64,000 bases of DNA from Methanobacteriaceae archaeon (GTDB lineage: Archaea > Methanobacteriota > Methanobacteria > Methanobacteriales > Methanobacteriaceae), in contig CAAFWR010000123.1 in the NCBI GenBank assembly GCA_900766745.1, positions 23,778 to 87,777 on the forward strand, written 5' to 3'. Under the pieces are notes generated by a model. It was given only the letters and a program-made list of their open reading frames with translations. It was not told the origin of the DNA and did not search any database. Below, in pieces: positions 1 through 64,000 of the stretch. A program made the translations under genes and the position numbers. Position 1 is the stretch's first letter. Each line of letters begins with the position of its first letter.

Positions 1-90
1 TCTTTTTTCATAGGTAATAATTTTGTATTTCAAAAGGAAATAGTACGAAGTCGTCTAAAGAGGTACCTAATCCAAGGTTACTAGTTTCAG

Positions 91-117
91 CTTTATATAT
101 AAAGTCTTATATATAAG
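91..117. repeat. Tandem pair of AT palindromes
   Basis: CTTTATATATAAAG (91-104) is a perfect 14-bp palindrome and CTTATATATAAG (106-117) a perfect 12-bp one, separated by a single base. They may be recognition sites for a dimeric protein or simply easily melted DNA. Confidence 0.6.
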
Positions 118-133
118 TCCAAACACTGCCTTG

Positions 134-179
134 AAATATATAGATATATAATATACTACGTATATATATCTATATATTT
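134..179. repeat. 17-bp inverted repeat
   Basis: The arm at 134-150 is the exact reverse complement of 163-179, with a 12-base spacer. Both arms consist only of A and T apart from a single G/C pair, so the structure melts easily. There is no T-tract typical of an intrinsic terminator. Confidence 0.65.
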
Positions 180-228
180 ATCTGCGTATATATAGCTATT
201 CATATATCATATCGTAAGTAGTATATTT

Positions 229-291
229 GGATATTATCTCACTTCGTTCGATAAAGGTAATCGCTAAGCGATTACCGAATAGATAGTATCC
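229..291. repeat. Nested long stem-loop upstream of the first gene
   Basis: An outer 11-bp stem (229-239 with 281-291, one T-G wobble) encloses a perfect 9-bp inner hairpin, GGTAATCGC at 256-264 and GCGATTACC at 268-276 with a TAA loop. There is no following T-run, so terminator function is doubtful. It starts about 100 bases before the first gene. Confidence 0.7.
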
Positions 292-325
292 TTAGCGTGT
301 ACGAACTTTCCTAAAATTTTGAACC

Positions 326-937
326 ATGAAGAATTTAAAGAATGCCTTGTTTATTGTACTTCTAGGATTTACTATTTACCTTTGCTTCAGGAATTATAAA
401 CTTTCTCGAGAGGTTGATTCCTTGGAACAAGCGGTCAATGAAATCCCAGATACAGTTTACAAAGACAAACCATTCAAACCAGAGAAGAAGTACTCTGAAG
501 GAAAAGAACCAGATAGAATCTTAGTTTACGATGATAGGCAGTCAACTCTCTTTCCTGATTCCATGCCAAGACAGCCAGTTATCAGTAAACAAGATTCACT
601 GGTTCAGATCGTATTAAAGAAGAATCGGTTGAACTTAAGTCTATTCAATCAACAGACTGAAACTTATTCTACTAGACTATTCAATATCAATCTGGATAAG
701 TACAACTATAACTGGTATGAAGGTCAATTAACTCGAAAGAAAGTTGCAAGGTTATCACTTAACCCTTACGTTTACGGTAAGTATAGACCTTTCAATAATC
801 TCTTCGATATGGGAGCTGGTCTTTCAATCAAGACTAAGAGATTTAATTACAAACTCGGAGTCAATACCTTTTACTACCCGAAGATAAAATCCGGAATTGG
901 TACTGACATCGAATTTCAAATAACGTATAACTTTTAA
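326..937 (+). CDS. Membrane-anchored protein, DUF6808-like
   Basis: A 203-residue protein. Residues about 7-22 form one hydrophobic N-terminal segment, followed by a charged, possibly coiled region (25-60), a Pro/Lys-rich linker and a C-terminal part with alternating aromatic and polar strands ending in Phe, a look common in Bacteroidetes envelope proteins. This layout resembles the DUF6808 proteins common in Bacteroidetes mobile elements (recalled, not searched). It ends two bases before the terminase start, so the two are probably co-translated. A role in lysis (spanin-like) or in the host envelope is possible but not shown by any motif. Confidence 0.55.
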   Translation: MKNLKNALFIVLLGFTIYLCFRNYKLSREVDSLEQAVNEIPDTVYKDKPFKPEKKYSEGKEPDRILVYDDRQSTLFPDSMPRQPVISKQDSLVQIVLKKNRLNLSLFNQQTETYSTRLFNINLDKYNYNWYEGQLTRKKVARLSLNPYVYGKYRPFNNLFDMGAGLSIKTKRFNYKLGVNTFYYPKIKSGIGTDIEFQITYNF

Positions 938-939
938 GT

Positions 940-2442
940 ATGGCAAAGACTATCTCAGAAACTAGAACTACTTTAACTCGAGAGGAGCTATCAAACCTTT
1001 CAAGAGTTACGGTAGATGTTTTCTTTTTCAGTCTTTTCTGTTATGTGATACACCCAGTGAGGGGAAAGGTAAGATTTGAATTATATCCATTTCAAAAATC
1101 GGTTCTGTATAACTTTATTGCCCAACGATTCAATATCATTCTCAAGTTCCGTCAGGCAGGTATTACAGAACTAATTTCAATGTACTGTCTTTGGTTAGCG
1201 ATGTATCATCCTAACAAGAAGATAAACATTATTTCTATCAAAGATACAACGGCAAAGAAGGTTCTTAAAAAGATTAAGTTCATGTATAAGAATCTCCCAT
1301 GGTATCTTCAAACTCCCATTATAAACGGTAGAGCTGGTGAATACGGTTCTGCATCAATGATAGAATTTGATAATGGGTCTTTTATTGAATCAATTCCGAC
1401 ATCATCCGAAGCCGGTCGTTCGGAATCCCTTTCCCTTCTGGTAATTGACGAGGCAGCAGTAGTTAGATGGGCTGCTCAAATTTGGGCTGCTGCTTTTCCT
1501 ACTCTTTCCACTGGTGGAGCTGCTATCGTCAATTCCACTCCTTATGGAGTCGGTAACTTCTATCATTCAACTTGGGTAGATGCCATTGCTGGAGGTAACC
1601 CCTTCAATCCAATTAGATTATACTGGCAGATGCACCCGGAACGAGATATCAATTGGTATAATCAGATGTCTTCTGCCTTGGGAGCAAAACGAACCGCACA
1701 GGAAATAGATGGTGACTTCTTATCATCTGGTAATACAGTCTTCGATTTAGCTGATATTAAGGCTATCGAAGACTGCCTTAGTGATTACCCAGTTATTAAG
1801 AAAAGGTTTAATGGTCAATACAGACAATTTTGTGAACCTGACCCAGATAAAGAATATTTTATTGGTGCAGACGTTGCCACTGGTAGAGCTTCTGACTACT
1901 CATCATTTACCGTTATGGATAAACCTGGAGAAGAACAGGCCATATATAAAGGGAGAATGGCAGTTGGAGCTTATGCTAAGTTACTTGGGGACACCGGTCA
2001 ATTATATAATTGGGCTATAATAGCTCCGGAATCTAATGACGTGGGTTTGGCAGTAACTTCTAAACTTCAAGATGAAGGTTATCCAAAGCTGTACTACTAC
2101 CAAAAAATGCTCAAGAAAAAGGGCAAAAGTAGACCAGAAATGGACCAATCTCCTGGTTGGTTAACTACTCAAAAGAATCGTTCAGTGATAATAGAAAACT
2201 TGGAAGAAGATATTAGAAATGATAACGTAATCATAAAGGACCCATTTTTTGTTCAAGAAGCTTATACTTTCATTTATGATGGTTTAGGTAGGCCTGTTGC
2301 AATGGGTAAACATAGAGCAAATAATTCTGCTGTTGATGTAGACCTTGAAGGAGACGTATACTCAGATGATGATATATTTGGAAAAGCTATATGCAATCAC
2401 ATAAGGAAAGGAAAAACTAACGTAATCGTACAACCAAGATGA
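940..2442 (+). CDS. terL: Terminase large subunit
   Basis: The 500-residue packaging motor pumps DNA into the prohead through the portal and cuts it. The ATPase half has a non-classical Walker A at about 69-76 (KFRQAGIT, with Ile in place of the usual Lys before Thr), Walker B LLVIDE at 166-171 and a coupling motif NSTP at 198-201. The nuclease half has an RNase-H-like strand with Asp311 (IGADVATG) and acidic residues near 465-480. The start follows the previous stop by two bases, and the end overlaps the portal start in ATGA. No small-terminase gene was recognised nearby, so it may lie outside the window or be one of the unassigned genes. Confidence 0.93.
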   Translation: MAKTISETRTTLTREELSNLSRVTVDVFFFSLFCYVIHPVRGKVRFELYPFQKSVLYNFIAQRFNIILKFRQAGITELISMYCLWLAMYHPNKKINIISIKDTTAKKVLKKIKFMYKNLPWYLQTPIINGRAGEYGSASMIEFDNGSFIESIPTSSEAGRSESLSLLVIDEAAVVRWAAQIWAAAFPTLSTGGAAIVNSTPYGVGNFYHSTWVDAIAGGNPFNPIRLYWQMHPERDINWYNQMSSALGAKRTAQEIDGDFLSSGNTVFDLADIKAIEDCLSDYPVIKKRFNGQYRQFCEPDPDKEYFIGADVATGRASDYSSFTVMDKPGEEQAIYKGRMAVGAYAKLLGDTGQLYNWAIIAPESNDVGLAVTSKLQDEGYPKLYYYQKMLKKKGKSRPEMDQSPGWLTTQKNRSVIIENLEEDIRNDNVIIKDPFFVQEAYTFIYDGLGRPVAMGKHRANNSAVDVDLEGDVYSDDDIFGKAICNHIRKGKTNVIVQPR

Positions 2443-3929
2443 AAAAGTACTTCAATTTTAATTGGGTTTGGGGACGTAAGAAGGACCCTCCCAAAGATGG
2501 TACCTCCTCTAATAAAGAGCAAAAGCCTACCACTCCGATATCACCCGGTAGGGTTTCAGTTGACGATGATAGCGATAACTTAATCACATCATTACAGGGG
2601 TTGACTAAATTAGTCGAGCCCTCTTTTCGTGTTGATGTAATACCTTTAATCCGAGATTTATATAAAGTAAATCCGGATATGGGCATCGCATTACAAGATA
2701 TGTTTAAGTTAGCTAACACCAGTCATACAGTAACCTTTCCAAACAATACAGATGAAGAGGCTTCTAAGATGAGAGACCATCTTAAAAAGGCCACCAAGGG
2801 ATGGACCCGATATACTGCTGGTATAGATGGTTTAGTTAACAAAATGATTGTTCAACTTCTTGTAAGTGGAGCAATATCTGTAGAGGGAGTTCCCAATGAT
2901 AAACTAGATGGTTTGGCTACGGTATTATTCCTTAAACCTGAATACATCAAGTTTAAACGGGAATTAAATGGTGTGTATCACCCTTACCAAAAGAATCATA
3001 ATTACTGGAATAAGCAACAAGATTACATTAAGCTTAACCCAGAAACTTATTTCTATGTTGGTATGTTTAATGATACAGATGAACCTTATGGAGTCCCTCC
3101 ATTTATGCCTGCATTGGATTCTCTAAAAGGTCAAAATGATATGAAGATTAATTTCAAACATATCATGGAGATTTGCGGTATGGTTGGTTTTCTTGAAGCG
3201 AAAATGCAGAAATCACCACAAAGGTCTAACGAAAGTATAAATGCCTATGAATCTAGACTAAACCGAGAGCTTAATACTTTAAAACGTAATGTTAAGGATG
3301 GCATGAAGGATGGAGTTGTTGCAGGTTATATTGATGACCACGAATTTAAACTCAACTCTACTACTAAAGAGCTTGGTAATATCGAAAAGCCATGGAATAT
3401 GAATCAACAATCTGTGGCTAATGGTTTGGGAGTTAATGGCTCTATCATTGGAGTATCTGCTACTACTGGTGAAGGGGCAACGGGTATAATGCTGTCTAAG
3501 ATGATTAGCCAGTTAAAAAATATCCAAATGCTTGTAGCTTATGTATTAGATAGACTTTATTCTCTAGAACTGCGTCTGGCAGGCTTTAATAATAAGGGAA
3601 TGAAGATTGATTGGGGAACTTCTACAGTTTCTGATGAAGTTAAAATCCAACAGGGTCTTCAGTATAAGATACAGAACCTTGACTTACTGTATAAGGCTGG
3701 TATTATTAGCCAAGAACAGTATGCTTGGGCAATGGGCTATGATTCCCCGGATGAGAAAGAACCAAGAGTTTCATTGGAAGATCAATTTGCTAAAGGTGGT
3801 AATTCAGATCCTCAAGAGGGAACTAAAAAGAAACAAAGGCAGGATGATAAAAACCAATCTGCTCGTAGGTCAAGAGATAAGAATAACCCGGCTCCTTCTC
3901 GAGGAGACCAAAATACTAAACCAAGATGA
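2439..3929 (+). CDS. Portal protein
   Basis: A 496-residue protein translationally coupled to terminase (ATGA overlap) and to the protease after it. Position between terminase and protease, the length, and a central region with long helices followed by a C-terminal polar tail (about 440-496, rich in Lys, Gln and Asn) fit phage portals. The portal forms the twelve-fold ring at one head vertex, the docking point for the motor and later the neck. The N-terminal 40 residues are Pro/Ser-rich and probably disordered. No catalytic motif is expected. The call rests on synteny and general appearance. Confidence 0.85.
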   Translation: MKKYFNFNWVWGRKKDPPKDGTSSNKEQKPTTPISPGRVSVDDDSDNLITSLQGLTKLVEPSFRVDVIPLIRDLYKVNPDMGIALQDMFKLANTSHTVTFPNNTDEEASKMRDHLKKATKGWTRYTAGIDGLVNKMIVQLLVSGAISVEGVPNDKLDGLATVLFLKPEYIKFKRELNGVYHPYQKNHNYWNKQQDYIKLNPETYFYVGMFNDTDEPYGVPPFMPALDSLKGQNDMKINFKHIMEICGMVGFLEAKMQKSPQRSNESINAYESRLNRELNTLKRNVKDGMKDGVVAGYIDDHEFKLNSTTKELGNIEKPWNMNQQSVANGLGVNGSIIGVSATTGEGATGIMLSKMISQLKNIQMLVAYVLDRLYSLELRLAGFNNKGMKIDWGTSTVSDEVKIQQGLQYKIQNLDLLYKAGIISQEQYAWAMGYDSPDEKEPRVSLEDQFAKGGNSDPQEGTKKKQRQDDKNQSARRSRDKNNPAPSRGDQNTKPR

Positions 3930-5443
3930 GTAAATTTACAAAGAAAAACAAAGAGCATCTTGATTCTATGGTGATAGGTCAAGGCCATACCATTATGGCT
4001 GGTTATATACCAGAAGCAGTGGGAGCCCAGACTTTCTCAGAGAATTACTATAAATGGAAGAATCCTACACCGGACTCCATTGCTCAATTCGGATTTTGGG
4101 GAGGGGATATAGATTATAATACCTATTATCCTAACCTGGATAAATCGGAATTAACTCCTAAGGATGAAGAGTTCATTGAACCCATGTTCAGATTACTTTC
4201 GGAAACGATTGTATCTAAGAATTGGAATCCTACAGATTTTGGTCAAAATGGAGTATTGAAAGCTTCTATGAAAATGTTACTTGGTCAAACAGTAAACTGT
4301 GACCATGAAACTAACATAGGTAATGCTATCGGTGCTGTATCTCAGGTAATGTGGCAAGAGTCTTACAAAGATGGAAGCTTCACTATACCTGCAGGTATCA
4401 ACGGTATTCTGAAAATTGATGGTAAAGCCAATCCAAGGATTGCTAGAGGTATACTTATGGAACCACCATCAATTCACAGTAACTCGGTCACAGTACAATT
4501 CAAGTGGGATAAATCACATCCCCAAATGGAGGACAACGAATTCTATCAGAAACTCGGTACCTATGATTCTAAGGGAGTGATGGTACGTAGAATGGTTACT
4601 GAGATAGTTCGTTACCTGGAGACTTCATTGGTATCTCATGGAGCTGATTCTTTTGCTCAAAAAATCGGTTCTGATGGTAAGATTATTAATCCTACTTTTG
4701 CTAAAAGAACTTGGGCATCTTATGAAGAATATAGAGACGATAAATCGAAGCAATACTTCTTTACCGATTATAAATCTGACCTAACTTCTTATCAAGAAAA
4801 GGACGATACTCAAGGTTCTTTTAATGATAATGATGCCAAGGATAATCAATCAAACGAAAAAAATAGTATGAACGAATTAGAAAAATTTCTAGAGAGCCTC
4901 TTCGGGGATAATCTGCTTACCCTTGAGGAAGGTAAAGAAATGAATCAGGAAACAGTAGTTGCCTGTATTCAAAGTTTGGTATCATCCAGAAATGAACTGC
5001 AAACTTCAGTAGATAACCTTACTACAGAGAAGAATTCTCTTACGGAACAGGTTACTAACTTGAATGCAGAAGTGGCTAATCTGAAAGAGATGGCAACTGT
5101 AGGAAAGAATCACATTGCTTCTCTCCGTGAAGATGCAGTAGCAACTTACAAAAAATTGATGGGTGATAATGCTGATGAAACCATTGTTACAATGCTTAAT
5201 GCAGAAACAACTGGTATTACTACTCTTATTTCCTTGACTAAGGATTACCAAGCTCGCTTGGAAGAGAAGTTCCCTCTCACCTGCTCTAAGTGTGGTTCTA
5301 AGGATGTTAACCGTGCATCTTCAGTAACTGAAGATGATACTCAAGGTAAAGAAACTACCGACGGTACAAATACAACCAAGAATTCCGAATCACCGAGTAC
5401 TAAGAATGTGATCGATAATTTGTATCGAAACAAAATTAAATAA
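3926..5443 (+). CDS. Prohead protease fused to a scaffold-like C-terminal region
   Basis: The 505-residue protein has an N-terminal S78-like protease domain (about 10-250). By analogy with HK97 gp4, His127 (NCDHE), Ser187 (NSVTVQF) and Glu232 (LETSLVSHGAD) would be the triad. After a polar linker comes a coiled-coil region (about 345-405), then a CxxC pair at 453/456 and a disordered tail. This is the usual shape of a protease whose C-terminal part acts as scaffold and is later digested. An internal ATG at 4868 (codon 315) could give a scaffold-only 191-residue product, as in lambda C/Nu3. Start overlaps the portal stop. Confidence 0.82.
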   Translation: MSKFTKKNKEHLDSMVIGQGHTIMAGYIPEAVGAQTFSENYYKWKNPTPDSIAQFGFWGGDIDYNTYYPNLDKSELTPKDEEFIEPMFRLLSETIVSKNWNPTDFGQNGVLKASMKMLLGQTVNCDHETNIGNAIGAVSQVMWQESYKDGSFTIPAGINGILKIDGKANPRIARGILMEPPSIHSNSVTVQFKWDKSHPQMEDNEFYQKLGTYDSKGVMVRRMVTEIVRYLETSLVSHGADSFAQKIGSDGKIINPTFAKRTWASYEEYRDDKSKQYFFTDYKSDLTSYQEKDDTQGSFNDNDAKDNQSNEKNSMNELEKFLESLFGDNLLTLEEGKEMNQETVVACIQSLVSSRNELQTSVDNLTTEKNSLTEQVTNLNAEVANLKEMATVGKNHIASLREDAVATYKKLMGDNADETIVTMLNAETTGITTLISLTKDYQARLEEKFPLTCSKCGSKDVNRASSVTEDDTQGKETTDGTNTTKNSESPSTKNVIDNLYRNKIK

Positions 5444-5466
5444 GTTATTATATAAATATCCGCATT

Positions 5467-5937
5467 ATGGAAACAACGAAAATCGTAAACGATCCTCAGC
5501 AACTTACTCTCTTTGGGGAAAGAACTCCGAGAGCAGTGATTTACAAGAGTGAATCCCACAAATTGCATCAGGCTTTCAATGTTAAAGCTGGAGAGAAAAT
5601 TGTACAAGGTATGCCGGTAGCTTTAAATGAAGATGGTTTGATCTACCCTTGTACTGATCCGTCTACTCAAGTTTACTTGGGTGTGGCAGTAACGGATAAC
5701 GTTAACCCGGCTTATCAGCCTCAAAGAAACTTCCCAGTAGAAGTAACCGTGGCTGTAGAAGGTTATATGATTTGTAACTGGGTATCAAACGGAACTATCG
5801 AAGCTGGCTATGTAACTCCCGATGGGGCATTGCTTAACGACCGTTTCGTTAAGGCTAACCAAGGTATTTCAACTCCGTTCATTGCCCTTAATCCTGCAGA
5901 AGAGGCAAATGAGGTAATCCAAGTACTCATTAAATAA
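5467..5937 (+). CDS. Putative head decoration protein
   Basis: A 156-residue protein immediately before the major capsid gene, the standard place for a decoration (head-stabilising) protein. It is rich in beta-strand-like stretches and lacks a signal peptide or membrane segment. Residues 35-90 resemble decoration-type folds: a short loop with VKAGEKIVQGMPV followed by LGVAVTDN. The assignment is from position and size; no catalytic residues are evident. It is separated from the capsid gene by only 14 bases. Confidence 0.6.
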   Translation: METTKIVNDPQQLTLFGERTPRAVIYKSESHKLHQAFNVKAGEKIVQGMPVALNEDGLIYPCTDPSTQVYLGVAVTDNVNPAYQPQRNFPVEVTVAVEGYMICNWVSNGTIEAGYVTPDGALLNDRFVKANQGISTPFIALNPAEEANEVIQVLIK

Positions 5938-5951
5938 GAGAAAAGAAAGTT

Positions 5952-7073
5952 ATGGAAAATAAGATTGATATTACAAAAATGAAGGCTCAGGACTTTATGA
6001 ATGAGCTGCCGGAAATGGTAAGAAGCTTGGAAGCTGTTCGTTCCGGTTCACAGGATAAGAAGCCTGTAGAAGTAACCTTTGAAGAATTGGTTACAGGTAA
6101 ATGGGGGATTTCACAGGATGAACTCTTCGAAAAGATGGGCATCAATCCAAAAGTTGATACCATGCAGAACATCTTTACTATGCCTCAGCAGAATATCCGT
6201 TGGATTGTTCCGGAAATTATCCGTGCTGCTATCACTCTGGGTATGCGACAGGCACCATTCTATCCGAACATCATCGCATCTGACCAATCAATCAATGGTT
6301 TGCAAGCGATCATGCCGATGGTTAATATGTCTGATGCTGCTCCTGCAAAGGTTAACGAAGCAGAAACTATCCCCTTGGGTGATGTTAGCTTCGGACAGAA
6401 ATCAGTTAGCCTCTTCAAAATCGGAAAAGGTTTCAAACTTACTGATGAAGTTCGTAACTATGTTTCGCTTGATGTCTTGGGAATCTATCTTCGTGACTTC
6501 GGTGTTCAGTTGGGTTATGCTCTGGATACTCTGGCTATGGACGTGGCTATTAATGGTAACAACCCTGATGGTTCTGAGTCAGCCCCAGTAATTGGTGTAT
6601 ACGAAACAACCAATGGCATTACTTATAAAGATCTGTTGCATATCTGGGTACGTGCTGCTCGTATGGGACGTAACTTTACTACTATGATTGGTGGTGAAGA
6701 CCAGGCAATTGAAATGCTGAATTTACCCGAATTCAAAGACCGTCACTCTGGTACAACAGAAGCTACACTGAATGTGAAGTCTCCGGTTCCCAAGAATGCT
6801 GACTTCTATATTCACCCGGGAACACCTGACCAACAGCTGTTGTTGATTGATACATCTGCTGCCTTGATTAAGCTTACCGCTCGTCAATTGATGTTGGAAT
6901 CTGAAAGAATCGTTTCTAACCAAACCGAGGCTGTTTATGCAAGCTTAACTACTGGCTTCTCCAAGATGTACCAAGATGCTGCTCTGTTGCTGGCTGCAGA
7001 TAAGAAGTTCTCCGAATTCGGATTCCCAGAATTCATGAACGTAGATCCTTACCTGATGGTTAATCTTGAATAA
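5952..7073 (+). CDS. Major capsid protein, HK97-like fold
   Basis: A 373-residue protein that follows protease and decoration genes and precedes a strong intrinsic terminator, as expected for the most abundant virion protein. Residues about 1-60 are charged and helical and could be the delta domain removed by the protease. The remainder has alternating strands and helices of HK97-type shells, including a spine-helix-like segment near 160-200. Codons in this gene look more GC-rich and uniform than in neighbouring genes, consistent with high expression. The fold call is inferred from context and size rather than from a diagnostic motif. Confidence 0.88.
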   Translation: MENKIDITKMKAQDFMNELPEMVRSLEAVRSGSQDKKPVEVTFEELVTGKWGISQDELFEKMGINPKVDTMQNIFTMPQQNIRWIVPEIIRAAITLGMRQAPFYPNIIASDQSINGLQAIMPMVNMSDAAPAKVNEAETIPLGDVSFGQKSVSLFKIGKGFKLTDEVRNYVSLDVLGIYLRDFGVQLGYALDTLAMDVAINGNNPDGSESAPVIGVYETTNGITYKDLLHIWVRAARMGRNFTTMIGGEDQAIEMLNLPEFKDRHSGTTEATLNVKSPVPKNADFYIHPGTPDQQLLLIDTSAALIKLTARQLMLESERIVSNQTEAVYASLTTGFSKMYQDAALLLAADKKFSEFGFPEFMNVDPYLMVNLE

Positions 7074-7104
7074 GAACGTCCGGTTTCATCTATATAAATT
7101 CCCA

Positions 7105-7140
7105 GAGAGGGTGGGTAACTAAAAAACCCATCCCCTCTTT
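7105..7140 (+). terminator. Intrinsic terminator after the capsid gene
   Basis: A 12-bp stem (7105-7116 with 7126-7137, one A-C mismatch and one G-T pair) with a short A-rich loop is followed by TTT and, after AATCA, another T-rich run. It lies 31 bases after the capsid stop and would limit or attenuate read-through into the connector genes. Confidence 0.85.
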
Positions 7141-7169
7141 AATCATTTTTTATTTTAATCTTAGGAAAT

Positions 7170-7571
7170 ATGGCTAAAGATAAATATATATTAACTGTGG
7201 GACCAAGAGCTTACAGTTTTCATGACCAATCAACTGGTATTACCATTTGTAGAGGAGAAGAAAAAGAACTCACTCGTCGTCAATTCCGTACACCGAAAAT
7301 TCAGAAGGCTGTTGCTTCGGGTCATCTGATTATTATTGCCGATAAATCGGAAATCGAAAAGTATTCAGAGGCTGATATCGAAAAGTTGGACAAGAGGTTA
7401 AATGCCCAGTTTAAAAAAGGCATGACTTTGGAAAAGCTTTCAAAGGGATATTCTCTTGAAGAACTGAAGCTGGTAGCTGGTTTACATGAAATCGTTGCCG
7501 AGAAAGATGATACAGTAGAAACACTTCTCCAGGCTTTGCTGGAAGAATTTGAATCTTCTTCTAAAGGTTAA
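7170..7571 (+). CDS. Hypothetical head-completion region protein
   Basis: A 133-residue, highly charged protein starting 30 bases after the capsid terminator. The N-terminal half looks beta-rich (ILTVGPRAYSFHD, then an Arg-rich stretch) and the C-terminal half is helical with several Glu/Lys/Leu helices. No family is recognised. Its place between the capsid and connector genes suggests a head-completion or adaptor role, but no sequence motif proves it. Confidence 0.65.
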   Translation: MAKDKYILTVGPRAYSFHDQSTGITICRGEEKELTRRQFRTPKIQKAVASGHLIIIADKSEIEKYSEADIEKLDKRLNAQFKKGMTLEKLSKGYSLEELKLVAGLHEIVAEKDDTVETLLQALLEEFESSSKG

Positions 7572-7598
7572 TATGAAAATTACATAAGACAGACTAAT

Positions 7599-8495
7599 AT
7601 GAAAAATAATCTGGACTTTTTGTACGTTACGTCAGGTCTGGAAGTTTCATTCAGAGTCATATCCAAAGTCCCGGCCAAATCTATTTTTGACTGGGACTTT
7701 GGCGATGATAAGGGAGAGGTTTTCAATGGTGGAAGACATGTTTCCTATTCTTATGAAGCTCCCGGTTTCTATACAGTAACCCTACATGTAACTAACTCGA
7801 ATGGTTTAGATATCACCGTAGATAAGACTCTGGTAGTTTGTGATTATGGGCATACGGCATTAGCCGATACAATATATAATTTAATTGACCATTATATACC
7901 ATCAGAAATCTCCGATGGTATGACACGAGAGGATAAATCCATCTACATCACCAAGTGGCAATATTATATTGGACCTCTAGTAAATCATACAATTCCACTA
8001 GATAAATATACTGACGAATTATGGTATGAAGCACTAGAAAACCAATTAATAATGGAATTGGCAGCATGGGATTTTCTTAATGTGAAGATACTTAACTTAT
8101 TAACGAGTACTTCTGAATATTTAAGTCAATTAACTTCTACCAAAGAACAAACCGGTGATGGTACCTCTAAACCTGAACTTGCCCGGGGTGATAGAATTAA
8201 ACAAATCACTACTGGGCCTACTGAAGTGCAATATTATGATACCCTGGCAGATGCTACAAGTTCCCTATGGAAAACACTCTCTCAAGCAATGCAACCTGGT
8301 GGATTAATAGATGAATTAAGAAAGAACCTTTGTATGTTAGCTTCACGGTTGGAAATCTACTTACCGTTCTGCGATGAAGTATTCAGAACTGTAACACCCA
8401 GAGTAGTTAACAGAAGAAAACCTGGTGTATTGGATGGACCAAACCCAAGTGCACCAGTGAAAGGTGGTAATGATTCAATTTTAACTAAGTTATGA
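7599..8495 (+). CDS. PKD-domain protein in the head-tail connector region
   Basis: A 298-residue protein. Residues about 8-85 form a PKD (Ig-like) domain, with the typical WDFGD core at about 27-31, a YSYEAPGFYTVTLHV strand pair and a final LVV strand. The remaining two thirds is helical and unassigned. It overlaps the next gene by ATGA. PKD domains usually bind surfaces or carbohydrates, so this may be an adaptor exposed on the particle or the domain may simply stabilise a neck protein. Neighbours are capsid and tail genes. Confidence 0.7.
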   Translation: MKNNLDFLYVTSGLEVSFRVISKVPAKSIFDWDFGDDKGEVFNGGRHVSYSYEAPGFYTVTLHVTNSNGLDITVDKTLVVCDYGHTALADTIYNLIDHYIPSEISDGMTREDKSIYITKWQYYIGPLVNHTIPLDKYTDELWYEALENQLIMELAAWDFLNVKILNLLTSTSEYLSQLTSTKEQTGDGTSKPELARGDRIKQITTGPTEVQYYDTLADATSSLWKTLSQAMQPGGLIDELRKNLCMLASRLEIYLPFCDEVFRTVTPRVVNRRKPGVLDGPNPSAPVKGGNDSILTKL

Positions 8496-8968
8496 CAAAA
8501 GAGCCCTGGAGAATGGTAAAGAACCGCTCTTGGGATAGATACAAGAAAATTATCACTGATTTCTTAGATTGGGATGCTGGTAGACAAACCATAACTTGGG
8601 CTAAAAATGTTAACCAACTCCTCAGTCATGCCGAAGATAGTATACCCAAATATTATAACATCCAAATCGAAGCATTATGTTATTACAATGCTTTCAGAAA
8701 CTGGCCAATCAATAAGGCTACTATAACTGGTGAATTGGATGATGAAAACTTATCAATACTAATTTCTAAATCTTATATAGAACAAATCGGTTATCTTACA
8801 CCGGAAGGCTATTGGGATTTTAATTGGGAACAAGATAGGTTTGTAATTAATGGTATAACGTATAAACCTTCTGGTGATACTCAAACTGCTCAGGCAAAGG
8901 ATGAGGCTCTAGTTTTCATGGTTATCCTAAAGAGAGACCGAGATACCAAAATTGAATTTGTAGAATAA
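8492..8968 (+). CDS. Hypothetical connector-region protein
   Basis: A 158-residue protein with many aromatic residues (repeated W, Y and F), translationally coupled to the PKD-domain protein by an ATGA overlap. No family was recognised. The coupling and position between head and fibre genes suggest a neck or head-completion role. Confidence 0.6.
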   Translation: MTKEPWRMVKNRSWDRYKKIITDFLDWDAGRQTITWAKNVNQLLSHAEDSIPKYYNIQIEALCYYNAFRNWPINKATITGELDDENLSILISKSYIEQIGYLTPEGYWDFNWEQDRFVINGITYKPSGDTQTAQAKDEALVFMVILKRDRDTKIEFVE

Positions 8969-8980
8969 AACATTAAATGT

Positions 8981-9406
8981 ATGGCAAAGATGTTAGTACT
9001 GAGGTGGACTCCAATTACTACTTCTAGTGGAATCTGGTTTGATAGTAATTTGGTTATCCTTAATGGTACATCTGGAGTTCATATTGAAATGAAAGGTAAT
9101 GGCAATGATGTAACGGCATTTCAATCAATGACCGGAAACAAATTTGTCACCTGCTTTCAAGATTACTTCGGTGATATCTGGGATAAAATAATACCTCATC
9201 CTGGTATAGGCCAGGTAATAAAATTCCGTGTAAATAGACTCCCGGATTATGCTTGCATAAGGGGAGATATTGAAGATGGTGGAGATGTAGACCCCGAAAA
9301 TCCGGATGTACCAATGAATGCCTTCTGTGGTTCAGAAGGAGAACCATTTAGGGATATCGATTCGGAATTCTTATTGGGTCGTCAACGTGCAGTAATTAAT
9401 CCTTAA
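8981..9406 (+). CDS. Hypothetical virion-region protein
   Basis: A 141-residue, apparently beta-rich protein with no signal peptide. A long acidic stretch (around 107-120, rich in Asp, Glu and Pro) precedes a Cys at about 122. It begins 12 bases after the previous stop and ends 12 bases before the giant fibre gene. It could be a connector or a fibre-attachment protein; nothing in the sequence decides. Confidence 0.6.
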   Translation: MAKMLVLRWTPITTSSGIWFDSNLVILNGTSGVHIEMKGNGNDVTAFQSMTGNKFVTCFQDYFGDIWDKIIPHPGIGQVIKFRVNRLPDYACIRGDIEDGGDVDPENPDVPMNAFCGSEGEPFRDIDSEFLLGRQRAVINP

Positions 9407-9418
9407 ATTTTATAAAAT

Positions 9419-12400
9419 ATGTATGTAAGTAAGTATTATACCTGCGAAGAAATTGATCAGCGGTTGTTACAAGGTTATTATGATGATTTTGTTCGTGCTG
9501 GCTTTGGAGGAACTATTAATGAGTTCTGGGCTTTCGTACTTTCTATCAGGAATAAGGTGGATAAGAAAGAAGGCTATGACTTATCTAAAAATGACTTTAC
9601 AGATGAGTTAAAAGCTAAACTAGATGGCATTGAGGAACATGCTAACTATATCACTAAGGTATCTCAGCTTGAGAATGACTTAAAGTACCAAACTGAGGAC
9701 GAAGTTAAAAAGATGATTAGTGATTTAGTTGATGGTGCCGATGATGCTCTTGATACTCTTAAAGAGTTGGCAGAGGCTTTGGGAAATGACCCCAACTTTG
9801 CAACTACAATTACCAATAAGTTAACTGATCTTCGTACTGCTTTAACCGAAGAAGTTAATCGGGCTAAAGAGGCAGAAGCTGCTTTGGGGGCAGCAGTAGC
9901 AGCAGTTCAGGATAACCTTGAATATGGGCTGGACCAAATCAATAAGAAGATTGATACAGTAAAGGCAGACTTAAAAGCCGAGATTGATCGGGTAGAAAAG
10001 AAGGTAGACAAGAATGCAGAAGCTATCAAGGACCTGGAAGATAAGGTAAATGATAAGAATGATGAACTTGAAGATGAACTCAAGGGACTTATTCAACAAG
10101 AGAAAGAAGAACGTATTGCAACAGATAATGAAATTAAGGAAAGTGTAAACGAACTTAAGACTCTTCATATCAATGATAAGGCTGCACTTGAGGCAAAAAT
10201 TGCAGAAGAAACTGCTAATCGTACCAATGCCGATACTATCTTGGATTCTAAGATTAATGAAGAAATCACTAATCGCCAATCCGATACCCAATCACTTCAA
10301 AGTAAGATTGACCAGGAAAAGGTAGATCGTCATTCAGAGGACCAAGTCCTTCATCATGAGATCTCTAAAGAGGTAGCAGACCGTACCAATGCCGATAATC
10401 TTCTTCAAGGTAACATTGATAAAGAAGCACAAGCTCGTATTTCAGCTGACCAGGTGTTACAAAATAACATTGATTCAGAAGCCACTACTAGAGCTGCTCA
10501 GGATTTAGTTCTCGACCATAAAATTGAGGATGTAAAATTACAGGGACAAGCAGATAAAGCTCAGTTACTTGAGGCTATTGCTGCAGAGGCTACTGCTCGT
10601 GAAAATGCTGATATCGACCTTGATAATCAAAAGGTAGATAAACGGGAAGGTTATTCATTAACCAAGAATGACTTCACCGATATACTCAAAGCTAAGTTGG
10701 ATGGTATTGAAGAGAAGGCAAATTACATTACTCACCTTTCCCAGCTCATCAACGATTCTGGTTTCCAAACTGAAGAAGAAGTTGAGGCAGCAATCCAAAA
10801 GATTGTGGGCTCTGCCCCAGAAGTACTTGATACGCTTAAGGAAATTGCCGATGCTTTAGGAAATGACCCCAACTTTGCAGCAACCATTACTAAGAAACTT
10901 GCTGCAATAACCGAACAGGTTAACCAAGAGATTCAGGACCGTATTGCCGGTGATGAAGCCAACAGTGCTGAGGTAGCTGCAGAAACTCAAGCTCGTAAAG
11001 ATGCAGATACCGCTCTTGAAGCTAAGTTGAAAGAATATGTTGATAATATATCCGACGATAATGATACTGCTCTTGGGGTTATAAGAGATAACCTTAACAG
11101 AGAAATTCAGGACAGAAAGGATGCCGATGCTGCAATTCAGTCTAGCTTGGATAAGGAAATTGCCGAAAGAAAGACTGCCGATGAAGCTTATAACACTAGC
11201 TTGGCTAATGTTAATAAACGTATCTCAGATTTGGCTCTGAATATCCAAGAGTCTATTAATACTTTGAGAAATGAACTTACAGAGCAGGTAAATGCTAATA
11301 CTACGGCTATTGCCACTAATCAGCATAACATAGAAAGAAATTCTGAGGCAATTACTAATTTAACCAAGACTGTTAGTGATAACTACAAAGAGGTTAAGGA
11401 TATGATTAACGAGGAAATCGTTGACCGTACCAATGCCGATAGTGCTTTAAGTTCTCGTATTGATAACCTAAATATTGACCTTAATACTGAGAGAGTAGAA
11501 AGAATTGCTGCTGACCAAGTTCTTCAAGTAAACTTGGATAAGGAAGTGGCAGACCGTACTGCAGCAGATAAGGCTTTAAGTACTGAGTTTACTTCTAAAT
11601 TAGACAATGCTAAACAAGCTTTGGAATCTGAGGTAGATAAACTTAATACTAAGGTTGAACAAGAGAAGGCCGATAGAATTGCCGGAGATACTGCCTTGGG
11701 AAATCGTATTGATTCTCTAGAATCGGGTAATACCGATGCTATGAATGACTTAAAAGCAAAGGTAAATGCCAATACCCTTGCTATTAGCACCGAGAAAGAC
11801 CGGGCTATTGCTAAAGAGACTTCACTTGAGGCAAAAATTGATACTAACCTTCAGAACCATAAAGATGATATGGCTGGTATCAATAAGGATATGCTTACCG
11901 AGAAGAATGACCGTTTGGCTGCAGATACTTTACTTCAAACTAATATTGATAAGGAAGCAACTGAAAGAGCTAATCAGGACACACTTATTAATAATGCCCT
12001 TGCTCAAGAGAAGGCCGATAGAATTGCTGCTGACCAGGCAATGGATGATAAAAAAGTAGATAAGGTAGATGGTAAGGTACTTTCCTCTAACGATTTTACC
12101 GATTTATTATATGCTAAACTAGATGGCATTGAGGAACATGCTAACTATATCACTAAGGTATCCGAATTGTTAAATGATTCAGATTTTCAGAATGCAGAAC
12201 AAGTAGAAGCAGCTATTCAAAGTATTATTGGTTCTGCTCCTGAGGTACTTGATACATTGGCCGAAATTGCTAAGGCTCTTGGTGATGACCCAAACTTTGC
12301 AGCAACTATGACTGCTAAGCTCACAGAGATAGAAAATAAACTTGAAGCAGAAAAGAACTTGCGTGAACAAGGCGATAATAACCTGCAGCAATCTTTCACT

Positions 12401-15400
12401 AACTTAAGTAATACACTTACTACTACAGTAAATGAATTAAGAACTTTTGTAAGTGAAACTCGTACCGAGTTATTGACTTCTCTGAATGCTACTAATGCTT
12501 TGGTAACTCAGAATACGGCAAATATCCAACGTAACTTGGAATTAATCCAGGGTATTCAAGATAATATTAATGGTAATTATACTGCCATTACAGACTTATT
12601 GAATAACGAGATAGCAGCTCGTAAAGCCGAGGATATTCGATTAGAAGCAAAGATTGACCAAAATACTTCGGACCTTAATACAGAAAGGGAAGAACGTATT
12701 GCAGCAGATAAGGTTCTTCAGGCTAATATAGATGCAGAAGAAGCAGCTCGTATTGCAGCAGATACCGCTTTGGGTAAACGTATTGACAAAGAGATTCAAG
12801 ATAGAATCGATGCAGATACCGCTTTGGATAATAAGTTTACTAATATTACCAATGATCATGAAGAAAGATTGGTAGCTGAAGAAGCAGTTACAGAATCATT
12901 GCCAGCTACAATTATAACTAGAATAGGTAAACCTTTCAACCAGAGCCGTAATGATGTATCATTTTCATTTAAGAATTCTCAAAAACAGGCCGATAACACT
13001 TATATTCACGAGATAGACAATACATCATTACTTTACTCGGCTACTCAAGAGAAAGCTGGTGTAATGTCTGCCGATGATAAGACTAAGTTGGATGGGCTAG
13101 ATGAAAATTCTATTATTGGGCTTTCTGCTGATTCAGATGCTGAAAAAGTTACTGTAACAGTAACTAAGGATAATGGTCTGAATGCTGATACTACAGAAAC
13201 CTTTGATTTGCCTCAGGTATCTGATACTAAGGCGGGTACGATGACTGCTAAGGATAAGGTAGAGTTAGACAGAATCAATAGTGTTAACTTTAAGATTGGG
13301 CCGATAGAGAGTGAAATGAACTTTATTAGAATCCCCTTTGTCTCAACTAACATTGAGGATGGTACAGAAGAATCGGGAAGACTCCTCATATACTCAGCAA
13401 CCCATGATGGTGCAGGAGTCATGTCTGGGGCAGATAGATCTAAAATGGATTCTATACCAGAGAGTATTATTGCTCAGTTATGGATAGGTTCTGAAGCTAC
13501 TGATGATGAATATTATGATGGGCCTCTCGATTTTGATTCAGCTACTGATGTCCCATTTATTTATACTCCTTGGGAATATAATGGGCTTGAGTATGCTTAT
13601 GAGATAAAAGGTCCTCAAGTACACTATATACCGCATGCTACCCCAGAAAAGGCTGGTGTACAAACTGCAGCTGATAAAAAACTGTTTGATTCACTACCTA
13701 AGAAGTTTGTAAGCTATCATAGGAATACCGTTCCCTATTCAGACCATGTAGATTTTGTATCTATGCCATCAGTTTTTAATAAAGATACCGGGATATACGA
13801 GTTAACAGGTACCGATAATATAACTATATATAAGGCAACCAAAACTGCTGCAGGTGTAATGACTGCAGCTGATAAGGTTAATCTTGATGAGACCTTACCC
13901 AATGCTATTGCTAAAGAGGCAGAGGATAGACAAGAGGCAATTGATACAGCCATTAAAAATCTGGGAGATTCTCAGACTGCTGCTTTAGAAAAAGAGATTC
14001 AAGATAGAAAGGATGCTGATACTGCCCTTGATACTAAACTGCAGAATAATATTGATACTCTAGAAGCTAAGCATGATGCCTTTGTAGCAACTAAGGGACA
14101 ACCAGATGGGTTTGCTCCATTGGATGGTAATGGATTGGTACCGGCTAACCATTTGCCTTCATATGTAGATGATGTTATTGAGGTATATGCTACCTATGAT
14201 ATAAGTCCTACTGGAGGTCTAACGAATGTACAACTGTATACAGATGCTACTCACCAAACTACAGTAACCGGAGAATCGGGTAAAATTTATATAAATGTCT
14301 CAAATGGAGAACCTCCCTATCAATTCCGTTGGTCAGGTACTAAATTCGTAGATAGTAATACTTCTTCCCTTATTATTGGAGAAATTACCGGTACTGCTTT
14401 CGAGGGTAGTAGAGGTAAACATCTTGAGGATGTGGTATCTAGTATGCCTAGAAATTTAATTAGTAATGTTTCAATAGCTAACAGAAACAAGAGGAATATA
14501 ATTATTCAGTGTAATTATTCTTCTTTAGATGACCAGGGTCATTACATAGATCAGCCTGAGGGGATACTTATTCCACTAACCAATGCCACTACTCAAGAAG
14601 CCGGTTTGATGGAGGCAGAAAGTGTAATAAAACTTAATCAAACCCTACCGAAAGCTATAGAAGATGAACAAGAGGCTCGTATTGCAAAAGACCTTAAACA
14701 AGAGGGTATTTTTAAATCCATGCCTAACAACTTGGTATGGGATGTTAAACAGCCAGTAGCTAGTTCTACTAATATGACCTTTGAAATAGGGTATTCAATT
14801 AAAGATCAGGTTGGTGCATTTGAATCAGAATATACCCCAGCTCCAAAGAATATAATAAGAACTATACCTGTAGCAACTAAATCTCTGGCAGGTATAATGA
14901 CTGCACAGGATAAAGTTAATCTTGATGATACGGTACAGGGATTGGCAAATGAGATTACTGATAGAACTAATGCCATCAATTCTCTTCGTACAGAATTGAA
15001 AACTTACGTTGATGATTTGATTGCTGATACTGGTACTGATTTGACTGCCTTAGAAACTAAGGTAAATAATCACATTGCTAATAAATCTAATCCTCATGCA
15101 GTTACTAAAACTCAGGTTGGATTGGGTAATGTTAATAATACTTCCGATGCAGATAAGCCAGTATCTACTGCTCAAGCTACTGCTATTGCTGATGCTAAGG
15201 CTGCAGGTACTGCTGCTCAGACTTCTATCAATAGCCATGCTGGTAGAAGAGATAATCCTCACGTAGTAACTAGAGCTCAATTGAGTTTGGCAACTACCGA
15301 CCAGGTAGTATTTGCTAAGACCACGGCTCCTTCCGGTTTCTTCAAAGAGTCTTCAGATGTTCGACTCAAATCTAATATTAAGGATTTGAATCATACTCTG

Positions 15401-15703
15401 GAACAGATTTGCCAGATACCAACTAAGTCATTCGAAATGCTTGGTAAAGAGGATGAGGGAACTATTGCTCAGAATCTTGAGGGATTGGGATTTGGTAAAT
15501 ATGTAGAGGAAGTTCCAGTAGAGAAATCTACAGTACCTAATCCCGAGGAATTCAAAACTTTGGAAATCAATGGGGAAGAATATGTACTCGTAAAACAAGT
15601 TAAATATCACAAGATGTCAACTTTGGCAATCGAAGGTGTTAAACTTCTCTATGATGAGATTAAGACTTTGAAGGCTGAGATTCAAGAACTTAAAAATAAA
15701 TAA
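9419..15703 (+). CDS. Giant tail fibre with C-terminal S74 intramolecular chaperone
   Basis: The 2094-residue fibre begins with a short non-helical head (1-45), likely the attachment end. It then has three copies of an 85-95-residue module (about 45-135, 404-500 and 876-970; core NDFTDxLxAKLDGIEE) joined by long coiled-coil stretches made of short repeats with an ADxxL and DKE pattern. A region around 1205-1840 carries seven AG(V/I)M-type repeats (for example AGVMSADDKTKLDG), common in tail fibres. Residues 1890-1960 hold NPH and VGLGNV tail repeats. The end is a Peptidase_S74 chaperone from Ser1978/1979 (SSDVRLKSNI), which trimerises the fibre and cleaves itself off. Confidence 0.92.
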   Translation: MYVSKYYTCEEIDQRLLQGYYDDFVRAGFGGTINEFWAFVLSIRNKVDKKEGYDLSKNDFTDELKAKLDGIEEHANYITKVSQLENDLKYQTEDEVKKMISDLVDGADDALDTLKELAEALGNDPNFATTITNKLTDLRTALTEEVNRAKEAEAALGAAVAAVQDNLEYGLDQINKKIDTVKADLKAEIDRVEKKVDKNAEAIKDLEDKVNDKNDELEDELKGLIQQEKEERIATDNEIKESVNELKTLHINDKAALEAKIAEETANRTNADTILDSKINEEITNRQSDTQSLQSKIDQEKVDRHSEDQVLHHEISKEVADRTNADNLLQGNIDKEAQARISADQVLQNNIDSEATTRAAQDLVLDHKIEDVKLQGQADKAQLLEAIAAEATARENADIDLDNQKVDKREGYSLTKNDFTDILKAKLDGIEEKANYITHLSQLINDSGFQTEEEVEAAIQKIVGSAPEVLDTLKEIADALGNDPNFAATITKKLAAITEQVNQEIQDRIAGDEANSAEVAAETQARKDADTALEAKLKEYVDNISDDNDTALGVIRDNLNREIQDRKDADAAIQSSLDKEIAERKTADEAYNTSLANVNKRISDLALNIQESINTLRNELTEQVNANTTAIATNQHNIERNSEAITNLTKTVSDNYKEVKDMINEEIVDRTNADSALSSRIDNLNIDLNTERVERIAADQVLQVNLDKEVADRTAADKALSTEFTSKLDNAKQALESEVDKLNTKVEQEKADRIAGDTALGNRIDSLESGNTDAMNDLKAKVNANTLAISTEKDRAIAKETSLEAKIDTNLQNHKDDMAGINKDMLTEKNDRLAADTLLQTNIDKEATERANQDTLINNALAQEKADRIAADQAMDDKKVDKVDGKVLSSNDFTDLLYAKLDGIEEHANYITKVSELLNDSDFQNAEQVEAAIQSIIGSAPEVLDTLAEIAKALGDDPNFAATMTAKLTEIENKLEAEKNLREQGDNNLQQSFTNLSNTLTTTVNELRTFVSETRTELLTSLNATNALVTQNTANIQRNLELIQGIQDNINGNYTAITDLLNNEIAARKAEDIRLEAKIDQNTSDLNTEREERIAADKVLQANIDAEEAARIAADTALGKRIDKEIQDRIDADTALDNKFTNITNDHEERLVAEEAVTESLPATIITRIGKPFNQSRNDVSFSFKNSQKQADNTYIHEIDNTSLLYSATQEKAGVMSADDKTKLDGLDENSIIGLSADSDAEKVTVTVTKDNGLNADTTETFDLPQVSDTKAGTMTAKDKVELDRINSVNFKIGPIESEMNFIRIPFVSTNIEDGTEESGRLLIYSATHDGAGVMSGADRSKMDSIPESIIAQLWIGSEATDDEYYDGPLDFDSATDVPFIYTPWEYNGLEYAYEIKGPQVHYIPHATPEKAGVQTAADKKLFDSLPKKFVSYHRNTVPYSDHVDFVSMPSVFNKDTGIYELTGTDNITIYKATKTAAGVMTAADKVNLDETLPNAIAKEAEDRQEAIDTAIKNLGDSQTAALEKEIQDRKDADTALDTKLQNNIDTLEAKHDAFVATKGQPDGFAPLDGNGLVPANHLPSYVDDVIEVYATYDISPTGGLTNVQLYTDATHQTTVTGESGKIYINVSNGEPPYQFRWSGTKFVDSNTSSLIIGEITGTAFEGSRGKHLEDVVSSMPRNLISNVSIANRNKRNIIIQCNYSSLDDQGHYIDQPEGILIPLTNATTQEAGLMEAESVIKLNQTLPKAIEDEQEARIAKDLKQEGIFKSMPNNLVWDVKQPVASSTNMTFEIGYSIKDQVGAFESEYTPAPKNIIRTIPVATKSLAGIMTAQDKVNLDDTVQGLANEITDRTNAINSLRTELKTYVDDLIADTGTDLTALETKVNNHIANKSNPHAVTKTQVGLGNVNNTSDADKPVSTAQATAIADAKAAGTAAQTSINSHAGRRDNPHVVTRAQLSLATTDQVVFAKTTAPSGFFKESSDVRLKSNIKDLNHTLEQICQIPTKSFEMLGKEDEGTIAQNLEGLGFGKYVEEVPVEKSTVPNPEEFKTLEINGEEYVLVKQVKYHKMSTLAIEGVKLLYDEIKTLKAEIQELKNK
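9614..9663 (+). repeat. Exact 50-bp direct repeat, copy 1 (fibre module 1)
   Basis: This 50-base segment inside the first fibre module is identical to 12113-12162 inside the third module, about 2.5 kb downstream in the same frame. The second module (around 10630-10905) codes for nearly the same protein but with different codons, so the exact identity suggests recent duplication or gene conversion. Confidence 0.9.
12113..12162 (+). repeat. Exact 50-bp direct repeat, copy 2 (fibre module 3)
   Basis: Identical over 50 bases to 9614-9663 and in the same reading frame. Recombination between the copies would delete or duplicate 2499 bases (833 codons) in frame, shortening or lengthening the fibre shaft. 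Confidence 0.9.
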
Positions 15704-15705
15704 TC

Positions 15706-17490
15706 ATGGGAGAGATAGCAACCTGGAGTGCTGTCAAAACTAAAGTAGGCCTTGGTAAGACAGGAAATGACTGCCCTACCAAGGCTGAATTGTTAGCACT
15801 CTCCTCGACAGGAACAGGGGAGAATTATGTGGGGTTGGAACTATCCAATGCCAGTTCCTATGGAAATAACGAATGTGTCAAACTCGAAGATATTCATAAG
15901 GTAACCTATAAGTATACTTTTACAGCTATAAATACTTCCTTTACTTTCACTGCTATAGGGGGGGAATCGACTCCAGCTCGATTAGGCTTAACTTCAACTA
16001 AACAAAAGTATTTAGATGGAGTAGTTCATGGTTCTTCTATAGCAGTAGGTCATACCGGAACCCCTTTACCCGACTGGTTAAAAGGTTCTACTGATACGAT
16101 TGGATTTACCGCTACAGAAAATTTAACCCTATCACCAAGAACTCATACTAGAACCTATACCCAGGACGAAACCGGTAAAACGGTCTCGGTTACTTTCACT
16201 CAAGCAGCAGCTTCTCAGTCTTGGAGTTATGGATTTAGTGTAAACCCAACTTCTATGTCTTTTGGGGCTACTGGAGGTACCAAAACCTTTTCTGTAACTT
16301 CATACAAGCAGGAAATTAGAAATGGACATAATTATGGTAGTCAAATTACTCTAACTTATACTAGAGCGAATACTGGTGTCACTGGTACGGGTACTTCTGT
16401 AACTATGTCCAATAATACCTCTACTTCAACTAAGTCGGGTAGTGTAGTATTAACCCAAGCAGAGACCAGTAAGAAGCTAACCATTTCTTGTTCTCAATCG
16501 GCAGGTTATAGAACTTACAGTGAAATTACTGCAAGTGGTGGAGCAGTAACAGATATACCTGCAAGTGGAGGTACTAGAAGTTCATTCACTACCTTACCTA
16601 CATATTCCCAGACCTGGGGATGGAATGGTTCTACAACGGGAGGAGGTACGATTACAAGTGGTGCTAGTATTAGTTATGGTACTGCAGTTAGTGCAAGTTC
16701 TTTGGGAACTACAGTAAAATCTAGAACCCAAGTGGGCACACTTACTGGAACTCTATCATTAAATGGTAAAACTAAATCGGTAAGCATTCCAGTATATCAA
16801 GGAGCTAACGAATTTACTGGTTACACTTATGGTTCATGGGACGTAACCTTAACTGCTAGTTCTTATACTATTGCTAATACTGGAGGTAGTGTAACTTTGT
16901 ACCCAAGTGCAAGTAGACCAAGGTATGCTAACTATACGTCTGGCTCAAGTGTAAGGGATGGTTCTGATACTGCTTCTCCAACTTTGAGTACTAATGGTAT
17001 TTCTGGTTTTACCCTATCTGGTACTACACTTACGGCTTCTAATAATGCTAGTACAAACTCTAGAACCGTTAGAGTTTTTGCCCATTATGGAGGGGCTTCT
17101 GATTATGTAGATATTACTCAAGGTGCTGCTTCCGTAAGTTATAATTACTACTTTTATTGGAATGGTATGGTTACAAGTGAATCTGTTTACCATGCTGCTG
17201 TTGGAGATACTTTATATCGATATTTCTCATCCTTTAAGACAAAAGTAATCAATGGTTCTGAAACTTCAGATATTTATGATGTGGGTGTAAGCTTATCAGG
17301 TGCTCCATCTTGGTCTTCCGTTTCAGCTAGTAGTGGTAAGGTAACCAGTAAAGCTTCAGAAAACGTTGAAGAATCTTCAAGGTCTGCTACGGTTACAGTT
17401 ACACAGAATGAATCAGGTAAGAAGATTACGCTTGTCATTAATCAAAGTGCTGCAACAATTACCTATGAATATGTATTTAATTTGGGATAG
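15706..17490 (+). CDS. Multi-BACON virion-associated protein
   Basis: A 594-residue, Ser/Thr/Gly-rich, low-charge protein. After a 60-residue N-terminal part it has about five BACON-like beta-sandwich repeats of roughly 90-110 residues, each closing with a strand and a Q-S/G-A signature (VTFTQAAA, ISCSQSAG, IPVYQGA, VDITQGAA, VINQSAA). BACON domains in Bacteroidales proteins and phages are thought to bind mucin or carbohydrate. The first residues contain VKTKVGLGKTGNDCP, similar to the VGLGNV tail repeat of the preceding fibre, so it may attach to that fibre. It starts two bases after the fibre stop. Confidence 0.82.
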   Translation: MGEIATWSAVKTKVGLGKTGNDCPTKAELLALSSTGTGENYVGLELSNASSYGNNECVKLEDIHKVTYKYTFTAINTSFTFTAIGGESTPARLGLTSTKQKYLDGVVHGSSIAVGHTGTPLPDWLKGSTDTIGFTATENLTLSPRTHTRTYTQDETGKTVSVTFTQAAASQSWSYGFSVNPTSMSFGATGGTKTFSVTSYKQEIRNGHNYGSQITLTYTRANTGVTGTGTSVTMSNNTSTSTKSGSVVLTQAETSKKLTISCSQSAGYRTYSEITASGGAVTDIPASGGTRSSFTTLPTYSQTWGWNGSTTGGGTITSGASISYGTAVSASSLGTTVKSRTQVGTLTGTLSLNGKTKSVSIPVYQGANEFTGYTYGSWDVTLTASSYTIANTGGSVTLYPSASRPRYANYTSGSSVRDGSDTASPTLSTNGISGFTLSGTTLTASNNASTNSRTVRVFAHYGGASDYVDITQGAASVSYNYYFYWNGMVTSESVYHAAVGDTLYRYFSSFKTKVINGSETSDIYDVGVSLSGAPSWSSVSASSGKVTSKASENVEESSRSATVTVTQNESGKKITLVINQSAATITYEYVFNLG

Positions 17491-17510
17491 GCAATATACA
17501 ACACTATCCC
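17484..17510 (+). other. Short hairpin between the BACON and Cys-rich genes
   Basis: GGGATAG (17484-17490) and CTATCCC (17504-17510) form a 7-bp stem overlapping the BACON stop. The following bases are A/T-mixed, not a clean T-run, so it is a weak terminator or an mRNA-processing structure. Confidence 0.45.
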
Positions 17511-17561
17511 ATATTTAATGTAATAATTAATCTAAGTATTAATCTTTAAAACCTTAAAATT

Positions 17562-18272
17562 ATGGGAGTAGAAGTAAAAGGTGCCGGCGATGGCGTTGTA
17601 ATCGCGGACAGAGGTTGTTGTAATGATGGTTGCTGTAATAAAGACCATTCTGGTTGGGGCTCTGGTTGGGGAGCCGTTGGTGGTGCATTGGTAGGCGGTG
17701 GTTTTGGTGCTGCTGCAGTTTCTGTATGGGACAAAATCAATGATACCAAGGCCGATATCATGGGAGTAAACTCAACTGTAAAAGACTCTCAGTATAACTT
17801 GGGAAGAGACATTGCTTCGGCATCAGGCGAGGTAATCTCTGCAGTTAACGGAGTTGGTGATAAGGTAGACGGTACTGCCCGAGAAGTTTTGAATAACCGT
17901 TTCACTACTGAAAGAGGACTTTGTGATTTGGGTTACAAAACGAATTCGGATATCCGTGATTCCCGTGACCAAATGGGAGCTGGGTTCAACCGGGTTATGG
18001 ACCGCCTTTGCCAAATGGGCTTTGAGCAACAGAATTGTTGCTGTGAAACTAAGGGTTTGATTAAAGAGGTAAAAGCAGACTTGGCTCTTCAGCTTGAACG
18101 TTGCTGCTGTGATCTTAAGAATGGTCAACAAGAGATCAAGTGTCTCATCGAGAACACTGCAAAGGACCAGGAGATTGCCCGTTTGAATCGAGTGGTAGAT
18201 GCCCAGAGAGACCAGAACATTATCAACCAGGTAGTGGCTGCTCTGAGACCGACTACAACTACAACAGCTTAA
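17562..18272 (+). CDS. Cysteine- and glycine-rich protein of unknown role
   Basis: The 236-residue protein has 13 cysteines, including CC pairs at 19/20 and 24/25 and two CCC triplets in the C-terminal half (after FEQQN, and in LERCCCDL). Residues 30-55 are a Gly/Ala-rich hydrophobic segment that could insert into a membrane. The rest is predicted helical, with a polar Thr tail. It has its own leader (17491-17561) and ends at a strong terminator, and its codon use is more GC-rich than its neighbours, so it may be highly expressed. The cysteines could bind metal or form disulphides. No function is recognised. Confidence 0.7.
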   Translation: MGVEVKGAGDGVVIADRGCCNDGCCNKDHSGWGSGWGAVGGALVGGGFGAAAVSVWDKINDTKADIMGVNSTVKDSQYNLGRDIASASGEVISAVNGVGDKVDGTAREVLNNRFTTERGLCDLGYKTNSDIRDSRDQMGAGFNRVMDRLCQMGFEQQNCCCETKGLIKEVKADLALQLERCCCDLKNGQQEIKCLIENTAKDQEIARLNRVVDAQRDQNIINQVVAALRPTTTTTA

Positions 18273-18301
18273 CAGTTTGTATTTACGTAAGCCAAATTTA
18301 G

Positions 18302-18336
18302 AAAAGGAGTACATCTATCAGGGGTGTACTCCTTTT
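18302..18336 (+). terminator. Strong intrinsic terminator after the Cys-rich gene
   Basis: A perfect 12-bp stem (18302-18313 with 18325-18336) with an 11-base loop ends in a T-run continuing to about 18338. It lies 30 bases after the stop codon. Confidence 0.92.
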
Positions 18337-18365
18337 TTCGTTTTAATTAGTTAAACTAAGGAATT

Positions 18366-18566
18366 ATGGAACAAGAACAACTCACCGAATTTAAGATACA
18401 GCTAGCATTACCTGCTCCGAATATAGAGATTGCACAAGAAGTAGCAAATAAAGCTCAGGTACTCATTAATCAATTTGGATACTATCAATTCTTAAAACTG
18501 GTAGATTTCATGCAAAAGAATCCAGGTGCAGTTTCATTTGGTTTAAATTTAATAAATAAGAAATGA
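18366..18566 (+). CDS. Small hypothetical protein
   Basis: A 66-residue, mostly helical protein. It is the first gene after the strong terminator, so a promoter or read-through must serve it. It overlaps the next start by ATGA, so the pair is co-translated. No family recognised; position ahead of the tail genes suggests a minor virion or assembly role. Confidence 0.6.
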   Translation: MEQEQLTEFKIQLALPAPNIEIAQEVANKAQVLINQFGYYQFLKLVDFMQKNPGAVSFGLNLINKK

Positions 18567-19078
18567 TTATGGAAGAATTGATTTTTCAGAAAGTACAAAA
18601 GGGTGATACTATTTTCACCTTAGAAAGAGACCGTAGGTCTGGTTATCCCATCTTTGACCAAGCTAATATCTTAAAAGTTGGGGAAAGTAAACCTATGGCG
18701 GCTAATGGTAAAGAGGGTTTTGTTAACAGTATAGAATTAGTGATACAAGATTCAGTATCTCAAGTTACTATCTATTTGCCTACTACTGTAAATGAGGGCA
18801 TTTATAATGGTATATATTATACTACCGATATTGGGAATATTATTAATGAGGTAACTATGCAAAAACAGAATGCCTTGAATATACTCAATAACAGGCCTAA
18901 GTATGAGGCAATAGTTTCAGAATGTGATAATATCCTTGGTTCAATAAACCACATGGCTAATCCAAAAAATATTCCTCCTGCTCCAGCTTTTGAGGAGTTT
19001 AGCCAAAGACTCTCAAATCAAGAACTCCTTTTACAAAGAATAGCTCAGGAATTGGGATTAGATAAACCTAAACAGTAA
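18563..19078 (+). CDS. Hypothetical tail-module protein
   Basis: A 171-residue protein with an apparently beta-rich N-terminal half (about 10-95) and a helical C-terminal half (120-171). The start used overlaps the previous stop; a second ATG two codons on (18569) is a close alternative. No family recognised. It stands just before the gp10-like neck gene. Confidence 0.6.
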   Translation: MIMEELIFQKVQKGDTIFTLERDRRSGYPIFDQANILKVGESKPMAANGKEGFVNSIELVIQDSVSQVTIYLPTTVNEGIYNGIYYTTDIGNIINEVTMQKQNALNILNNRPKYEAIVSECDNILGSINHMANPKNIPPAPAFEEFSQRLSNQELLLQRIAQELGLDKPKQ

Positions 19079-19083
19079 GAGTT

Positions 19084-19641
19084 ATGCCAAGTAAGTCGGT
19101 TAATATTACACTATCGACTCCAATTGGTCCTCTAGAAATATACGTAGATAAACGAGAACAAGCTCGTGCAGAAAGGTTGATTGCTAAAACTCCAAGTATC
19201 TTAACTAAGGGCTATGCGAAAGGTACAGAAAAGTTTGGCAATCAACTTCTTCGTATAGTAAGGAGAAGTTTAAATACTGGAGTACCTCCAAGAGGTTCTG
19301 GGGTATCTTGGCCACCTCATGCTCCCGGTACCCTAAAAAAATATGGAGACCATACTATGTTAAACCTCACCGGACAATATGCTCGGTCAGTTACTTTAGT
19401 AAAAGGTAAAAAGAGGACTTTTGTAGGTTTACCAATTGGAATCAGGAAGATTACTTATACTGGTAAGACTTCTAGAAAAACTTTGAATCAGATAGCTATC
19501 ATGTTAGAATACGGTAGCAGGGATGGTAATTTACCACCTCGTCCTCTATGGGGTCCTGCTTATAAAGCTGCTGGTGGAAAAGCAGCTTTACAAAAGGAGA
19601 TACGTAATGCGGTTAGAAATGAATTAAGAAAAGTAAAATAG
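19084..19641 (+). CDS. Tail completion/neck protein, HK97-gp10-like
   Basis: A 185-residue basic protein. The C-terminal segment at about 139-160, IAIMLEYGSRDGNLPPRPLW, has the typical pattern of HK97 gp10-type and virion-morphogenesis neck proteins (hydrophobic run, E-Y/F-G, then PPRPLW). The middle carries Arg/Gly-rich loops (RRSLNTGVPPRGSG). These proteins join the tail to the filled head. Genes after it (BACON protein, tail-terminator candidate, sheath) fit this placement. Confidence 0.72.
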   Translation: MPSKSVNITLSTPIGPLEIYVDKREQARAERLIAKTPSILTKGYAKGTEKFGNQLLRIVRRSLNTGVPPRGSGVSWPPHAPGTLKKYGDHTMLNLTGQYARSVTLVKGKKRTFVGLPIGIRKITYTGKTSRKTLNQIAIMLEYGSRDGNLPPRPLWGPAYKAAGGKAALQKEIRNAVRNELRKVK

Positions 19642-19642
19642 T

Positions 19643-20572
19643 ATGTCGGATTTCGAAATATCTTCTTTATCAGGGACTGGTACTGCTACTATTAGAGTGA
19701 AGCCTAAAGCAGCTAATGAATCAGAATCTAGTAAAGAACAAGTAATAAAAGTGATAGTTCAGGGAGTAGAAAGGGAAGTTACTTTTATACAAAAGGGAAA
19801 ACCCCAAGTAGTAGAAACTTGGAAGCCCTTCCTTACTATTTCACCTGATAGTGATAGTTATACTTTTGAGGGTACCAAAAGGCTTGAGATTTGGGGAGTA
19901 TTAGTTTATAGTTATGAACAAAAATATATTGGTGGTGAACCTCAAGAAGAATATAGAGCCTTAGATTGGACTGTTGAAAATTCTTTGGATTGGTTAAATA
20001 TAACCAAAGAAATTGGGGAAGGTAATAATGCTGGAAAATTAACAGTTGAGACGCTCTCTTATAACAATGAATATGAAGCAGGCACCTATAACCCGAAGGA
20101 AAGAAGCGGCGTTATACGAATAGTATCTCAGGCTGGTACGAAAGATATAACTATAAAACAATCTCCTGGTAAAAGAACTACTGAGTATGGTTTTGAACCA
20201 ACTCCTAATATACCATTTCCCGGTATTGGACAAGGCAGTAGTACTGCTTCTATTAGGGGTGTAAAGGGATACCAATACTACCATATCAATGGTTATGAAG
20301 TGGCTAAGTTTGTAAAACAGTTTAAGATAATCGACATTAGTAAAACCATAGAAGGTACTCTTCCTGCTCTTGGGACAGACCCCGTTCCCTATAAAGTATG
20401 GCTTACTGATTACCCATCTAATATAAGTACTACTTGGGTTAGTGAATTAAATTGTACTGGCCATCTTGAAACCAACATATTCTCGATGGGGGGTATAGTT
20501 GTAACTTATAATGGGTACATAAATGATAACGGTAACAAAGAAGTTCAACTAACAATTAGATTAGGAAATTAA
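19643..20572 (+). CDS. BACON-domain virion-region protein
   Basis: A 309-residue protein. Residues about 1-55 form a partial BACON-like fold ending with VTFIQKG, and 65-180 hold a second with VENSLDWLNIT and DITIKQSPG (Trp-containing core, then a K-Q-S ending). Residues 190-309 are a separate beta-rich, Tyr/Thr-rich part. It starts two bases after the neck gene and its last base is the first base of the next ATG. The position between neck and tail-terminator genes is unusual for a carbohydrate-binding protein; it may decorate the neck or tail. Confidence 0.7.
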   Translation: MSDFEISSLSGTGTATIRVKPKAANESESSKEQVIKVIVQGVEREVTFIQKGKPQVVETWKPFLTISPDSDSYTFEGTKRLEIWGVLVYSYEQKYIGGEPQEEYRALDWTVENSLDWLNITKEIGEGNNAGKLTVETLSYNNEYEAGTYNPKERSGVIRIVSQAGTKDITIKQSPGKRTTEYGFEPTPNIPFPGIGQGSSTASIRGVKGYQYYHINGYEVAKFVKQFKIIDISKTIEGTLPALGTDPVPYKVWLTDYPSNISTTWVSELNCTGHLETNIFSMGGIVVTYNGYINDNGNKEVQLTIRLGN

Positions 20573-21276
20573 TGGTAAATTCAGAAGAGATAGTAGAGAG
20601 AACTTTTTATATCTCTTTACTAAGTACAATGTTAGAAATGGGTCTAACTCTGAATCCAGAAGACTTCTTACCTTTGTCTCAAGAAAACGAAAAAAGATTT
20701 CAAGAGGCAATTAAGAGTATGAAGAAGTTTATACCCTTATTTGGTATCGGGAATAATCAAGTGAAAGGCCCTAAAACTCTCCCAAGAATAACCATAGAAT
20801 TACAAGGTTATTATGCTGGGGATATAGGCGTGAATAAATACATAATAGGTGATAAACTTGAAGACGGTAATTACCAAGCTTCAGAGTTTCCTTATGAAAC
20901 AAAGGATATCACTATAGATGTACATCTAGTCTCTCAAACTCAAGCCGATATGAGATTACTTCATACGATTTTATATACCGGCTTACCTGCTAGAGGATAT
21001 ATAAGACCCTATTTTAATGACTTAGAGGAATGGGACAAGGGCAGGCTTGCACCAACCGGAAACCTATTCATTGAAATTGGTAACTATTATGATCATCCAG
21101 ATGTAGAACATGGTATACTCGAAAAGGTGTATACCTATGTATGTAAAGACGGTATTCTACCAGAAAAACTTTTGGAAGAGGGTACACTTACACCTATCAA
21201 GGATATATCAGTTCTCATTGGTTTGTTAGAACAAAATGAAAATGAAATGTTAGAGTTAAAAGTACCTAAGGCATAG
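20572..21276 (+). CDS. Putative tail terminator protein
   Basis: A 234-residue protein located between the gp10-like protein and the sheath, where tail terminators or tail-completion proteins usually sit. It has an N-terminal helix, a mixed alpha/beta middle with GPKTLPRITIELQGYYAG and an acidic C-terminus. No direct motif supports the assignment. Confidence 0.5.
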   Translation: MVNSEEIVERTFYISLLSTMLEMGLTLNPEDFLPLSQENEKRFQEAIKSMKKFIPLFGIGNNQVKGPKTLPRITIELQGYYAGDIGVNKYIIGDKLEDGNYQASEFPYETKDITIDVHLVSQTQADMRLLHTILYTGLPARGYIRPYFNDLEEWDKGRLAPTGNLFIEIGNYYDHPDVEHGILEKVYTYVCKDGILPEKLLEEGTLTPIKDISVLIGLLEQNENEMLELKVPKA

Positions 21277-21280
21277 GTAC
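21262..21280 (+). other. Hairpin over the stop codon before the sheath gene
   Basis: GTACCTA (21262-21268) and TAGGTAC (21274-21280) form a 7-bp stem with a 5-base loop spanning the stop of the preceding gene. There is no T-run. It may insulate or stabilise the sheath message. Confidence 0.4.
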
Positions 21281-21332
21281 AATACTCTAGGGTATAAATT
21301 AAACAAGTAATAACTTTAATCACAATAGAATT

Positions 21333-23102
21333 ATGCCAACTTCACCTCATGTAGACTTTAAGTTTAAGAACAATAATGTTCTTCAAACTACTCCTATGTT
21401 AGGAGTTTCTTGTGTATTGGCTAGAACTACTAAAGGTCCTTATGATGACCCTTCAGAAATCATCTCAACATTTACTCAGTTCCAAAGAATTTATGGTTCC
21501 GAGATAGTACCCGATGGATCTGTATCGAATATCGAAAAGGCTTTGCAAGGTGGTTCTAAGCTTCGTGTTATTCGAGTACTCGGTAAGGGAGCTACTCAAG
21601 GTACAGTAGCTGCAACTGCAGGTAAAGCCAAAACAGTTGCTAAATCAGAAGAGGAAGGTATATTACCTGCTTCTGCTACTCCAGACTCTGCTACTCCTGC
21701 AGCATTGATAACCATTGCTTCTGAGGGAACTACTTATAGTTTGGGATTGGTAACCAAAGGTTACGGTGACCCAATCGGTAGTACTGATACATTCCAAGTA
21801 GGTTTTTATAAACAAGCTAACACTTTGTATTATAAAATCTACTCGGGCAATGGCCAGGTACTTGAACAAGGTCCGGTAGTAACTTATAAAACTGCCGATG
21901 ATAACAATAATACTTCGGTAGATTACCTTGCTCTTAGTGCCTTTGCTAAGAACTCAGAGTATATCAAACCGGTAGTTGTAGCTGGCTCATCTTTTGAGAA
22001 CCTTATAAAATGGTTAACTGATGCTGTAGATGGTACAAAAAATGCAGTTACAGTGACTGTAGGTGGGGCTGCTCCTACTGATACCGAGAAAATGTTTACT
22101 GGTACAGTGGGTAGTGCTGGAACTACCCCTACTGCAGATGAATGGATTGCTTCCTTGGACTTGGTAAAAGACTACACTGATTTCTACCAATTATTCATTT
22201 CCCATATCTCTCAACATCTTACGGCTGATGCCGATGTACTTAAGGTATATAAGGCTGCTGCAGATATGGCAAAAGAATTGATGGAATGGGTACTTTATAT
22301 CGAAGTTCCGAAACACCTAACCCATTATACTCAAGGTACACAACCCAGAGATTACAAAGCTCAGGTTACTTGGGTACAGACTTGTCTTGGTACTGTAGGT
22401 AATTCTAAGTACATTGCTTATTTTGGTGGTGGACTTAAATATTACAATGAAAATGGAAACCTTCAGGATTCCGATGTAGTGGGTACTATCACTGGTTTGG
22501 GAGATGCTTCTGCTACTCAGTATGGGCCTTGGAAATCATTTGCTGGTATGAACCGTGGAGTAATTGGGGATGCCGTTGGACCAGTATGTCCGAACTATGG
22601 CTCTCCTTCTCGATATAATGAACTGAACACCCTTGCTCAGAATTATATCAATGAGATGGTAATCAAAGATACTCCCGATGCAGGTAAACAAACCATGCTA
22701 TGGCATTGCTTCTCTTCTCAGGTAAAACAGGATTCAGAAAGATTCCTTTCAATCGTAAGATTGAATTTGTATCTGAAGAAGTTCCTTCGTCCAGTACTTA
22801 ACAAGTATTTGGAAGAACCAAACGTTTGGAGTACTTGGAAGAGAATCTGGTTGGAAGTTAAACCTACTCTGGATTCATTGGTAGATGAAGATGCCATGAC
22901 AGAATATACCTGGATGGGTGACCAGGATGCAACTTCTTGGGATGACCTTTCGGTAAATAACGAAGCAGATGCTCGTCAAGGTAAGTACCGTGCTATCCTT
23001 AAGTATAAGGATGTAGTTCCTATGCAAGAGGTAACTATGGAGATTGTAATTGATGCAGCTTCTAAAGCTGTATCAGTCATAGAAACAAGTAATAACCTAT
23101 AA
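21333..23102 (+). CDS. Tail sheath protein
   Basis: The 589-residue protein makes the contractile outer tail tube that shortens to drive the inner tube through the envelope. Support: length, position just before a 154-residue tube gene, an N-terminal strand region (about 15-100, including ARTTKGP and LRVIRVLG, typical of sheath N-domains) and a conserved C-terminal domain (about 400-580, with FAGMNRGVIGDA and QVKQDSERFLSIVRLNLYLK). Residues 100-280 form a variable, Thr/Ala-rich insertion likely exposed on the surface. This gene and the next establish a myovirus. Confidence 0.9.
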   Translation: MPTSPHVDFKFKNNNVLQTTPMLGVSCVLARTTKGPYDDPSEIISTFTQFQRIYGSEIVPDGSVSNIEKALQGGSKLRVIRVLGKGATQGTVAATAGKAKTVAKSEEEGILPASATPDSATPAALITIASEGTTYSLGLVTKGYGDPIGSTDTFQVGFYKQANTLYYKIYSGNGQVLEQGPVVTYKTADDNNNTSVDYLALSAFAKNSEYIKPVVVAGSSFENLIKWLTDAVDGTKNAVTVTVGGAAPTDTEKMFTGTVGSAGTTPTADEWIASLDLVKDYTDFYQLFISHISQHLTADADVLKVYKAAADMAKELMEWVLYIEVPKHLTHYTQGTQPRDYKAQVTWVQTCLGTVGNSKYIAYFGGGLKYYNENGNLQDSDVVGTITGLGDASATQYGPWKSFAGMNRGVIGDAVGPVCPNYGSPSRYNELNTLAQNYINEMVIKDTPDAGKQTMLWHCFSSQVKQDSERFLSIVRLNLYLKKFLRPVLNKYLEEPNVWSTWKRIWLEVKPTLDSLVDEDAMTEYTWMGDQDATSWDDLSVNNEADARQGKYRAILKYKDVVPMQEVTMEIVIDAASKAVSVIETSNNL

Positions 23103-23112
23103 ACATATAACG

Positions 23113-23577
23113 ATGGGAGCAAAAGTAAAAAATCCCCGGAAGAAATTCTTGTGGAGTATCATGTTCCCCAAACACCCTATCAATACTTATCTATTCCAAA
23201 GTTGTACTTTGCCTGATATTGAGATTGACCAGGTGGCTCATGGGGATGTCAATAGAGATGTTAAAACTGCTGGTAGGGTTACTATAGGTAATCTTATCGT
23301 AGAGAAACTTATGACTACTGCGGGTTCAGATACCTGGCTTCATGACTGGCTCTATTCTTGCCAAGACCATATAGTTGGTGGTGGCTTAGTACCAAGCCAA
23401 TATTGGGAAACGGCTATTGTAAACGAACTTGCCGAAGATGGAGTTTCGGTTCTTAATACCCACGTCTTCGAAGAGGTATGGCCATGTAAGATTACCGGCT
23501 TAGACTTGGACAGAATGGCTTCAGAGAATACCATAGAGTCCATAGAGTTCTCGGTGGGTACTGCAGACAAATACTAA
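23113..23577 (+). CDS. Tail tube protein
   Basis: A 154-residue protein 10 bases after the sheath, the standard sheath-tube pairing of contractile tails. Its size and apparently beta-rich composition (SCTLPDIEIDQ, GRVTIGNLIVEKLM, IESIEFSVGTADKY) fit T4 gp19-like tubes, which stack as hexamers under the sheath. It is followed by two hairpins (23581-23643). Confidence 0.85.
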   Translation: MGAKVKNPRKKFLWSIMFPKHPINTYLFQSCTLPDIEIDQVAHGDVNRDVKTAGRVTIGNLIVEKLMTTAGSDTWLHDWLYSCQDHIVGGGLVPSQYWETAIVNELAEDGVSVLNTHVFEEVWPCKITGLDLDRMASENTIESIEFSVGTADKY

Positions 23578-23580
23578 TTC

Positions 23581-23700
23581 CTTAGTCTATTTTCACTAAG
23601 ATTCGGTGGAGGGGTGGGATTCCTGTGATAGGAGCTCACCCCTTTCTTGTTGTTATACGGAGTACTATGAACATTTGTAAACATTAAATATATCAAAATT
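23581..23700 (+). terminator. Intergenic hairpins after the tube gene, probable attenuator or terminator
   Basis: CTTAGT (23581-23586) and ACTAAG (23595-23600) form a small stem starting three bases after the stop. AGGGGTG (23610-23616) and CACCCCT (23637-23643) form a second stem with an inner 4-bp stem, followed by TTTCTTGTTGTT. The T-run is imperfect, so partial termination that lowers expression of the chaperone and tape-measure genes relative to tube and sheath is plausible. No gene was seen in the remaining bases to 23700. Confidence 0.6.
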
Positions 23701-24465
23701 ATGGAATTTAGAACATTTAGATTTACCGGACCCTCTGGTTTCGAATATGAAATTAGAGAACAAAATGGAGCTGATGAAGACATTCTCAGTAATCTTTCAG
23801 ACATGAAAACTTTAATGAACCTTACTAAGTTCATTGCAGCAATCGTAATTAGAACTAATGCCACTCCTAACGGTAAGCTAACCGTTGATGATGCTCTTAA
23901 TTTACCAGTCCATGACCGATATGCTATTATCTTCAATTCTCGAATTTTCTCATTGGGTGAAGAAGTAGAATTTGAATATGATTGGGGTAAAGAGAACGGT
24001 GGTAAAGTTACTTATGGCCAAGACCTTCATGAGTTCCTTTTCGATTATTCAGAAGTACCCACTGATAGTAGTGCATTCGATGAAAAACCCGATGCCATCC
24101 CTTATTATCCGAAGGGTATTCAATTAACCGGCCATGAATATCTTCTTTCATCGGGCAAGAAAATTAAATTCGATTGTATGACTGGTAAGGGAGAACAAGA
24201 GGTCATGAAGTTACCCTTGGATAAACAAACTAAGAATGCCCCACTACTTTGTCGGAATCTTTACTTAGAAGTAGATGGTAATTGGGAGAAGGTAGAAAAC
24301 TTTACTCCCTTTACTGCAAAGGATATGGCTGAGATGAGAAAGTATATAATCTCCATTGACCCTATCTTTAAGGGAGAATCCCATATTACTAATCCCTTAA
24401 CTGGAGAAGAAAGAACTTATCCTATAGTTTGGGCACCAAATTTTTTCTACCTGACGGAAGAGTAA
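23701..24465 (+). CDS. Tail assembly chaperone, short form (G-like)
   Basis: The 254-residue protein lies between the tube and tape-measure genes, where tailed phages encode the chaperone that coats the tape measure during assembly. Seven codons before the stop is the in-phase slippery heptamer A AAT TTT (24438-24444), directly followed by T TTT TTC. A -1 shift there enters the frame of the next 47-codon gene with no stop and yields a 302-residue fusion (248 + 54). This G/GT arrangement is common in phages. Fold and family of the protein itself are not recognised. Confidence 0.75.
   Translation: MEFRTFRFTGPSGFEYEIREQNGADEDILSNLSDMKTLMNLTKFIAAIVIRTNATPNGKLTVDDALNLPVHDRYAIIFNSRIFSLGEEVEFEYDWGKENGGKVTYGQDLHEFLFDYSEVPTDSSAFDEKPDAIPYYPKGIQLTGHEYLLSSGKKIKFDCMTGKGEQEVMKLPLDKQTKNAPLLCRNLYLEVDGNWEKVENFTPFTAKDMAEMRKYIISIDPIFKGESHITNPLTGEERTYPIVWAPNFFYLTEE
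24438..24447 (+). promoter_or_regulatory. Probable -1 ribosomal frameshift site
   Basis: A AAT TTT (24438-24444) and the overlapping T TTT TTC (24441-24447) are both in phase with the chaperone frame. A slip back by one base gives the frame TTT CTA CCT GAC GGA AGA GTA ATG, which is open and runs into the 47-codon gene ending at 24608. No stop intervenes. Confidence 0.75.
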
Positions 24466-24608
24466 TGTTAGAAAGTGATTTTGTTTATATCACCAGAGCC
24501 GAGATAGCCTTAGACTATTTCGGCTTTTTACGTCTTCCGTATAGAATTAGAAAAATCTTCAAAGAGATGGCCGAACAGTATTATAAACAATTAAAGAAAA
24601 GAAAATAA
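24465..24608 (+). CDS. Tail assembly chaperone C-terminal extension (T-like part)
   Basis: A 47-codon basic reading frame, MLESDFVYITRAEIALDYFG onward with a Lys-rich end, in the -1 frame relative to the upstream gene. Its ATG overlaps that gene's stop (TAATG), so it could also be made by re-initiation. It ends three bases before the tape-measure start. It most likely exists mainly as the C-terminal part of the 302-residue frameshift fusion, the T domain that contacts the tape measure. It is short but well supported by the slippery site. Confidence 0.7.
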   Translation: MLESDFVYITRAEIALDYFGFLRLPYRIRKIFKEMAEQYYKQLKKRK

Positions 24609-24611
24609 ATT

Positions 24612-26552
24612 ATGAATACCAGTAGGAGTATAGTAGAGGTCGGTGTTGCCATGGTATTAAAAGACCGATTCTCTCAAGAGGCTGGCAAGATATCTGGGTC
24701 ATTCAGAACTATGATGAATGACATGAGTACCTGGAATAGAGGTATACAGATGTCAGCTTCTAATACAATGGACTTCGGAATGCAGCTCGTAGGGGGAATG
24801 GCAAGGGCCTATAAATACTCTGCGGGTGTTCAGAATGAAGTTTGGACTGCTTCAAAAATTGCTGGTGCTACCATTGCAGAACAAAGAGAAATGTTACAAT
24901 TGGCAAAGGATGTCAATGAGATAACTCCTCTTACTGCTTCCGATGTTGCATCAGGACAAAGGTACCTGGCTATGGCAGGTAATAAATTCGATGCTATTAA
25001 GGAGATGATTGGGCCGGCATCCAAGCTGGCTTCAATCTTTACTATGCCAGTGGGACAGAAAGGTGGTGTAGCTGACTTGATGACTAATATCATGTCAATG
25101 TACCAAATCCCAATGGGAGAAGCCGCTAGAGTAACCGATGACTTATATACTGCAGTTACTAATGCAAATATATCTTTGACAGACTTAGCCCAGTCCATAT
25201 CTTATGCCGGGGCAGATATGGCAACTGCTGGAGTAGACCTTCGGCAAACGGCTGCTGCTATTGGTGTATTGGGAGATATGGGTATACAAGGTTCTATGGC
25301 AGGTACTTCACTGGCTAATATGATTCGTTACTTACAACTCTCTCTTGTTAATCAAAAAAAGAAAGGCTATAACGCTTTAGCAGACTTGGGCTTAAGTCCG
25401 GATGAGTTTTTCGATGCTCAGGGTAACCTTATAGATCTTTACACCATCTATCAGAAATTTGCCAAGGCGGCAGTAGATTTACCTTCACGAATAGAAACAC
25501 CAACCTTCTTCAATATATTTGGTGTTCGTGGTAATCGAGGCATGCTTCCAGTACTTAGAGATATTGCTTCGGGTAGAGATAAGATGGGTAAGATACTTGC
25601 AACCTATGACCAAAATATGGGGGCAGTAAATAGACTTAATGAAGAACGTCTTAAAACCGATGCGGGTGTTATTGACCAATTCGAATCAAGTCTAGAAAAC
25701 TTAACCGTTACTGCAGGAGCAGCTTTGGGTAGAATATTTACCCCAGTACTTAATGTGGGCCATTCTATCATCAAAATAATAAATTCTATCTCTGAAACTT
25801 GGGCTGGTAGCTTTGCTCTTAGAGTAGGGGCTACAGCAGTAGTGGTTGGTACCATTGTTGCAGGGTTTAATACTGTAAGAGGTATTATAAGGTCGGTTGG
25901 ATATTTACAAACTATTGCCACTGCTTCTACTGAGGGTATGTCTGCAGCAGCCATTAAAACAAACACCCAATTCGCTATCATGGAAGCTCATATGATAAGT
26001 ATGGTAAATCTCATGAGAACTATGGTTCAATTGCAGATGATGATGGGTGGAGTTAGTATGAATAGAGCTGGTAGATTTTATAATACCCAAACTGGTAGAT
26101 ATGTTAAGACCCCAAATCCTGGAATGTCTCCAGCCACTTCACTCATTGGAGGTGTAGTTGGGGGTACTGTAGCTAACCAAGCTGGTAAACAAGCTGCTAA
26201 AACTGTTGCTACTAAGGGTTTAGCTTCGGTAGGCGGTAGATTATTGGGCTTACTTGGTGGACCATGGGGATTAGCTATTACCGTAGGTTTACCCTTACTA
26301 ATAGAAGTAGGTAGTAGACTTATAGATTCAGTAGATAGAAATACTAATGCCCAAGGGGATAAGAATAAAGAAGACCCAACAACTATTCGGGCTCAAAATG
26401 AAGAGAGATTTATTAATGCTGTAAGATTAGCCATCAAGGAGGGTATGAGAGATTCTCGGATTAATATTTCTGTAGATGGCCAAGCAGTTGGGGATTATGC
26501 CCCAGGTTCTCAACAAGATTTTACTGGGGCAGCATTTGTAATGGGCTTATAA
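24612..26552 (+). CDS. Tail tape measure protein, TP901-like
   Basis: The 646-residue protein sets tail length. Residues about 85-290 match the TP901-type tape-measure core: ANISLTDLAQSISYAGADM and RQTAAAIGVLGDMGIQGSMA are typical. Residues 390-430 are a hydrophobic segment that could cross the inner membrane during DNA entry. A second Gly-rich hydrophobic region is at 505-565. Using the rule of thumb of about 0.15 nm per residue, the tail would be roughly 95-100 nm. It follows the chaperone gene, as expected. Confidence 0.9.
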   Translation: MNTSRSIVEVGVAMVLKDRFSQEAGKISGSFRTMMNDMSTWNRGIQMSASNTMDFGMQLVGGMARAYKYSAGVQNEVWTASKIAGATIAEQREMLQLAKDVNEITPLTASDVASGQRYLAMAGNKFDAIKEMIGPASKLASIFTMPVGQKGGVADLMTNIMSMYQIPMGEAARVTDDLYTAVTNANISLTDLAQSISYAGADMATAGVDLRQTAAAIGVLGDMGIQGSMAGTSLANMIRYLQLSLVNQKKKGYNALADLGLSPDEFFDAQGNLIDLYTIYQKFAKAAVDLPSRIETPTFFNIFGVRGNRGMLPVLRDIASGRDKMGKILATYDQNMGAVNRLNEERLKTDAGVIDQFESSLENLTVTAGAALGRIFTPVLNVGHSIIKIINSISETWAGSFALRVGATAVVVGTIVAGFNTVRGIIRSVGYLQTIATASTEGMSAAAIKTNTQFAIMEAHMISMVNLMRTMVQLQMMMGGVSMNRAGRFYNTQTGRYVKTPNPGMSPATSLIGGVVGGTVANQAGKQAAKTVATKGLASVGGRLLGLLGGPWGLAITVGLPLLIEVGSRLIDSVDRNTNAQGDKNKEDPTTIRAQNEERFINAVRLAIKEGMRDSRINISVDGQAVGDYAPGSQQDFTGAAFVMGL

Positions 26553-26563
26553 ACTAAAACACT

Positions 26564-27481
26564 ATGGCTAGAGTATTAAATAAGGCAGCAGGTAAGGTTG
26601 TTGAAAAGTATAATGACCTTACAAGGGATACCGCAGGAGTTCTTACGGGTCCCTTAAATAAACTATGGAGAGCCAGGATATTACTCAATAGGAATACATC
26701 TACACTTCCAAAAGATGATGCTCTAAAAGGTAAACTCTATAATCCTAATGGGGTTATAGGAGAGGCTCAGATATCTTCCAAGAATCCAACATTGAATAAA
26801 CAACTCCAGGAAAAATGGCGAATGGAATTGCAATTCCCTAGAATAGAAGAAGGTGAAGGAGTGGATCCTGCAAAAGGTAACAAGAATACTACCAATCATC
26901 GAAACTTTGAAGTAAAAGCCGATATTATGTATCAGAATGAGGTAAGGATATATAATATGACCGTTAATCCAACTCAATACATTGTTTTACAAAATAGACC
27001 TCCAGAATTGGATTTTCGAGGTGAAACAACATGGGCAACCATTAAGTCTATGGGACGCAATGTACCAATGTATCACTATACTGGGGCTGAAGACATTATT
27101 CAATTTAATGTATCATGGTACTGTAATGACCCAGAGAATCCCGAAGAGGTAATAAATAAATGTAGGTTATTAGAAGCATGGTCTAAATCAAATGGTTACC
27201 AAGCTGCTCCTCCAATTGTTAAAATAGAATGGGGTGATTCTGGTATATTTGATAATCACAATTACATACTTACTTCAGCAACTTATACTCTGAAGAATTT
27301 TCAGAATGGTTATAGGATAAGGGTACCGGGAAAGCCGGCTACTTTTGGAAATGGTAGGTTATTACCTGCAGCAGCAACCCAAGAATTGATTTTCAAGAGA
27401 GTAAGTGCATATAACTTATCCTATGGAGATTTTATAAATTCTGATTCACTTAAAAAGACGGGAGGTATTAAATATGATTGA
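26564..27481 (+). CDS. Tail/baseplate protein ahead of the LysM-type baseplate gene
   Basis: A 305-residue, aromatic-rich protein. It starts 12 bases after the tape measure and overlaps the following LysM-domain gene by 8 bases. Position matches baseplate-proximal tube or initiator proteins (T4 gp48/54-like) or a tail tip. Segments such as VNPTQYIVLQNRPPELDFRG and MYHYTGAEDIIQFNVSWYC suggest a beta-rich middle. No diagnostic motif. Confidence 0.6.
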   Translation: MARVLNKAAGKVVEKYNDLTRDTAGVLTGPLNKLWRARILLNRNTSTLPKDDALKGKLYNPNGVIGEAQISSKNPTLNKQLQEKWRMELQFPRIEEGEGVDPAKGNKNTTNHRNFEVKADIMYQNEVRIYNMTVNPTQYIVLQNRPPELDFRGETTWATIKSMGRNVPMYHYTGAEDIIQFNVSWYCNDPENPEEVINKCRLLEAWSKSNGYQAAPPIVKIEWGDSGIFDNHNYILTSATYTLKNFQNGYRIRVPGKPATFGNGRLLPAAATQELIFKRVSAYNLSYGDFINSDSLKKTGGIKYD

Positions 27482-27764
27482 TGTTAACCAATATATAAAG
27501 GGAGCTAGCCCATATAATGATGCCTATGCTTTGAAATACGAAGATGGGGATTATTCCTTAGAGGCCAATCCCCCAGTAGTACCCTCATCTGCAAACGATA
27601 TTCAGCATACCGTTAAAGATGGGGAAACTTTACAGAATATCGCTTTTAGATATTATGGAGATTCTGGGAAATGGTATATTATAGCAGAAGCTAATAAGAT
27701 ACTAAATCCCTTTAGGGAATTAGAAATGGGAACTTTAATAAGAATACCAATCTATGGCAGCTAA
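27474..27764 (+). CDS. LysM-domain baseplate protein
   Basis: A 96-residue protein whose C-terminal half (about 42-95) is a LysM domain: HTVKDGETLQNIAFRYYGDS, then WYIIAEANKI and a closing GTLIRIP strand. Small LysM proteins at this place (T4 gp53-like, P2 gpX-like) help join tube and baseplate. It overlaps both neighbouring genes, so the run 26564-28245 is translationally linked. Confidence 0.82.
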   Translation: MIDVNQYIKGASPYNDAYALKYEDGDYSLEANPPVVPSSANDIQHTVKDGETLQNIAFRYYGDSGKWYIIAEANKILNPFRELEMGTLIRIPIYGS

Positions 27765-28245
27765 ACAGAAACCAATACTGTATAATGGAATGGGTCAACC
27801 ATATTTGGCCCTTTTCAATTTTGGAGGTATGCCCATAATGAATCCTCTTACGGGTATACCCCTTGGAGCGTATATAAGCACCTGGAATTATAGATATGAC
27901 GAAGAAAAAGAAAATTTGGCTACACTTACCTTTGATACGGGTAATCCTGATACTGTAGATATTGCTGATATACAAGAGAATCAACAAATCTGTCTTCAGT
28001 GGGGTTATATTTACCCAGATGGTCAATTTATATCGGGACCTATAAAAATACTAAAGGTAAGAGAATTCGAGGCAGTATTCGATTCTACAGGTACTCATGT
28101 AACTATCAAGTGCATTGATTCTACTGGGGATTTAAGATTTCAACCGGCTTATGTTCATTCGGATATGGAGGGTTATAAATTATCTACCTATTTAGATAAT
28201 GGCTGTGGGAATGCTACTGGTGTAATCATAGAAATATTTCAGTAA
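27754..28245 (+). CDS. Baseplate hub-related small protein
   Basis: A 163-residue beta-rich protein between the LysM protein and the 635-residue hub candidate, overlapping both. Segments with FDTGNPDTVDIADIQENQQI, WGYIYPDGQ and VTIKCIDSTG recall the N-terminal region of P2 gpD-type hubs, which would make this and the next gene a hub split in two. This is an inference from order and pattern only. Confidence 0.5.
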   Translation: MAAKQKPILYNGMGQPYLALFNFGGMPIMNPLTGIPLGAYISTWNYRYDEEKENLATLTFDTGNPDTVDIADIQENQQICLQWGYIYPDGQFISGPIKILKVREFEAVFDSTGTHVTIKCIDSTGDLRFQPAYVHSDMEGYKLSTYLDNGCGNATGVIIEIFQ

Positions 28246-30152
28246 TGGAACAACAGATAATAAGTAATAAAGTATACGAGTCACTACAAGTGCCAACAGA
28301 AAATACTCGTACTACTACTGGAAAAGTACTTTATGCTAACAAATACAGTGGAGTAGCTGAAGTAGCAATGCCTGAAGATTTAAAGGCTTTGATAGATAGC
28401 GATTTTGGGCTAGTGGGAAAGAATGTCTTGGTTCAGTTAGAACAAAAGATGAAGGGTTATACCAATGGCCCCTGGTATGTGGATTCAAGGGATGGGGTTA
28501 TTTATATACATAATAGAAAGTTTAATGAGGAGCCGGTATGTACTTATACTTATCAGGGTGAGCATGGTGAAGTACTCAGAGTATCATTTGCTACTCAAAA
28601 GGTAACTAAACGAGTTAAAGCAGTACTAGCACCGTCTTTAGATCCCGATAGTAAAGACCTATCTGTATTATCAACCAACATTAATGAACCAGAAGATAAA
28701 CCCTCTTTAGCTTTAAGCCCATATATAGCTAGAGTAGATAATGTTGAAGTATCTAATTTTACCAGTAACGGGTTTGAGGATTATCAAAGCCATCCTACTA
28801 CTCCTACCGAAGTAATGGATACTTGGGATATGAAAGTCCAATATAATAGGGAAAAAGAAGCCGAGTATAAAAAGAGGGTAGCAGAATATGAAGCTGTTGG
28901 TCCAGTTGGAGCTTATGAAGCTGGTAAACAAAGGAGATTTGATGAGATGTCTATTGAAGATATACGTACCACCATTAATCAAGCCGCCAGTGAATTACCC
29001 GATGATAAAAAAAGAGCTCTTCAACAAGTACTAAAGAATTCCAGAAATGGTAAAGAATTAGAAGCCAATCTCAAAAAGTTATTAGAATACGAAATGTACC
29101 TTTTTGAGGATGAAGATGGCATGGAATTTATGGTAACCGAATATGTAGATCCTCTAGATTATGACCCAGAGGGTTATACCTCTAAACAAGCGGGAGCAGG
29201 TATAGCTTCAGGTATCAATTTTAAAAAGGGGGTATTACCAGCATCTGAAAGGGGGTTTGAGGCTTTGAATAAAGACCCTTATACTGAAGTATTATCAGGT
29301 ATGGAAATTGATACTACTAAACACTATGGCCAAGGTCAATATGGTAAAAAGGTTAAGGTAAGGCATATGAAAAGAGTAAATCTTAAAGTACCCATCTATA
29401 AGCTTTATCACAACTTATTCAGTAGATACGGAGGAGCCGATAAGTATGCTTGGGCAGCCAATGCCAATGCCAATGGTGGCTTAAAGCAAACAGAAAAAAG
29501 ATTGGTATGTCAACTTCAAGTAGTTGGTAGACCTATGCTAGCAACTTCTCAAATAATCAATTTAGAGAACGTGGGTAAACGATGGTCTGGGCTTTGGTAT
29601 ATAAAACAATGCACCCATTCAATGGATGCTGGTCAAGGTTATATAACCAATATGGAGTTAGTAAAAAATAATTCTAAGTCTGGTTCTGTAACTTCTCGAA
29701 CTGATCTATCTACTCAGAGTATTGTAGAAAATGATGCTAAGGCCAATGCTAAGACTGATAGGGGCAAAGATAAAAAGGCTTTAAGCTCTTCTCAAAATCT
29801 TAACCTTAACTTTACTTATAATGAGGAAGTATACTACAATGAGCATTTCCTTAATGAAAAGGGGGAAATAATTGACATCAAAGGTCAAGCCGAGTTTATT
29901 AGAAAAAAGGCTTACTATACCGAAGTAAATGCTAAAGATCCCAAAGCTTTGGCAGAAGGCATAGTTTTATCTACTGGTAATACAGTTACTTCTAAGGGTA
30001 AACTAATACCAGGTAAGATAACTATCAAGGAAATCCAAGTCCCTGAAGACTATTGGGTTAAGTTTAATTATATGGCTATAGCTAATCGGGTATATCGTGA
30101 TATGGCTAAAAAGCATAAACGAATAGCAAGTCAAATATACGTAGAGGAATAA
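28245..30152 (+). CDS. Baseplate hub protein candidate
   Basis: A 635-residue protein whose first base is the last base of the previous gene. The middle part (about 190-300) is strongly charged and helical and may be an elongated insertion. The region around 370-500 (YGKKVKVRHMKRVNLKVPIY, CQLQVVGRPMLATSQIINL, GLWYIKQCTHSMDAGQGY) has the look of the second tube-like domain and C-terminal part of gpD or gp27 hubs: a path such as GRPMLAT then KQCTHSMD is typical. The C-terminus (470-635) is a polar extension. It is followed by the spike gene. Confidence 0.65.
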   Translation: MEQQIISNKVYESLQVPTENTRTTTGKVLYANKYSGVAEVAMPEDLKALIDSDFGLVGKNVLVQLEQKMKGYTNGPWYVDSRDGVIYIHNRKFNEEPVCTYTYQGEHGEVLRVSFATQKVTKRVKAVLAPSLDPDSKDLSVLSTNINEPEDKPSLALSPYIARVDNVEVSNFTSNGFEDYQSHPTTPTEVMDTWDMKVQYNREKEAEYKKRVAEYEAVGPVGAYEAGKQRRFDEMSIEDIRTTINQAASELPDDKKRALQQVLKNSRNGKELEANLKKLLEYEMYLFEDEDGMEFMVTEYVDPLDYDPEGYTSKQAGAGIASGINFKKGVLPASERGFEALNKDPYTEVLSGMEIDTTKHYGQGQYGKKVKVRHMKRVNLKVPIYKLYHNLFSRYGGADKYAWAANANANGGLKQTEKRLVCQLQVVGRPMLATSQIINLENVGKRWSGLWYIKQCTHSMDAGQGYITNMELVKNNSKSGSVTSRTDLSTQSIVENDAKANAKTDRGKDKKALSSSQNLNLNFTYNEEVYYNEHFLNEKGEIIDIKGQAEFIRKKAYYTEVNAKDPKALAEGIVLSTGNTVTSKGKLIPGKITIKEIQVPEDYWVKFNYMAIANRVYRDMAKKHKRIASQIYVEE

Positions 30153-30156
30153 GGAT

Positions 30157-30879
30157 ATGAGTTACGAAACAGCAAAAATAATAACCGATGAAGGCTTAGA
30201 GGGCCTTGGTCGGTATTACTCTGTTTATAGAGGCATCGTTGTTGATAATAATGATGTAGAGAAAAACATGAACAGAATAAAGGTATGTGTCCCAGAAGTA
30301 ATGGGCGGAGTATTTGCTTGGGCATATCCGAAAGGACAGCATGGTTCACTGAGTTCAGGCTTTAAATACTTAGCTCCTAAAGTTGGAGACATGGTATTTA
30401 TTACTTTTGAATTTGGGGATCCCACTAAGCCTCTCTGGGAATACCATGGTTGGGGGATGAATCAAATACCTCAACCTTTAAATGGGCCAAATAAAATTGG
30501 TATAATTACACCTGAAGGTAATCTTATGGTTATTGATGATGATAGTGGAGAACTCAACTTACACTTTAATGGCCCAGTAAATGTTCATTCAGAAAAAGAG
30601 GTAGTTATAAATGCCGATGGAGATATTAATGTGGCCTCTGGGGATTCAGTAATATTAAATACGGGGGAGAATGGTGGAGTAATCAATATATTCCAATTAA
30701 CCGAGAAATTAAATCAAACCGTTAAAGAATTAGAACAACTTCGCATTATGTTCAACTCTCATGTACACTCTGGTGTAACTACTGGGCCAGGTTCTTCTGG
30801 CCCAACCTTAACTCAAGTAACTAAACCCTTCTCACAATTCGTTGTAGACGATTATGAGGATAAAACCTGCATACACTAA
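30157..30879 (+). CDS. Baseplate spike protein (gpV/gp5-like)
   Basis: A 240-residue protein. Residues about 18-105 form an OB-like domain: YRGIVVDNNDVEKNMNRIKV, then VGDMVFITFEFGDPTKPLWE, the standard gp5/gpV entry. The rest is a short-repeat beta-helix (about 115-175, with NVHSEKEVVINADGDINVAS) and a final HVHSGVTTGPGSSGP, a signature of membrane-piercing tips in which His residues often bind metal. No lysozyme domain is present. It trimerises below the hub and pierces the outer membrane. Confidence 0.85.
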   Translation: MSYETAKIITDEGLEGLGRYYSVYRGIVVDNNDVEKNMNRIKVCVPEVMGGVFAWAYPKGQHGSLSSGFKYLAPKVGDMVFITFEFGDPTKPLWEYHGWGMNQIPQPLNGPNKIGIITPEGNLMVIDDDSGELNLHFNGPVNVHSEKEVVINADGDINVASGDSVILNTGENGGVINIFQLTEKLNQTVKELEQLRIMFNSHVHSGVTTGPGSSGPTLTQVTKPFSQFVVDDYEDKTCIH

Positions 30880-31283
30880 TGGAAAAGAATTACTTTACAG
30901 ATTTAGTTGGTATAGGTGTAACTTATCCTATCCAACTTACAACTAATGAAAATGGGGAAAGAGGTTGGTACCCAGTAAACGGGGATTTTAAACTTATCAG
31001 GGATAATATAAGTTCGATATTATATTATATGATAGGCCAGAGATTTCGACAGGAAAATTTTGGTAGTAAATTATGGCAATGTATTGAAGAACCAAACTCA
31101 CAAGCCCTAAGTTTTATAATTAAAGAGTTTTTAAAACAAGCCATAGGTGCATGGGAACAGAGAATAACATTCCAAAATATCACAGTTACTAGAGTTGATG
31201 CAAAAATACATATAGAAGTAGCTTATGTAGTAAATGGAACAAATTCTAGTCAATACCTTGATATCACCTATGATAGTTTCTGA
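30879..31283 (+). CDS. Baseplate wedge protein, gp25-like
   Basis: A 134-residue protein with the gp25/GPW pattern: hydrophobic entry GIGVTYPI, a RDNISSILYYMIGQRFRQEN stretch where Ile/Leu and Gly-x-Arg are typical, FGSKLWQCIEE, and a final beta part. In T4 and P2 this protein joins wedge units, and in contractile machines it triggers sheath polymerisation. It follows the spike with a one-base overlap. Confidence 0.85.
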   Translation: MEKNYFTDLVGIGVTYPIQLTTNENGERGWYPVNGDFKLIRDNISSILYYMIGQRFRQENFGSKLWQCIEEPNSQALSFIIKEFLKQAIGAWEQRITFQNITVTRVDAKIHIEVAYVVNGTNSSQYLDITYDSF

Positions 31284-31306
31284 TAATTCATTAAATACAC
31301 AATAAT

Positions 31307-33028
31307 ATGGGAATCACAAATAAATGGCTTAACCCATACCAGAGGTCTTATCAACAGATTAAGGCCAAGCTGGTTGAATCTCTTATGGGGCTAAAAGACT
31401 CTCAAGGTCAGAAACTCATAACGGATTATTCGGAGGGTAATATCTTAATTATTATCCTCTCTTTGTTTGCGGCAATTGCCGAAGTACTCCATTACTATGT
31501 AGATAATATGGCAAGGGAAACTTTTCTATCTACTGCAAGGAGGTATGATTCGGTAGTTAAACATGGAGCATTGGTAGATTACCATGCTCGAGCAGCAATC
31601 GCAGCTACGGTAGATGTAATCTTATCTAGAAGTATTACTGGTAATTCTATCGGGGCCAAATTAACTATACCTCAGGGTACTGTATTTACAGACTCTAATG
31701 GTAATTCTTGGTTATCTGCCAGAGATGTAATATGGTATTCAAATGTAACTACATGTAAAGTACCCCTTATACAGCATGAGAAATATACTTCGAGTGCTCT
31801 TAATAATATGGTAATACCCAGTGGAGATAGAGTAATACTCAACCTTGGTACATTACCAAACGGTAAATACTATGAACAAGGTTCTATGTCTTTACAGATA
31901 GGTGGAGAATCCTGGGTATTAGTAGATACCTTTGCAAAATCCAAACCTACAGATAAACATTTCATGGTATCAGTAGATGAAGCTCTCAACCCTTATATAA
32001 TGTTTGGGGATGGTACTTTTGGTAAGAAGCCTGCAGCAGGTGCAAAGATAACCAATGTGGTATTTTATTTAACCAATGGTTCTCAGGGTAACGTAAAGAG
32101 TAATACCATTACTTCTATACCTTCAGTAATATCTTCATCAATTACGGATGCTACAGTAAGTAATGCTTATGATGCTGCAGGAGGTTCAAACTACGAAAAC
32201 TTTACAATGCTCAAGGAACATATACCTTTGAGTGTAAAAACATTGGGAGTAGCAATTACCAAAGAGGATTTCGAAAGTTTGGCAATGTTAGTAGATGGGG
32301 TAAACAAAGCTAAGGCAGATTATGAATGCGGTAGAAAACTTACCGTATATATTAGCCCAGATGGAGGAGCAGTAGCATCTTCTGAATTAATAAGTAGAGT
32401 ATACAATCTATTATCTCAAAGAGCTCCGATGACTACCTGGCTTAAGGTTAAATCTGCAGGCAAGGTTCAGATAATATTAGAGATGGATGTTACTGGTAAG
32501 AAATCTTATAAGACTGCCGAGATACAAACTCAGATACTTACTGCATTATATAATGCCTATTCTCCGGAACAAGCTCAGATAGGTGGTGATGTAAGAATAT
32601 CTGATATCTATGCTTTGATAGATAACCTTTCTACGGTAGACTATCTACACCTTACTAAGTTCTATATTAAACCTTGGCCTATCACTATTTACGGTAATAA
32701 AGAGTTAAGCTTGGGTCAGTTTAAATTAAACAAAGCTACTGGGTCAATGACCTATTACATAACCTTCAATTCTTCAACTACATTTACTGTACGTTCTGTA
32801 TCTAATGGTTATGTAACTACCGGGACAGTAGGTAACTCTATTCAGATAATCGATAAAGCAAATGGTTTTGATTTCTCTTTGGACATTCAGAATAACAGTT
32901 ATAAGTCTGGGTATAGGTATTCTATTACCATATCAGAACCCAACCATGATTATGAAGACCCTGGGTTTAACTTACCGGTATTCGAAAATGCTTCACAACT
33001 AACACTAACCGTAAAAGAGATAGTATAA
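31307..33028 (+). CDS. Baseplate wedge protein, gpJ/gp6-like
   Basis: A 573-residue protein. The N-terminal region is helical, then a middle domain carries VDEALNPYIMFGDGTFGKKP and KEHIPLSVKTLGVAITKEDF, the hallmark of gpJ/gp6-type wedge proteins (FGDG..G...P, then iP..vkt...avT..D). The C-terminal third (about 450-573) is a beta-rich extension. It ends with a one-base overlap to the gpI-like gene, the standard J-I order of P2-like baseplates. Confidence 0.85.
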   Translation: MGITNKWLNPYQRSYQQIKAKLVESLMGLKDSQGQKLITDYSEGNILIIILSLFAAIAEVLHYYVDNMARETFLSTARRYDSVVKHGALVDYHARAAIAATVDVILSRSITGNSIGAKLTIPQGTVFTDSNGNSWLSARDVIWYSNVTTCKVPLIQHEKYTSSALNNMVIPSGDRVILNLGTLPNGKYYEQGSMSLQIGGESWVLVDTFAKSKPTDKHFMVSVDEALNPYIMFGDGTFGKKPAAGAKITNVVFYLTNGSQGNVKSNTITSIPSVISSSITDATVSNAYDAAGGSNYENFTMLKEHIPLSVKTLGVAITKEDFESLAMLVDGVNKAKADYECGRKLTVYISPDGGAVASSELISRVYNLLSQRAPMTTWLKVKSAGKVQIILEMDVTGKKSYKTAEIQTQILTALYNAYSPEQAQIGGDVRISDIYALIDNLSTVDYLHLTKFYIKPWPITIYGNKELSLGQFKLNKATGSMTYYITFNSSTTFTVRSVSNGYVTTGTVGNSIQIIDKANGFDFSLDIQNNSYKSGYRYSITISEPNHDYEDPGFNLPVFENASQLTLTVKEIV

Positions 33029-35490
33029 TGATAAACCTAAAAAATCTAATCGATTTTTTACCATTCGAATATAAGGACCAAGATACTTATAGGGTAAATG
33101 GTAAAGGCATCTTAGAAAGGTTTCTAGAAATTTGCGGAGAGCATTTTGAAGATTATATTACTAAGGACATTGAGAATATTCTGGATATTATCAATATAGA
33201 TAAAACCCCAGATATGTACCTTAACTTCCTTTGGCAATTTCTCGGAGAAATGCCCTTTGCTTATGGGAACACTATAGATGCTCAAAAATGGTCAGAGTAC
33301 TTTAATGGGTTCTATTCTGATAGTAAACTTCAAGAGCTATCAAAACTTTGGATAATTCCTAAGGAAGGCCCATTTACTTTAACAAGTACTCAAGTAAGAA
33401 ACATACTGAAATACTCAGTATCACTTTTCAAAATACGAGGAACTTCAGAGTTCTTCGAAATTATGATGAGGTTATATGGATTAACCTGTACAGTAACTGA
33501 CCCAGCTAAGGCAGACTCTTACGATGGTTGGGTAAAGAGCAATCCAAGATTCGACCAGTACTATCAATATGATGATAGATATACCTTTGATAATACCTTT
33601 GATTGTTCTCAATGTATACCAGTAACTTTCAGACTCACCGGTCATGGATATACTTCTAATTCGGAAAGCTTTAAGAGATTTAGGGAAGCAGTAGAAAGTT
33701 TCTTTAAAAGGTTCATACCCTATCATGTATCATTTATCATACAGTATGGATTTACCATAAATGATGGGTATACAATTAAGGCAGAATTAGTAAATCCCGA
33801 ACAACCTAATCTTATTACTTCTGAAGTATATGAAGTACCTGTAAGAGTAACCGTAACTGCAGATTGGGTAAATGCCGATTTGAGATATCAGATATCAAGT
33901 GATGGTGTTAATTGGGGTTATACTAAACATGCAAGTGGTTCGGTATTTTATATACCAAGAGCTGGTACTTATTACTTCAGAAGTGTAGGGGATAATTCTA
34001 AGGTAACCCAAATCACTGTAAATCAGGAATCCTATAATAGGGTATATTCCATTACCTGTGAACCAATCTCAGAAAAGATAACTCCCAGTAAGTTAAAGGT
34101 TAGTACTGTAGTAAGGGCTAACGTATCTTACAAGGGTACAGTTAAGATTTGTAAGGTAAGGTTATCTGGTACTGACCAAGTAAAAGGCTCAGGCTCAACT
34201 TGGGAATTTACAGAGCCAGGTACTTATGTTTTTGAGATAGTAGAGTTTCCTGTAAAACAAACTTCTTTTGTAGTAACTCGAGAAGAGATTACCTATAAGG
34301 TAAGATGTACACCTTCCGAATTTAGAGTGGGTGATAAACAAAGTATTAGGGATGCAGTTACTACTCTAACCATAGAATCAAATTACCCAGAATCATTTAC
34401 TGGTGATTTATACTGTAGGCTAATAGGTGATACCAAACTGTTTAAGAATGAGGATAAGTTTACTGCCAGTAGTTACGGTACTTACAAATTCAAATGTACA
34501 CTGGATAAAAGGGAAACCGATGAAGGTGTAGGTATCTTCGAAGTAACCTCTGGTAAAACTGCAATATATAGAATAAGTGTTAACCCATCAACTTCTACTC
34601 TATTCAATGGCTCAGCTAAAACTACTGTAAACATCCAGCGTATTTCTGGTAATGGTGACGATTATAGGGTAAGGGTAGTAGAGACTGGGGAAACCTTCGA
34701 TGCAGCTAATGGGTATGTATATACCACTAATAGAGCAGGGACTTATACTTTCCAATCAGTAGCTTATCCTACTGCTAAGACTACATGGGTTGTTAATAAC
34801 TCACCTACAGTATATCAAAATAAACTTAAGATAGTTCCCTCAGATGCTACTGATTCAAAATGGAAAGAACCTAATTGGTCACTACCAGAAGATCAGATTG
34901 ATGATACTTATGCCATTTACCAATTGTTGGATGAAATTTCTGCTTGTAAGTTCCACCTTGAAGAAATGAAGAATGGTGTTAATGTAAGTGGTACTGCAAC
35001 TTGCGATGAAACAGGGGAAACCTATAATCTTGAATCAGAGATTACTTTAACTAAGGCTGGTACTTATACTTTTACTGCCGACGATGGTTCTTCTCTAAGA
35101 TGTCAAGTAATACTTGAAGATTATCCAACTATTATCGAAATTTCTTGTACTCCTGAGTATGCAGAATTAAAAGGTACCATTAAGCAGGTTTCTACTTTAA
35201 TCAAATGTGTATCTAATAAATCGGATTTCGATAGTAGAGTTAGGGAAGTTGGTAAAGTAAATACATATGATGCAGGAGGTGCTGGATACGAATTTATAAC
35301 GGCTACTGCTGGAGAATATATTTTCGAATCTGTAGCAGATACTTCAAAGAGAACTAAATTCACCGTAGTAGATGCAGACCTTTTAAGTGTTAGTCCTCGG
35401 GTATTGGAGTGGGAACATGATGACTTATCCGAGAAAACCTTTACCATTACAACATACAGTAATCAATCTTGGCAAATAGTAGAACAATGA
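33028..35490 (+). CDS. Baseplate gpI-like protein with six Ig-like repeats
   Basis: An 820-residue protein. The N-terminal 240 residues match gpI/gp7-like entry proteins (NLIDFLPFEYKDQDTYR; KYSVSLFKIRGTSEFFEIMM at about 130-150). The remaining part carries about six roughly 85-residue beta repeats, each with a GTYxF or GEYxF core and a final strand ending in FVV or TV. The last 35 residues (from LSVSPRVLEWEHDD) look like the first half of a BACON domain cut at its Trp (SNQSWQIVEQ stop). Repeats probably form a stalk or receptor-binding arm. Its stop overlaps the holin candidate. Confidence 0.8.
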   Translation: MINLKNLIDFLPFEYKDQDTYRVNGKGILERFLEICGEHFEDYITKDIENILDIINIDKTPDMYLNFLWQFLGEMPFAYGNTIDAQKWSEYFNGFYSDSKLQELSKLWIIPKEGPFTLTSTQVRNILKYSVSLFKIRGTSEFFEIMMRLYGLTCTVTDPAKADSYDGWVKSNPRFDQYYQYDDRYTFDNTFDCSQCIPVTFRLTGHGYTSNSESFKRFREAVESFFKRFIPYHVSFIIQYGFTINDGYTIKAELVNPEQPNLITSEVYEVPVRVTVTADWVNADLRYQISSDGVNWGYTKHASGSVFYIPRAGTYYFRSVGDNSKVTQITVNQESYNRVYSITCEPISEKITPSKLKVSTVVRANVSYKGTVKICKVRLSGTDQVKGSGSTWEFTEPGTYVFEIVEFPVKQTSFVVTREEITYKVRCTPSEFRVGDKQSIRDAVTTLTIESNYPESFTGDLYCRLIGDTKLFKNEDKFTASSYGTYKFKCTLDKRETDEGVGIFEVTSGKTAIYRISVNPSTSTLFNGSAKTTVNIQRISGNGDDYRVRVVETGETFDAANGYVYTTNRAGTYTFQSVAYPTAKTTWVVNNSPTVYQNKLKIVPSDATDSKWKEPNWSLPEDQIDDTYAIYQLLDEISACKFHLEEMKNGVNVSGTATCDETGETYNLESEITLTKAGTYTFTADDGSSLRCQVILEDYPTIIEISCTPEYAELKGTIKQVSTLIKCVSNKSDFDSRVREVGKVNTYDAGGAGYEFITATAGEYIFESVADTSKRTKFTVVDADLLSVSPRVLEWEHDDLSEKTFTITTYSNQSWQIVEQ

Positions 35491-36017
35491 TAAGTACCGT
35501 TGATAAAATTACAGAGACCACGACTCAGTCTTTATTTAAGACCTTTACTGTGGGAATAGTAGGAGAGTGTACACAAATCTTATACGATTTGAGGTGGATG
35601 ATAGTACTTGCAATAATCTTAATCTTATCAGATTTATGGTTTGGGTTATCAGCAAGTAGGCTACATAATATAGAGATTCGAAAATCCAGAGCTGGAAGAA
35701 GAACTCTAAATAAGATAGTAGATTATATCTGCTATGTCTTACTCGGAGCCGTACTTGGTAAAGCTATAGGTGAACCTTATGGGATGAATCCCATAGTTGT
35801 ATCTATAACTGCTATGGTATTATGTTATTGTTTCGAAATAGATAGTATATATGGGCATATTTGTGAAATACATGGTATTAAGAAACGATACAGTATATGG
35901 GGGATTCTCTTTAAACTACTAACCCTTAAGTTCAAGGACTTGGGCGAAGCCTTTAAAGATATGGCAGAACAGAAAAATAACTTTAAAAATACTAAGGATA
36001 ATGAAGACGTACTTTAA
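35487..36017 (+). CDS. Putative holin
   Basis: A 176-residue membrane protein with about three hydrophobic segments (near 27-45, 68-85 and 92-112 from this start) and charged tails, the shape of a phage holin. I use ATG 35487, which overlaps the preceding stop (ATGA); an in-frame TTG at 35469 would add six residues. Holins form pores in the inner membrane at the end of infection. The position between baseplate and fibre genes fits. No endolysin was found in the window. It overlaps the next gene by 17 bases. Confidence 0.65.
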   Translation: MISTVDKITETTTQSLFKTFTVGIVGECTQILYDLRWMIVLAIILILSDLWFGLSASRLHNIEIRKSRAGRRTLNKIVDYICYVLLGAVLGKAIGEPYGMNPIVVSITAMVLCYCFEIDSIYGHICEIHGIKKRYSIWGILFKLLTLKFKDLGEAFKDMAEQKNNFKNTKDNEDVL

Positions 36018-37356
36018 GTATGAAGGTATTATTAAATCGAAGGAAGCAGCAGAAGCAATTGCTGCTCCTTCTGGTTTAGGACCATTCTGTGGATTTGGCT
36101 CAGCTACCATAAATGGTAATAAATTAACGGTATCTCCTCGGGGAGTTTCTGGAAGTAAATATGCTAATGTGATTAAGGATAGAATCCTTGCAAGGTACAT
36201 GGCAAAAGATTCTGAGGATGGGGAATTACCTGATGTGAACTTCGGATGTATTTCAAGGGATGGTTATGTATTCATTTCCGATGAGCAAACTCTTACGATT
36301 GAAAACATCCAAGGTACTCAAGGCTCAACTGAAGAAGTATTACTATTTGCAGTACATACTCCTATACCAGAGCCAGTAGATAACCCAGTTGATTTTGTAG
36401 CATACTGGAATGAATCATCCGAAAGCTTTTACACTTTATTCAAAAAGTCTCAGGATATTTACTACCCCATTGCCGAGGATAATCGTACTCCGGATATACT
36501 TAATAATGATGTATATTCCGATTATGATATGACGTTTAGCAATCTTCTAGAGATGGCAGAGAGTGCTTGCCCTTATTACTCTAATAATAAGAATTCCGTT
36601 GTTCTTATTGGAGTATACGGTAAGGGTACAGATGCAATGACCAAACGAAATGAGAACTTTGCTATCGTACCTTATCAAGGAAAATTTCAAGAAATCCCAT
36701 ACACTACTGCCGCTCATAGTATGGTAAAGGAATCGGTAAAAAGGGTAGAAGATATTAATAAAGGATTCCCAGTAGTAGATGAATCCGGGAATAAATTTAA
36801 TATTAAGCAGTATATCGATAATCAGATTGAGGCAATTCGAAAAGAGTTTGCTGACCAGCTGAGTACTGCTAACCTTCCTATTGGTTCTATAATCTTATGG
36901 GAAACAGATGTAATCCCAGATGGTTGGGCAGAGTATACTAAAGCAGCCGGTAGAATAGTTATAGGTTATCAAGCCGGAGGTATTCAAATTGGTAATGATG
37001 TAATGTTACAAAATGTGGGTGATTACTATACACCTACTCAGGGTAATTTCATTATAACTCTTAAGGGGGATGACTTACCTAAACACCGTCATGCTCTTGG
37101 TGTATCTAAAGGTAAACAAGATGATGCCAATAACTGGGAAAACGTTAGACCTCAGTCTTTCTTTAATAGGGAGACAGGTTTAAATGGAGACTTCGGTAGA
37201 GGAACTCCTACCAAGGGTATTCAAGATGGTGCTATTGTAGTAAGTTGGAACTTGATAGGGGAATCTTTCTTACAAGAGACTTCGGTAGATACTTTGAATA
37301 TAGAAAAATTACCGCCGACTATTACTTTAAGATATATCCAAAAGATATCATCATAA
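36001..37356 (+). CDS. Tail-collar-type fibre protein
   Basis: The 451-residue protein has a helical-to-beta N-terminal part and, near 290-330, the collar pattern LPIGSIILWETDVIPDGWAE, with AAGRIVIGYQAGG after it and KGDDLPKHRHALGV near 360. Such collar/microcystin-dependent-like domains occur in short tail fibres and baseplate proteins, and the His cluster can bind metal. The N-terminal 100 residues probably attach to the baseplate. It is the last structural gene before a terminator. Confidence 0.78.
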   Translation: MKTYFKYEGIIKSKEAAEAIAAPSGLGPFCGFGSATINGNKLTVSPRGVSGSKYANVIKDRILARYMAKDSEDGELPDVNFGCISRDGYVFISDEQTLTIENIQGTQGSTEEVLLFAVHTPIPEPVDNPVDFVAYWNESSESFYTLFKKSQDIYYPIAEDNRTPDILNNDVYSDYDMTFSNLLEMAESACPYYSNNKNSVVLIGVYGKGTDAMTKRNENFAIVPYQGKFQEIPYTTAAHSMVKESVKRVEDINKGFPVVDESGNKFNIKQYIDNQIEAIRKEFADQLSTANLPIGSIILWETDVIPDGWAEYTKAAGRIVIGYQAGGIQIGNDVMLQNVGDYYTPTQGNFIITLKGDDLPKHRHALGVSKGKQDDANNWENVRPQSFFNRETGLNGDFGRGTPTKGIQDGAIVVSWNLIGESFLQETSVDTLNIEKLPPTITLRYIQKISS

Positions 37357-37430
37357 TCGTAAACACTCATGTATTAGTTGTATTGTTAGTATGTAAACAA
37401 ATCTAGTTTTGCATAATTACTTTAAGGGAA

Positions 37431-37457
37431 GGGACGTTGGGAAACGCCCCTTTTCTT
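37431..37457 (+). terminator. Terminator at the end of the structural genes
   Basis: GGGACGTT (37431-37438) and AACGCCCC (37443-37450), with one A-C mismatch and a four-base loop, are followed by TTTTCTTTT. It lies 75 bases after the collar gene and just before the converging minus-strand gene. The T-run is on the plus strand, so it mainly stops the structural message; on the other strand the run after the stem is poor. Confidence 0.8.
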
Positions 37458-37463
37458 TTGTGT

Positions 37464-38117
37464 TTAATATTTGAGTTCTTCCTTAGCCCTATCTTCCCAA
37501 TATTGTATATCTTGCCTGAGTTCTGAGATATACCTCATGGAATCATTAGTCTTAGGCATTTCGAAAAACTCTATTAGCATTATATTAGTAATTCGAGTGC
37601 TATTCCCAAGTTTCTCTTTAATGAAGGGTGGAGGAGTGATTAATACTTCGAAAAGTAAATAAGCATCGGAAGAAAGATTAGCCTTCATATATTTATACAT
37701 CATATCAATCATTTCTGATTTGGCCTTTTCTTCTTCGCTATCATCTTCTAATTCCTTATCATTGTCAAATAAATCATCAAGCTTAAAAAGACTTTGATTA
37801 TACTCGGCTTGTTCTCCATAAGCAGAACGAAGTAATTTATTCTTGAATGTACTAAGAGATGCAAGGATTCTTGCTTTAAGATGTTCTTCAGTACACTCAC
37901 CATAGTATTTGTTAAAAACAAATAACATCTTATCCCAGAAATATGATTGAATAATATCCGGTGTAAGGTTAAACCGTTTATAATCAATCTGACGGGTAAG
38001 ATTCTTGATTACCGGCTTACAGACTTTATAAAGTCTGTTAAATGTAGCTTCATCATAATCCTTCATAGGTTTTAATCTGTGAAGCTCAGAGCCATTATTT
38101 CCTTTACTTTTTCCCAT
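37464..38117 (-). CDS. Sigma-factor-like protein (possible late sigma)
   Basis: A 217-residue protein, the only gene on the minus strand. Residues about 50-98 follow the sigma-70 region 2 layout: DIIQSYFWDKMLFVFNKYYG, then LKARILASLSTFKNKLLRSA, comparable to the D..QE...gL..A...Fd...G..F.TYA..wI pattern and to T4 gp55. The C-terminal 75 residues have LSSDAYLLFEVL followed by a helix-turn-helix-like run (TNIMLIEFFEMPK, ISELRQDI), recalling region 4. An acidic linker lies between. It may redirect host RNA polymerase to the structural genes. The protein is divergent; alternatives are an anti-sigma or other DNA-binding factor. Confidence 0.55.
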   Translation of the reverse strand: MGKSKGNNGSELHRLKPMKDYDEATFNRLYKVCKPVIKNLTRQIDYKRFNLTPDIIQSYFWDKMLFVFNKYYGECTEEHLKARILASLSTFKNKLLRSAYGEQAEYNQSLFKLDDLFDNDKELEDDSEEEKAKSEMIDMMYKYMKANLSSDAYLLFEVLITPPPFIKEKLGNSTRITNIMLIEFFEMPKTNDSMRYISELRQDIQYWEDRAKEELKY

Positions 38118-38296
38118 TGTTATAAATATTCGTTATGCAAATATAAGTCTTTTTTCTTATATAAAATAATAATATTAAAAATACTTGAGCTTAAGGTAGT
38201 GGATTATAGGGTTTCTAGATAGTTGTTAACACCTTCAGAACTATCTCGGTACTATCAAAATCTATTAGTTTATAAATATTGCAATATAGATATGAT
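38118..38296. promoter_or_regulatory. Divergent control region between sigma-like and helicase genes
   Basis: It holds the minus-strand promoter (38128-38147), an 8-bp inverted repeat AGATAGTT/AACTATCT (38217-38224 and 38239-38246) with an additional ACTATC at 38251-38256, and the 12-bp palindrome ATATTGCAATAT (38276-38287) ten bases before the helicase ATG. The inverted repeats resemble operator sites, and the region probably sets the early/late balance of both transcripts. No gene is seen in these 179 bases. Confidence 0.6.
38128..38147 (-). promoter_or_regulatory. Promoter, copy 1 of shared 20-bp element
   Basis: Read on the minus strand it is CTTATATTTGCATAACGAAT, with TATATTTG matching the Bacteroides -7 consensus TAnnTTTG. 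The exact same 20 bases occur at 61922-61941 on the plus strand, also just before a gene. The sigma-like gene starts 11 bases after it. A TTTG -33 element is not seen at the expected spacing. Confidence 0.75.
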
Positions 38297-39736
38297 ATGA
38301 AGAAGTTTAAAGAGAAAATTAAATTTAGTTTTACACAGGATTTCCAATTGGAGATACTCCGGTTTATCCTAAGGGATAAAGAGGGAGGCTTAGTTTTAAA
38401 AAGGCTTAAATCTAATTACCTGGTTTTAATTGAGCATTCCCTTATATTTGAGGGTATCACTAAATACTTTAAGAAGCAAGGCAGGATGCCTTCCGAGAAT
38501 ATTCTAAAGGAGGTATTAAAAGAATTGCTAGAATCCAAGGCATACGTGGATTTGGTAACTAAGGAAGATATCCCAAGTATCAATAAGATAATCAGTAATC
38601 TTTATCACATACCCTTATCAGATGCTGATTATATAAAAGAAAAAATATACCAGTTCTCTACCTATATCGAGATGAAGAACTTAAATGATTCTTTCGATTT
38701 GGATAACTTTGAACAATACGAAGAATATTCAAGGAAGGTAGAAAAGGTACTTCAAAAAAGTAAACCTAAGAAAGAGGATGAACCTTTATACATGATTCGA
38801 GATATTGTTGAAAGACAATTTAAAAGGCAGTCAGAACCTTCGGTATTACCTTGTCCATTTAGACAATTGAATGACTTAACAAATGCAGGAGGTTACCCTG
38901 AACATTCAATCAATGTAATACTGGATAAACCTAAAGCAAAGAAAACATTCTTCATGGTAAACCTTGCAAGAGGTTATTTGAGGATGAAGAAATCCGTATT
39001 ATATATTGATACAGAGAATGGTCAAGAACAAATCATGGACCGTTTCATTCAATCCAGTATTAATAAAACCAAAAAAGAATTATATTCTGGTGAGTATGAT
39101 AAACTTGAGGCAAAGCATTTAAGGAAACTCGCCAGGTTTGGAGTTGAATTAGTAGTTGAAAGGGTACCTGCAATGATTACTAATGCCACTTATATAAGAG
39201 AAAAGATAATTCAACTGCGTAATCAAGGAATTGATATTAAGGTACTGATGGTCGATTATGCAGGTAAGCTTGCATCAATAGCTGGAGACCGAGAAGACTT
39301 TGAAAGGATATCAAATGTATATATTGACTTACAGAACCTGGCAGAAGAATTACATCTTGATATTATATGGACTGCTCACCATATTACTCGTGAGGGTAAA
39401 AAGCATAGGACTACTAGATATGACGAGAATGATATCTCGGGTTCAATTGCAATCGTTCGTAATGCCCAAGTTATTGTAGGTCTTAATTCTACCGAACAAG
39501 AAGAGAAAGATAATATTCTTCGAGTTGAAATGGTAGTACAAAGGGATGGTCTTTCCTCGGGTAGAGCATTATTCAAATGCGATGTTGAAAGGCAAAGATG
39601 TATAGAATTTACAAAGGAACAACGTAAACAATATGATGAGGTATATGGTAAAAAATTGGATGAACAATTTAAGAAGAATGGCAGCAATCCTGATGCAGAT
39701 TCTAAGAAAAGGGAAAGAACTACTGGAGATATCTAA
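38297..39736 (+). CDS. Replicative DnaB-family helicase
   Basis: A 479-residue protein with an N-terminal helical domain (about 1-165) and a RecA-like domain (from about 185). The P-loop position after the strand INVIL reads DKPKAKKT (about 210-217): the usual glycines are replaced, but the Lys-Thr pair remains. Then come a Walker-A-helix-like run, DTEN near 238-241, Walker B LMVDY (Asp at about 320) and IIWTAHHITREGK with the sensor His. It unwinds DNA ahead of the polymerase and works with the primase encoded downstream. An in-frame TTG at 38279 is less likely than this ATG. Confidence 0.82.
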   Translation: MKKFKEKIKFSFTQDFQLEILRFILRDKEGGLVLKRLKSNYLVLIEHSLIFEGITKYFKKQGRMPSENILKEVLKELLESKAYVDLVTKEDIPSINKIISNLYHIPLSDADYIKEKIYQFSTYIEMKNLNDSFDLDNFEQYEEYSRKVEKVLQKSKPKKEDEPLYMIRDIVERQFKRQSEPSVLPCPFRQLNDLTNAGGYPEHSINVILDKPKAKKTFFMVNLARGYLRMKKSVLYIDTENGQEQIMDRFIQSSINKTKKELYSGEYDKLEAKHLRKLARFGVELVVERVPAMITNATYIREKIIQLRNQGIDIKVLMVDYAGKLASIAGDREDFERISNVYIDLQNLAEELHLDIIWTAHHITREGKKHRTTRYDENDISGSIAIVRNAQVIVGLNSTEQEEKDNILRVEMVVQRDGLSSGRALFKCDVERQRCIEFTKEQRKQYDEVYGKKLDEQFKKNGSNPDADSKKRERTTGDI

Positions 39737-39932
39737 ATGTAAACTCGGGTATCATGAATGGGTAGCTGTTCATTGGGCTGAGTTTAAACAGAGACCTCGT
39801 AGGGCAATCTTTTCTAAGAAAGGTGGGAGAAGAAAAGCCCAGTATTATGAGAAACGCTATGTAAAATATTACTGTAATAGATGCGGGAAGAAAAGATATG
39901 AAAACAAAAAAGATAGATATTACAAAAGATAG
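39693..39932 (+). CDS. Small zinc-ribbon-like protein, DUF1660-like
   Basis: A 79-residue basic protein with C16, H21, C61 and C64 (CKLGYHEW, then CNRCGKKRY). The first part resembles the C..xGHxW pattern of the phage DUF1660 family (recalled), and the CxxC end suggests a metal site. The gene overlaps the helicase C-terminus. An alternative ATG at 39678 would add five residues. Role unknown; likely a nucleic-acid-binding accessory of the replication operon. Confidence 0.6.
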   Translation: MQILRKGKELLEISKCKLGYHEWVAVHWAEFKQRPRRAIFSKKGGRRKAQYYEKRYVKYYCNRCGKKRYENKKDRYYKR

Positions 39933-40068
39933 ATGGGCGGATGGGTTATCTTTAGAGATATCCCATAACGGTTATCAAACAACCTCTATCGGTAATTTAG
40001 ATTTAGAGGATTTGAAGAAATTAAGGAAAGTAGTTAGGAAAGCAATACGAGAATATGAAAATTACTAA
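39898..40068 (+). CDS. 56-residue protein nested between zinc-ribbon and primase genes
   Basis: A complete short reading frame, MKTKKIDITKDRWADGLSLE onward, ending REYENY. It overlaps the upstream gene by 35 bases and the primase start by 14 bases, using the start-stop overlaps typical of this operon. It has an N-terminal strand-like part and a basic C-terminal helix. Compact codon use without rare stretches supports a real gene. Function unknown. Confidence 0.6.
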   Translation: MKTKKIDITKDRWADGLSLEISHNGYQTTSIGNLDLEDLKKLRKVVRKAIREYENY

Positions 40069-41005
40069 TAAGTTTAAATCCCAGTTAAAAACCTATTTTA
40101 TTAAGAGGTTAGGTGCTTTTGAATATCGGAGAGGCTGGATGCGTATTCCAACTTGCCCCTATTGTGGGAGAGAACATAAGTTGGGAGTTAACTTATCTAT
40201 GTATCGAACTAATTGTTTTCGGTGTAATGCCCATCCCTCACCTGCTCAATTAATAATGGACATTGAGGGATTCACTGAGTATCATGAATTAATAAACTTT
40301 TTGAATAATGGACAATTTGATGAACTTCAATTTAAGGAAGAGAAACTTGAACTTGCTGAAAGTAAACCTCTGTATCTGCCAGAGGGATTTAGAAACATTT
40401 CGCTTGGAGACAGCCAACTTGCAAAAAGTATTAGGGGATATATCAAGAAACGTGGCTTTAATATCGAACAGTTTTCAAGATATGGTATCGGCTATGGCAC
40501 GATGGGGACGACTTACGGGTACCTTATTATCCCCTTCTATTATCAAGGCCAACTTAAATATTACAATGCTAGAAACGTTATCGGAAAAGGCCCCAGGTAT
40601 AATAACCCAGACAAAGATATCACAGGTCTTGGAAAACAGTTTATCATCTTTAATCATGACGCATTGGAGATGTACAGGTCGGTATTCGTTTGCGAAGGAG
40701 CACTTAATGCTCTCACCATGGGAGATAGAGGCATTGCCACAATGGGCAAAGCTATTAGTCAGTACCAAGTCAATGAGTTACTTAAATCCCAATGCGAAAG
40801 ATATATTATACTTTTGGACCCAGATGCAAAAGAATACGCAATCAATCTGGCGCTCAAACTTGTTGCCTATAAAAAGGTCAAGGTGGTGTTTCTACCAGAA
40901 GGAAAAGATTGCAATGACCTAAAAAAACCTGCAGTTATGAAACTAGTTTATAAGACTAGATATCAAACTTATCAAGAACTTATAAGAATGAAAAATGAAT
41001 TATGA
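40055..41005 (+). CDS. DNA primase with zinc and TOPRIM domains
   Basis: A 316-residue protein that synthesises RNA primers. A CHC2-like zinc site is at C34, C37, C54 and C57 (CPYCG and CFRCN). The core contains GTTYGYLIIPFYYQGQLKYY (151-170), typical of DnaG-like and T7-type primases, and the TOPRIM motifs VCEGALNAL (Glu214) and LLDPDAK (Asp255, Asp257). It lacks a helicase domain; the separate helicase lies upstream. It ends with an ATGA overlap to the HNH gene. Confidence 0.88.
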   Translation: MKITNKFKSQLKTYFIKRLGAFEYRRGWMRIPTCPYCGREHKLGVNLSMYRTNCFRCNAHPSPAQLIMDIEGFTEYHELINFLNNGQFDELQFKEEKLELAESKPLYLPEGFRNISLGDSQLAKSIRGYIKKRGFNIEQFSRYGIGYGTMGTTYGYLIIPFYYQGQLKYYNARNVIGKGPRYNNPDKDITGLGKQFIIFNHDALEMYRSVFVCEGALNALTMGDRGIATMGKAISQYQVNELLKSQCERYIILLDPDAKEYAINLALKLVAYKKVKVVFLPEGKDCNDLKKPAVMKLVYKTRYQTYQELIRMKNEL

Positions 41006-41535
41006 AAAAAGAGAACATTAGCGGATATCCCCAATATCATATTACTCGTAGAGGAGAGGTTTATTCATATAAGAGAGGTGTTTGGAAACTCAGAAAAACT
41101 TCTAATAAATCTAGTACTGGGAGGATTAGAGTAAGGATACGTAATAAATGGTTACAAGTATCAAGATTAGTAGCTTTAGCTTGGGTACCTAATCCTCATC
41201 CCGAAATTTATGATGTAGTTATGCACTTGGATAATAATCCATCTAATAACTACTATAAAAACCTTAAGTGGGGTACCCAATCCCAAAATATAGCCCAAGC
41301 TTATAGAGATGGGAACCTAAAAACTCCCTCTGCTTTAATTGCTAGAGGAGAGTCCCATTCTAATGCTTCGATCACTAATCAAACTAGGAGTATGATAGTT
41401 GATCTAAGATTGAATTATCATGTACCAGAATCAAAATTGAGTATAATTTTTGGGATAAGCAAAAGGCATATCTCTAAAATTGTTTCACAGTATAAAAAAG
41501 GTATTAGATGGGATAATGAGGTTATCAAGAATTAA
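41002..41535 (+). CDS. HNH homing endonuclease with NUMOD-type and HTH parts
   Basis: A 177-residue protein. Residues 1-60 resemble a NUMOD4-like DNA-binding entry (ISGYPQYHITRRGEVYSYKR). Residues about 70-95 carry the HNH_3 signature: VMHLDNNPSNNYYKNLKWGT. The last 60 residues include a helix-turn-helix-like run (ESKLSIIFGISKRHISKI). Such free-standing endonucleases nick related phage genomes lacking the gene and spread by repair. It is fused in translation to the primase gene (ATGA), suggesting recent insertion at this junction. Confidence 0.87.
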   Translation: MKKENISGYPQYHITRRGEVYSYKRGVWKLRKTSNKSSTGRIRVRIRNKWLQVSRLVALAWVPNPHPEIYDVVMHLDNNPSNNYYKNLKWGTQSQNIAQAYRDGNLKTPSALIARGESHSNASITNQTRSMIVDLRLNYHVPESKLSIIFGISKRHISKIVSQYKKGIRWDNEVIKN

Positions 41536-41605
41536 TTGCTATCAGAAACTCATTGAAATAAAGAGTTCCTATTATAATATATAAACTTAAAATTCATTAG
41601 AGGAT

Positions 41606-41809
41606 ATGAAAGAATTTATTATTGAATGGTGTAGAAATATGATTATAGCTATTGCTATTCTTCTTTATGTAGCTATATTTATTAGTGGTACCTATCTTTT
41701 AGATGATGGTACATTAAAAGGTTTTATATATGTGGGTTTATGGGCGGCTTTGTTTGTAGCCATAGCTATAGTAACTTGTATAATATACAATATAGAGAAA
41801 AAGAAATGA
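41606..41809 (+). CDS. Small double-membrane-span protein
   Basis: A 67-residue protein with two hydrophobic segments (about 8-28 and 38-58) and a short charged end. It follows a 70-base gap after the HNH gene and overlaps the next gene's start by ATGA. It may be a membrane-acting early protein; no family was recognised. Confidence 0.55.
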   Translation: MKEFIIEWCRNMIIAIAILLYVAIFISGTYLLDDGTLKGFIYVGLWAALFVAIAIVTCIIYNIEKKK

Positions 41810-42627
41810 GAGAACCCAGCATTCATATAACTAAGTCTCAATTTGAGGAAATATTAAATACCTTAGAGGTAGATAATTTCCCAGTTGAGGCTTTTTTTGT
41901 TATTGCTCGGAAAGAGGCAATAAATCATAGAGCAGTCTTAGTTTCTAATAATAAGAATACTAAGCGAATTAATAACATATTACTAGCATCTAAGGGGGAT
42001 GCTGCCCTTGTTGCTGATATTTTGTATGCAACCCGTATAAAATTAAAACATAGGGGAGTTCGGAAAATAAACGAAAGTAATTCTCGGGAATGGGCAAATT
42101 GTAAAAAGCTTGCAGAGATATGTAATACATTCTGTGAAGATTTTAAATTTGATACCCGAGAAGGGTTTATTAAATACATTGAGACTGGGTTAAAAAGGAT
42201 GACCGATTATCGTAATGTTATGCAAAGGTTATTATCCATGCAAGAGAACATTACTAATCAAGTAGATGCAGAGATAGAATTACAAAATTCAGATTTAAAA
42301 CTTACTAAAGAGATACATGATTATTTCATTGGTAAGATTGCTAAGGCAACTGGTATATATGAATCTTATGAAAATCAACCAGAGAAATACGTACACTTTG
42401 CAAAGGTAGGTGAATTCTTAAAAGAAGAGGGTTGGGATTATAGGACTTTCATAGATGCACAATTCGAATCTCTTGCATGGTGTAATGGGTTACCAGATAT
42501 TGCACAAATGTATACCGATAAAGCAATTGAAAGGTATAATAAGTATTTATATAAAAATAAGAATAAACAACTACTTGAAGATGAACCCATAGTAGAGGGT
42601 AGTCTTTGGGATAAAATTAAAAAGTAA
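41806..42627 (+). CDS. Hypothetical replication-module protein
   Basis: A 273-residue helical protein starting at the ATGA overlap with the membrane protein. The beginning (MREPSIHITKSQFEEILNTL) is followed by mixed helices with charged faces; no catalytic motif was found. Neighbours are the membrane protein and the ferritin-like gene, which starts two bases after its stop. Function unknown. Confidence 0.6.
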   Translation: MREPSIHITKSQFEEILNTLEVDNFPVEAFFVIARKEAINHRAVLVSNNKNTKRINNILLASKGDAALVADILYATRIKLKHRGVRKINESNSREWANCKKLAEICNTFCEDFKFDTREGFIKYIETGLKRMTDYRNVMQRLLSMQENITNQVDAEIELQNSDLKLTKEIHDYFIGKIAKATGIYESYENQPEKYVHFAKVGEFLKEEGWDYRTFIDAQFESLAWCNGLPDIAQMYTDKAIERYNKYLYKNKNKQLLEDEPIVEGSLWDKIKK

Positions 42628-42628
42628 T

Positions 42629-43216
42629 ATGAAAGGTTTACAATTTTTAGGGAACAGAGTAGAGGATGCAGCTAATGCTTTTATTGACGTCCTCAAGTAT
42701 TCAGACCAGTCAGTAGATTATCCGGATTTTAAGGATATTGAACCTTGGCCTGATGAGATAGTTAATATGTTTTATGTAATTTGGAAGAACGCCAAATTCT
42801 CAGAACTAAGTGCAATCATTATGTATACTCAGCAGTCAACTAGATTTAAAGAGATTTCGGAATTGATGTTGGGTATTGGATTAGTAGAAATGAGACATTT
42901 TGATAAGATATCAGATTTCATACAATTGGCAGACCCTTATGAAGATTACTCTGTAATCAACATTAATCCTACAATTGAAATAGGTTCTACTTGGGAACAA
43001 GCTTTGAAGATTGCCTGGGATTCCGAAATAGAAACTATCGGACACTATAAAAAGATTCAAAAAGCAATTGCTCAATACAATGAACGCCCAGATTATGATG
43101 ATGTGAATTATTTCCTTGAGAAATTGATTGCCGATGAAGAACATCACATTAAACTTCTTAAGGAAGCTTTGGGAGTAGATAAAGGTACTAAGGGAGTAAC
43201 CGTAATCATTAAGTAA
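42629..43216 (+). CDS. Ferritin-like di-iron protein
   Basis: The 195-residue helical protein has a complete ferritin-like metal pattern: Glu59 (SELSAI), Glu87-x2-His90 (EMRH), Glu135 (with Glu133; SEIETI) and Glu170-x2-His173 (EEHH). This layout is shared by rubrerythrins and related di-iron proteins. It may bind iron or manganese, detoxify peroxide, or be a radical-type oxidase; the exact activity is not clear. It starts two bases after the upstream stop. An iron-handling enzyme in a replication operon is unusual for phages. Confidence 0.7.
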   Translation: MKGLQFLGNRVEDAANAFIDVLKYSDQSVDYPDFKDIEPWPDEIVNMFYVIWKNAKFSELSAIIMYTQQSTRFKEISELMLGIGLVEMRHFDKISDFIQLADPYEDYSVININPTIEIGSTWEQALKIAWDSEIETIGHYKKIQKAIAQYNERPDYDDVNYFLEKLIADEEHHIKLLKEALGVDKGTKGVTVIIK

Positions 43217-43217
43217 T

Positions 43218-43436
43218 ATGAGTCAAGTAGCAATTATATATAAAGAATCCCGAGATAATTATATCTCGGGCAATTCCTATACATGGTGTCCTTGTTGTGG
43301 TAAATGCTATATATTATCCGAAGAGGAAGTGGTAAATGCCATAGACAATGATTTATCAGTATATGCCGAATGTTCTTGTGGTAATTCATTTTACATAGAA
43401 ACAGAAGATGAGCAAGATAATTATTCAGAATGGTAA
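43218..43436 (+). CDS. Small four-cysteine zinc-binding protein
   Basis: A 72-residue protein with C24-x2-C27-x2-C30 (CPCCGKC) and C52-x-C54 (ECSCG), a likely zinc site, and an acidic C-terminus (EDEQDNYSEW). Its C-terminus overlaps the helicase start by 29 bases. It could be a transcription or nuclease cofactor. No family recognised. Confidence 0.55.
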   Translation: MSQVAIIYKESRDNYISGNSYTWCPCCGKCYILSEEEVVNAIDNDLSVYAECSCGNSFYIETEDEQDNYSEW

Positions 43437-44895
43437 TATGTGTGAACTCGACTTACCTCTTAAGTTCGCACAGAAACTTTATAATGAGTTTGCCATTCGA
43501 CACCCAAATGCTTTCTACTTACGTACAAGGCAAAGAGGTATGCAGAATTGGGATGGTAAGATTCACTACATCACTAAGACTGGACAATTTAAAATAGGTT
43601 TACTTCCAAGGGTATACGAAAGATGTATTGAGATGGGAGTTAAACCTAAAGTTGTAGATATGCGTCAACCTTTACCTAAAGTCAGTAAAGTCGTTACGAA
43701 GATAGGCAAATATAAATTAAGACCAGAACAAGAGAAAGCAGTCAAGGCTGTAATTAATAATACCATTGGAGGTAAACCTTTTCATATCGGAGTATTAGAT
43801 TATACGGTTAATGCAGGTAAAACTCTTATCATGACCTCTCTTTATTTATCCTATAAGAAACAGTTAAAGACTTTGCTAATAACTAATGATTCCGATTGGT
43901 TAAACCAGGCTAGAGAAGAATTTAAGCAATATCTCCCGGGAGAAAACATCACCTTTGTTCAAGGTAAAGTCTTAAACTGGAGTAACTTCACTATAGGTAT
44001 GGTTCAATCTATTTCTCGTAATATGAGATTCTATCAGAAGGAATTATCTCAAGTAGATATGGTACTAATTGATGAGGCTGACCAAGGAGGTAGTAAGCAA
44101 TATCAGAATGTAATTACTCGGTTATTTAATACTCGTATTCGTATAGGATTATCTGGTACGATTTATATGAGTAAGCTTGCTAAGGATAAGGTTAAGAATA
44201 TGAACCTTGAATGTTTCTTTGGTAAGGTAATTGCTGAGTTCAAACTTAAGGATTCTATTAAGAAAGGTTACTCAACTAAAACCATAGTAAAGATGGTACC
44301 TGGTAAACCCTGGTATGGTAATTGGGAATCAGATTGTATATCTTATAAGGAAATATATGATGATTCTATTACGGATAATAACACTGCCTGGACTATGGCT
44401 TGGGATAGATTAAGGTGGAATTTAAGGCAAGGTAGATTTCCTGCACTTGTAGTATGTAAGCATATTGCACATTGTGAAAATTTATATAAGTTCTTTAAAA
44501 ATAGACTGGATGATGCCTATAATATTGCTTATGTGCATGTTAATACTCCCACTAAATTAAGACAACAAATAATGAAAGATTTTAGAGAAGGTAAGATTGA
44601 TATCTTGGTATCAACTACAATCATAGCTCGAGGTAAAAACTTTCCTAAGCTTAGGTATTTATTAAATACTGCCAGTATGGATAGCCAAGAAAAATCTATT
44701 CAGTTTTTAGGCCGTTTGGTAAGAACCGATGAATCTAAAAAGAAAGTGTACCTTGATGATCTTCATTATCCGGGTAATTATTTAGATAGGCATGGTAAGC
44801 ATAGGAAGCAATATTATCAGAGACAAGAATTGAAAGTAATATTGTTAGATAAGCTTTGGAAGAACCATACTAACCATAGCCTTAATCAGAGTTAA
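43408..44895 (+). CDS. SF2 helicase, UvsW-like
   Basis: A 495-residue helicase. The first 90 residues resemble the UvsW N-domain (GMQNWDGKIHYI). Motifs: Q-like LRPEQ (104-108), Walker A VNAGKT (134-139), DEAD-type IDEAD (221-225), LSGT (248-251), and motif VI-type QFLGRLVR near 435. T4 UvsW remodels recombination and stalled-fork intermediates and shifts replication to the recombination-dependent mode. It is placed with RecA-, gp46- and gp47-like genes. The start (43408) overlaps the preceding gene; ATG 43438 would be a later choice but would cut into a plausible first strand. Confidence 0.87.
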   Translation: MSKIIIQNGNMCELDLPLKFAQKLYNEFAIRHPNAFYLRTRQRGMQNWDGKIHYITKTGQFKIGLLPRVYERCIEMGVKPKVVDMRQPLPKVSKVVTKIGKYKLRPEQEKAVKAVINNTIGGKPFHIGVLDYTVNAGKTLIMTSLYLSYKKQLKTLLITNDSDWLNQAREEFKQYLPGENITFVQGKVLNWSNFTIGMVQSISRNMRFYQKELSQVDMVLIDEADQGGSKQYQNVITRLFNTRIRIGLSGTIYMSKLAKDKVKNMNLECFFGKVIAEFKLKDSIKKGYSTKTIVKMVPGKPWYGNWESDCISYKEIYDDSITDNNTAWTMAWDRLRWNLRQGRFPALVVCKHIAHCENLYKFFKNRLDDAYNIAYVHVNTPTKLRQQIMKDFREGKIDILVSTTIIARGKNFPKLRYLLNTASMDSQEKSIQFLGRLVRTDESKKKVYLDDLHYPGNYLDRHGKHRKQYYQRQELKVILLDKLWKNHTNHSLNQS

Positions 44896-44910
44896 CTAGA
44901 AGTACTATGA

Positions 44911-44944
44911 GTAATTACTTTTCTCCGTAGGAGGAAATAATTAC
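44911..44944 (+). other. Imperfect long stem-loop with GGAGG in its right arm
   Basis: GTAATTACTTTTCTCC and GGAGGAAATAATTAC pair over about 14 bp with a bulge around a GTA loop, 16 bases after the helicase stop. The right arm buries a GGAGG Shine-Dalgarno-like core. No T-run follows. It may be an RNA-processing or translation-control element. Confidence 0.5.
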
Positions 44945-44974
44945 ATCCTAATAAGCATACGGGCATTATGAATT

Positions 44975-45127
44975 ATGAATAATGATAAGTTAATATGTAT
45001 CAGAGAAGAGGATGATAGTAAACTAATCCAATTACAATCAGAAGGGTATAAGATAATCCAAATCTCTGCCTCAGGTATCTACTGTTGGGTATTACTAAGG
45101 AAACCTAATTTCACTAAAAGACATTAA
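44975..45127 (+). CDS. 50-residue hypothetical protein
   Basis: A short complete frame starting MNNDKLICIREEDDSKLIQL, with two Cys and a basic end (FTKRH). It lies alone between the stem-loop and the 107-residue gene, which starts 11 bases after it. Compact spacing supports a real gene. No family recognised. Confidence 0.5.
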   Translation: MNNDKLICIREEDDSKLIQLQSEGYKIIQISASGIYCWVLLRKPNFTKRH

Positions 45128-45138
45128 AGGATTTTTCA

Positions 45139-45462
45139 ATGAAAACACTAAGCCAAATATTAAACCGGGTGAGGGCATTATTAAAAGGACCTGAACCTAA
45201 TCCTCAACATGTATTTAATTGTAGGGATATTGCATGGATAACCGACATTAGACATTGGAGATATACTCCGGATGTTTATACCCATTCGTTTAGTTTATAT
45301 TGGGGATCTGGATTAGAGATCAAATTACAACAAGATACTACTGACCCAGAATCTTGCCCAGAATTATCTAAACTCAGGGAACTATTTATTAATAACATAG
45401 GTTATTCATATGTAACCATAGATGATATTACTAACATATACATTTATAAAGAAAAAAAATGA
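45139..45462 (+). CDS. Hypothetical 107-residue protein
   Basis: An N-terminal helix with basic residues, then an aromatic beta-rich middle (about 25-60) and a Lys-rich end. It ends one base before the ATG of the next gene. No family or catalytic motif was recognised. Confidence 0.55.
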   Translation: MKTLSQILNRVRALLKGPEPNPQHVFNCRDIAWITDIRHWRYTPDVYTHSFSLYWGSGLEIKLQQDTTDPESCPELSKLRELFINNIGYSYVTIDDITNIYIYKEKK

Positions 45463-45463
45463 T

Positions 45464-45853
45464 ATGGCAAAGAAAAAGAAACAACTACCAGACTTATCAA
45501 AACATGATGTACTTACTCCCATAGACGTTAGTACTTTGGGAACTAATGGAGACCCATGCTTTGGTATTGGGTATGATTTATCCACTAAAGAATGTAAATT
45601 ATGCGGAGATTCAGAACTATGTGCATTCAAGATGTCTCAGAACTTGAACATTACAAGGAAAGAATTAGAACAGAAGAATCAATACAAAGATTTGGATGTA
45701 CTAGAAGATACGGTTGGTATCAAGAAGTACATCCGAGGCTTGATTCGGAAAGGGAAAGACAGAAAAGAAATTATCTCGAAGACAGTTGAGAAATTCGAAG
45801 TACCAAAGAAACGTATTAGAGAACTTTATAGAGAATGCAATGCAAAAGATTGA
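45464..45853 (+). CDS. Cys-motif and helix-rich basic protein
   Basis: A 129-residue protein with a Lys-rich start, C32 and C44-x2-C47-x5-C53 (CKLCGDSELC), a likely metal site, followed by a long basic helical part (GKDRKEIISKTVEKFEVPKK) that could be a helix-turn-helix. Nucleic-acid binding is plausible. The start is chosen one base after the previous stop. Confidence 0.6.
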   Translation: MAKKKKQLPDLSKHDVLTPIDVSTLGTNGDPCFGIGYDLSTKECKLCGDSELCAFKMSQNLNITRKELEQKNQYKDLDVLEDTVGIKKYIRGLIRKGKDRKEIISKTVEKFEVPKKRIRELYRECNAKD

Positions 45854-45854
45854 T

Positions 45855-46046
45855 ATGATATGGGCTATGTTCAAGGTATACCTTAACAACCCAAATTATT
45901 TTGTAAAGCAAGGAGACGTACTTGCTAATCTGTGTATGGAAGGTTCTACCGATGTAATTAGAATATGCAATTCATTGGGAGTAAGGGTTTCCAGACCAGA
46001 GAGATTAACCTTTGGACAACTATTAAACAAGTGTAATATATTATGA
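45855..46046 (+). CDS. Small hypothetical protein upstream of dUTPase
   Basis: A 63-residue protein, MIWAMFKVYLNNPNYFVKQG onward. The end overlaps the dUTPase start in ATGA. I start at 45855 because this genome often places ATG one base after a stop; ATG 45840 in the same frame would overlap the upstream gene. No family recognised. Confidence 0.5.
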   Translation: MIWAMFKVYLNNPNYFVKQGDVLANLCMEGSTDVIRICNSLGVRVSRPERLTFGQLLNKCNIL

Positions 46047-46582
46047 ACAGATTTAGATTTATCAAAGTACGGGAGGTAATATCTCCCAACAGAGCAAACC
46101 CAAATGATGCTGGGTTAGATTTTTATGTACCAACTGATTTATACCCAGAGCATATTCATTCTAAAAATGAATTCGACTCCGAAGGTTATGATTTAGATGT
46201 TCCTTTTGGTGAAGTATTTGTAAGACATATAGCTTTAAAACCTGGGCATCGTATACTTATCCCCTCCGGTATCATGGGATTGCTTGAACCCCCCTCATCA
46301 ATGTTAATGGCAGCTAATAAGTCAGGAATTGCTACTAAGCAAGGTCTGATATTTACTGCAGAGATAGTAGATTCCCCCTATGTGGGAGAGATACACATCG
46401 GAGTATATAACACCTCTCAAGAAGTACAAATAATTGAATGTGGTAAGAAGTTAGTACAATTCATACACGTTCCCATTTATATTACGGAACCCAAGGAGAT
46501 TCAACAAGAGGAGTTCTATTCAGAATCTCAAATGTGGGGGAGTAGAGGTAGTAATGGATTTGGTTCATCTCAAAATAGATAG
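46043..46582 (+). CDS. dut: dUTPase (trimeric type)
   Basis: The 179-residue enzyme converts dUTP to dUMP and pyrophosphate. Motif 1 NDAGLD (21-26), motif 2 NKSGIA (92-97; the usual first Arg/Ser is changed to Asn/Lys), motif 3 DSPYVGEIHIGVYN (110-123), motif 4 CGKKLVQFI (133-141) and motif 5 RGSNGFGSS (168-176) are all present. An insertion follows motif 1. It prevents uracil entering phage DNA and supplies dUMP. It ends with TAG. Confidence 0.93.
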   Translation: MNRFRFIKVREVISPNRANPNDAGLDFYVPTDLYPEHIHSKNEFDSEGYDLDVPFGEVFVRHIALKPGHRILIPSGIMGLLEPPSSMLMAANKSGIATKQGLIFTAEIVDSPYVGEIHIGVYNTSQEVQIIECGKKLVQFIHVPIYITEPKEIQQEEFYSESQMWGSRGSNGFGSSQNR

Positions 46583-46585
46583 GCT

Positions 46586-47422
46586 GTGGATATAAGAAAC
46601 ATACGAAAAGAGGTACCCAATGTAGAAAGCAATAAGATACTTTCAAAAATGTACGAATTGGGATTAGAACAATTGAATGGGTATAGGCAAATAGAATCAT
46701 TACCAGAATACCCATTGGATATCAATAACCCAAAAAGCCAAGTTATACTCAAGGATTTTATTGGTAGGGTAATCGAAGAATTAACTGAAGGCTTTGAATC
46801 TACCGATGAGGTATTCGAACTTTGTCAAAAGAAAGGCTGGAATATTGAGATGTTCAATGAAGATGAATGCCAATCTATATTGAATTCCCTTGCTAATGCC
46901 AATGAAGAACAAGCAGATGCTTTAGGCTTTTTCTTTACTCTTCTAGTATATTCAAATATACTTCCTGAAGATATTCTTAGCTATAATAAAGCAAGGAACT
47001 TATTTGAAGTGATGGCTACCGGTGTTAAAGAGCTGGTAATAAAATATCCAGATTATCAGAATTTATTGAAATTTGATATCATTTGTGAAGAGGATTTCTT
47101 TGATGAAGAGGGTAAATGGGAACAGATAATTTCCTATACTCCGGGTTTTCATCAGATGAACGAATTATCACATGAGGCTGAGAAGTTATACTTATGGGAG
47201 GTAATATATGAACTCAATAAAGCAAGGAATTTTCTTAAGTGTAGACCATGGAAACAAACTCAAGTAATGACTAAAGAGATAGATTTCCAAGAATCTTTGG
47301 TAAAGTCATTTTACTTATATATGGGATTCCTTGCATTAAACGGATTTACCGATAAAGGATTGTTTAGTTTATTCTTTAAAAAACAAAGTCTCAATTTATG
47401 GAGACAGACCAGCAATTATTAG
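46586..47422 (+). CDS. All-alpha NTP pyrophosphatase (MazG/dCTPase-dUTPase-like)
   Basis: A 278-residue helical protein with the EExxE...ExxD metal pattern: Glu64/65 and Glu68 (EELTE), Glu108 and Asp111 (EEQADALG). This superfamily includes MazG, dimeric dUTPases and T4 gp56 dCTP/dUTP pyrophosphatase. It lies next to a trimeric dUTPase, so the second enzyme may serve another nucleotide such as dCTP. The start is GTG at 46586, four bases after the dUTPase stop. The C-terminal half (about 185-278) continues as helices that may close the active site. Confidence 0.75.
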   Translation: MDIRNIRKEVPNVESNKILSKMYELGLEQLNGYRQIESLPEYPLDINNPKSQVILKDFIGRVIEELTEGFESTDEVFELCQKKGWNIEMFNEDECQSILNSLANANEEQADALGFFFTLLVYSNILPEDILSYNKARNLFEVMATGVKELVIKYPDYQNLLKFDIICEEDFFDEEGKWEQIISYTPGFHQMNELSHEAEKLYLWEVIYELNKARNFLKCRPWKQTQVMTKEIDFQESLVKSFYLYMGFLALNGFTDKGLFSLFFKKQSLNLWRQTSNY

Positions 47423-47460
47423 TTACTATATTCTCTCCGTGTCTACTATAAAGAAGAATT

Positions 47461-47562
47461 ATGAGATTAAGAAAAATGAATAAATCACAAGCTTATATAG
47501 CAAGTAGAGTAAAATTACATCAGACTGCTATAAGTAAATTTTTGAAAGGAGACTTAGGGTGA
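47461..47562 (+). CDS. 33-residue helix-turn-helix miniprotein
   Basis: A very short frame, MRLRKMNKSQAYIASRVKLH onward, ending FLKGDLG. MNKSQAYIASRVKLHQTAIS followed by KFLKGD matches the core helix-turn-helix of Cro/XRE-type proteins (S..yIA...kl.qtaISkfl.G), without the rest of the fold. It overlaps the next start (GTGA). It may be a minimal regulator, a remnant, or an N-terminal leader. Small size keeps confidence low. Confidence 0.4.
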   Translation: MRLRKMNKSQAYIASRVKLHQTAISKFLKGDLG

Positions 47563-48479
47563 GTGGGTGGAATAAAAAATTAGAGGGACTTCAACTCAAT
47601 ACGGAGGAGTCCCTCCATTCGTTAGAATTTGCTACTTCACAAGAAGCATGGGAAAAACTCAATGAGGGTTTCCTAAGATTAGACCCAATCCTATTTGGGA
47701 AAGGGGCTATTGCTAATAGTGGGGTAGCAGTAGTGTATAATGTATTTATAAAAATACGTAAAGCATGGGTAGACCCAGAATTTGATTATGGGAGATGTTT
47801 CAATTACAAAGAAACTAAGTGGACTAGCTTATTGAATAACTACATAGATTTTAATAAGCTTGACTTGTTGCGTAGTAAACTGAGAGTACTAAGGAATAAG
47901 TACAATCAGAATTACAATATAACCTATATGTTTAACAATCATCATGATAATGGTAAACAATGTCTAATAGCTGCTACATTCTCAAAACGATTTGGGGAAG
48001 ATATACCTGTTATTACAATGGTAATCAGGGCATCCGAAATAACAAAAAGGTTAATCTTCGACTTCTTACTAATACAACGAATGGCGGAATATGTGTACGG
48101 ACCAGAACAATCAGTACAAATCAATTTATTTGCTACTCAAATGTATGGGAATGTAGAGACCCTCTTGATGTATCATACCCATAAACCCTTAAAGAAAGTA
48201 TTAAAAGGGGCAGAAGAAAATTCCTGGAATAAGAGGGTGAAGGAAATATGGAAGAAATTCCAAAAGGGTACCGAGAAAGAATTCTCTTCATTCAAGGTAT
48301 TTTTTAGAAGTTTTAAAGTACTCAGACCTGATTTATATGAGGAAACATATAAATCAATGAAAGCAAAGGAATTACTCCTTGAGTATGAGGATATAGAATA
48401 CCCAGAGAACGTAATTTCTTACTCTCAACGGAAAGCTTATAAAAAGAAACTTTTAAAACAAAAGAACAATGGAAGCTAA
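47559..48479 (+). CDS. Thymidylate-synthase-fold paralogue, divergent
   Basis: The 306-residue protein matches the TS fold by pattern in its middle: Cys135 stands at the catalytic position and RASEITKRLIFD (157-168) at the substrate-binding RSxD...N run. The usual Pro-Cys-His around the nucleophile is lost (GKQCLIA), RSxD is RASE, and Asp168 stands where TS has Asn. The C-terminal part (about 215-306) is a Lys-rich helical extension. It may be an inactive partner of the second TS-family gene at 48678 or act on a changed substrate. Start GTG overlaps the miniprotein stop. Confidence 0.55.
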   Translation: MSGWNKKLEGLQLNTEESLHSLEFATSQEAWEKLNEGFLRLDPILFGKGAIANSGVAVVYNVFIKIRKAWVDPEFDYGRCFNYKETKWTSLLNNYIDFNKLDLLRSKLRVLRNKYNQNYNITYMFNNHHDNGKQCLIAATFSKRFGEDIPVITMVIRASEITKRLIFDFLLIQRMAEYVYGPEQSVQINLFATQMYGNVETLLMYHTHKPLKKVLKGAEENSWNKRVKEIWKKFQKGTEKEFSSFKVFFRSFKVLRPDLYEETYKSMKAKELLLEYEDIEYPENVISYSQRKAYKKKLLKQKNNGS

Positions 48480-48663
48480 GGAGTTTTTAAATCAGAAGCG
48501 TATAGGATTGGTAAACAGATTCTATTACCAAATTTTAGGGATTAAAAAGAAAGGTGCAGAACCAGATATACCCTTGTTAATGAAAGAGGTAGAGGATTTT
48601 GATGATTTTGTATCTCGCTACTGGAATATGACCTGGGATAATTTTACAATGTCGTACAATTAA
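48469..48663 (+). CDS. Small hypothetical protein between the two TS-fold genes
   Basis: A 64-residue protein overlapping the TS-fold paralogue by 11 bases and ending 14 bases before the second TS-family gene. It has a basic N-terminal helix and an acidic, aromatic C-terminus (FDDFVSRYWNMTWD). Its place suggests a subunit or accessory of the two flanking enzymes; no family recognised. Confidence 0.55.
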   Translation: MEAKEFLNQKRIGLVNRFYYQILGIKKKGAEPDIPLLMKEVEDFDDFVSRYWNMTWDNFTMSYN

Positions 48664-48677
48664 ATATTTATATTATC

Positions 48678-49433
48678 GTGAGGATTTATAGTAATTCTTT
48701 TGAGTTAATGTCGGAGATGGGCAGAGAACTCAACAGTTATGGTCAATTGGTAAAACCAAAGACCTATCAGAATAAAGTAATTGAAGGTAAGGAGGAGTTT
48801 GAAACAAAAGAACTCATTTGCCAACAATATTGCTTAACCTCATTGGGAGACCCAGTATGGTTGTTTGTATTCTCCCATTCAAAGGAATGGGCAGATGCAG
48901 AGTTTAAAGAGAGGATTGGTTGGTATGAATTAAACCCAGGTAAAGCTTGGGAACTAAGAAAAGATTTATGGGAACAGTTTTTGGTAAAGGGTAGATTTGA
49001 TTATACCTATCCAGAACGTATTTGGAGTCAACTTAGTCCCTTCAATAGTGATATGGCTTTACAAGCAGTTATTGAATTACTCAAAAGAGATAATGATACT
49101 CGTAAGGCAGTACTCCCTATATTTCATGGTACAGACTTAAGATTCCTTGATGGGAGTAAACGTATCCCCTGTTCTATGTATTACGATTTTCTTATCCGTC
49201 AGAATGGTAAAGGAGAGAAGGTATTACATATCTGCTATCATCAAAGAAGTTCTGACTTTGTTACCCACTTTGGTAATGATGTATACCTTGCATGGAGACT
49301 TATGGAATACGTAGCTCAAGAAGTTGGTATTAAACCAGGTTACTTATACCATACCATTGATTCTCTTCATTCTTATAAGAAAGATTGGTTAGCATTAGCA
49401 TCTAATCTGGAAGACTTACAAGAGAAATACTAA
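48678..49433 (+). CDS. Thymidylate-synthase family enzyme, possible dCMP hydroxymethylase
   Basis: A 251-residue enzyme. Pro164-Cys165 (KRIPCSMYYDFLI) holds the catalytic Cys; QRSSDFVTHFGNDVYLAW (189-206) corresponds to the TS substrate-binding run; D228SLHSY233 matches the DxHxY region. Counting from the Arg of RSSD, position 12 is Asp201, where TS has the conserved dUMP-selecting Asn. Asp here is the known difference in T4 dCMP hydroxymethylase, so the substrate may be dCMP. Products could be 5-hydroxymethyl- or 5-methyl-dCMP; a divergent TS remains possible. The start is GTG. A terminator follows. Confidence 0.72.
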   Translation: MRIYSNSFELMSEMGRELNSYGQLVKPKTYQNKVIEGKEEFETKELICQQYCLTSLGDPVWLFVFSHSKEWADAEFKERIGWYELNPGKAWELRKDLWEQFLVKGRFDYTYPERIWSQLSPFNSDMALQAVIELLKRDNDTRKAVLPIFHGTDLRFLDGSKRIPCSMYYDFLIRQNGKGEKVLHICYHQRSSDFVTHFGNDVYLAWRLMEYVAQEVGIKPGYLYHTIDSLHSYKKDWLALASNLEDLQEKY

Positions 49434-49439
49434 TAATGA

Positions 49440-49475
49440 GGGATGTATCTACTACGGGTGGGTATGTCCCTTTTT
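49440..49475 (+). terminator. Intrinsic terminator after the TS-family gene
   Basis: GGGATGTA (49440-49447) and TATGTCCC (49463-49470), with two G-T pairs, are followed by TTTTTCTATTTT. It lies six bases after the stop and closes the nucleotide-metabolism operon before the polymerase. Confidence 0.85.
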
Positions 49476-49487
49476 CTATTTTAAAAT

Positions 49488-51818
49488 ATGGAGACACGGT
49501 ATACAATAATAAAAAACAAGAGAGAGCTTAAAAAACTTATTGCTTGTTGTAAAGCTACAGGTTATGCTTGCTGTGATTATGAATCAAATGCAGAACCAAT
49601 TTATAATAAAAGTTTTAAGCCAACTATACTCTCGGTATCTTGGATGCCAGGATTTGGTGCTTCTATTCCCTTAGACCATTTCCAAACAAAAGAATACACT
49701 TCACCTGGATGGAACTGGAAGAAGATGTTAAGGAAATTTGGGGAAGAAGTAATTGAGAATTATGATATTGTAAAGGTTGCATGGAACTGGAAATTTGATG
49801 ATCAGATTAACCAGAAGTATAATATCTATTATCGAGGTACATGCTTAGATGGGATGCTTGCCAAATATGTTCTCAATGAGGAAAAACCACATGATTTAAA
49901 GTCAATGGTAAGAAGGTATCTACCCGAACATGGAGACTATGAAAAGCAAGATGCTTTTGATAAAATACCATGGGATAAAAAAGAATTAGACCCATTATGT
50001 CACTACGGATGTCAAGATACAGATTATACTCTTCGGTTAATGCTATTCTTCGAAAAGAAATTGATGGACTTGGGTATGTATTCAGTATTCCGTAATTTAT
50101 TTATGTGTAATTCACGAGTACTCACATCAGTAGAGAAGGAGGGATTATATCTAGATACTGAGTTCAATAAAAAGCTTTTGGAAGAATATAAACCAAAAAT
50201 AGATGCTGCTAGACAAGCCATATATGACTTGCCAAGAGTAAAGAAGTTTACCGAGAAATATAATCAAGGTAAAATTGAAAGATATATAGAATCTATTGAG
50301 GCTGAACTAGAAGAATTAGATTATAATGACCCAAAAGATAAACGCAAGATTGATTCAAGGGAACAGAAAATATCGAATATTCGTGCAGGAGTATTTACTA
50401 CTAAGAAAGAACAGGACCTTATAAGACCCATTAACCTGGGTAGTACGAAGGATTTACCTGAACTTATGTATTCCGAAAGGGGTTTTAAATTCCCAATTAT
50501 CAAATATACTGTAGATAGTAAAACTGGTAAACAAACCGATAGACCAAGTACTGATGAAGAAACTCTCATTAACTTAAGATTAACGGTTAAAAATCAAGAT
50601 TCACCTAAGGCAGTATTTCTTGATAAACTTCTTGAATTAAGAGGTTTACAGAAAATGTATACTACATATATAGAAGGTTGGCATGAAAAAGTTCAGGATG
50701 ATTCTCGATTACATGGTAGATATAATATACATGGTACTGACTCTAATCGGTTTAGTTCTGCAGACCCAAATATGCAGCAGATACCTAAGACATCAGTAGA
50801 TCCAAATATTAAGAAACAATTAGTAGCTCCCAAAGGTTATCTATATATGGCTTTTGACTATTCCCAAGCAGAGTTAAGAATGATGGCTCACCTATCCGGC
50901 GATGAAACCTATTTGGAAGCTTTTGCTAAGGGAGTAGATCCACATCTTGGTATAGCAGCAGCAAAATATGGGGTATCAATTGAAGAGGCAAGTAAAGCTT
51001 ACGAAGATGAAAGTCATCCAGATCATAAACTTTGGAAGATGAGGAGAAAGCAAGCTAAACAAATTGCATTTGGACTTATTTATGGTATTGGAGACGCTTT
51101 ACTAGCAGTAAAATTATCCGACCCAAAAGCTGGTATTATAGTTACTAAAGAAGAAGCCCATAAAGAAATGGATGAGTTCTTTAAGAAACATCCAAAGATA
51201 CTTAAGTTTAAAGAGAAACAAGAGAAATTTTTACGTAAGCATGGGTATTATACCCAATTATTTGGTACTAAACGAAGACTCCCACAGATATATTCAAATG
51301 ATAAGCAAGAAGTTGCTTATGCCATTCGTTTAGGTCTTAACTTCCCATGTCAAGGTGCTGCAGCAAATATGACTAATTTTGGAGCTATCCTTGTTTATTG
51401 GTTAATGAGACAAGGTAAATTACCAATGATGAAAGAGGCTTGTACAGTACATGATGCTGTATATATGTATTCTAAACCTCAAGATATTAACACATGGACT
51501 GTATATACAATCTGGAATATCCTACGTAACCCAAGTACAAAAAGATATTTCGGATTTCAAGTTGATGATGTAACTTTATCAATGGATTTTACTATTGGTA
51601 GGTCAATGGCAGAGGAATTACCTTTTATGCCAGGTTACGATTATACTAAAATGTTACAACCAGATTTTTCAGTAGATGAGTATATGGAAGAATACCATAA
51701 GCTTAAGACTCATAAAATTGGAAATTTTAGTGCTGCTTCGCCTGAGGTATTTATGGAACTCTATAAAAAGGAAATCCATAAATATCAACAAGAATATGAA
51801 AAATCGAGAAAAAGGTAA
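49488..51818 (+). CDS. DNA polymerase, family A, with 3'-5' exonuclease
   Basis: The 776-residue polymerase copies the genome. Exonuclease motifs: CDYESN with Asp30 and Glu32, WNWKFD (Asp104), Y173-x3-D177 (YGCQD). Polymerase motif A: AFDYSQAELR with Asp457; motif B RKQAKQIAFGLIYG near 519-533; motif C reads VHDAV with Asp656 and Ala657 in place of the usual Glu (HDE). Both palm aspartates are present. A Lys-rich insertion (about 255-310) occurs between the two halves. No 5'-nuclease domain; that is a separate gene downstream (55524). Confidence 0.93.
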   Translation: METRYTIIKNKRELKKLIACCKATGYACCDYESNAEPIYNKSFKPTILSVSWMPGFGASIPLDHFQTKEYTSPGWNWKKMLRKFGEEVIENYDIVKVAWNWKFDDQINQKYNIYYRGTCLDGMLAKYVLNEEKPHDLKSMVRRYLPEHGDYEKQDAFDKIPWDKKELDPLCHYGCQDTDYTLRLMLFFEKKLMDLGMYSVFRNLFMCNSRVLTSVEKEGLYLDTEFNKKLLEEYKPKIDAARQAIYDLPRVKKFTEKYNQGKIERYIESIEAELEELDYNDPKDKRKIDSREQKISNIRAGVFTTKKEQDLIRPINLGSTKDLPELMYSERGFKFPIIKYTVDSKTGKQTDRPSTDEETLINLRLTVKNQDSPKAVFLDKLLELRGLQKMYTTYIEGWHEKVQDDSRLHGRYNIHGTDSNRFSSADPNMQQIPKTSVDPNIKKQLVAPKGYLYMAFDYSQAELRMMAHLSGDETYLEAFAKGVDPHLGIAAAKYGVSIEEASKAYEDESHPDHKLWKMRRKQAKQIAFGLIYGIGDALLAVKLSDPKAGIIVTKEEAHKEMDEFFKKHPKILKFKEKQEKFLRKHGYYTQLFGTKRRLPQIYSNDKQEVAYAIRLGLNFPCQGAAANMTNFGAILVYWLMRQGKLPMMKEACTVHDAVYMYSKPQDINTWTVYTIWNILRNPSTKRYFGFQVDDVTLSMDFTIGRSMAEELPFMPGYDYTKMLQPDFSVDEYMEEYHKLKTHKIGNFSAASPEVFMELYKKEIHKYQQEYEKSRKR

Positions 51819-51900
51819 TTTTGTATACTCAAAGAATTCGGTATATCAACTGGAGTTTTATATATAAAGTATTAAAGTACAATAACATAAAATTACGAAG

Positions 51901-52122
51901 ATGAAAAAGATTTTGAACGGGCCCACAGTATGGAGAGCTAAATGTCCATGCTGTGATTGTGAATTTGAATATGATGTCAGTGAAACTTTCAGGGTTTATG
52001 ATAAGAGTAATTCAAGTGTTTTTAGGATATTACAATGCCCCTCTTGTAAAACTAATATAAGGCATTCTGATTCAGTATCTACATCTACAGAAATGAAGAG
52101 AGAGGATACTATGTCCACATAA
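51901..52122 (+). CDS. Small two-CxxC zinc protein
   Basis: A 73-residue protein with C15-x2-C18 (CPCCDC) and C46-x2-C49 (CPSCK), a typical zinc ribbon. The 82 bases before it hold no other gene. It may bind DNA or stabilise a replication complex; no family recognised. Confidence 0.6.
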   Translation: MKKILNGPTVWRAKCPCCDCEFEYDVSETFRVYDKSNSSVFRILQCPSCKTNIRHSDSVSTSTEMKREDTMST

Positions 52123-52144
52123 ATAAAATAAAATTTATGGAATC

Positions 52145-52666
52145 ATGGCAACAAATGAGGAATATCAAAATGCAAGTAAATTAACTGCCCTTACTTATAT
52201 GATTGCAGGATGTTTGGGTTATTCTATCGAGAATCTGTTTAAATATCTGGATGCTACGAATTTAAAGGTAAGCGGACAAGAAAAAATGTTATTCAATCGA
52301 GTAAAGACCCAATTACATCAACTACAGACTAACCTTACTACATTAGAAGGTATGGCTTTTAAAGTAATGGCTACAGATGAGGATGGGAAACTTGCTTATG
52401 AAGATGCTACTCATATCTACTGGGCAGCTTTCTTAGTATTATTAGATAGAGGGGGAACCGATGCTTTATGTGATTTACGATTAAGAGCTTTAGTAGATAA
52501 GATTAGTCCTTATAAATCTCTTCTTAAGTTGCCTGGTATGAGTTTAGCTTATCAGATGGCTTTTGCTCAGGTATCTAATGCTATCGGTAAAGGTGAATAT
52601 AGTAAGGAAGACTTTAAAAACCTATTAGAAGTTTATGAAGACAGAACTGAAAAAACTAAAGGTTAA
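52145..52666 (+). CDS. Hypothetical replication-module protein
   Basis: A 173-residue, mainly helical protein with an Ala/Leu-rich core and no metal motif. It overlaps the coiled-coil protein that follows by 32 bases, so the two may be translated together and form a complex. Function unknown. Confidence 0.55.
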   Translation: MATNEEYQNASKLTALTYMIAGCLGYSIENLFKYLDATNLKVSGQEKMLFNRVKTQLHQLQTNLTTLEGMAFKVMATDEDGKLAYEDATHIYWAAFLVLLDRGGTDALCDLRLRALVDKISPYKSLLKLPGMSLAYQMAFAQVSNAIGKGEYSKEDFKNLLEVYEDRTEKTKG

Positions 52667-53051
52667 GTTTGAAGGTAAGGTTCTCGAAATAGATATTCAA
52701 AAAGAATTATCCATTAATGAGAATATCATTAATTCTCAGCTACGAGAATCTCCTTCTAGTTATTATGTACTTTGTTCTTTAAGAGATAAGTATATAAAAG
52801 AAAGAGATTTACTAGCAAGGGAAAAGGATGAAGCTTATTCTAATGCTTGGGTATATTATAAGGATGCTAACGAGAGATGGAATAACGAGTACGTATCTCA
52901 TAAGGCAAACCTTAACAAGAAATACTCTTCTATCAATGAAAGGTATTTAAAAGCAGTAGAGAAAGCAAATAAGTTCATAACAATTTGTAGATGTTACGAG
53001 TCACGAGAAAACATCTTAAGAACTATTAATGCAAACCTAAGAAAAGGTTAA
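52635..53051 (+). CDS. Coiled-coil protein
   Basis: A 138-residue protein dominated by charged helices (about 50-115, for example EKDEAYSNAWVYYKDANERW), giving a probable coiled coil, and a basic end. The start overlaps the previous gene by 32 bases. It could be a loader or scaffolding accessory; no family recognised. Confidence 0.55.
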   Translation: MKTELKKLKVKFEGKVLEIDIQKELSINENIINSQLRESPSSYYVLCSLRDKYIKERDLLAREKDEAYSNAWVYYKDANERWNNEYVSHKANLNKKYSSINERYLKAVEKANKFITICRCYESRENILRTINANLRKG

Positions 53052-53099
53052 TATATTGAACTATAATAGATTACTAACTTTTAAAAACAGTATTAGAAT

Positions 53100-53492
53100 A
53101 TGAATTATTCAATGTCATTTATCTCACCTCTTGTAGCTGAGAAATTTAATCAGGAATTACCGGGATGTCCAACAGAAAACCGAGTACTTATTTTATCACC
53201 AAAGGAAGTAAATCAAACTAAATCCGGTTTGATTATCCCGGAACAGGTAAAAGAAGGAGTACCTCGTAAGGGAGTAGTAGTAAAAAGTGGTATAATCACT
53301 GAAGACTACAAAACTTACAGAGAGTTGGTTGAAATAGGTAGAGTAGTTACTTATGGATTGTATGCAGGCAAGGAATTGGAATTTGAAACAGACAAACTAT
53401 CTCCTGCTTTGCAACAACTTTTGGAAAAGAACATCCTTACCGTATTGAGTATGAATGAGGTAGTCTATTCAGAACCGAACAATCAAAATTAA
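53100..53492 (+). CDS. GroES-like co-chaperonin (gp31-like)
   Basis: A 130-residue protein with the GroES pattern: RVLILSPKEVNQTKSGLIIP (28-47; T..GLIIP), PRKGVVVKSG (the G.V...G strand), GRVVTYGLYAGKELEFETDK and ILTVLSMNEV at the end. Phage co-chaperonins such as T4 gp31 replace host GroES to fold the capsid protein. A mobile loop sits between the P.E and GLIIP segments. It precedes the ssDNA-binding protein. Confidence 0.82.
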   Translation: MNYSMSFISPLVAEKFNQELPGCPTENRVLILSPKEVNQTKSGLIIPEQVKEGVPRKGVVVKSGIITEDYKTYRELVEIGRVVTYGLYAGKELEFETDKLSPALQQLLEKNILTVLSMNEVVYSEPNNQN

Positions 53493-53497
53493 TCATC

Positions 53498-54298
53498 ATG
53501 ATAAAAGATAAGAAGAAAAAGAAAGTTTCATCAGAAGGACTTTCTACAAAAGAAAAGATGCTAGCTAGAAAAAAACAGCTAGAGTCTAAGGGAAATGGTA
53601 GTGGGTTAGTATACCCAAAAGAAGGTACACTTCGAATGAGAATTAAATCTCCGGGTGATGACCAGGAGTTGGGTATAGAAATTATTCAATTCTATTTGGG
53701 AGGCAATTTGGGAGGAGTAATATCTCCTGCTACCTTCGATGAATCATGCCCATTTATGGAGAAGTATCAAGAATTGAAAAACTCTAAAGATGAGGATGAT
53801 AAAGAACTTGCAAAGAATCTGGTACCAAGAAGAAGGTATGTAATAGGTGGTATAGTTTATTCCGATGAAAAGGGTAGCAAAGTTGATTATGAAGGTAAAG
53901 ATAAGGGAGTTTTAGTTCCACGCTCTGTATATCAGGATATTATTGACCTTTACCTTGATGAAGATGAGGCTGGTGATATGACCGACCCAAAAACTGGCTA
54001 CGATATTAAAGTAATCCGTTCAGGGTCTGGTAAACTAGATACTACTTATTCTGCTCGTGCTTGCAAACCGACTAAGTTGGACAAGAAATATCAGGGTACT
54101 ATTGATTTGGAGGGCATAGTTCGTTCTCAAATTAAATCCTACGATGAGTTAGAAGATTTACTTTCACAGTATTTAAATGAGGATCATGGAGATGGGGATG
54201 AGGACGATAAACCAAAGAAGAAAAAGAAGAAAGGTATTCACAAGGACCATTACATGGATGAGAAACCAAAGAAGAAAAAATATAAGTCGGACATTTAA
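53498..54298 (+). CDS. gp32-like single-stranded DNA-binding protein
   Basis: A 266-residue, Lys-rich protein. The middle recalls T4 gp32: DESCPFMEKYQELKNSKDED, then RRRYVIGGIVYSDEKG, VLVPRSVYQDIIDLYLDEDE, and TGYDIKVIRSGSGKLDTTYS, in the order of the gp32 core. Only one Cys near the CP segment is seen, so zinc binding is doubtful. An acidic run (NEDHGDGDEDD, about 232) lies before a Lys-rich tail, whereas gp32 ends acidic. It probably coats ssDNA in replication and recombination and partners the RecA-like protein downstream. Confidence 0.68.
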   Translation: MIKDKKKKKVSSEGLSTKEKMLARKKQLESKGNGSGLVYPKEGTLRMRIKSPGDDQELGIEIIQFYLGGNLGGVISPATFDESCPFMEKYQELKNSKDEDDKELAKNLVPRRRYVIGGIVYSDEKGSKVDYEGKDKGVLVPRSVYQDIIDLYLDEDEAGDMTDPKTGYDIKVIRSGSGKLDTTYSARACKPTKLDKKYQGTIDLEGIVRSQIKSYDELEDLLSQYLNEDHGDGDEDDKPKKKKKKGIHKDHYMDEKPKKKKYKSDI

Positions 54299-54324
54299 GG
54301 GTTAGTAATAATATGGTTTCATTC

Positions 54325-54368
54325 GAAGGTGATAATTAGATTCGTTCGGTTATCACCTTCTTTAGTTT
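54325..54368 (+). terminator. Strong intrinsic terminator between SSB and RecA-like genes
   Basis: An 11-bp perfect stem (GAAGGTGATAA at 54325-54335 with TTATCACCTTC at 54350-54360) and a 14-base loop are followed by TTTAGTTT. It starts 27 bases after the SSB stop and 15 bases before the RecA-like ATG. Confidence 0.9.
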
Positions 54369-54382
54369 AAATACATTACATT

Positions 54383-55531
54383 ATGGCAAAGAAATCTAAG
54401 GTGGGTTTAAAAGTACCTACAAAAAATGATATATTAAAGAAATATGGGGGCATGATGAGATTGGCTTCAGAAACTGTAGAATCAAACCTATGGTTACCAT
54501 CAACATTTTTTGCTCTCAACTATACCTTTGGTGGTGGTATACCATTCGGTAAAATTTTAGAAGTAGCTGGAGAAGAATCATCTGGTAAATCTCTTATTGC
54601 CTATAACTTTGCATATACTTGTCAACAACTCGGAGGACATGTTATATGGGTAGATGCCGAACAATCTTGGATGAACTCTTGGGCAGAAATTAATGGAGTA
54701 GACCCCGAAAGAGTTACAGTATTAAATGATACTCGTATAGAATATATTTCTGATGCCGTAGCAGATTTAGCAATATACCTTCGTTCCCAATTAACTAATA
54801 ATGAACCGATTCTCTTAGTGATAGATTCTATTGCTGCTATGGATTGTGCAGATAACATAGATTCTAAAATGGTAGAGGGTAAAGCTGAAATGGGAGGTAG
54901 AGCAAAAGCCCTTTACAAATACTTCCGTATCAGAAGTGAATTATTCTACAGATTGGGAGTTACACAGATTTACATTAATCAATTAAGAACTGCTTTAAAT
55001 GTCGGATTCGGAAAAGATAACACAACTACTACAGGAGGTGCAGCACTTAAGTTCTACGCTTCAATCAGAGCTGCCTTTTACTCAGGCAGGTCTATCACTG
55101 TTAAACAGAAAGGTAAAGAACGGAAAGCTGGTAAATTGGTCACAATCCGACTTATTAAAAATAAGGTTGCTCCTCCAAGACCTACAATCAGTAAGTGCCC
55201 GGTTTACTTCAATCATAAGTTCCATGAAGTAGGTTTTGATAGATGTTATGCTCTTGAGGATGTATTGGTAGAAAATGACATCATAGAAAAATCTTCAGGT
55301 GGAGTATATAAATTCAAGGATAAGACACTTGCAAGAGGGGAAGAGAAATTCCAAAAGCTATTAGAAGAAGACGATGAACTTCGTCGTAAGCTACTTCGTA
55401 AAGCTGATATAAATACTATTGGTACAACTAGAAAGAAGATAGTAGCATTGACTACTAATCTATATCCAGTAGATGGAGTAGAATATGAGTCATATAATGA
55501 ATCAGAGGACGAGGAGGAAGAAGATGAGTAA
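54383..55531 (+). CDS. RecA/UvsX-like recombinase
   Basis: The 382-residue strand-exchange protein has Walker A GEESSGKS (63-70), Walker B LLVIDS (Asp148), and L2-like and KK regions (TQIYINQLRTALNVGFGKDN, then TTTTGGAALKFYASIRA, a RecA-typical loop). The acidic C-terminal tail (ESEDEEEEDE) is normal for such proteins. It forms a filament on ssDNA and works with the gp32-, gp46- and gp47-like proteins. It overlaps the exonuclease start in ATGAGTAA. Confidence 0.93.
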   Translation: MAKKSKVGLKVPTKNDILKKYGGMMRLASETVESNLWLPSTFFALNYTFGGGIPFGKILEVAGEESSGKSLIAYNFAYTCQQLGGHVIWVDAEQSWMNSWAEINGVDPERVTVLNDTRIEYISDAVADLAIYLRSQLTNNEPILLVIDSIAAMDCADNIDSKMVEGKAEMGGRAKALYKYFRIRSELFYRLGVTQIYINQLRTALNVGFGKDNTTTTGGAALKFYASIRAAFYSGRSITVKQKGKERKAGKLVTIRLIKNKVAPPRPTISKCPVYFNHKFHEVGFDRCYALEDVLVENDIIEKSSGGVYKFKDKTLARGEEKFQKLLEEDDELRRKLLRKADINTIGTTRKKIVALTTNLYPVDGVEYESYNESEDEEEEDE

Positions 55532-56396
55532 GAAAACAATATTATTGATTGATGGGGAAAATATTCTACACCAATCTTTCCACAAGTTCGAAAAACTTAA
55601 ATCTACGGATGGAAAACCAAGTGGGGCAATATTCGGATTTTTTAAATCACTACATATGTACCTTACAAGGTTTGAACCGGATGATATTTATATATCATTT
55701 GATAATGGTCATTCTCCAGTAAGGATGGAGTTACTGCCTAACTATAAGGAGCATAGGAAAAATATCTCAGTAGATTATGAATCATTGCAAAAGCAAAAGG
55801 CAATCATAATGAAAATGCTGGGTATGCTAAGAATTAATTATATATTCGATAAAAAGAAATCCACAGTATATGAGGGAGATGATTTCTTAGCATACCTTGC
55901 AATTAAAAAATTCCAATCTGAAAAAATGATATTAATATCATCAGACAAGGATTTTAATCAGTTATTATCAAACAACTTAAGGATATATAATCCAAGAAAG
56001 GATGAAATGATAAGGATGGATAATTGTAAAGAGTTATTCGGATATCATTCTCATGAGACGGTAGAATATCTTGCAATGGTTGGAGATACTTCTGATGATA
56101 TACCTGGGTTTCCAGGTATTGGGCCAGTAAAGGCAAGGAAAATCCTTGATGAGGGTAGGATTGAAAAATTCATTGCTCACAGTAAAAATAAAGAATATCT
56201 TCAGATATGGAAAAGGAATGAGCAATTGATTGACCTTTTTTGGTTTGTAAGACATAATCCTTTAAAGGAATTACCTGTAAAATCAAAAAGACAGTTCAAA
56301 TATGAGAAATTCAAGAAAGTATGTATCGAATACTCTTTAGCATCTTTCTTGACAAATGAATTTATAAAACCATTTAAAGAATTACATCATGAGTAA
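55524..56396 (+). CDS. 5'-3' exonuclease, flap/RNase H-like
   Basis: A 290-residue PIN-type nuclease. Asp10 (LLIDGEN) starts the active site; YEGDDFLA, SSDKDFNQLL and VGDTSDDIPGFPGIGP (the helix-three-turn-helix of the FEN/T5/T4 RNase H family) follow. It removes primers and flaps during lagging-strand synthesis and suits a polymerase that lacks this domain. The start is the ATG within the RecA stop. Confidence 0.88.
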   Translation: MSKKTILLIDGENILHQSFHKFEKLKSTDGKPSGAIFGFFKSLHMYLTRFEPDDIYISFDNGHSPVRMELLPNYKEHRKNISVDYESLQKQKAIIMKMLGMLRINYIFDKKKSTVYEGDDFLAYLAIKKFQSEKMILISSDKDFNQLLSNNLRIYNPRKDEMIRMDNCKELFGYHSHETVEYLAMVGDTSDDIPGFPGIGPVKARKILDEGRIEKFIAHSKNKEYLQIWKRNEQLIDLFWFVRHNPLKELPVKSKRQFKYEKFKKVCIEYSLASFLTNEFIKPFKELHHE

Positions 56397-56976
56397 AAGA
56401 ATAATGTTTGTAGGTCCTTCTGGTATAGGGAAAACTACTTTAGCACAATACGTGGCTAAATCACAAAATATCCCTTTCATATCAGGTAGTATGTCAGATT
56501 TATTGCCCGCTACTAAGGATATATCACATAATGAAATACTCTCTTTGGGTTCAGAGGCAATGTATAAATCAGATTTTCAACTTCTGAATTTGAGGAACAA
56601 ATTATTTAAGGATAGAGAATACTTTGTAACTGATAGGAGTTATGCAGACTTGGCTGCTTACTTCTGGTATAAGCAATCAAGAAGTATTCCAGAGTGTGAA
56701 ATGGAACACTTCCTATGTCAGTGTAAAACATTAATGGAAGAACAATGTGACTTGGCAATCTTCTTACCTTTGAATTTGTATACTTACCAGAACTGGCAAA
56801 TGGAAAACAATGGTAAGAGAATACTAAACAGATTTTTTCAAGTTCAGATATCCTCACTCATGAGTGAATTACTTGCAAATTGGGAAATATCTACTGCTTG
56901 TATATCAGAACTTGATTTAGAGATGAGAATAAAACAAATAGATTACCATCTTGATAGGATATGGGGAAAGAAGTAA
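56389..56976 (+). CDS. P-loop nucleotide kinase-like protein
   Basis: A 195-residue protein with a perfect P-loop, FVGPSGIGKTTLA (7-19), and a DRSYADLAAY run (about 81-90), common in deoxynucleoside and nucleotide kinases. It could phosphorylate a (modified) dNMP, but AAA_28-type and NadR-like proteins have similar motifs, so the substrate is open. It starts in an overlap with the exonuclease stop and ends inside the gp47-like start. Confidence 0.65.
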   Translation: MSKRIMFVGPSGIGKTTLAQYVAKSQNIPFISGSMSDLLPATKDISHNEILSLGSEAMYKSDFQLLNLRNKLFKDREYFVTDRSYADLAAYFWYKQSRSIPECEMEHFLCQCKTLMEEQCDLAIFLPLNLYTYQNWQMENNGKRILNRFFQVQISSLMSELLANWEISTACISELDLEMRIKQIDYHLDRIWGKK

Positions 56977-57935
56977 TAGCAATAGCCTTTTCGGATTTAC
57001 ACTTGAATCTTTGGGCTAAATTCAATGAGAATAATCATAGAACCCTGAATAGTTTCAGGGTTTTGTCGATTATACAAAAGCAATGTAGGAAGTATAATTG
57101 CCCAGCTTTATTCTGCGGAGACCTATTTCATAAGCCAGAGACTATGGACCAAGAACTTGATGAGATATGCTACAAGGAATTTAATAAGTATAATGATTAT
57201 GACCCTCTATGGATATACGCTATTTCAGGGAATCATGATATTAAGAAGGTAAGTAAAGCTGGTACACCTCCCTATAGCTGGCTTTATAGAGTAGAAAGGT
57301 ATGGGATTTATATATTAGATTATGGGTCTGCTATCTTATCTTCTAATCACAAGGATATAAAAGTATATGGTGTACCCTATATTGATAATAATGTGGGTCT
57401 AAATGAATATCTTAAGAAACTCGAATTAGATAAGAGTCTTAAGAATATACTTTTACTACACACTGATTATCCGGGAGCAAGGGATACTGATGGTAGAGAA
57501 ATAGACTCTGTAGAGAATCTTAATGTTAATCTTCTTAATAAGTTTGACTTAGTATTATGTGGGCATATACATAAACCTCAAAGGCTTTCGAAAAAGGTTT
57601 ATATGATTGGGGCAACTAATCACCAAAGAAGAACTGATAGGGATTGCGAATTGGGGTATTGGAAAATTTACGGAGATCTATCTATGAAGTTCATACCCTT
57701 AAAAGAATTTCCGAAATTCATAGATGTAGAATCTGAGAAAGATATTAAAGATGATGGCAATTATTATACTGTGATTCCTAAAAAAACTAGTACTCCAGTT
57801 AATAATAAACATAAGATTACTAAGCAACTTTCTAAGAAAACTCTAGCAAAGAGATACTTAAAAGAGAAAGGTATAAAAGATGAGGTTAAAACCAATCTTT
57901 TAATAGAAACACTTAAAAAAGCTGAATCATGTTAA
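56961..57935 (+). CDS. SbcD/gp47-like nuclease subunit
   Basis: A 324-residue metallophosphoesterase. Motifs: SDLHL (Asp12, His14), CGDLFHKPET near 53, SGNHDI near 95, LLHTDYPG near 165 and CGHIHK near 195. This is the Mre11/SbcD catalytic set. T4 gp47 with gp46 resects DNA ends to load UvsX. It overlaps the kinase by 16 bases and the next gene by 7. Confidence 0.92.
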   Translation: MGKEVIAIAFSDLHLNLWAKFNENNHRTLNSFRVLSIIQKQCRKYNCPALFCGDLFHKPETMDQELDEICYKEFNKYNDYDPLWIYAISGNHDIKKVSKAGTPPYSWLYRVERYGIYILDYGSAILSSNHKDIKVYGVPYIDNNVGLNEYLKKLELDKSLKNILLLHTDYPGARDTDGREIDSVENLNVNLLNKFDLVLCGHIHKPQRLSKKVYMIGATNHQRRTDRDCELGYWKIYGDLSMKFIPLKEFPKFIDVESEKDIKDDGNYYTVIPKKTSTPVNNKHKITKQLSKKTLAKRYLKEKGIKDEVKTNLLIETLKKAESC

Positions 57936-59641
57936 CATTTCTAAGTATGGACGCAGAGGGATTCTGTTCAATAGAATCCCTACATTTGTTATTGAATACT
58001 CAATGTACCATACTAATCAAAGCTCCGAATGGCAAAGGGAAATCCACTATCCTTTCAGCTTTGGTATGGGCAATATATGGGAAGAATCTAAAGGGAGTTT
58101 CTGAGGTAAATACCTGGAAACAAGTAAGACCTAAGGATTATAAGGGTACAAAGGTACAAGTATACTTTCAAAAAGACTCACATACTTATAAGATACTAAG
58201 ATGTCAAAAATATGAAGGGGTACTTGATGATGGGGCTAAAGGTAAAGACCGACTTATATTTATCAAGGATGGAGATGTAATTGATATAAAGGGGAAAGGT
58301 AAGATACAGGATGCAATAAACAGAGAAATAGGTTTATCGTATACTCTGTTCATGAATTCAATTATGTTTGGCCAGGGTATAAGGAGGCTTATACAAGAGT
58401 CTAATTCAGACAAGAAAAAAATATTCGAAGAAGTATTTGATTTAGAGTTCTTAAACCTTGCTAAGGGCATTGCATTGCAGGATAAGAATAACCTTATATC
58501 TCAGATAAACGAAGTAGAGCATGAGTCTCAAATGTTGAAGAAAGAATTAGAGGCTAATAAAGAGGCTTACTTTGATATGAGAGATAGGGAAAAATCCTTC
58601 AAACAAAAGATTAGGGAAGAAAGGAAAGAACTAAAACAAGATAGAGAGAAGCTAACTAAGTTACTGATTGAAAAACAAAAACAGATTAAAGATGAAGTAG
58701 ATGCCTCACTTCATATAAAGATTAAGAAACAGAATAGACTAATCCTTGATTTAAGGGGTAAGATAAAAGATGCTAAAAGTTTATCAAATGTACCTCTCAA
58801 GACGGTAATTAAGGAATTAGTAATACAGTTAGAGGCAGGTCACTACAAACGTGCATTACGTGATGCTAAATCAATATATAAAGCGTTCTCTGACCTTGAT
58901 AAATATGATAGAGAGTATCAAGAGGCTTTAGAAAGGTTAGAGGAACTTGGTAGTGTAAATGATAAGTATAGGAAATTAAAATCTGATTGTGATGATATTG
59001 CTTCTGATATTGCTTCTGTTGATGAAGATTTGGCTAAGCTCAAACAGGAAAAACTTAAAGTCATGTCTCCCAAGTATAAACAGAAACTTAAAGAGATTAG
59101 GAAAAAATTACGGAAGGTTGATGAGGATTTTCACAACAAAGAATTAGAGCTTGAGAATTATAATTGGTTAATCAATGACCCATTGGGCAATAATGGGATT
59201 AAAGCTTATTTATTCGATTCTTCTCTTGAGTTCTTGAATAAGTGTTTAGAAAAGTATTCTGAAGTATTAGGATTTAGAATTGAATTTAATATTGATTTGG
59301 GTACTGCTAGAAAAGAATTTGTTACTCTTATAGAAAGAGATGGGCAAATAATTGATTATGATGAACTTAGTGGAGGAGAAAAACAATTGTGTAATGTTGC
59401 AATGGCATTTGCAATGAACGAAGCTCTTACTGCTTCTAAAGGTATTAACCTAGCATTCCTTGATGAGGTATTTGAATCTTTGAGTTCAGATAATGTTGAA
59501 GTAGTTACATCATTGATACGTCACATATTCAAAGAAAAAACTTTATTCTTGATAACCCATCTAGATTCACTTCCGTTAAGTAATACTAAAATCCTGCAAG
59601 TGGAAAAGGTTAATGGCCTGAGTAATTATAAACTACTATGA
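57929..59641 (+). CDS. SbcC/gp46-like ATPase subunit
   Basis: A 570-residue SMC-type ATPase. Walker A APNGKGKST (32-40), ABC signature LSGGEKQ near 476 and Walker B LAFLDEVFES near 508. Coiled-coil arms at about 185-270 and 315-415 flank a short helical top with no CxxC zinc-hook, unlike Rad50/SbcC and T4 gp46; only single cysteines are seen. It powers the gp47-like nuclease. It ends with TGA right before a 10-bp hairpin. Confidence 0.9.
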   Translation: MLTFLSMDAEGFCSIESLHLLLNTQCTILIKAPNGKGKSTILSALVWAIYGKNLKGVSEVNTWKQVRPKDYKGTKVQVYFQKDSHTYKILRCQKYEGVLDDGAKGKDRLIFIKDGDVIDIKGKGKIQDAINREIGLSYTLFMNSIMFGQGIRRLIQESNSDKKKIFEEVFDLEFLNLAKGIALQDKNNLISQINEVEHESQMLKKELEANKEAYFDMRDREKSFKQKIREERKELKQDREKLTKLLIEKQKQIKDEVDASLHIKIKKQNRLILDLRGKIKDAKSLSNVPLKTVIKELVIQLEAGHYKRALRDAKSIYKAFSDLDKYDREYQEALERLEELGSVNDKYRKLKSDCDDIASDIASVDEDLAKLKQEKLKVMSPKYKQKLKEIRKKLRKVDEDFHNKELELENYNWLINDPLGNNGIKAYLFDSSLEFLNKCLEKYSEVLGFRIEFNIDLGTARKEFVTLIERDGQIIDYDELSGGEKQLCNVAMAFAMNEALTASKGINLAFLDEVFESLSSDNVEVVTSLIRHIFKEKTLFLITHLDSLPLSNTKILQVEKVNGLSNYKLL

Positions 59642-59666
59642 TGTTATATTAAAAACTAATATAACA
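59642..59666 (+). other. Perfect hairpin between gp46- and resolvase-like genes
   Basis: TGTTATATTA (59642-59651) and TAATATAACA (59657-59666) form a perfect 10-bp stem with an AAAAC loop. It begins one base after the stop codon and ends six bases before the next ATG. No T-run. It may bind a protein or block processive translation. Confidence 0.6.
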
Positions 59667-59671
59667 AGACA

Positions 59672-60187
59672 ATGGCAAATAGTAAACGTAAAGGTAATCG
59701 TTTTGAATTAAAAGTTTCTAAATGGTTTACCGAATGGACTTCATATAAGTTCGGAAGAACTCCCTACTCTGGAGCAAATCATCAGAGTAGGGATTTAGCT
59801 TCTGATATCATGTGTACGGATGAAAAACATGCTCATAGATGTAAAATATCGGTTGAGTGTAAAAACTATAAAGATATCAAATTCGAACATGTACTTCTCG
59901 GCAATAAAACTTGTGATATCCTAAGATTCTGGGAACAAGCAAGTAAGGATGCTAAAAGGGCAAATAAACTCCCAATACTGTGTATGAGGTATAACTCTAT
60001 GCCTGCAAATGAATTTTTCTTTGTAGTTGGAGTAAAACTGGGAGACATTATTGCAGAATATGTTACTAAAGTAATGTATATTCAGGTACCGGGGAATACT
60101 CTTATGGTATTTATGGCTAGTGAGGTTTTAAATGTACCCTACAAGTTAATTCATAAACAAGCAAAGTCAATTCTTAAAAACTCCTAA
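59672..60187 (+). CDS. PD-(D/E)xK nuclease, Holliday-junction-resolvase-like
   Basis: A 171-residue basic protein. KRKGNRFELKVSKWFTEW (5-22) is the typical N-terminal helix of Hjc/resolvase-type nucleases, then GRTPYSGANH, an Asp in SDIM (Asp44 or so), and VECKNY with Glu and Lys as the ExK pair. FWEQASKDAKRANKLPILCM follows as the conserved helix. Its place after recombination genes fits junction resolution. The exact substrate is inferred. Confidence 0.72.
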   Translation: MANSKRKGNRFELKVSKWFTEWTSYKFGRTPYSGANHQSRDLASDIMCTDEKHAHRCKISVECKNYKDIKFEHVLLGNKTCDILRFWEQASKDAKRANKLPILCMRYNSMPANEFFFVVGVKLGDIIAEYVTKVMYIQVPGNTLMVFMASEVLNVPYKLIHKQAKSILKNS

Positions 60188-60191
60188 ACTT

Positions 60192-60908
60192 ATGAAAAAG
60201 CATACCCCATACTCGTATTGTATATTTTACCTTGAAAGGAAATACTGTGATAGGATAAACCAAGAACTCAAAGAAAAGGGGTATGACCAAATCAAGGCAA
60301 TAATTCCGATGGTGAATGTATTAAGGAAAACTACAAAAGGTAAAATGGTATTCGAAGAAGTACCTGTATTATTCAATTATGGTTTTATGAGAATGCCAAC
60401 TAAATTAGCATTCTCAAGGCCTTTTCTTAATAAATTACGTAGAAATATATCTGGTATCAGAACTTGGTTACGTAATACTGAGACAATGCACCCCAGGAAG
60501 AAAAAAGTAAGGATAGATAATGCCGAAGACTTCGATGATTTTTCTTTAGTAGCTACTTGTAGTAGAAAAGAAGTAAGGCGATTTAAACGAATTGCTAAAG
60601 AGAACAAGAAATTTTCTGTAGATGATTTAGTTAATGTAAAGCCTGGAGATTACTTAGTATTAAGGGGATACCCTTATGAGGGTGTTGATGCTACTGTATT
60701 AGAAGTAGATCATCTATGTAAAAGAGTAAAAGTACTTATATATCCAGAGATGGGTAAAATGGAGGTATGGTTACCCTTTGATAATGTTATATATAGCGTA
60801 TATTTAAATCATGACCCAGATAAGCTATTTGCTAATTCGGGTGATTATGACCCTAATCAGATAACCGATGAAGCAATTGATAGTATAATGAATTTTAGAA
60901 GAAGTTAA
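60192..60908 (+). CDS. NusG-like transcription factor
   Basis: A 238-residue protein. Residues about 5-75 match a NusG N-domain: YCIFYLERKYCDRINQELKE, then an FEEVPVLFNYGFMRMP strand, where NusG has a P-x-F-x-G-Y-x-F-V core. After a basic linker (80-145), residues 148-205 have a KOW-like domain, VNVKPGDYLVLRGYPYEGVD, and a closing KMEVWLPFDNVIYSV. NusG/RfaH-like proteins ride on RNA polymerase and suppress pausing or termination. This one may antiterminate phage messages that contain the strong terminators seen here. Confidence 0.68.
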   Translation: MKKHTPYSYCIFYLERKYCDRINQELKEKGYDQIKAIIPMVNVLRKTTKGKMVFEEVPVLFNYGFMRMPTKLAFSRPFLNKLRRNISGIRTWLRNTETMHPRKKKVRIDNAEDFDDFSLVATCSRKEVRRFKRIAKENKKFSVDDLVNVKPGDYLVLRGYPYEGVDATVLEVDHLCKRVKVLIYPEMGKMEVWLPFDNVIYSVYLNHDPDKLFANSGDYDPNQITDEAIDSIMNFRRS

Positions 60909-60909
60909 T

Positions 60910-61893
60910 ATGATGAACGAAGCTCAACAAAAAGCCTGGAGTTGTTTGATAGATAAAGAACAACAATCATTATTCCTTCAACTATCAGAAAGTAAATCTT
61001 CATGGGAAGCTGGTGAAATTTTAAAGTTATCTCATTACAAGTATCTTGAAATCCGAGAACGGTCTGAAAAATTTTTTAGGCTATTTTCGGATTTTTTTGA
61101 GAAACACACTTCTATTTTTCGACCAGACTGCCCATGTGAGAGAAATTTTCAGGATTACATTGAGGGGTGTTTAGAGAAACGACTGAAGCGAAAAGAAGCA
61201 AGTGTGTATACTGGGGATTCTACTCAATTACTACCCAAGGTGAATTCTAAAAACCTCGAAAGGAATATAAAGCGATTAAAAGAGTCGGAAGATGAATGGG
61301 ATAGGGACACTCTAAGATTAATTCTTGAGTTTGACAGGTGGAATAATTTTAGAATACTTCCAAGAATGCTACAGCAGCCTTCTGCATTTAAAAGAAGGTC
61401 AAATAAGAAGGATAAGATATATATTAAATATCTTCTTAGTAGGGTACCGGATTGGATGCACACTAAATTAAAAGAGAGGTTTAAGTATAAAGTAAAACCT
61501 GGTAAAAAGAAATATTGGGTAGCTTTAATATCAGAGGATTTGTATACTGATGGTTATCTACTATTACCTGTAAGACCCTTAGATGAAGTAGTTAGTGAAT
61601 TTAGTAGATTCTACATGTATGTGTTTGAAACAAAAGACGATGCCGATACTTTTGGTTTTATGGTATCTAAATTTATGATTAAAACAGGTACAGTAAAGCT
61701 TGGACAAAAATTCTGGCCAGAGTACAGATGCTGTGTGGAAAGAGCAGTAAACTATAATCAAGTGAATAACATAGAATTCAATATCAAGAAATTAGATATG
61801 GCTTATAATACCCATACTTATAGAAAACCGAAGAAACCCAAATCTACTGCCGTAGAACGGGCAAAAACCTCAGATTTTTATAAAAATAAATAG
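60910..61893 (+). CDS. Hypothetical protein with N-terminal helix-turn-helix-like part
   Basis: A 327-residue basic protein. Residues 28-55 (SKSSWEAGEILKLSHYKYLE) could be a helix-turn-helix. A CPC pair lies near 76-78, and a Lys-rich end (YRKPKKPKS) may bind nucleic acid. It starts one base after the NusG-like stop; a second ATG three bases later is equally possible. No family recognised. Confidence 0.55.
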   Translation: MMNEAQQKAWSCLIDKEQQSLFLQLSESKSSWEAGEILKLSHYKYLEIRERSEKFFRLFSDFFEKHTSIFRPDCPCERNFQDYIEGCLEKRLKRKEASVYTGDSTQLLPKVNSKNLERNIKRLKESEDEWDRDTLRLILEFDRWNNFRILPRMLQQPSAFKRRSNKKDKIYIKYLLSRVPDWMHTKLKERFKYKVKPGKKKYWVALISEDLYTDGYLLLPVRPLDEVVSEFSRFYMYVFETKDDADTFGFMVSKFMIKTGTVKLGQKFWPEYRCCVERAVNYNQVNNIEFNIKKLDMAYNTHTYRKPKKPKSTAVERAKTSDFYKNK

Positions 61894-61921
61894 ATTAATA
61901 AGATATAATTAAAATATTATT

Positions 61922-61941
61922 CTTATATTTGCATAACGAAT
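61922..61941 (+). promoter_or_regulatory. Promoter, copy 2 of shared 20-bp element
   Basis: CTTATATTTGCATAACGAAT, identical to the minus-strand element at 38128-38147, with TATATTTG as the Bacteroides-type -7 box at 61924-61931. The next ATG is at 61958. No TTTG is seen at the usual -33 spacing. Confidence 0.75.
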
Positions 61942-61957
61942 TAATGAATACTTAAAT

Positions 61958-62542
61958 ATGACAAGAAAAAAAGATAAAAAAGAAAAGAAAGCTCCCTCTA
62001 AAGAGAAATCGAATTTCTTGGGGGCATCTGGGAGAAACATGACTTACAAGGATTTAAAGAGAAAGGCCATCATATTGGGTATGCCCTTTCCAGATGCTTG
62101 TTCTGCTGGTGTATTTGACTTATTACATTTTATAAATGTATCGGAAGAAAAACCAGATAAGTCATTAATAGATAAATATGATGATTGGATGGATAAGCAA
62201 TTAGAGAATATTGGCTATTCAAAGGATGATCCGCTAAGGAATTCTCGGTTAAGACTCGGGTTTCTTGGAGAAGAAGGGGAAAATGGGCAAAGAAGAACAA
62301 AACGGGTACCAGGGATAAAGAAACCTCGGGAAAAGAAACCACCAAGAGAAAGAGATGAATTCAATCTTATCAAGGGTACTAAAAAATCTTACGTATTCGA
62401 ATTGACTGCAAAGGGTTTTGAACTTGATAGGGTTATTCGGAGAATGAAAAAGAAATTCCCAGAGGCAAATGAGAAATCAATTAACCTTTGGTATAGAATG
62501 GCAAAAAGGAATATCAATGGTAAAACTAAGGGAGGGAAATAA
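61958..62542 (+). CDS. Highly basic hypothetical protein behind its own promoter
   Basis: A 194-residue protein with a Lys-rich N-terminus (1-20), an acidic middle (about 65-95) and two basic linkers. The C-terminal 60 residues have FELTAKGFELDRVIRRMKKK and a following Ser-Ile-Asn-Leu-Trp run, a helix-turn-helix-like shape. Its promoter copy links its timing to the sigma-like gene. It may be a DNA-binding early or middle protein; no family recognised. Confidence 0.6.
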   Translation: MTRKKDKKEKKAPSKEKSNFLGASGRNMTYKDLKRKAIILGMPFPDACSAGVFDLLHFINVSEEKPDKSLIDKYDDWMDKQLENIGYSKDDPLRNSRLRLGFLGEEGENGQRRTKRVPGIKKPREKKPPRERDEFNLIKGTKKSYVFELTAKGFELDRVIRRMKKKFPEANEKSINLWYRMAKRNINGKTKGGK

Positions 62543-63080
62543 TGAACCGATACGACCAGATAGGTATTATATTTGGACTTGGAGACCAGATACCACCAAC
62601 AAGTATATAACTGAAAAAAGTTTATATAGGAAACACTTAACTGGTATCCCCTATTTTACTAGACATCACGTAAAAGTTACTTTAGTTTACCTTTATGGAG
62701 TTGATGTTCTTCAATATATCCATATAATATCTGGAAGGAAACTAATAAGGCAGGGTATTAAAGAATTATCCGATATGAATGGTACCCGGTATAAATGGGG
62801 ATACACTAAATTCTGGTACAAGGGTAAATTCGTAAAAGCGAAAAAATTTATAATACCCGAGGAATATCATATTGATAAACATAGGCGAAGAAGATTCATG
62901 GTTCAAATGCACAGAGTCTTTAAGTCTAAAGGAAAAAAGGAATTCGATGAAAGATACTCAATTAAACTCTATGGACAACGGCAGGGCATATCTACCGAGC
63001 ATCTCCACAAAAAGAGATTACAGGTCCGTCTTGCTATCCTACAGGATTTACAACAGGCTGAATCCAGAGGAGAAAAATAG
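62517..63080 (+). CDS. Hypothetical basic protein
   Basis: A 187-residue, Arg/Lys/Tyr-rich protein (RPDRYYIWTWRPDTTNKY near the N-terminus). The in-frame ATG at 62517 overlaps the upstream gene by 26 bases. A stronger GGGAGGG-type Shine-Dalgarno-like run precedes an out-of-frame ATG at 62542 that gives only 22 residues. Neither has a clear family. Nucleic-acid binding is possible from charge. Confidence 0.5.
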   Translation: MVKLREGNNEPIRPDRYYIWTWRPDTTNKYITEKSLYRKHLTGIPYFTRHHVKVTLVYLYGVDVLQYIHIISGRKLIRQGIKELSDMNGTRYKWGYTKFWYKGKFVKAKKFIIPEEYHIDKHRRRRFMVQMHRVFKSKGKKEFDERYSIKLYGQRQGISTEHLHKKRLQVRLAILQDLQQAESRGEK

Positions 63081-63492
63081 GTTCAATATATTTTTTCTTC
63101 AGTACCCTCCATTGGTAAGTTCACTAGCTTTATATTTAAGAAAGAAAATGAACATCCCAATACAGAAGGTACTATTTATCAAAGCACAAAGGGATATGCT
63201 TGATATATTCGATGAGGCATCACTTAAATTTATTGGGTATTTGCCAAAAGAAAGGTTCATCAAGAAATCGCTTTTGTTCCAAGGATTTATATCATTGGGG
63301 GATATTAAGCTTAGAAGTTCTTATGCTTATATAATGACCAATAGGATGATAGAAAATAAGATATGGGTATACCCAATTCGACTATCGGATAACTATAAAT
63401 CAATACAAAAAGGGAAATATAAATTATATACCGAAGTATTTGGTAAGGTTGGTATTCCTGGAATAACTAAAATTAGGTATAGCAATGAATAA
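62947..63492 (+). CDS. Hypothetical protein overlapping the previous gene
   Basis: A 181-residue protein, MKDTQLNSMDNGRAYLPSIS onward, with basic and aromatic residues and no recognised motif. Its N-terminal part overlaps the upstream gene by 134 bases in another frame, which is unusually long here; ATG 62971 would shorten this to 110. An AAGGAA run just before 62947 supports that start. Confidence 0.5.
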   Translation: MKDTQLNSMDNGRAYLPSISTKRDYRSVLLSYRIYNRLNPEEKNRFNIFFLQYPPLVSSLALYLRKKMNIPIQKVLFIKAQRDMLDIFDEASLKFIGYLPKERFIKKSLLFQGFISLGDIKLRSSYAYIMTNRMIENKIWVYPIRLSDNYKSIQKGKYKLYTEVFGKVGIPGITKIRYSNE

Positions 63493-63718
63493 TAAATTAT
63501 CAAGGGTAGGGTTAGTAACCCATGGCCCAATTAATCCTTTCATAGGTAAGACCTTTAAAAAGGTAACCTATGATAAACACCATAAGGAGGTTAAATCAGA
63601 AGTGGTAACCATAGAATCTCAAATAGAATTGAAAACAACTCTAGATGAGATTAAACAATTTAACAGTGATAACGAAAATCCCGGAAACGGTAATTATCAG
63701 AAACTTATAACAGAGTGA
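63485..63718 (+). CDS. Small hypothetical protein
   Basis: A 77-residue protein with a beta-like first half (GLVTHGPINPFIGKTFKKVT) and a polar second half with Asn/Gly (DNENPGNGNY). It overlaps the preceding gene by 8 bases. No family recognised. Confidence 0.5.
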   Translation: MNNKLSRVGLVTHGPINPFIGKTFKKVTYDKHHKEVKSEVVTIESQIELKTTLDEIKQFNSDNENPGNGNYQKLITE

Positions 63719-63757
63719 TATATTTTATATTAATTAACCAACTTAAACATTACGAAA

Positions 63758-64000
63758 ATGGCTAAGAAGAAAAAAGAAGTGGAACTGAAAGAAGTTTCCA
63801 GAACAGAAATTAATGGTGCAATTATCATCAAGTATGAAGATGGCTCAGTAAAAATCATCCCGGCTCCAATTACCTTGACCGCTGAAGAAGCTGAAGACCT
63901 CTTTGGTGCTGAATCCGAGGAAGAAGAAGAGGAAGAAGAAGAGGAAGAAGAAGAGGAAGAAGAAGAGGAAGAAGAAGAGGAAGAAGAAGAGGAAGAAGAA
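63758..64000 (+). CDS. N-terminal part of a protein with a poly-glutamate run (cut by window end)
   Basis: A partial frame of 81 codons, MAKKKKEVELKEVSRTEING onward. The first 53 residues form a basic-to-beta domain with IIIKYEDGSVKIIPAP, then LTAEEAEDLFGAESE leads into a run of only Glu up to the window edge. Its true length and end are unknown. The preceding 39 bases are AT-rich and could hold a promoter. The codon use (GCT, CCG, ACC) is more GC-rich than neighbours and resembles the capsid gene, suggesting strong expression or a structural role. Confidence 0.65.
   Translation, partial: MAKKKKEVELKEVSRTEINGAIIIKYEDGSVKIIPAPITLTAEEAEDLFGAESEEEEEEEEEEEEEEEEEEEEEEEEEEEE
63917..64000 (+). repeat. 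Tandem 12-bp repeat coding for poly-Glu
   Basis: Seven exact copies of GAGGAAGAAGAA run in frame from 63917 to the window edge, and may continue. Such a perfect tandem array is prone to slippage, so length variants between isolates are expected. Confidence 0.9.

Follow-up and report, generated by a model that had tools for sequence, protein, structure and literature searches.

Several members of the thymidylate synthase (TS) superfamily act on cytosine nucleotides, and excerpts of three papers attribute the switch from dUMP to dCMP to an Asp at the pyrimidine-reading position (PMC8670742, PMC6400193, PMC5175136). Such an Asp is present in T4 gp42 (T4dCH), in the CMP 5-hydroxymethylase MilA (5jnh, 5b6d), in the phage dCMP hydroxylase AfhB (9iqu, 9iqc) and in the Xp12 group (e.g., DoCa6 gp56). 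The residue three positions before the catalytic Cys (C-3) varies by type: Leu in TS, Asn in the Xp12 group, Asp in hydroxymethylases and Glu in the 5-hydroxylase type. Water activation in hydroxymethylases is described as requiring Asp or Glu at C-3, and T4 D145N formed no product (excerpts of PMC6400193). T4 also encodes a dUTPase/dCTPase-type pyrophosphatase, gp56; the available excerpts of the literature on T4dCH mention no TS-fold partner. In the accessible portion of the MetaGPA study, Asp at the pyrimidine site is tied to modified-cytosine phage contigs, on which TS co-occurs with the pyrophosphohydrolase family PF01503 and dCMP deaminase (PMC8670742).

We examined a 64,000-nucleotide window of a Methanobacteriaceae contig, taken to be gut-phage DNA, in which the interval 46043..49475 (Table 1) combines a TS-family enzyme with nucleotide pyrophosphatases and a second predicted TS-fold protein. 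We read this interval, with a probability of roughly 0.55, as a pre-replicative dCMP C5-modification module that works by the mechanism proposed below. A preliminary description had suggested a cytosine-modification pathway modeled on T4; the pairing of a dCMP-type TS-superfamily enzyme with a nucleotide pyrophosphatase is upheld here, but the T4-type hydroxymethylase is not, given an Arg at C-3.

Table 1. Features of the interval and a possible kinase gene downstream (window coordinates)
Feature	Position	Strand	Evidence
Trimeric dUTPase	46043..46582	+	PF00692 54.8 bits, phrog_135 7e-21
All-alpha (dimeric dUTPase type) nucleotide pyrophosphatase	46586..47422	+	PF08761 21.5 bits (sub-threshold), phrog_12184 5e-18
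Small ORF, 33 aa, HTH-like by eye	47461..47562	+	sequence
Partner protein, second predicted TS-fold, dCMP-type (Cys135, Arg157, Asp168)	47559..48479	+	
64-aa ORF between partner and TS genes	48469..48663	+	
Predicted dCMP-type TS-superfamily enzyme, Arg-type (RIPC), GTG start, 251 aa	48678..49433	+	PF00303 E 2e-13, phrog_160 E 1e-28, alignments
Terminator-like hairpin, 16 pairs, T-rich tail	49438..49472	+	pattern match only
P-loop NTPase, possible nucleotide kinase	56389..56976	+	phrog_2107 thymidylate kinase 2e-8

The product of the TS-family gene has the fold, catalytic Cys, RSxD and HxY of the superfamily. Cys165 lies within RIPCSMYY, RSSD spans residues 190–193, and Asp201 is at position 12 counted from Arg190; further residues of note are Arg162, Asp193, His231 and Tyr233, with Glu78 and Tyr111 considered as possible equivalents of TS Glu58 and Tyr94. 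Cys165, Arg190, Asp193 and Asp201 show no variation across the 19 aligned sequences (the window's own included), so the Asp201 pattern is not a chance one. Asp201 aligns with the Asp of MilA and AfhB, and T4 gp42 puts its own Asp at this position (RSNDVVFGFRND). The Asn that marks dUMP thymidylate synthases at the EcTS 177 position is absent, with Asp in its place in 19/19. Among distant relatives, Asp occupies the pyrimidine site in 79 of the 79 parsed. The retained Cys165 and RSSD, and a T4-like Asp where TS has Asn, had been noted in the preliminary description, and the alignments bear this out. Structural searches returned dCMP/CMP hydroxymethylases or hydroxylases as best matches, and MilA was the best Foldseek match of both the TS-family enzyme and its partner. 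Among solved chains AfhB, like the Mosigvirus 5-hydroxy-dCMP synthase a phage dCMP enzyme, comes nearest in sequence and ranks level with MilA in fold. Together, the sequence comparisons argue strongly for dCMP as the substrate.

The residue at C-3 sets the enzyme apart from all of these systems. It is Arg (Arg162) in 19/19 clade sequences and, by pattern, in 79 of 80 distant relatives, the 80th reading GRVPC. T4dCH shares the TS fold, catalytic Cys, pyrimidine-site Asp, RSxD and short tail of the 48678 product, but has Asp145 at C-3; MilA likewise has Asp there, and its ribose pair Lys133/Ala176 corresponds to Arg142 and Ser191 here. In enzymes of the AfhB type, C-3 is Glu and the pterin Asp is gone (RSQN in 9iqu, with PSTCR6 as a second example), whereas RSSD is intact here. 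DoCa6 gp56 has Asn at C-3 and a 61-residue tail, adjoins a dCMP deaminase gene and has no partner named among its annotated neighbors. Arg is thus an addition to the residues seen at this position. In the tree, 55 Arg-type rows fall on one side of a branch and 10 controls on the other (SH-aLRT 98).

The C-terminus also differs from that of TS. By count from the sequence, 18 residues follow Tyr233, and the Arg-type median after HxY/F is 12 (53 of 55 rows), against 55 and 54 residues in two canonical TS (ThyA 55) and 61 in the Xp12-group phage enzyme; the long tail of thymidylate synthase is therefore not present. Three controls gave no usable value, and the tail argument is weakened because the control BF503P1_40 combines Asp at C-3 with 47 residues after the motif, so that the tail rule is not clean. 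Given Arg at C-3, the separate branch, the short tail and a separate ThyX in 10 of 18 Arg-type phage records, the 48678 product is, on sequence grounds, unlikely to be a thymidylate synthase or, if the published C-3 rule applies, a T4-type hydroxymethylase.

The conserved gene directly upstream, which lies inside the interval, went unmentioned in the preliminary description. This partner keeps the C, R and D motif, and the protein is under purifying selection. Its predicted model has a TS fold, with the TS superfamily as first match. A search of the PDB with the partner profile found no TS chain, and profile-profile comparison with TS gave 1.3% and 13.6%, neither significant; kinship with TS is suggested by the predicted model and by motif spacing. 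The partner is directly upstream of the TS gene in 23 of 24 clade loci from IMG/VR, 64 of 80 distant Arg-type loci contain a homologue, and the pair also occurs on two MAG contigs. Three different queries retrieved partner homologues from 85, 18 and 3 phage-collection records (RefSeq copies counted). Two tandem partners are found in 3/24 IMG/VR loci, in locus L025 and in three phage-collection records of the clade. The partner was not seen in 13 of 77 distant loci that have sequence beside TS, and is therefore not obligate; a whole-record search of these cases, which had no positive control, found none either. None was found on the plasmids searched, nor in a viral-contig scan with the Serbin partner, whose patterns were too specific. 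Linkage argues strongly that the partner belongs to the same pathway as the TS-family enzyme. The TGA of the 33-aa ORF overlaps the GTG of the partner gene, making translational coupling possible. The 64-aa ORF had no phmmer matches in loci L001–L035. The hairpin is directly 3′ of the TS gene; its pattern occurs nine times in the region versus 4.4 ± 2.0 in shuffles.

The same two linked proteins occur in operons of the form kinase–dUTPase/MazG–hypothetical–TS–(deaminase)–PolI in phages of Gordonia, Mycobacterium, Streptomyces, Serratia, Yersinia, Brevundimonas and others. HHalign probabilities between the gut clade and these operons were 96.9% for the partner and 99.1–99.8% for TS (six of seven shown). 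Such an operon is annotated as thymine synthesis in the portion available of the Azira paper (PMC10353413). Unlike these operons, the gut-clade records searched lack dCMP deaminase (0/5 in one search, 0/4 in another), and a deaminase route to dTMP was set aside for this clade. Across Arg-type records, deaminase is present in 14 of 18, and ThyX or another TS (ThyA) accompanies the Arg-type enzyme in 11 of 18; in Huwbert a canonical TS lies beside it. DHFR was found in 0/18 Arg-type records but also not in the DoCa6 control, and does not discriminate. All four gut-clade records searched encode a DNA C5-methylase family gene, which argues against complete cytosine replacement and suggests that some cytosine stays unmodified in these phages. 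Candidate hypermodification genes were not detected (PF00535, the one glycosyltransferase family covered in relatives, in 0/5 gut-clade records; PF02543 carbamoyltransferase in 0/18 Arg-type records), and no glycosyltransferase was found among the window ORFs scanned, as had been reported. A search of phages with the last 24 kb of the window gave no near-identical match.

Both nucleotide-hydrolyzing enzymes proposed earlier are present. A trimeric dUTPase homologue occurs in 14/24 clade IMG/VR loci (some short or near-duplicates) and the pyrophosphatase in 22/24. The latter scores just below the PF08761 cut-off (21.5 versus 22.9 bits) but carries the metal site and C-terminal signature of all-alpha NTP pyrophosphatases, with E64, E65, E68, E108 and D111 (EExxE..ExxD) invariant in 18/18 aligned sequences. 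Like the module here, T4 has such a pyrophosphatase, and the suggested relationship to gp56 holds for the last 56 columns only (HHalign probability 71%); the MetaGPA family is PF01503, whereas the type here is PF08761. The presence of two dUTPase-type enzymes had been taken to indicate a dCTP substrate. Many all-alpha pyrophosphatases act on dUTP, and this argument was set aside. The nucleotide kinase candidate is a P-loop protein but only weakly thymidylate-kinase-like; operon kinases of other phages resemble it at the P-loop only, and a T4 gp1-like kinase was rejected, nothing but P-loop matches being found.

Under the module reading, the TS-family enzyme would bind dCMP via Asp201, and Cys165 would attack C6. 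A one-carbon unit would be added at C5, probably from methylene-tetrahydrofolate, since the pterin-binding Asp of TS (EcTS Asp169) is kept as Asp193; folate use is moderately supported. The exocyclic methylene intermediate would probably not be reduced to methyl because the long tail that canonical TS and the Xp12-group control possess is absent. The trapping step would be unlike that of T4, because Arg162 stands where hydroxymethylases activate water, and we hold with moderate confidence that the reaction is no simple 5-hydroxymethylation. The partner would form a complex with the TS-family enzyme or act on its product, and the pyrophosphatase may clear a competing normal dNTP. That virions carry modified cytosine is moderately supported.

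More tentatively, the Arg-type enzyme and its partner, each alone or as a heteromer, might place on C5 of dCMP a group that is neither methyl nor hydroxymethyl nor hydroxyl. A non-water nucleophile steered by Arg162 could, for example, capture the exocyclic methylene; alternatively, the partner's own Cys could re-activate the first product at C6 and exchange the C5 substituent. Rather improbable is a plain T4-type dCMP hydroxymethylase that supplies 5hmC for incorporation, with Arg at C-3 a neutral drift and the partner a regulator. Asp201, the short tail, RSxD and the best structural matches all fit it, but the Asp/Glu described as required is Arg in 19/19 and 79/80 sequences, which indicates a fixed replacement, not drift. 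What separates this alternative from the module reading is just how the intermediate is trapped and what the partner does, and the explanations are not fully exclusive.

A dCMP methylase, producing 5-methyl-dCMP either as Xp12-like 5mC or on an indirect route to dTMP via dCMP deaminase, is unlikely. Deaminases of this kind accept 5-methyl-dCMP, and the gene's frequency in Arg-type records would suit such a detour, as would the distant Arg-type profile's best PDB sequence match (1njc, L. casei TS N229D), a substitution that the title of a cited work reports as turning TS into a dCMP methylase. Against this, the long tail is missing although the Xp12-group enzyme keeps one, deaminase is absent from the four gut-clade records, and 11/18 records have a separate ThyX or TS. 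Slightly less likely still is a flavin-dependent dCMP 5-hydroxylase resembling AfhB or 5-hydroxy-dCMP synthase, given Glu at C-3 and RSQN there and RSxD throughout the Arg type. Ordinary thymidylate synthesis, as annotated (PMC10353413, in part) and in keeping with PF00303 membership and the linked dUTPase and kinase genes, is highly improbable and was rejected, in view of Asp for Asn in 79/79, the short tail and the additional ThyX or ThyA.

In phages of Gordonia, Mycobacterium (Muddy), Streptomyces, Serratia, Yersinia and Brevundimonas, a subfamily that bears the thymidylate synthase annotation is predicted to be a dCMP enzyme, and in most cases a further TS-fold protein, itself mostly lacking annotation, accompanies it. 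Phages with this pair, many of them unrelated to the gut phage, may incorporate a non-standard cytosine into their DNA. If the two-protein alternative were true, the virion DNA of many phages annotated with thymidylate synthase would contain a cytosine not yet described, the product of TS-fold enzymes working in tandem. If the module reading is true, phages already in hand would contain unrecognized cytosine modification, with a bearing on their sensitivity to restriction and defence.

The interval from the dUTPase to the thymidylate synthase (TS)-family enzyme is a real, widespread and conserved module (see table). The remainder of the window is phage: PHROGs match its terminase, its major head protein, its tail sheath and a DnaB-like helicase, and Pfam profiles match a gp32-like protein as well as a 5'-3' exonuclease. 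The segments 7599–8495 and 15706–17490 hold a PKD-domain protein, plus a BACON-like one slightly below cut-off. Such domains are associated with Bacteroidetes hosts, and here they hint at one. A ferritin-like/rubrerythrin-like protein is encoded at 42629–43216 (PF00210, 5e-7; PF02915, 2e-5); DPS and manganese-catalase ferritin-like proteins of gut Bacteroidetes phages are described in PMC8008677. The open frame at 63758–64000 enters a long unbroken poly-glutamate stretch at the window's end.

Features of the module, its surroundings and a gene of related loci fetched for comparison (L-numbers)
Feature	Coordinates	Strand	Remark
Trimeric dUTPase	46043–46582	+	
All-alpha pyrophosphatase	46586–47422	+	
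Partner	47559–48479	+	306 aa, without annotation
64-aa ORF		+	between partner and TS-family genes
TS-family enzyme	48678–49433	+	
Terminator-like hairpin	49438–49472		directly after TS-family gene
PolA-type DNA polymerase	49488–51818	+	identity read from its sequence alone
DNA C5-methylase family gene	L138:4682–5677		also in the records of L006, L009 and L013

The preliminary description correctly placed Cys165, RSSD (residues 190–193) and Asp201, position 12 from Arg190, in the TS-family enzyme. According to PMC6400193, PMC5175136 and PMC8670742, Asp at the pyrimidine site of T4 dCMP hydroxymethylase (dCH) and MilA is the cytosine base selector, and an Asn-to-Asp change in TS switches dUMP to dCMP. 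Asp201 aligns with the Asp of AfhB and of MilA (HMMER) and with that of T4 gp42 (HHalign). The clade comprises 1420 proteins at E ≤ 1e-3, the best 120 being 76–89% identical; Asp201 is kept in all 19 aligned members, window included, and Asp occupies its site in 79/79 parsed relatives among the best 80 of 568 distant ones found. Because this invariant residue matches the cytosine-selecting Asp of T4 dCH and MilA, the sequences argue strongly for dCMP, not dUMP, as substrate, as had been proposed. Folate use is likely, since the pterin-binding Asp of TS is retained (Asp193), whereas it is absent from the AfhB type.

Under the published rule, the comparison with T4 gp42 does not extend to a hydroxymethylase of that kind. 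PMC6400193 assigns Asp, sometimes Glu, to hydroxymethylases three residues before the catalytic Cys (C-3) and Leu to TS, and reports no product from T4dCH D145N. In the window this residue is Arg162, invariant in 19/19 aligned clade members; Arg also occurs in all seven distant phage records of alignment A3, in Huwbert gp67 and in 79 of 80 distant IMG/VR relatives, the 80th reading GRVPC, which the pattern missed. The controls carry Asp (T4 gp42, two Bacteroides phage BF503P1 proteins and, read off a separate alignment, SPO1 gp29), Glu (PSTCR6), Asn (DoCa6) or Leu (ThyA and Huwbert gp68); the automated reading left out SPO1, MP1412 and LuckyBarnes. Because Arg162 stands where the rule demands Asp or Glu, the enzyme would not be a T4-type hydroxymethylase, and a T4-like product is disfavoured. 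BF503P1 itself has two distinct dCMP-type TS-family genes with Asp at C-3 (L053:819–1625 and 3698–4378), with a dUTPase between them.

All 55 Arg-type rows (Arg at C-3) fall on one side of one branch (SH-aLRT 98) in a 65-row tree built on 281 of 797 alignment columns, in which many control rows have long branches. We chose the rows. Besides the window they comprise 8 from the gut, 8 from named phages, 12 without the partner, 26 drawn from the 64 partnered loci, and 10 controls.

The Arg-type enzyme is also probably neither a methylase nor a thymidylate synthase. The C-terminal tail of TS serves the reductive step. After HxY/F, Arg-type tails have a median of 12 residues (range 4–35; 53 of 55 rows), and that of the window enzyme has 18 by hand count. 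Control tails are 28 (T4 dCH), 17 (BF503P1_45) and 11 (PSTCR6). Those of two canonical TS are longer, at 54–55 residues, and DoCa6 has one of 61; none was obtained for SPO1 or MP1412, and LuckyBarnes gave an improbable 292. Tail length is not a clean marker of enzyme type, because BF503P1_40 has a tail of 47 residues although its C-3 residue is Asp. dCH is functional without a TS-like tail (PMC6400193). The closest named relatives of DoCa6, Bosa and Xoo-sp2, belong to the same genus as Xp12, a phage with 5-methylcytosine (PMC9206674), and DoCa6 is tied to this base through them. Of 18 Arg-type records, 10 have a separate ThyX gene; among the four from near relatives of the window enzyme (the gut clade), one has it, that of L009. 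Huwbert has a canonical TS besides its Arg-type enzyme; in this Microbacterium phage the two adjoin (L057:3770–5415).

A DNA C5-methylase family gene is present in 4/4 gut-clade records and 0/14 other Arg-type records, and for this reason we question complete cytosine replacement. In MT121964 it lies shortly 5' of the terminase gene; the corresponding place falls outside the window. dCMP deaminase is absent from the gut-clade records and was found in the other 14 of 18. A C5-methylase-like gene (phrog_116) stands close upstream of three partnerless Arg-type TS genes (L114:3399–4655, L123:3842–4963 and L131:3440–4723), possibly a functional swap for the TS-fold partner. Two other partnerless genes have an IMPDH/GMP-reductase-like gene immediately 5' (L119:3890–4954 and L134:3789–4955).

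The pyrophosphatase has a complete metal site. It matches the pyrophosphatases of other operons as a set (98.6%, E 1e-15); taken one by one, four of eight match at ≥96% and four do not. Its proposed kinship with T4 gp56 holds at the C-terminus, which aligns, with no match over the remainder. The suggested nucleotide kinase at 56389 is a P-loop protein, a kinase candidate at most.

We found no measured base composition for any phage with the pair in the accessible portions of the literature searched; Lee 2025 and Mahler 2025 lay outside its scope, and an earlier description is possible. The Azira operon is termed thymine synthesis in PMC10353413; Azira is placed here by its partner gene, found in the partner homologue search. 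The new element of the module is this paired protein, with its predicted TS fold, and the chemistry of the module is experimentally testable.
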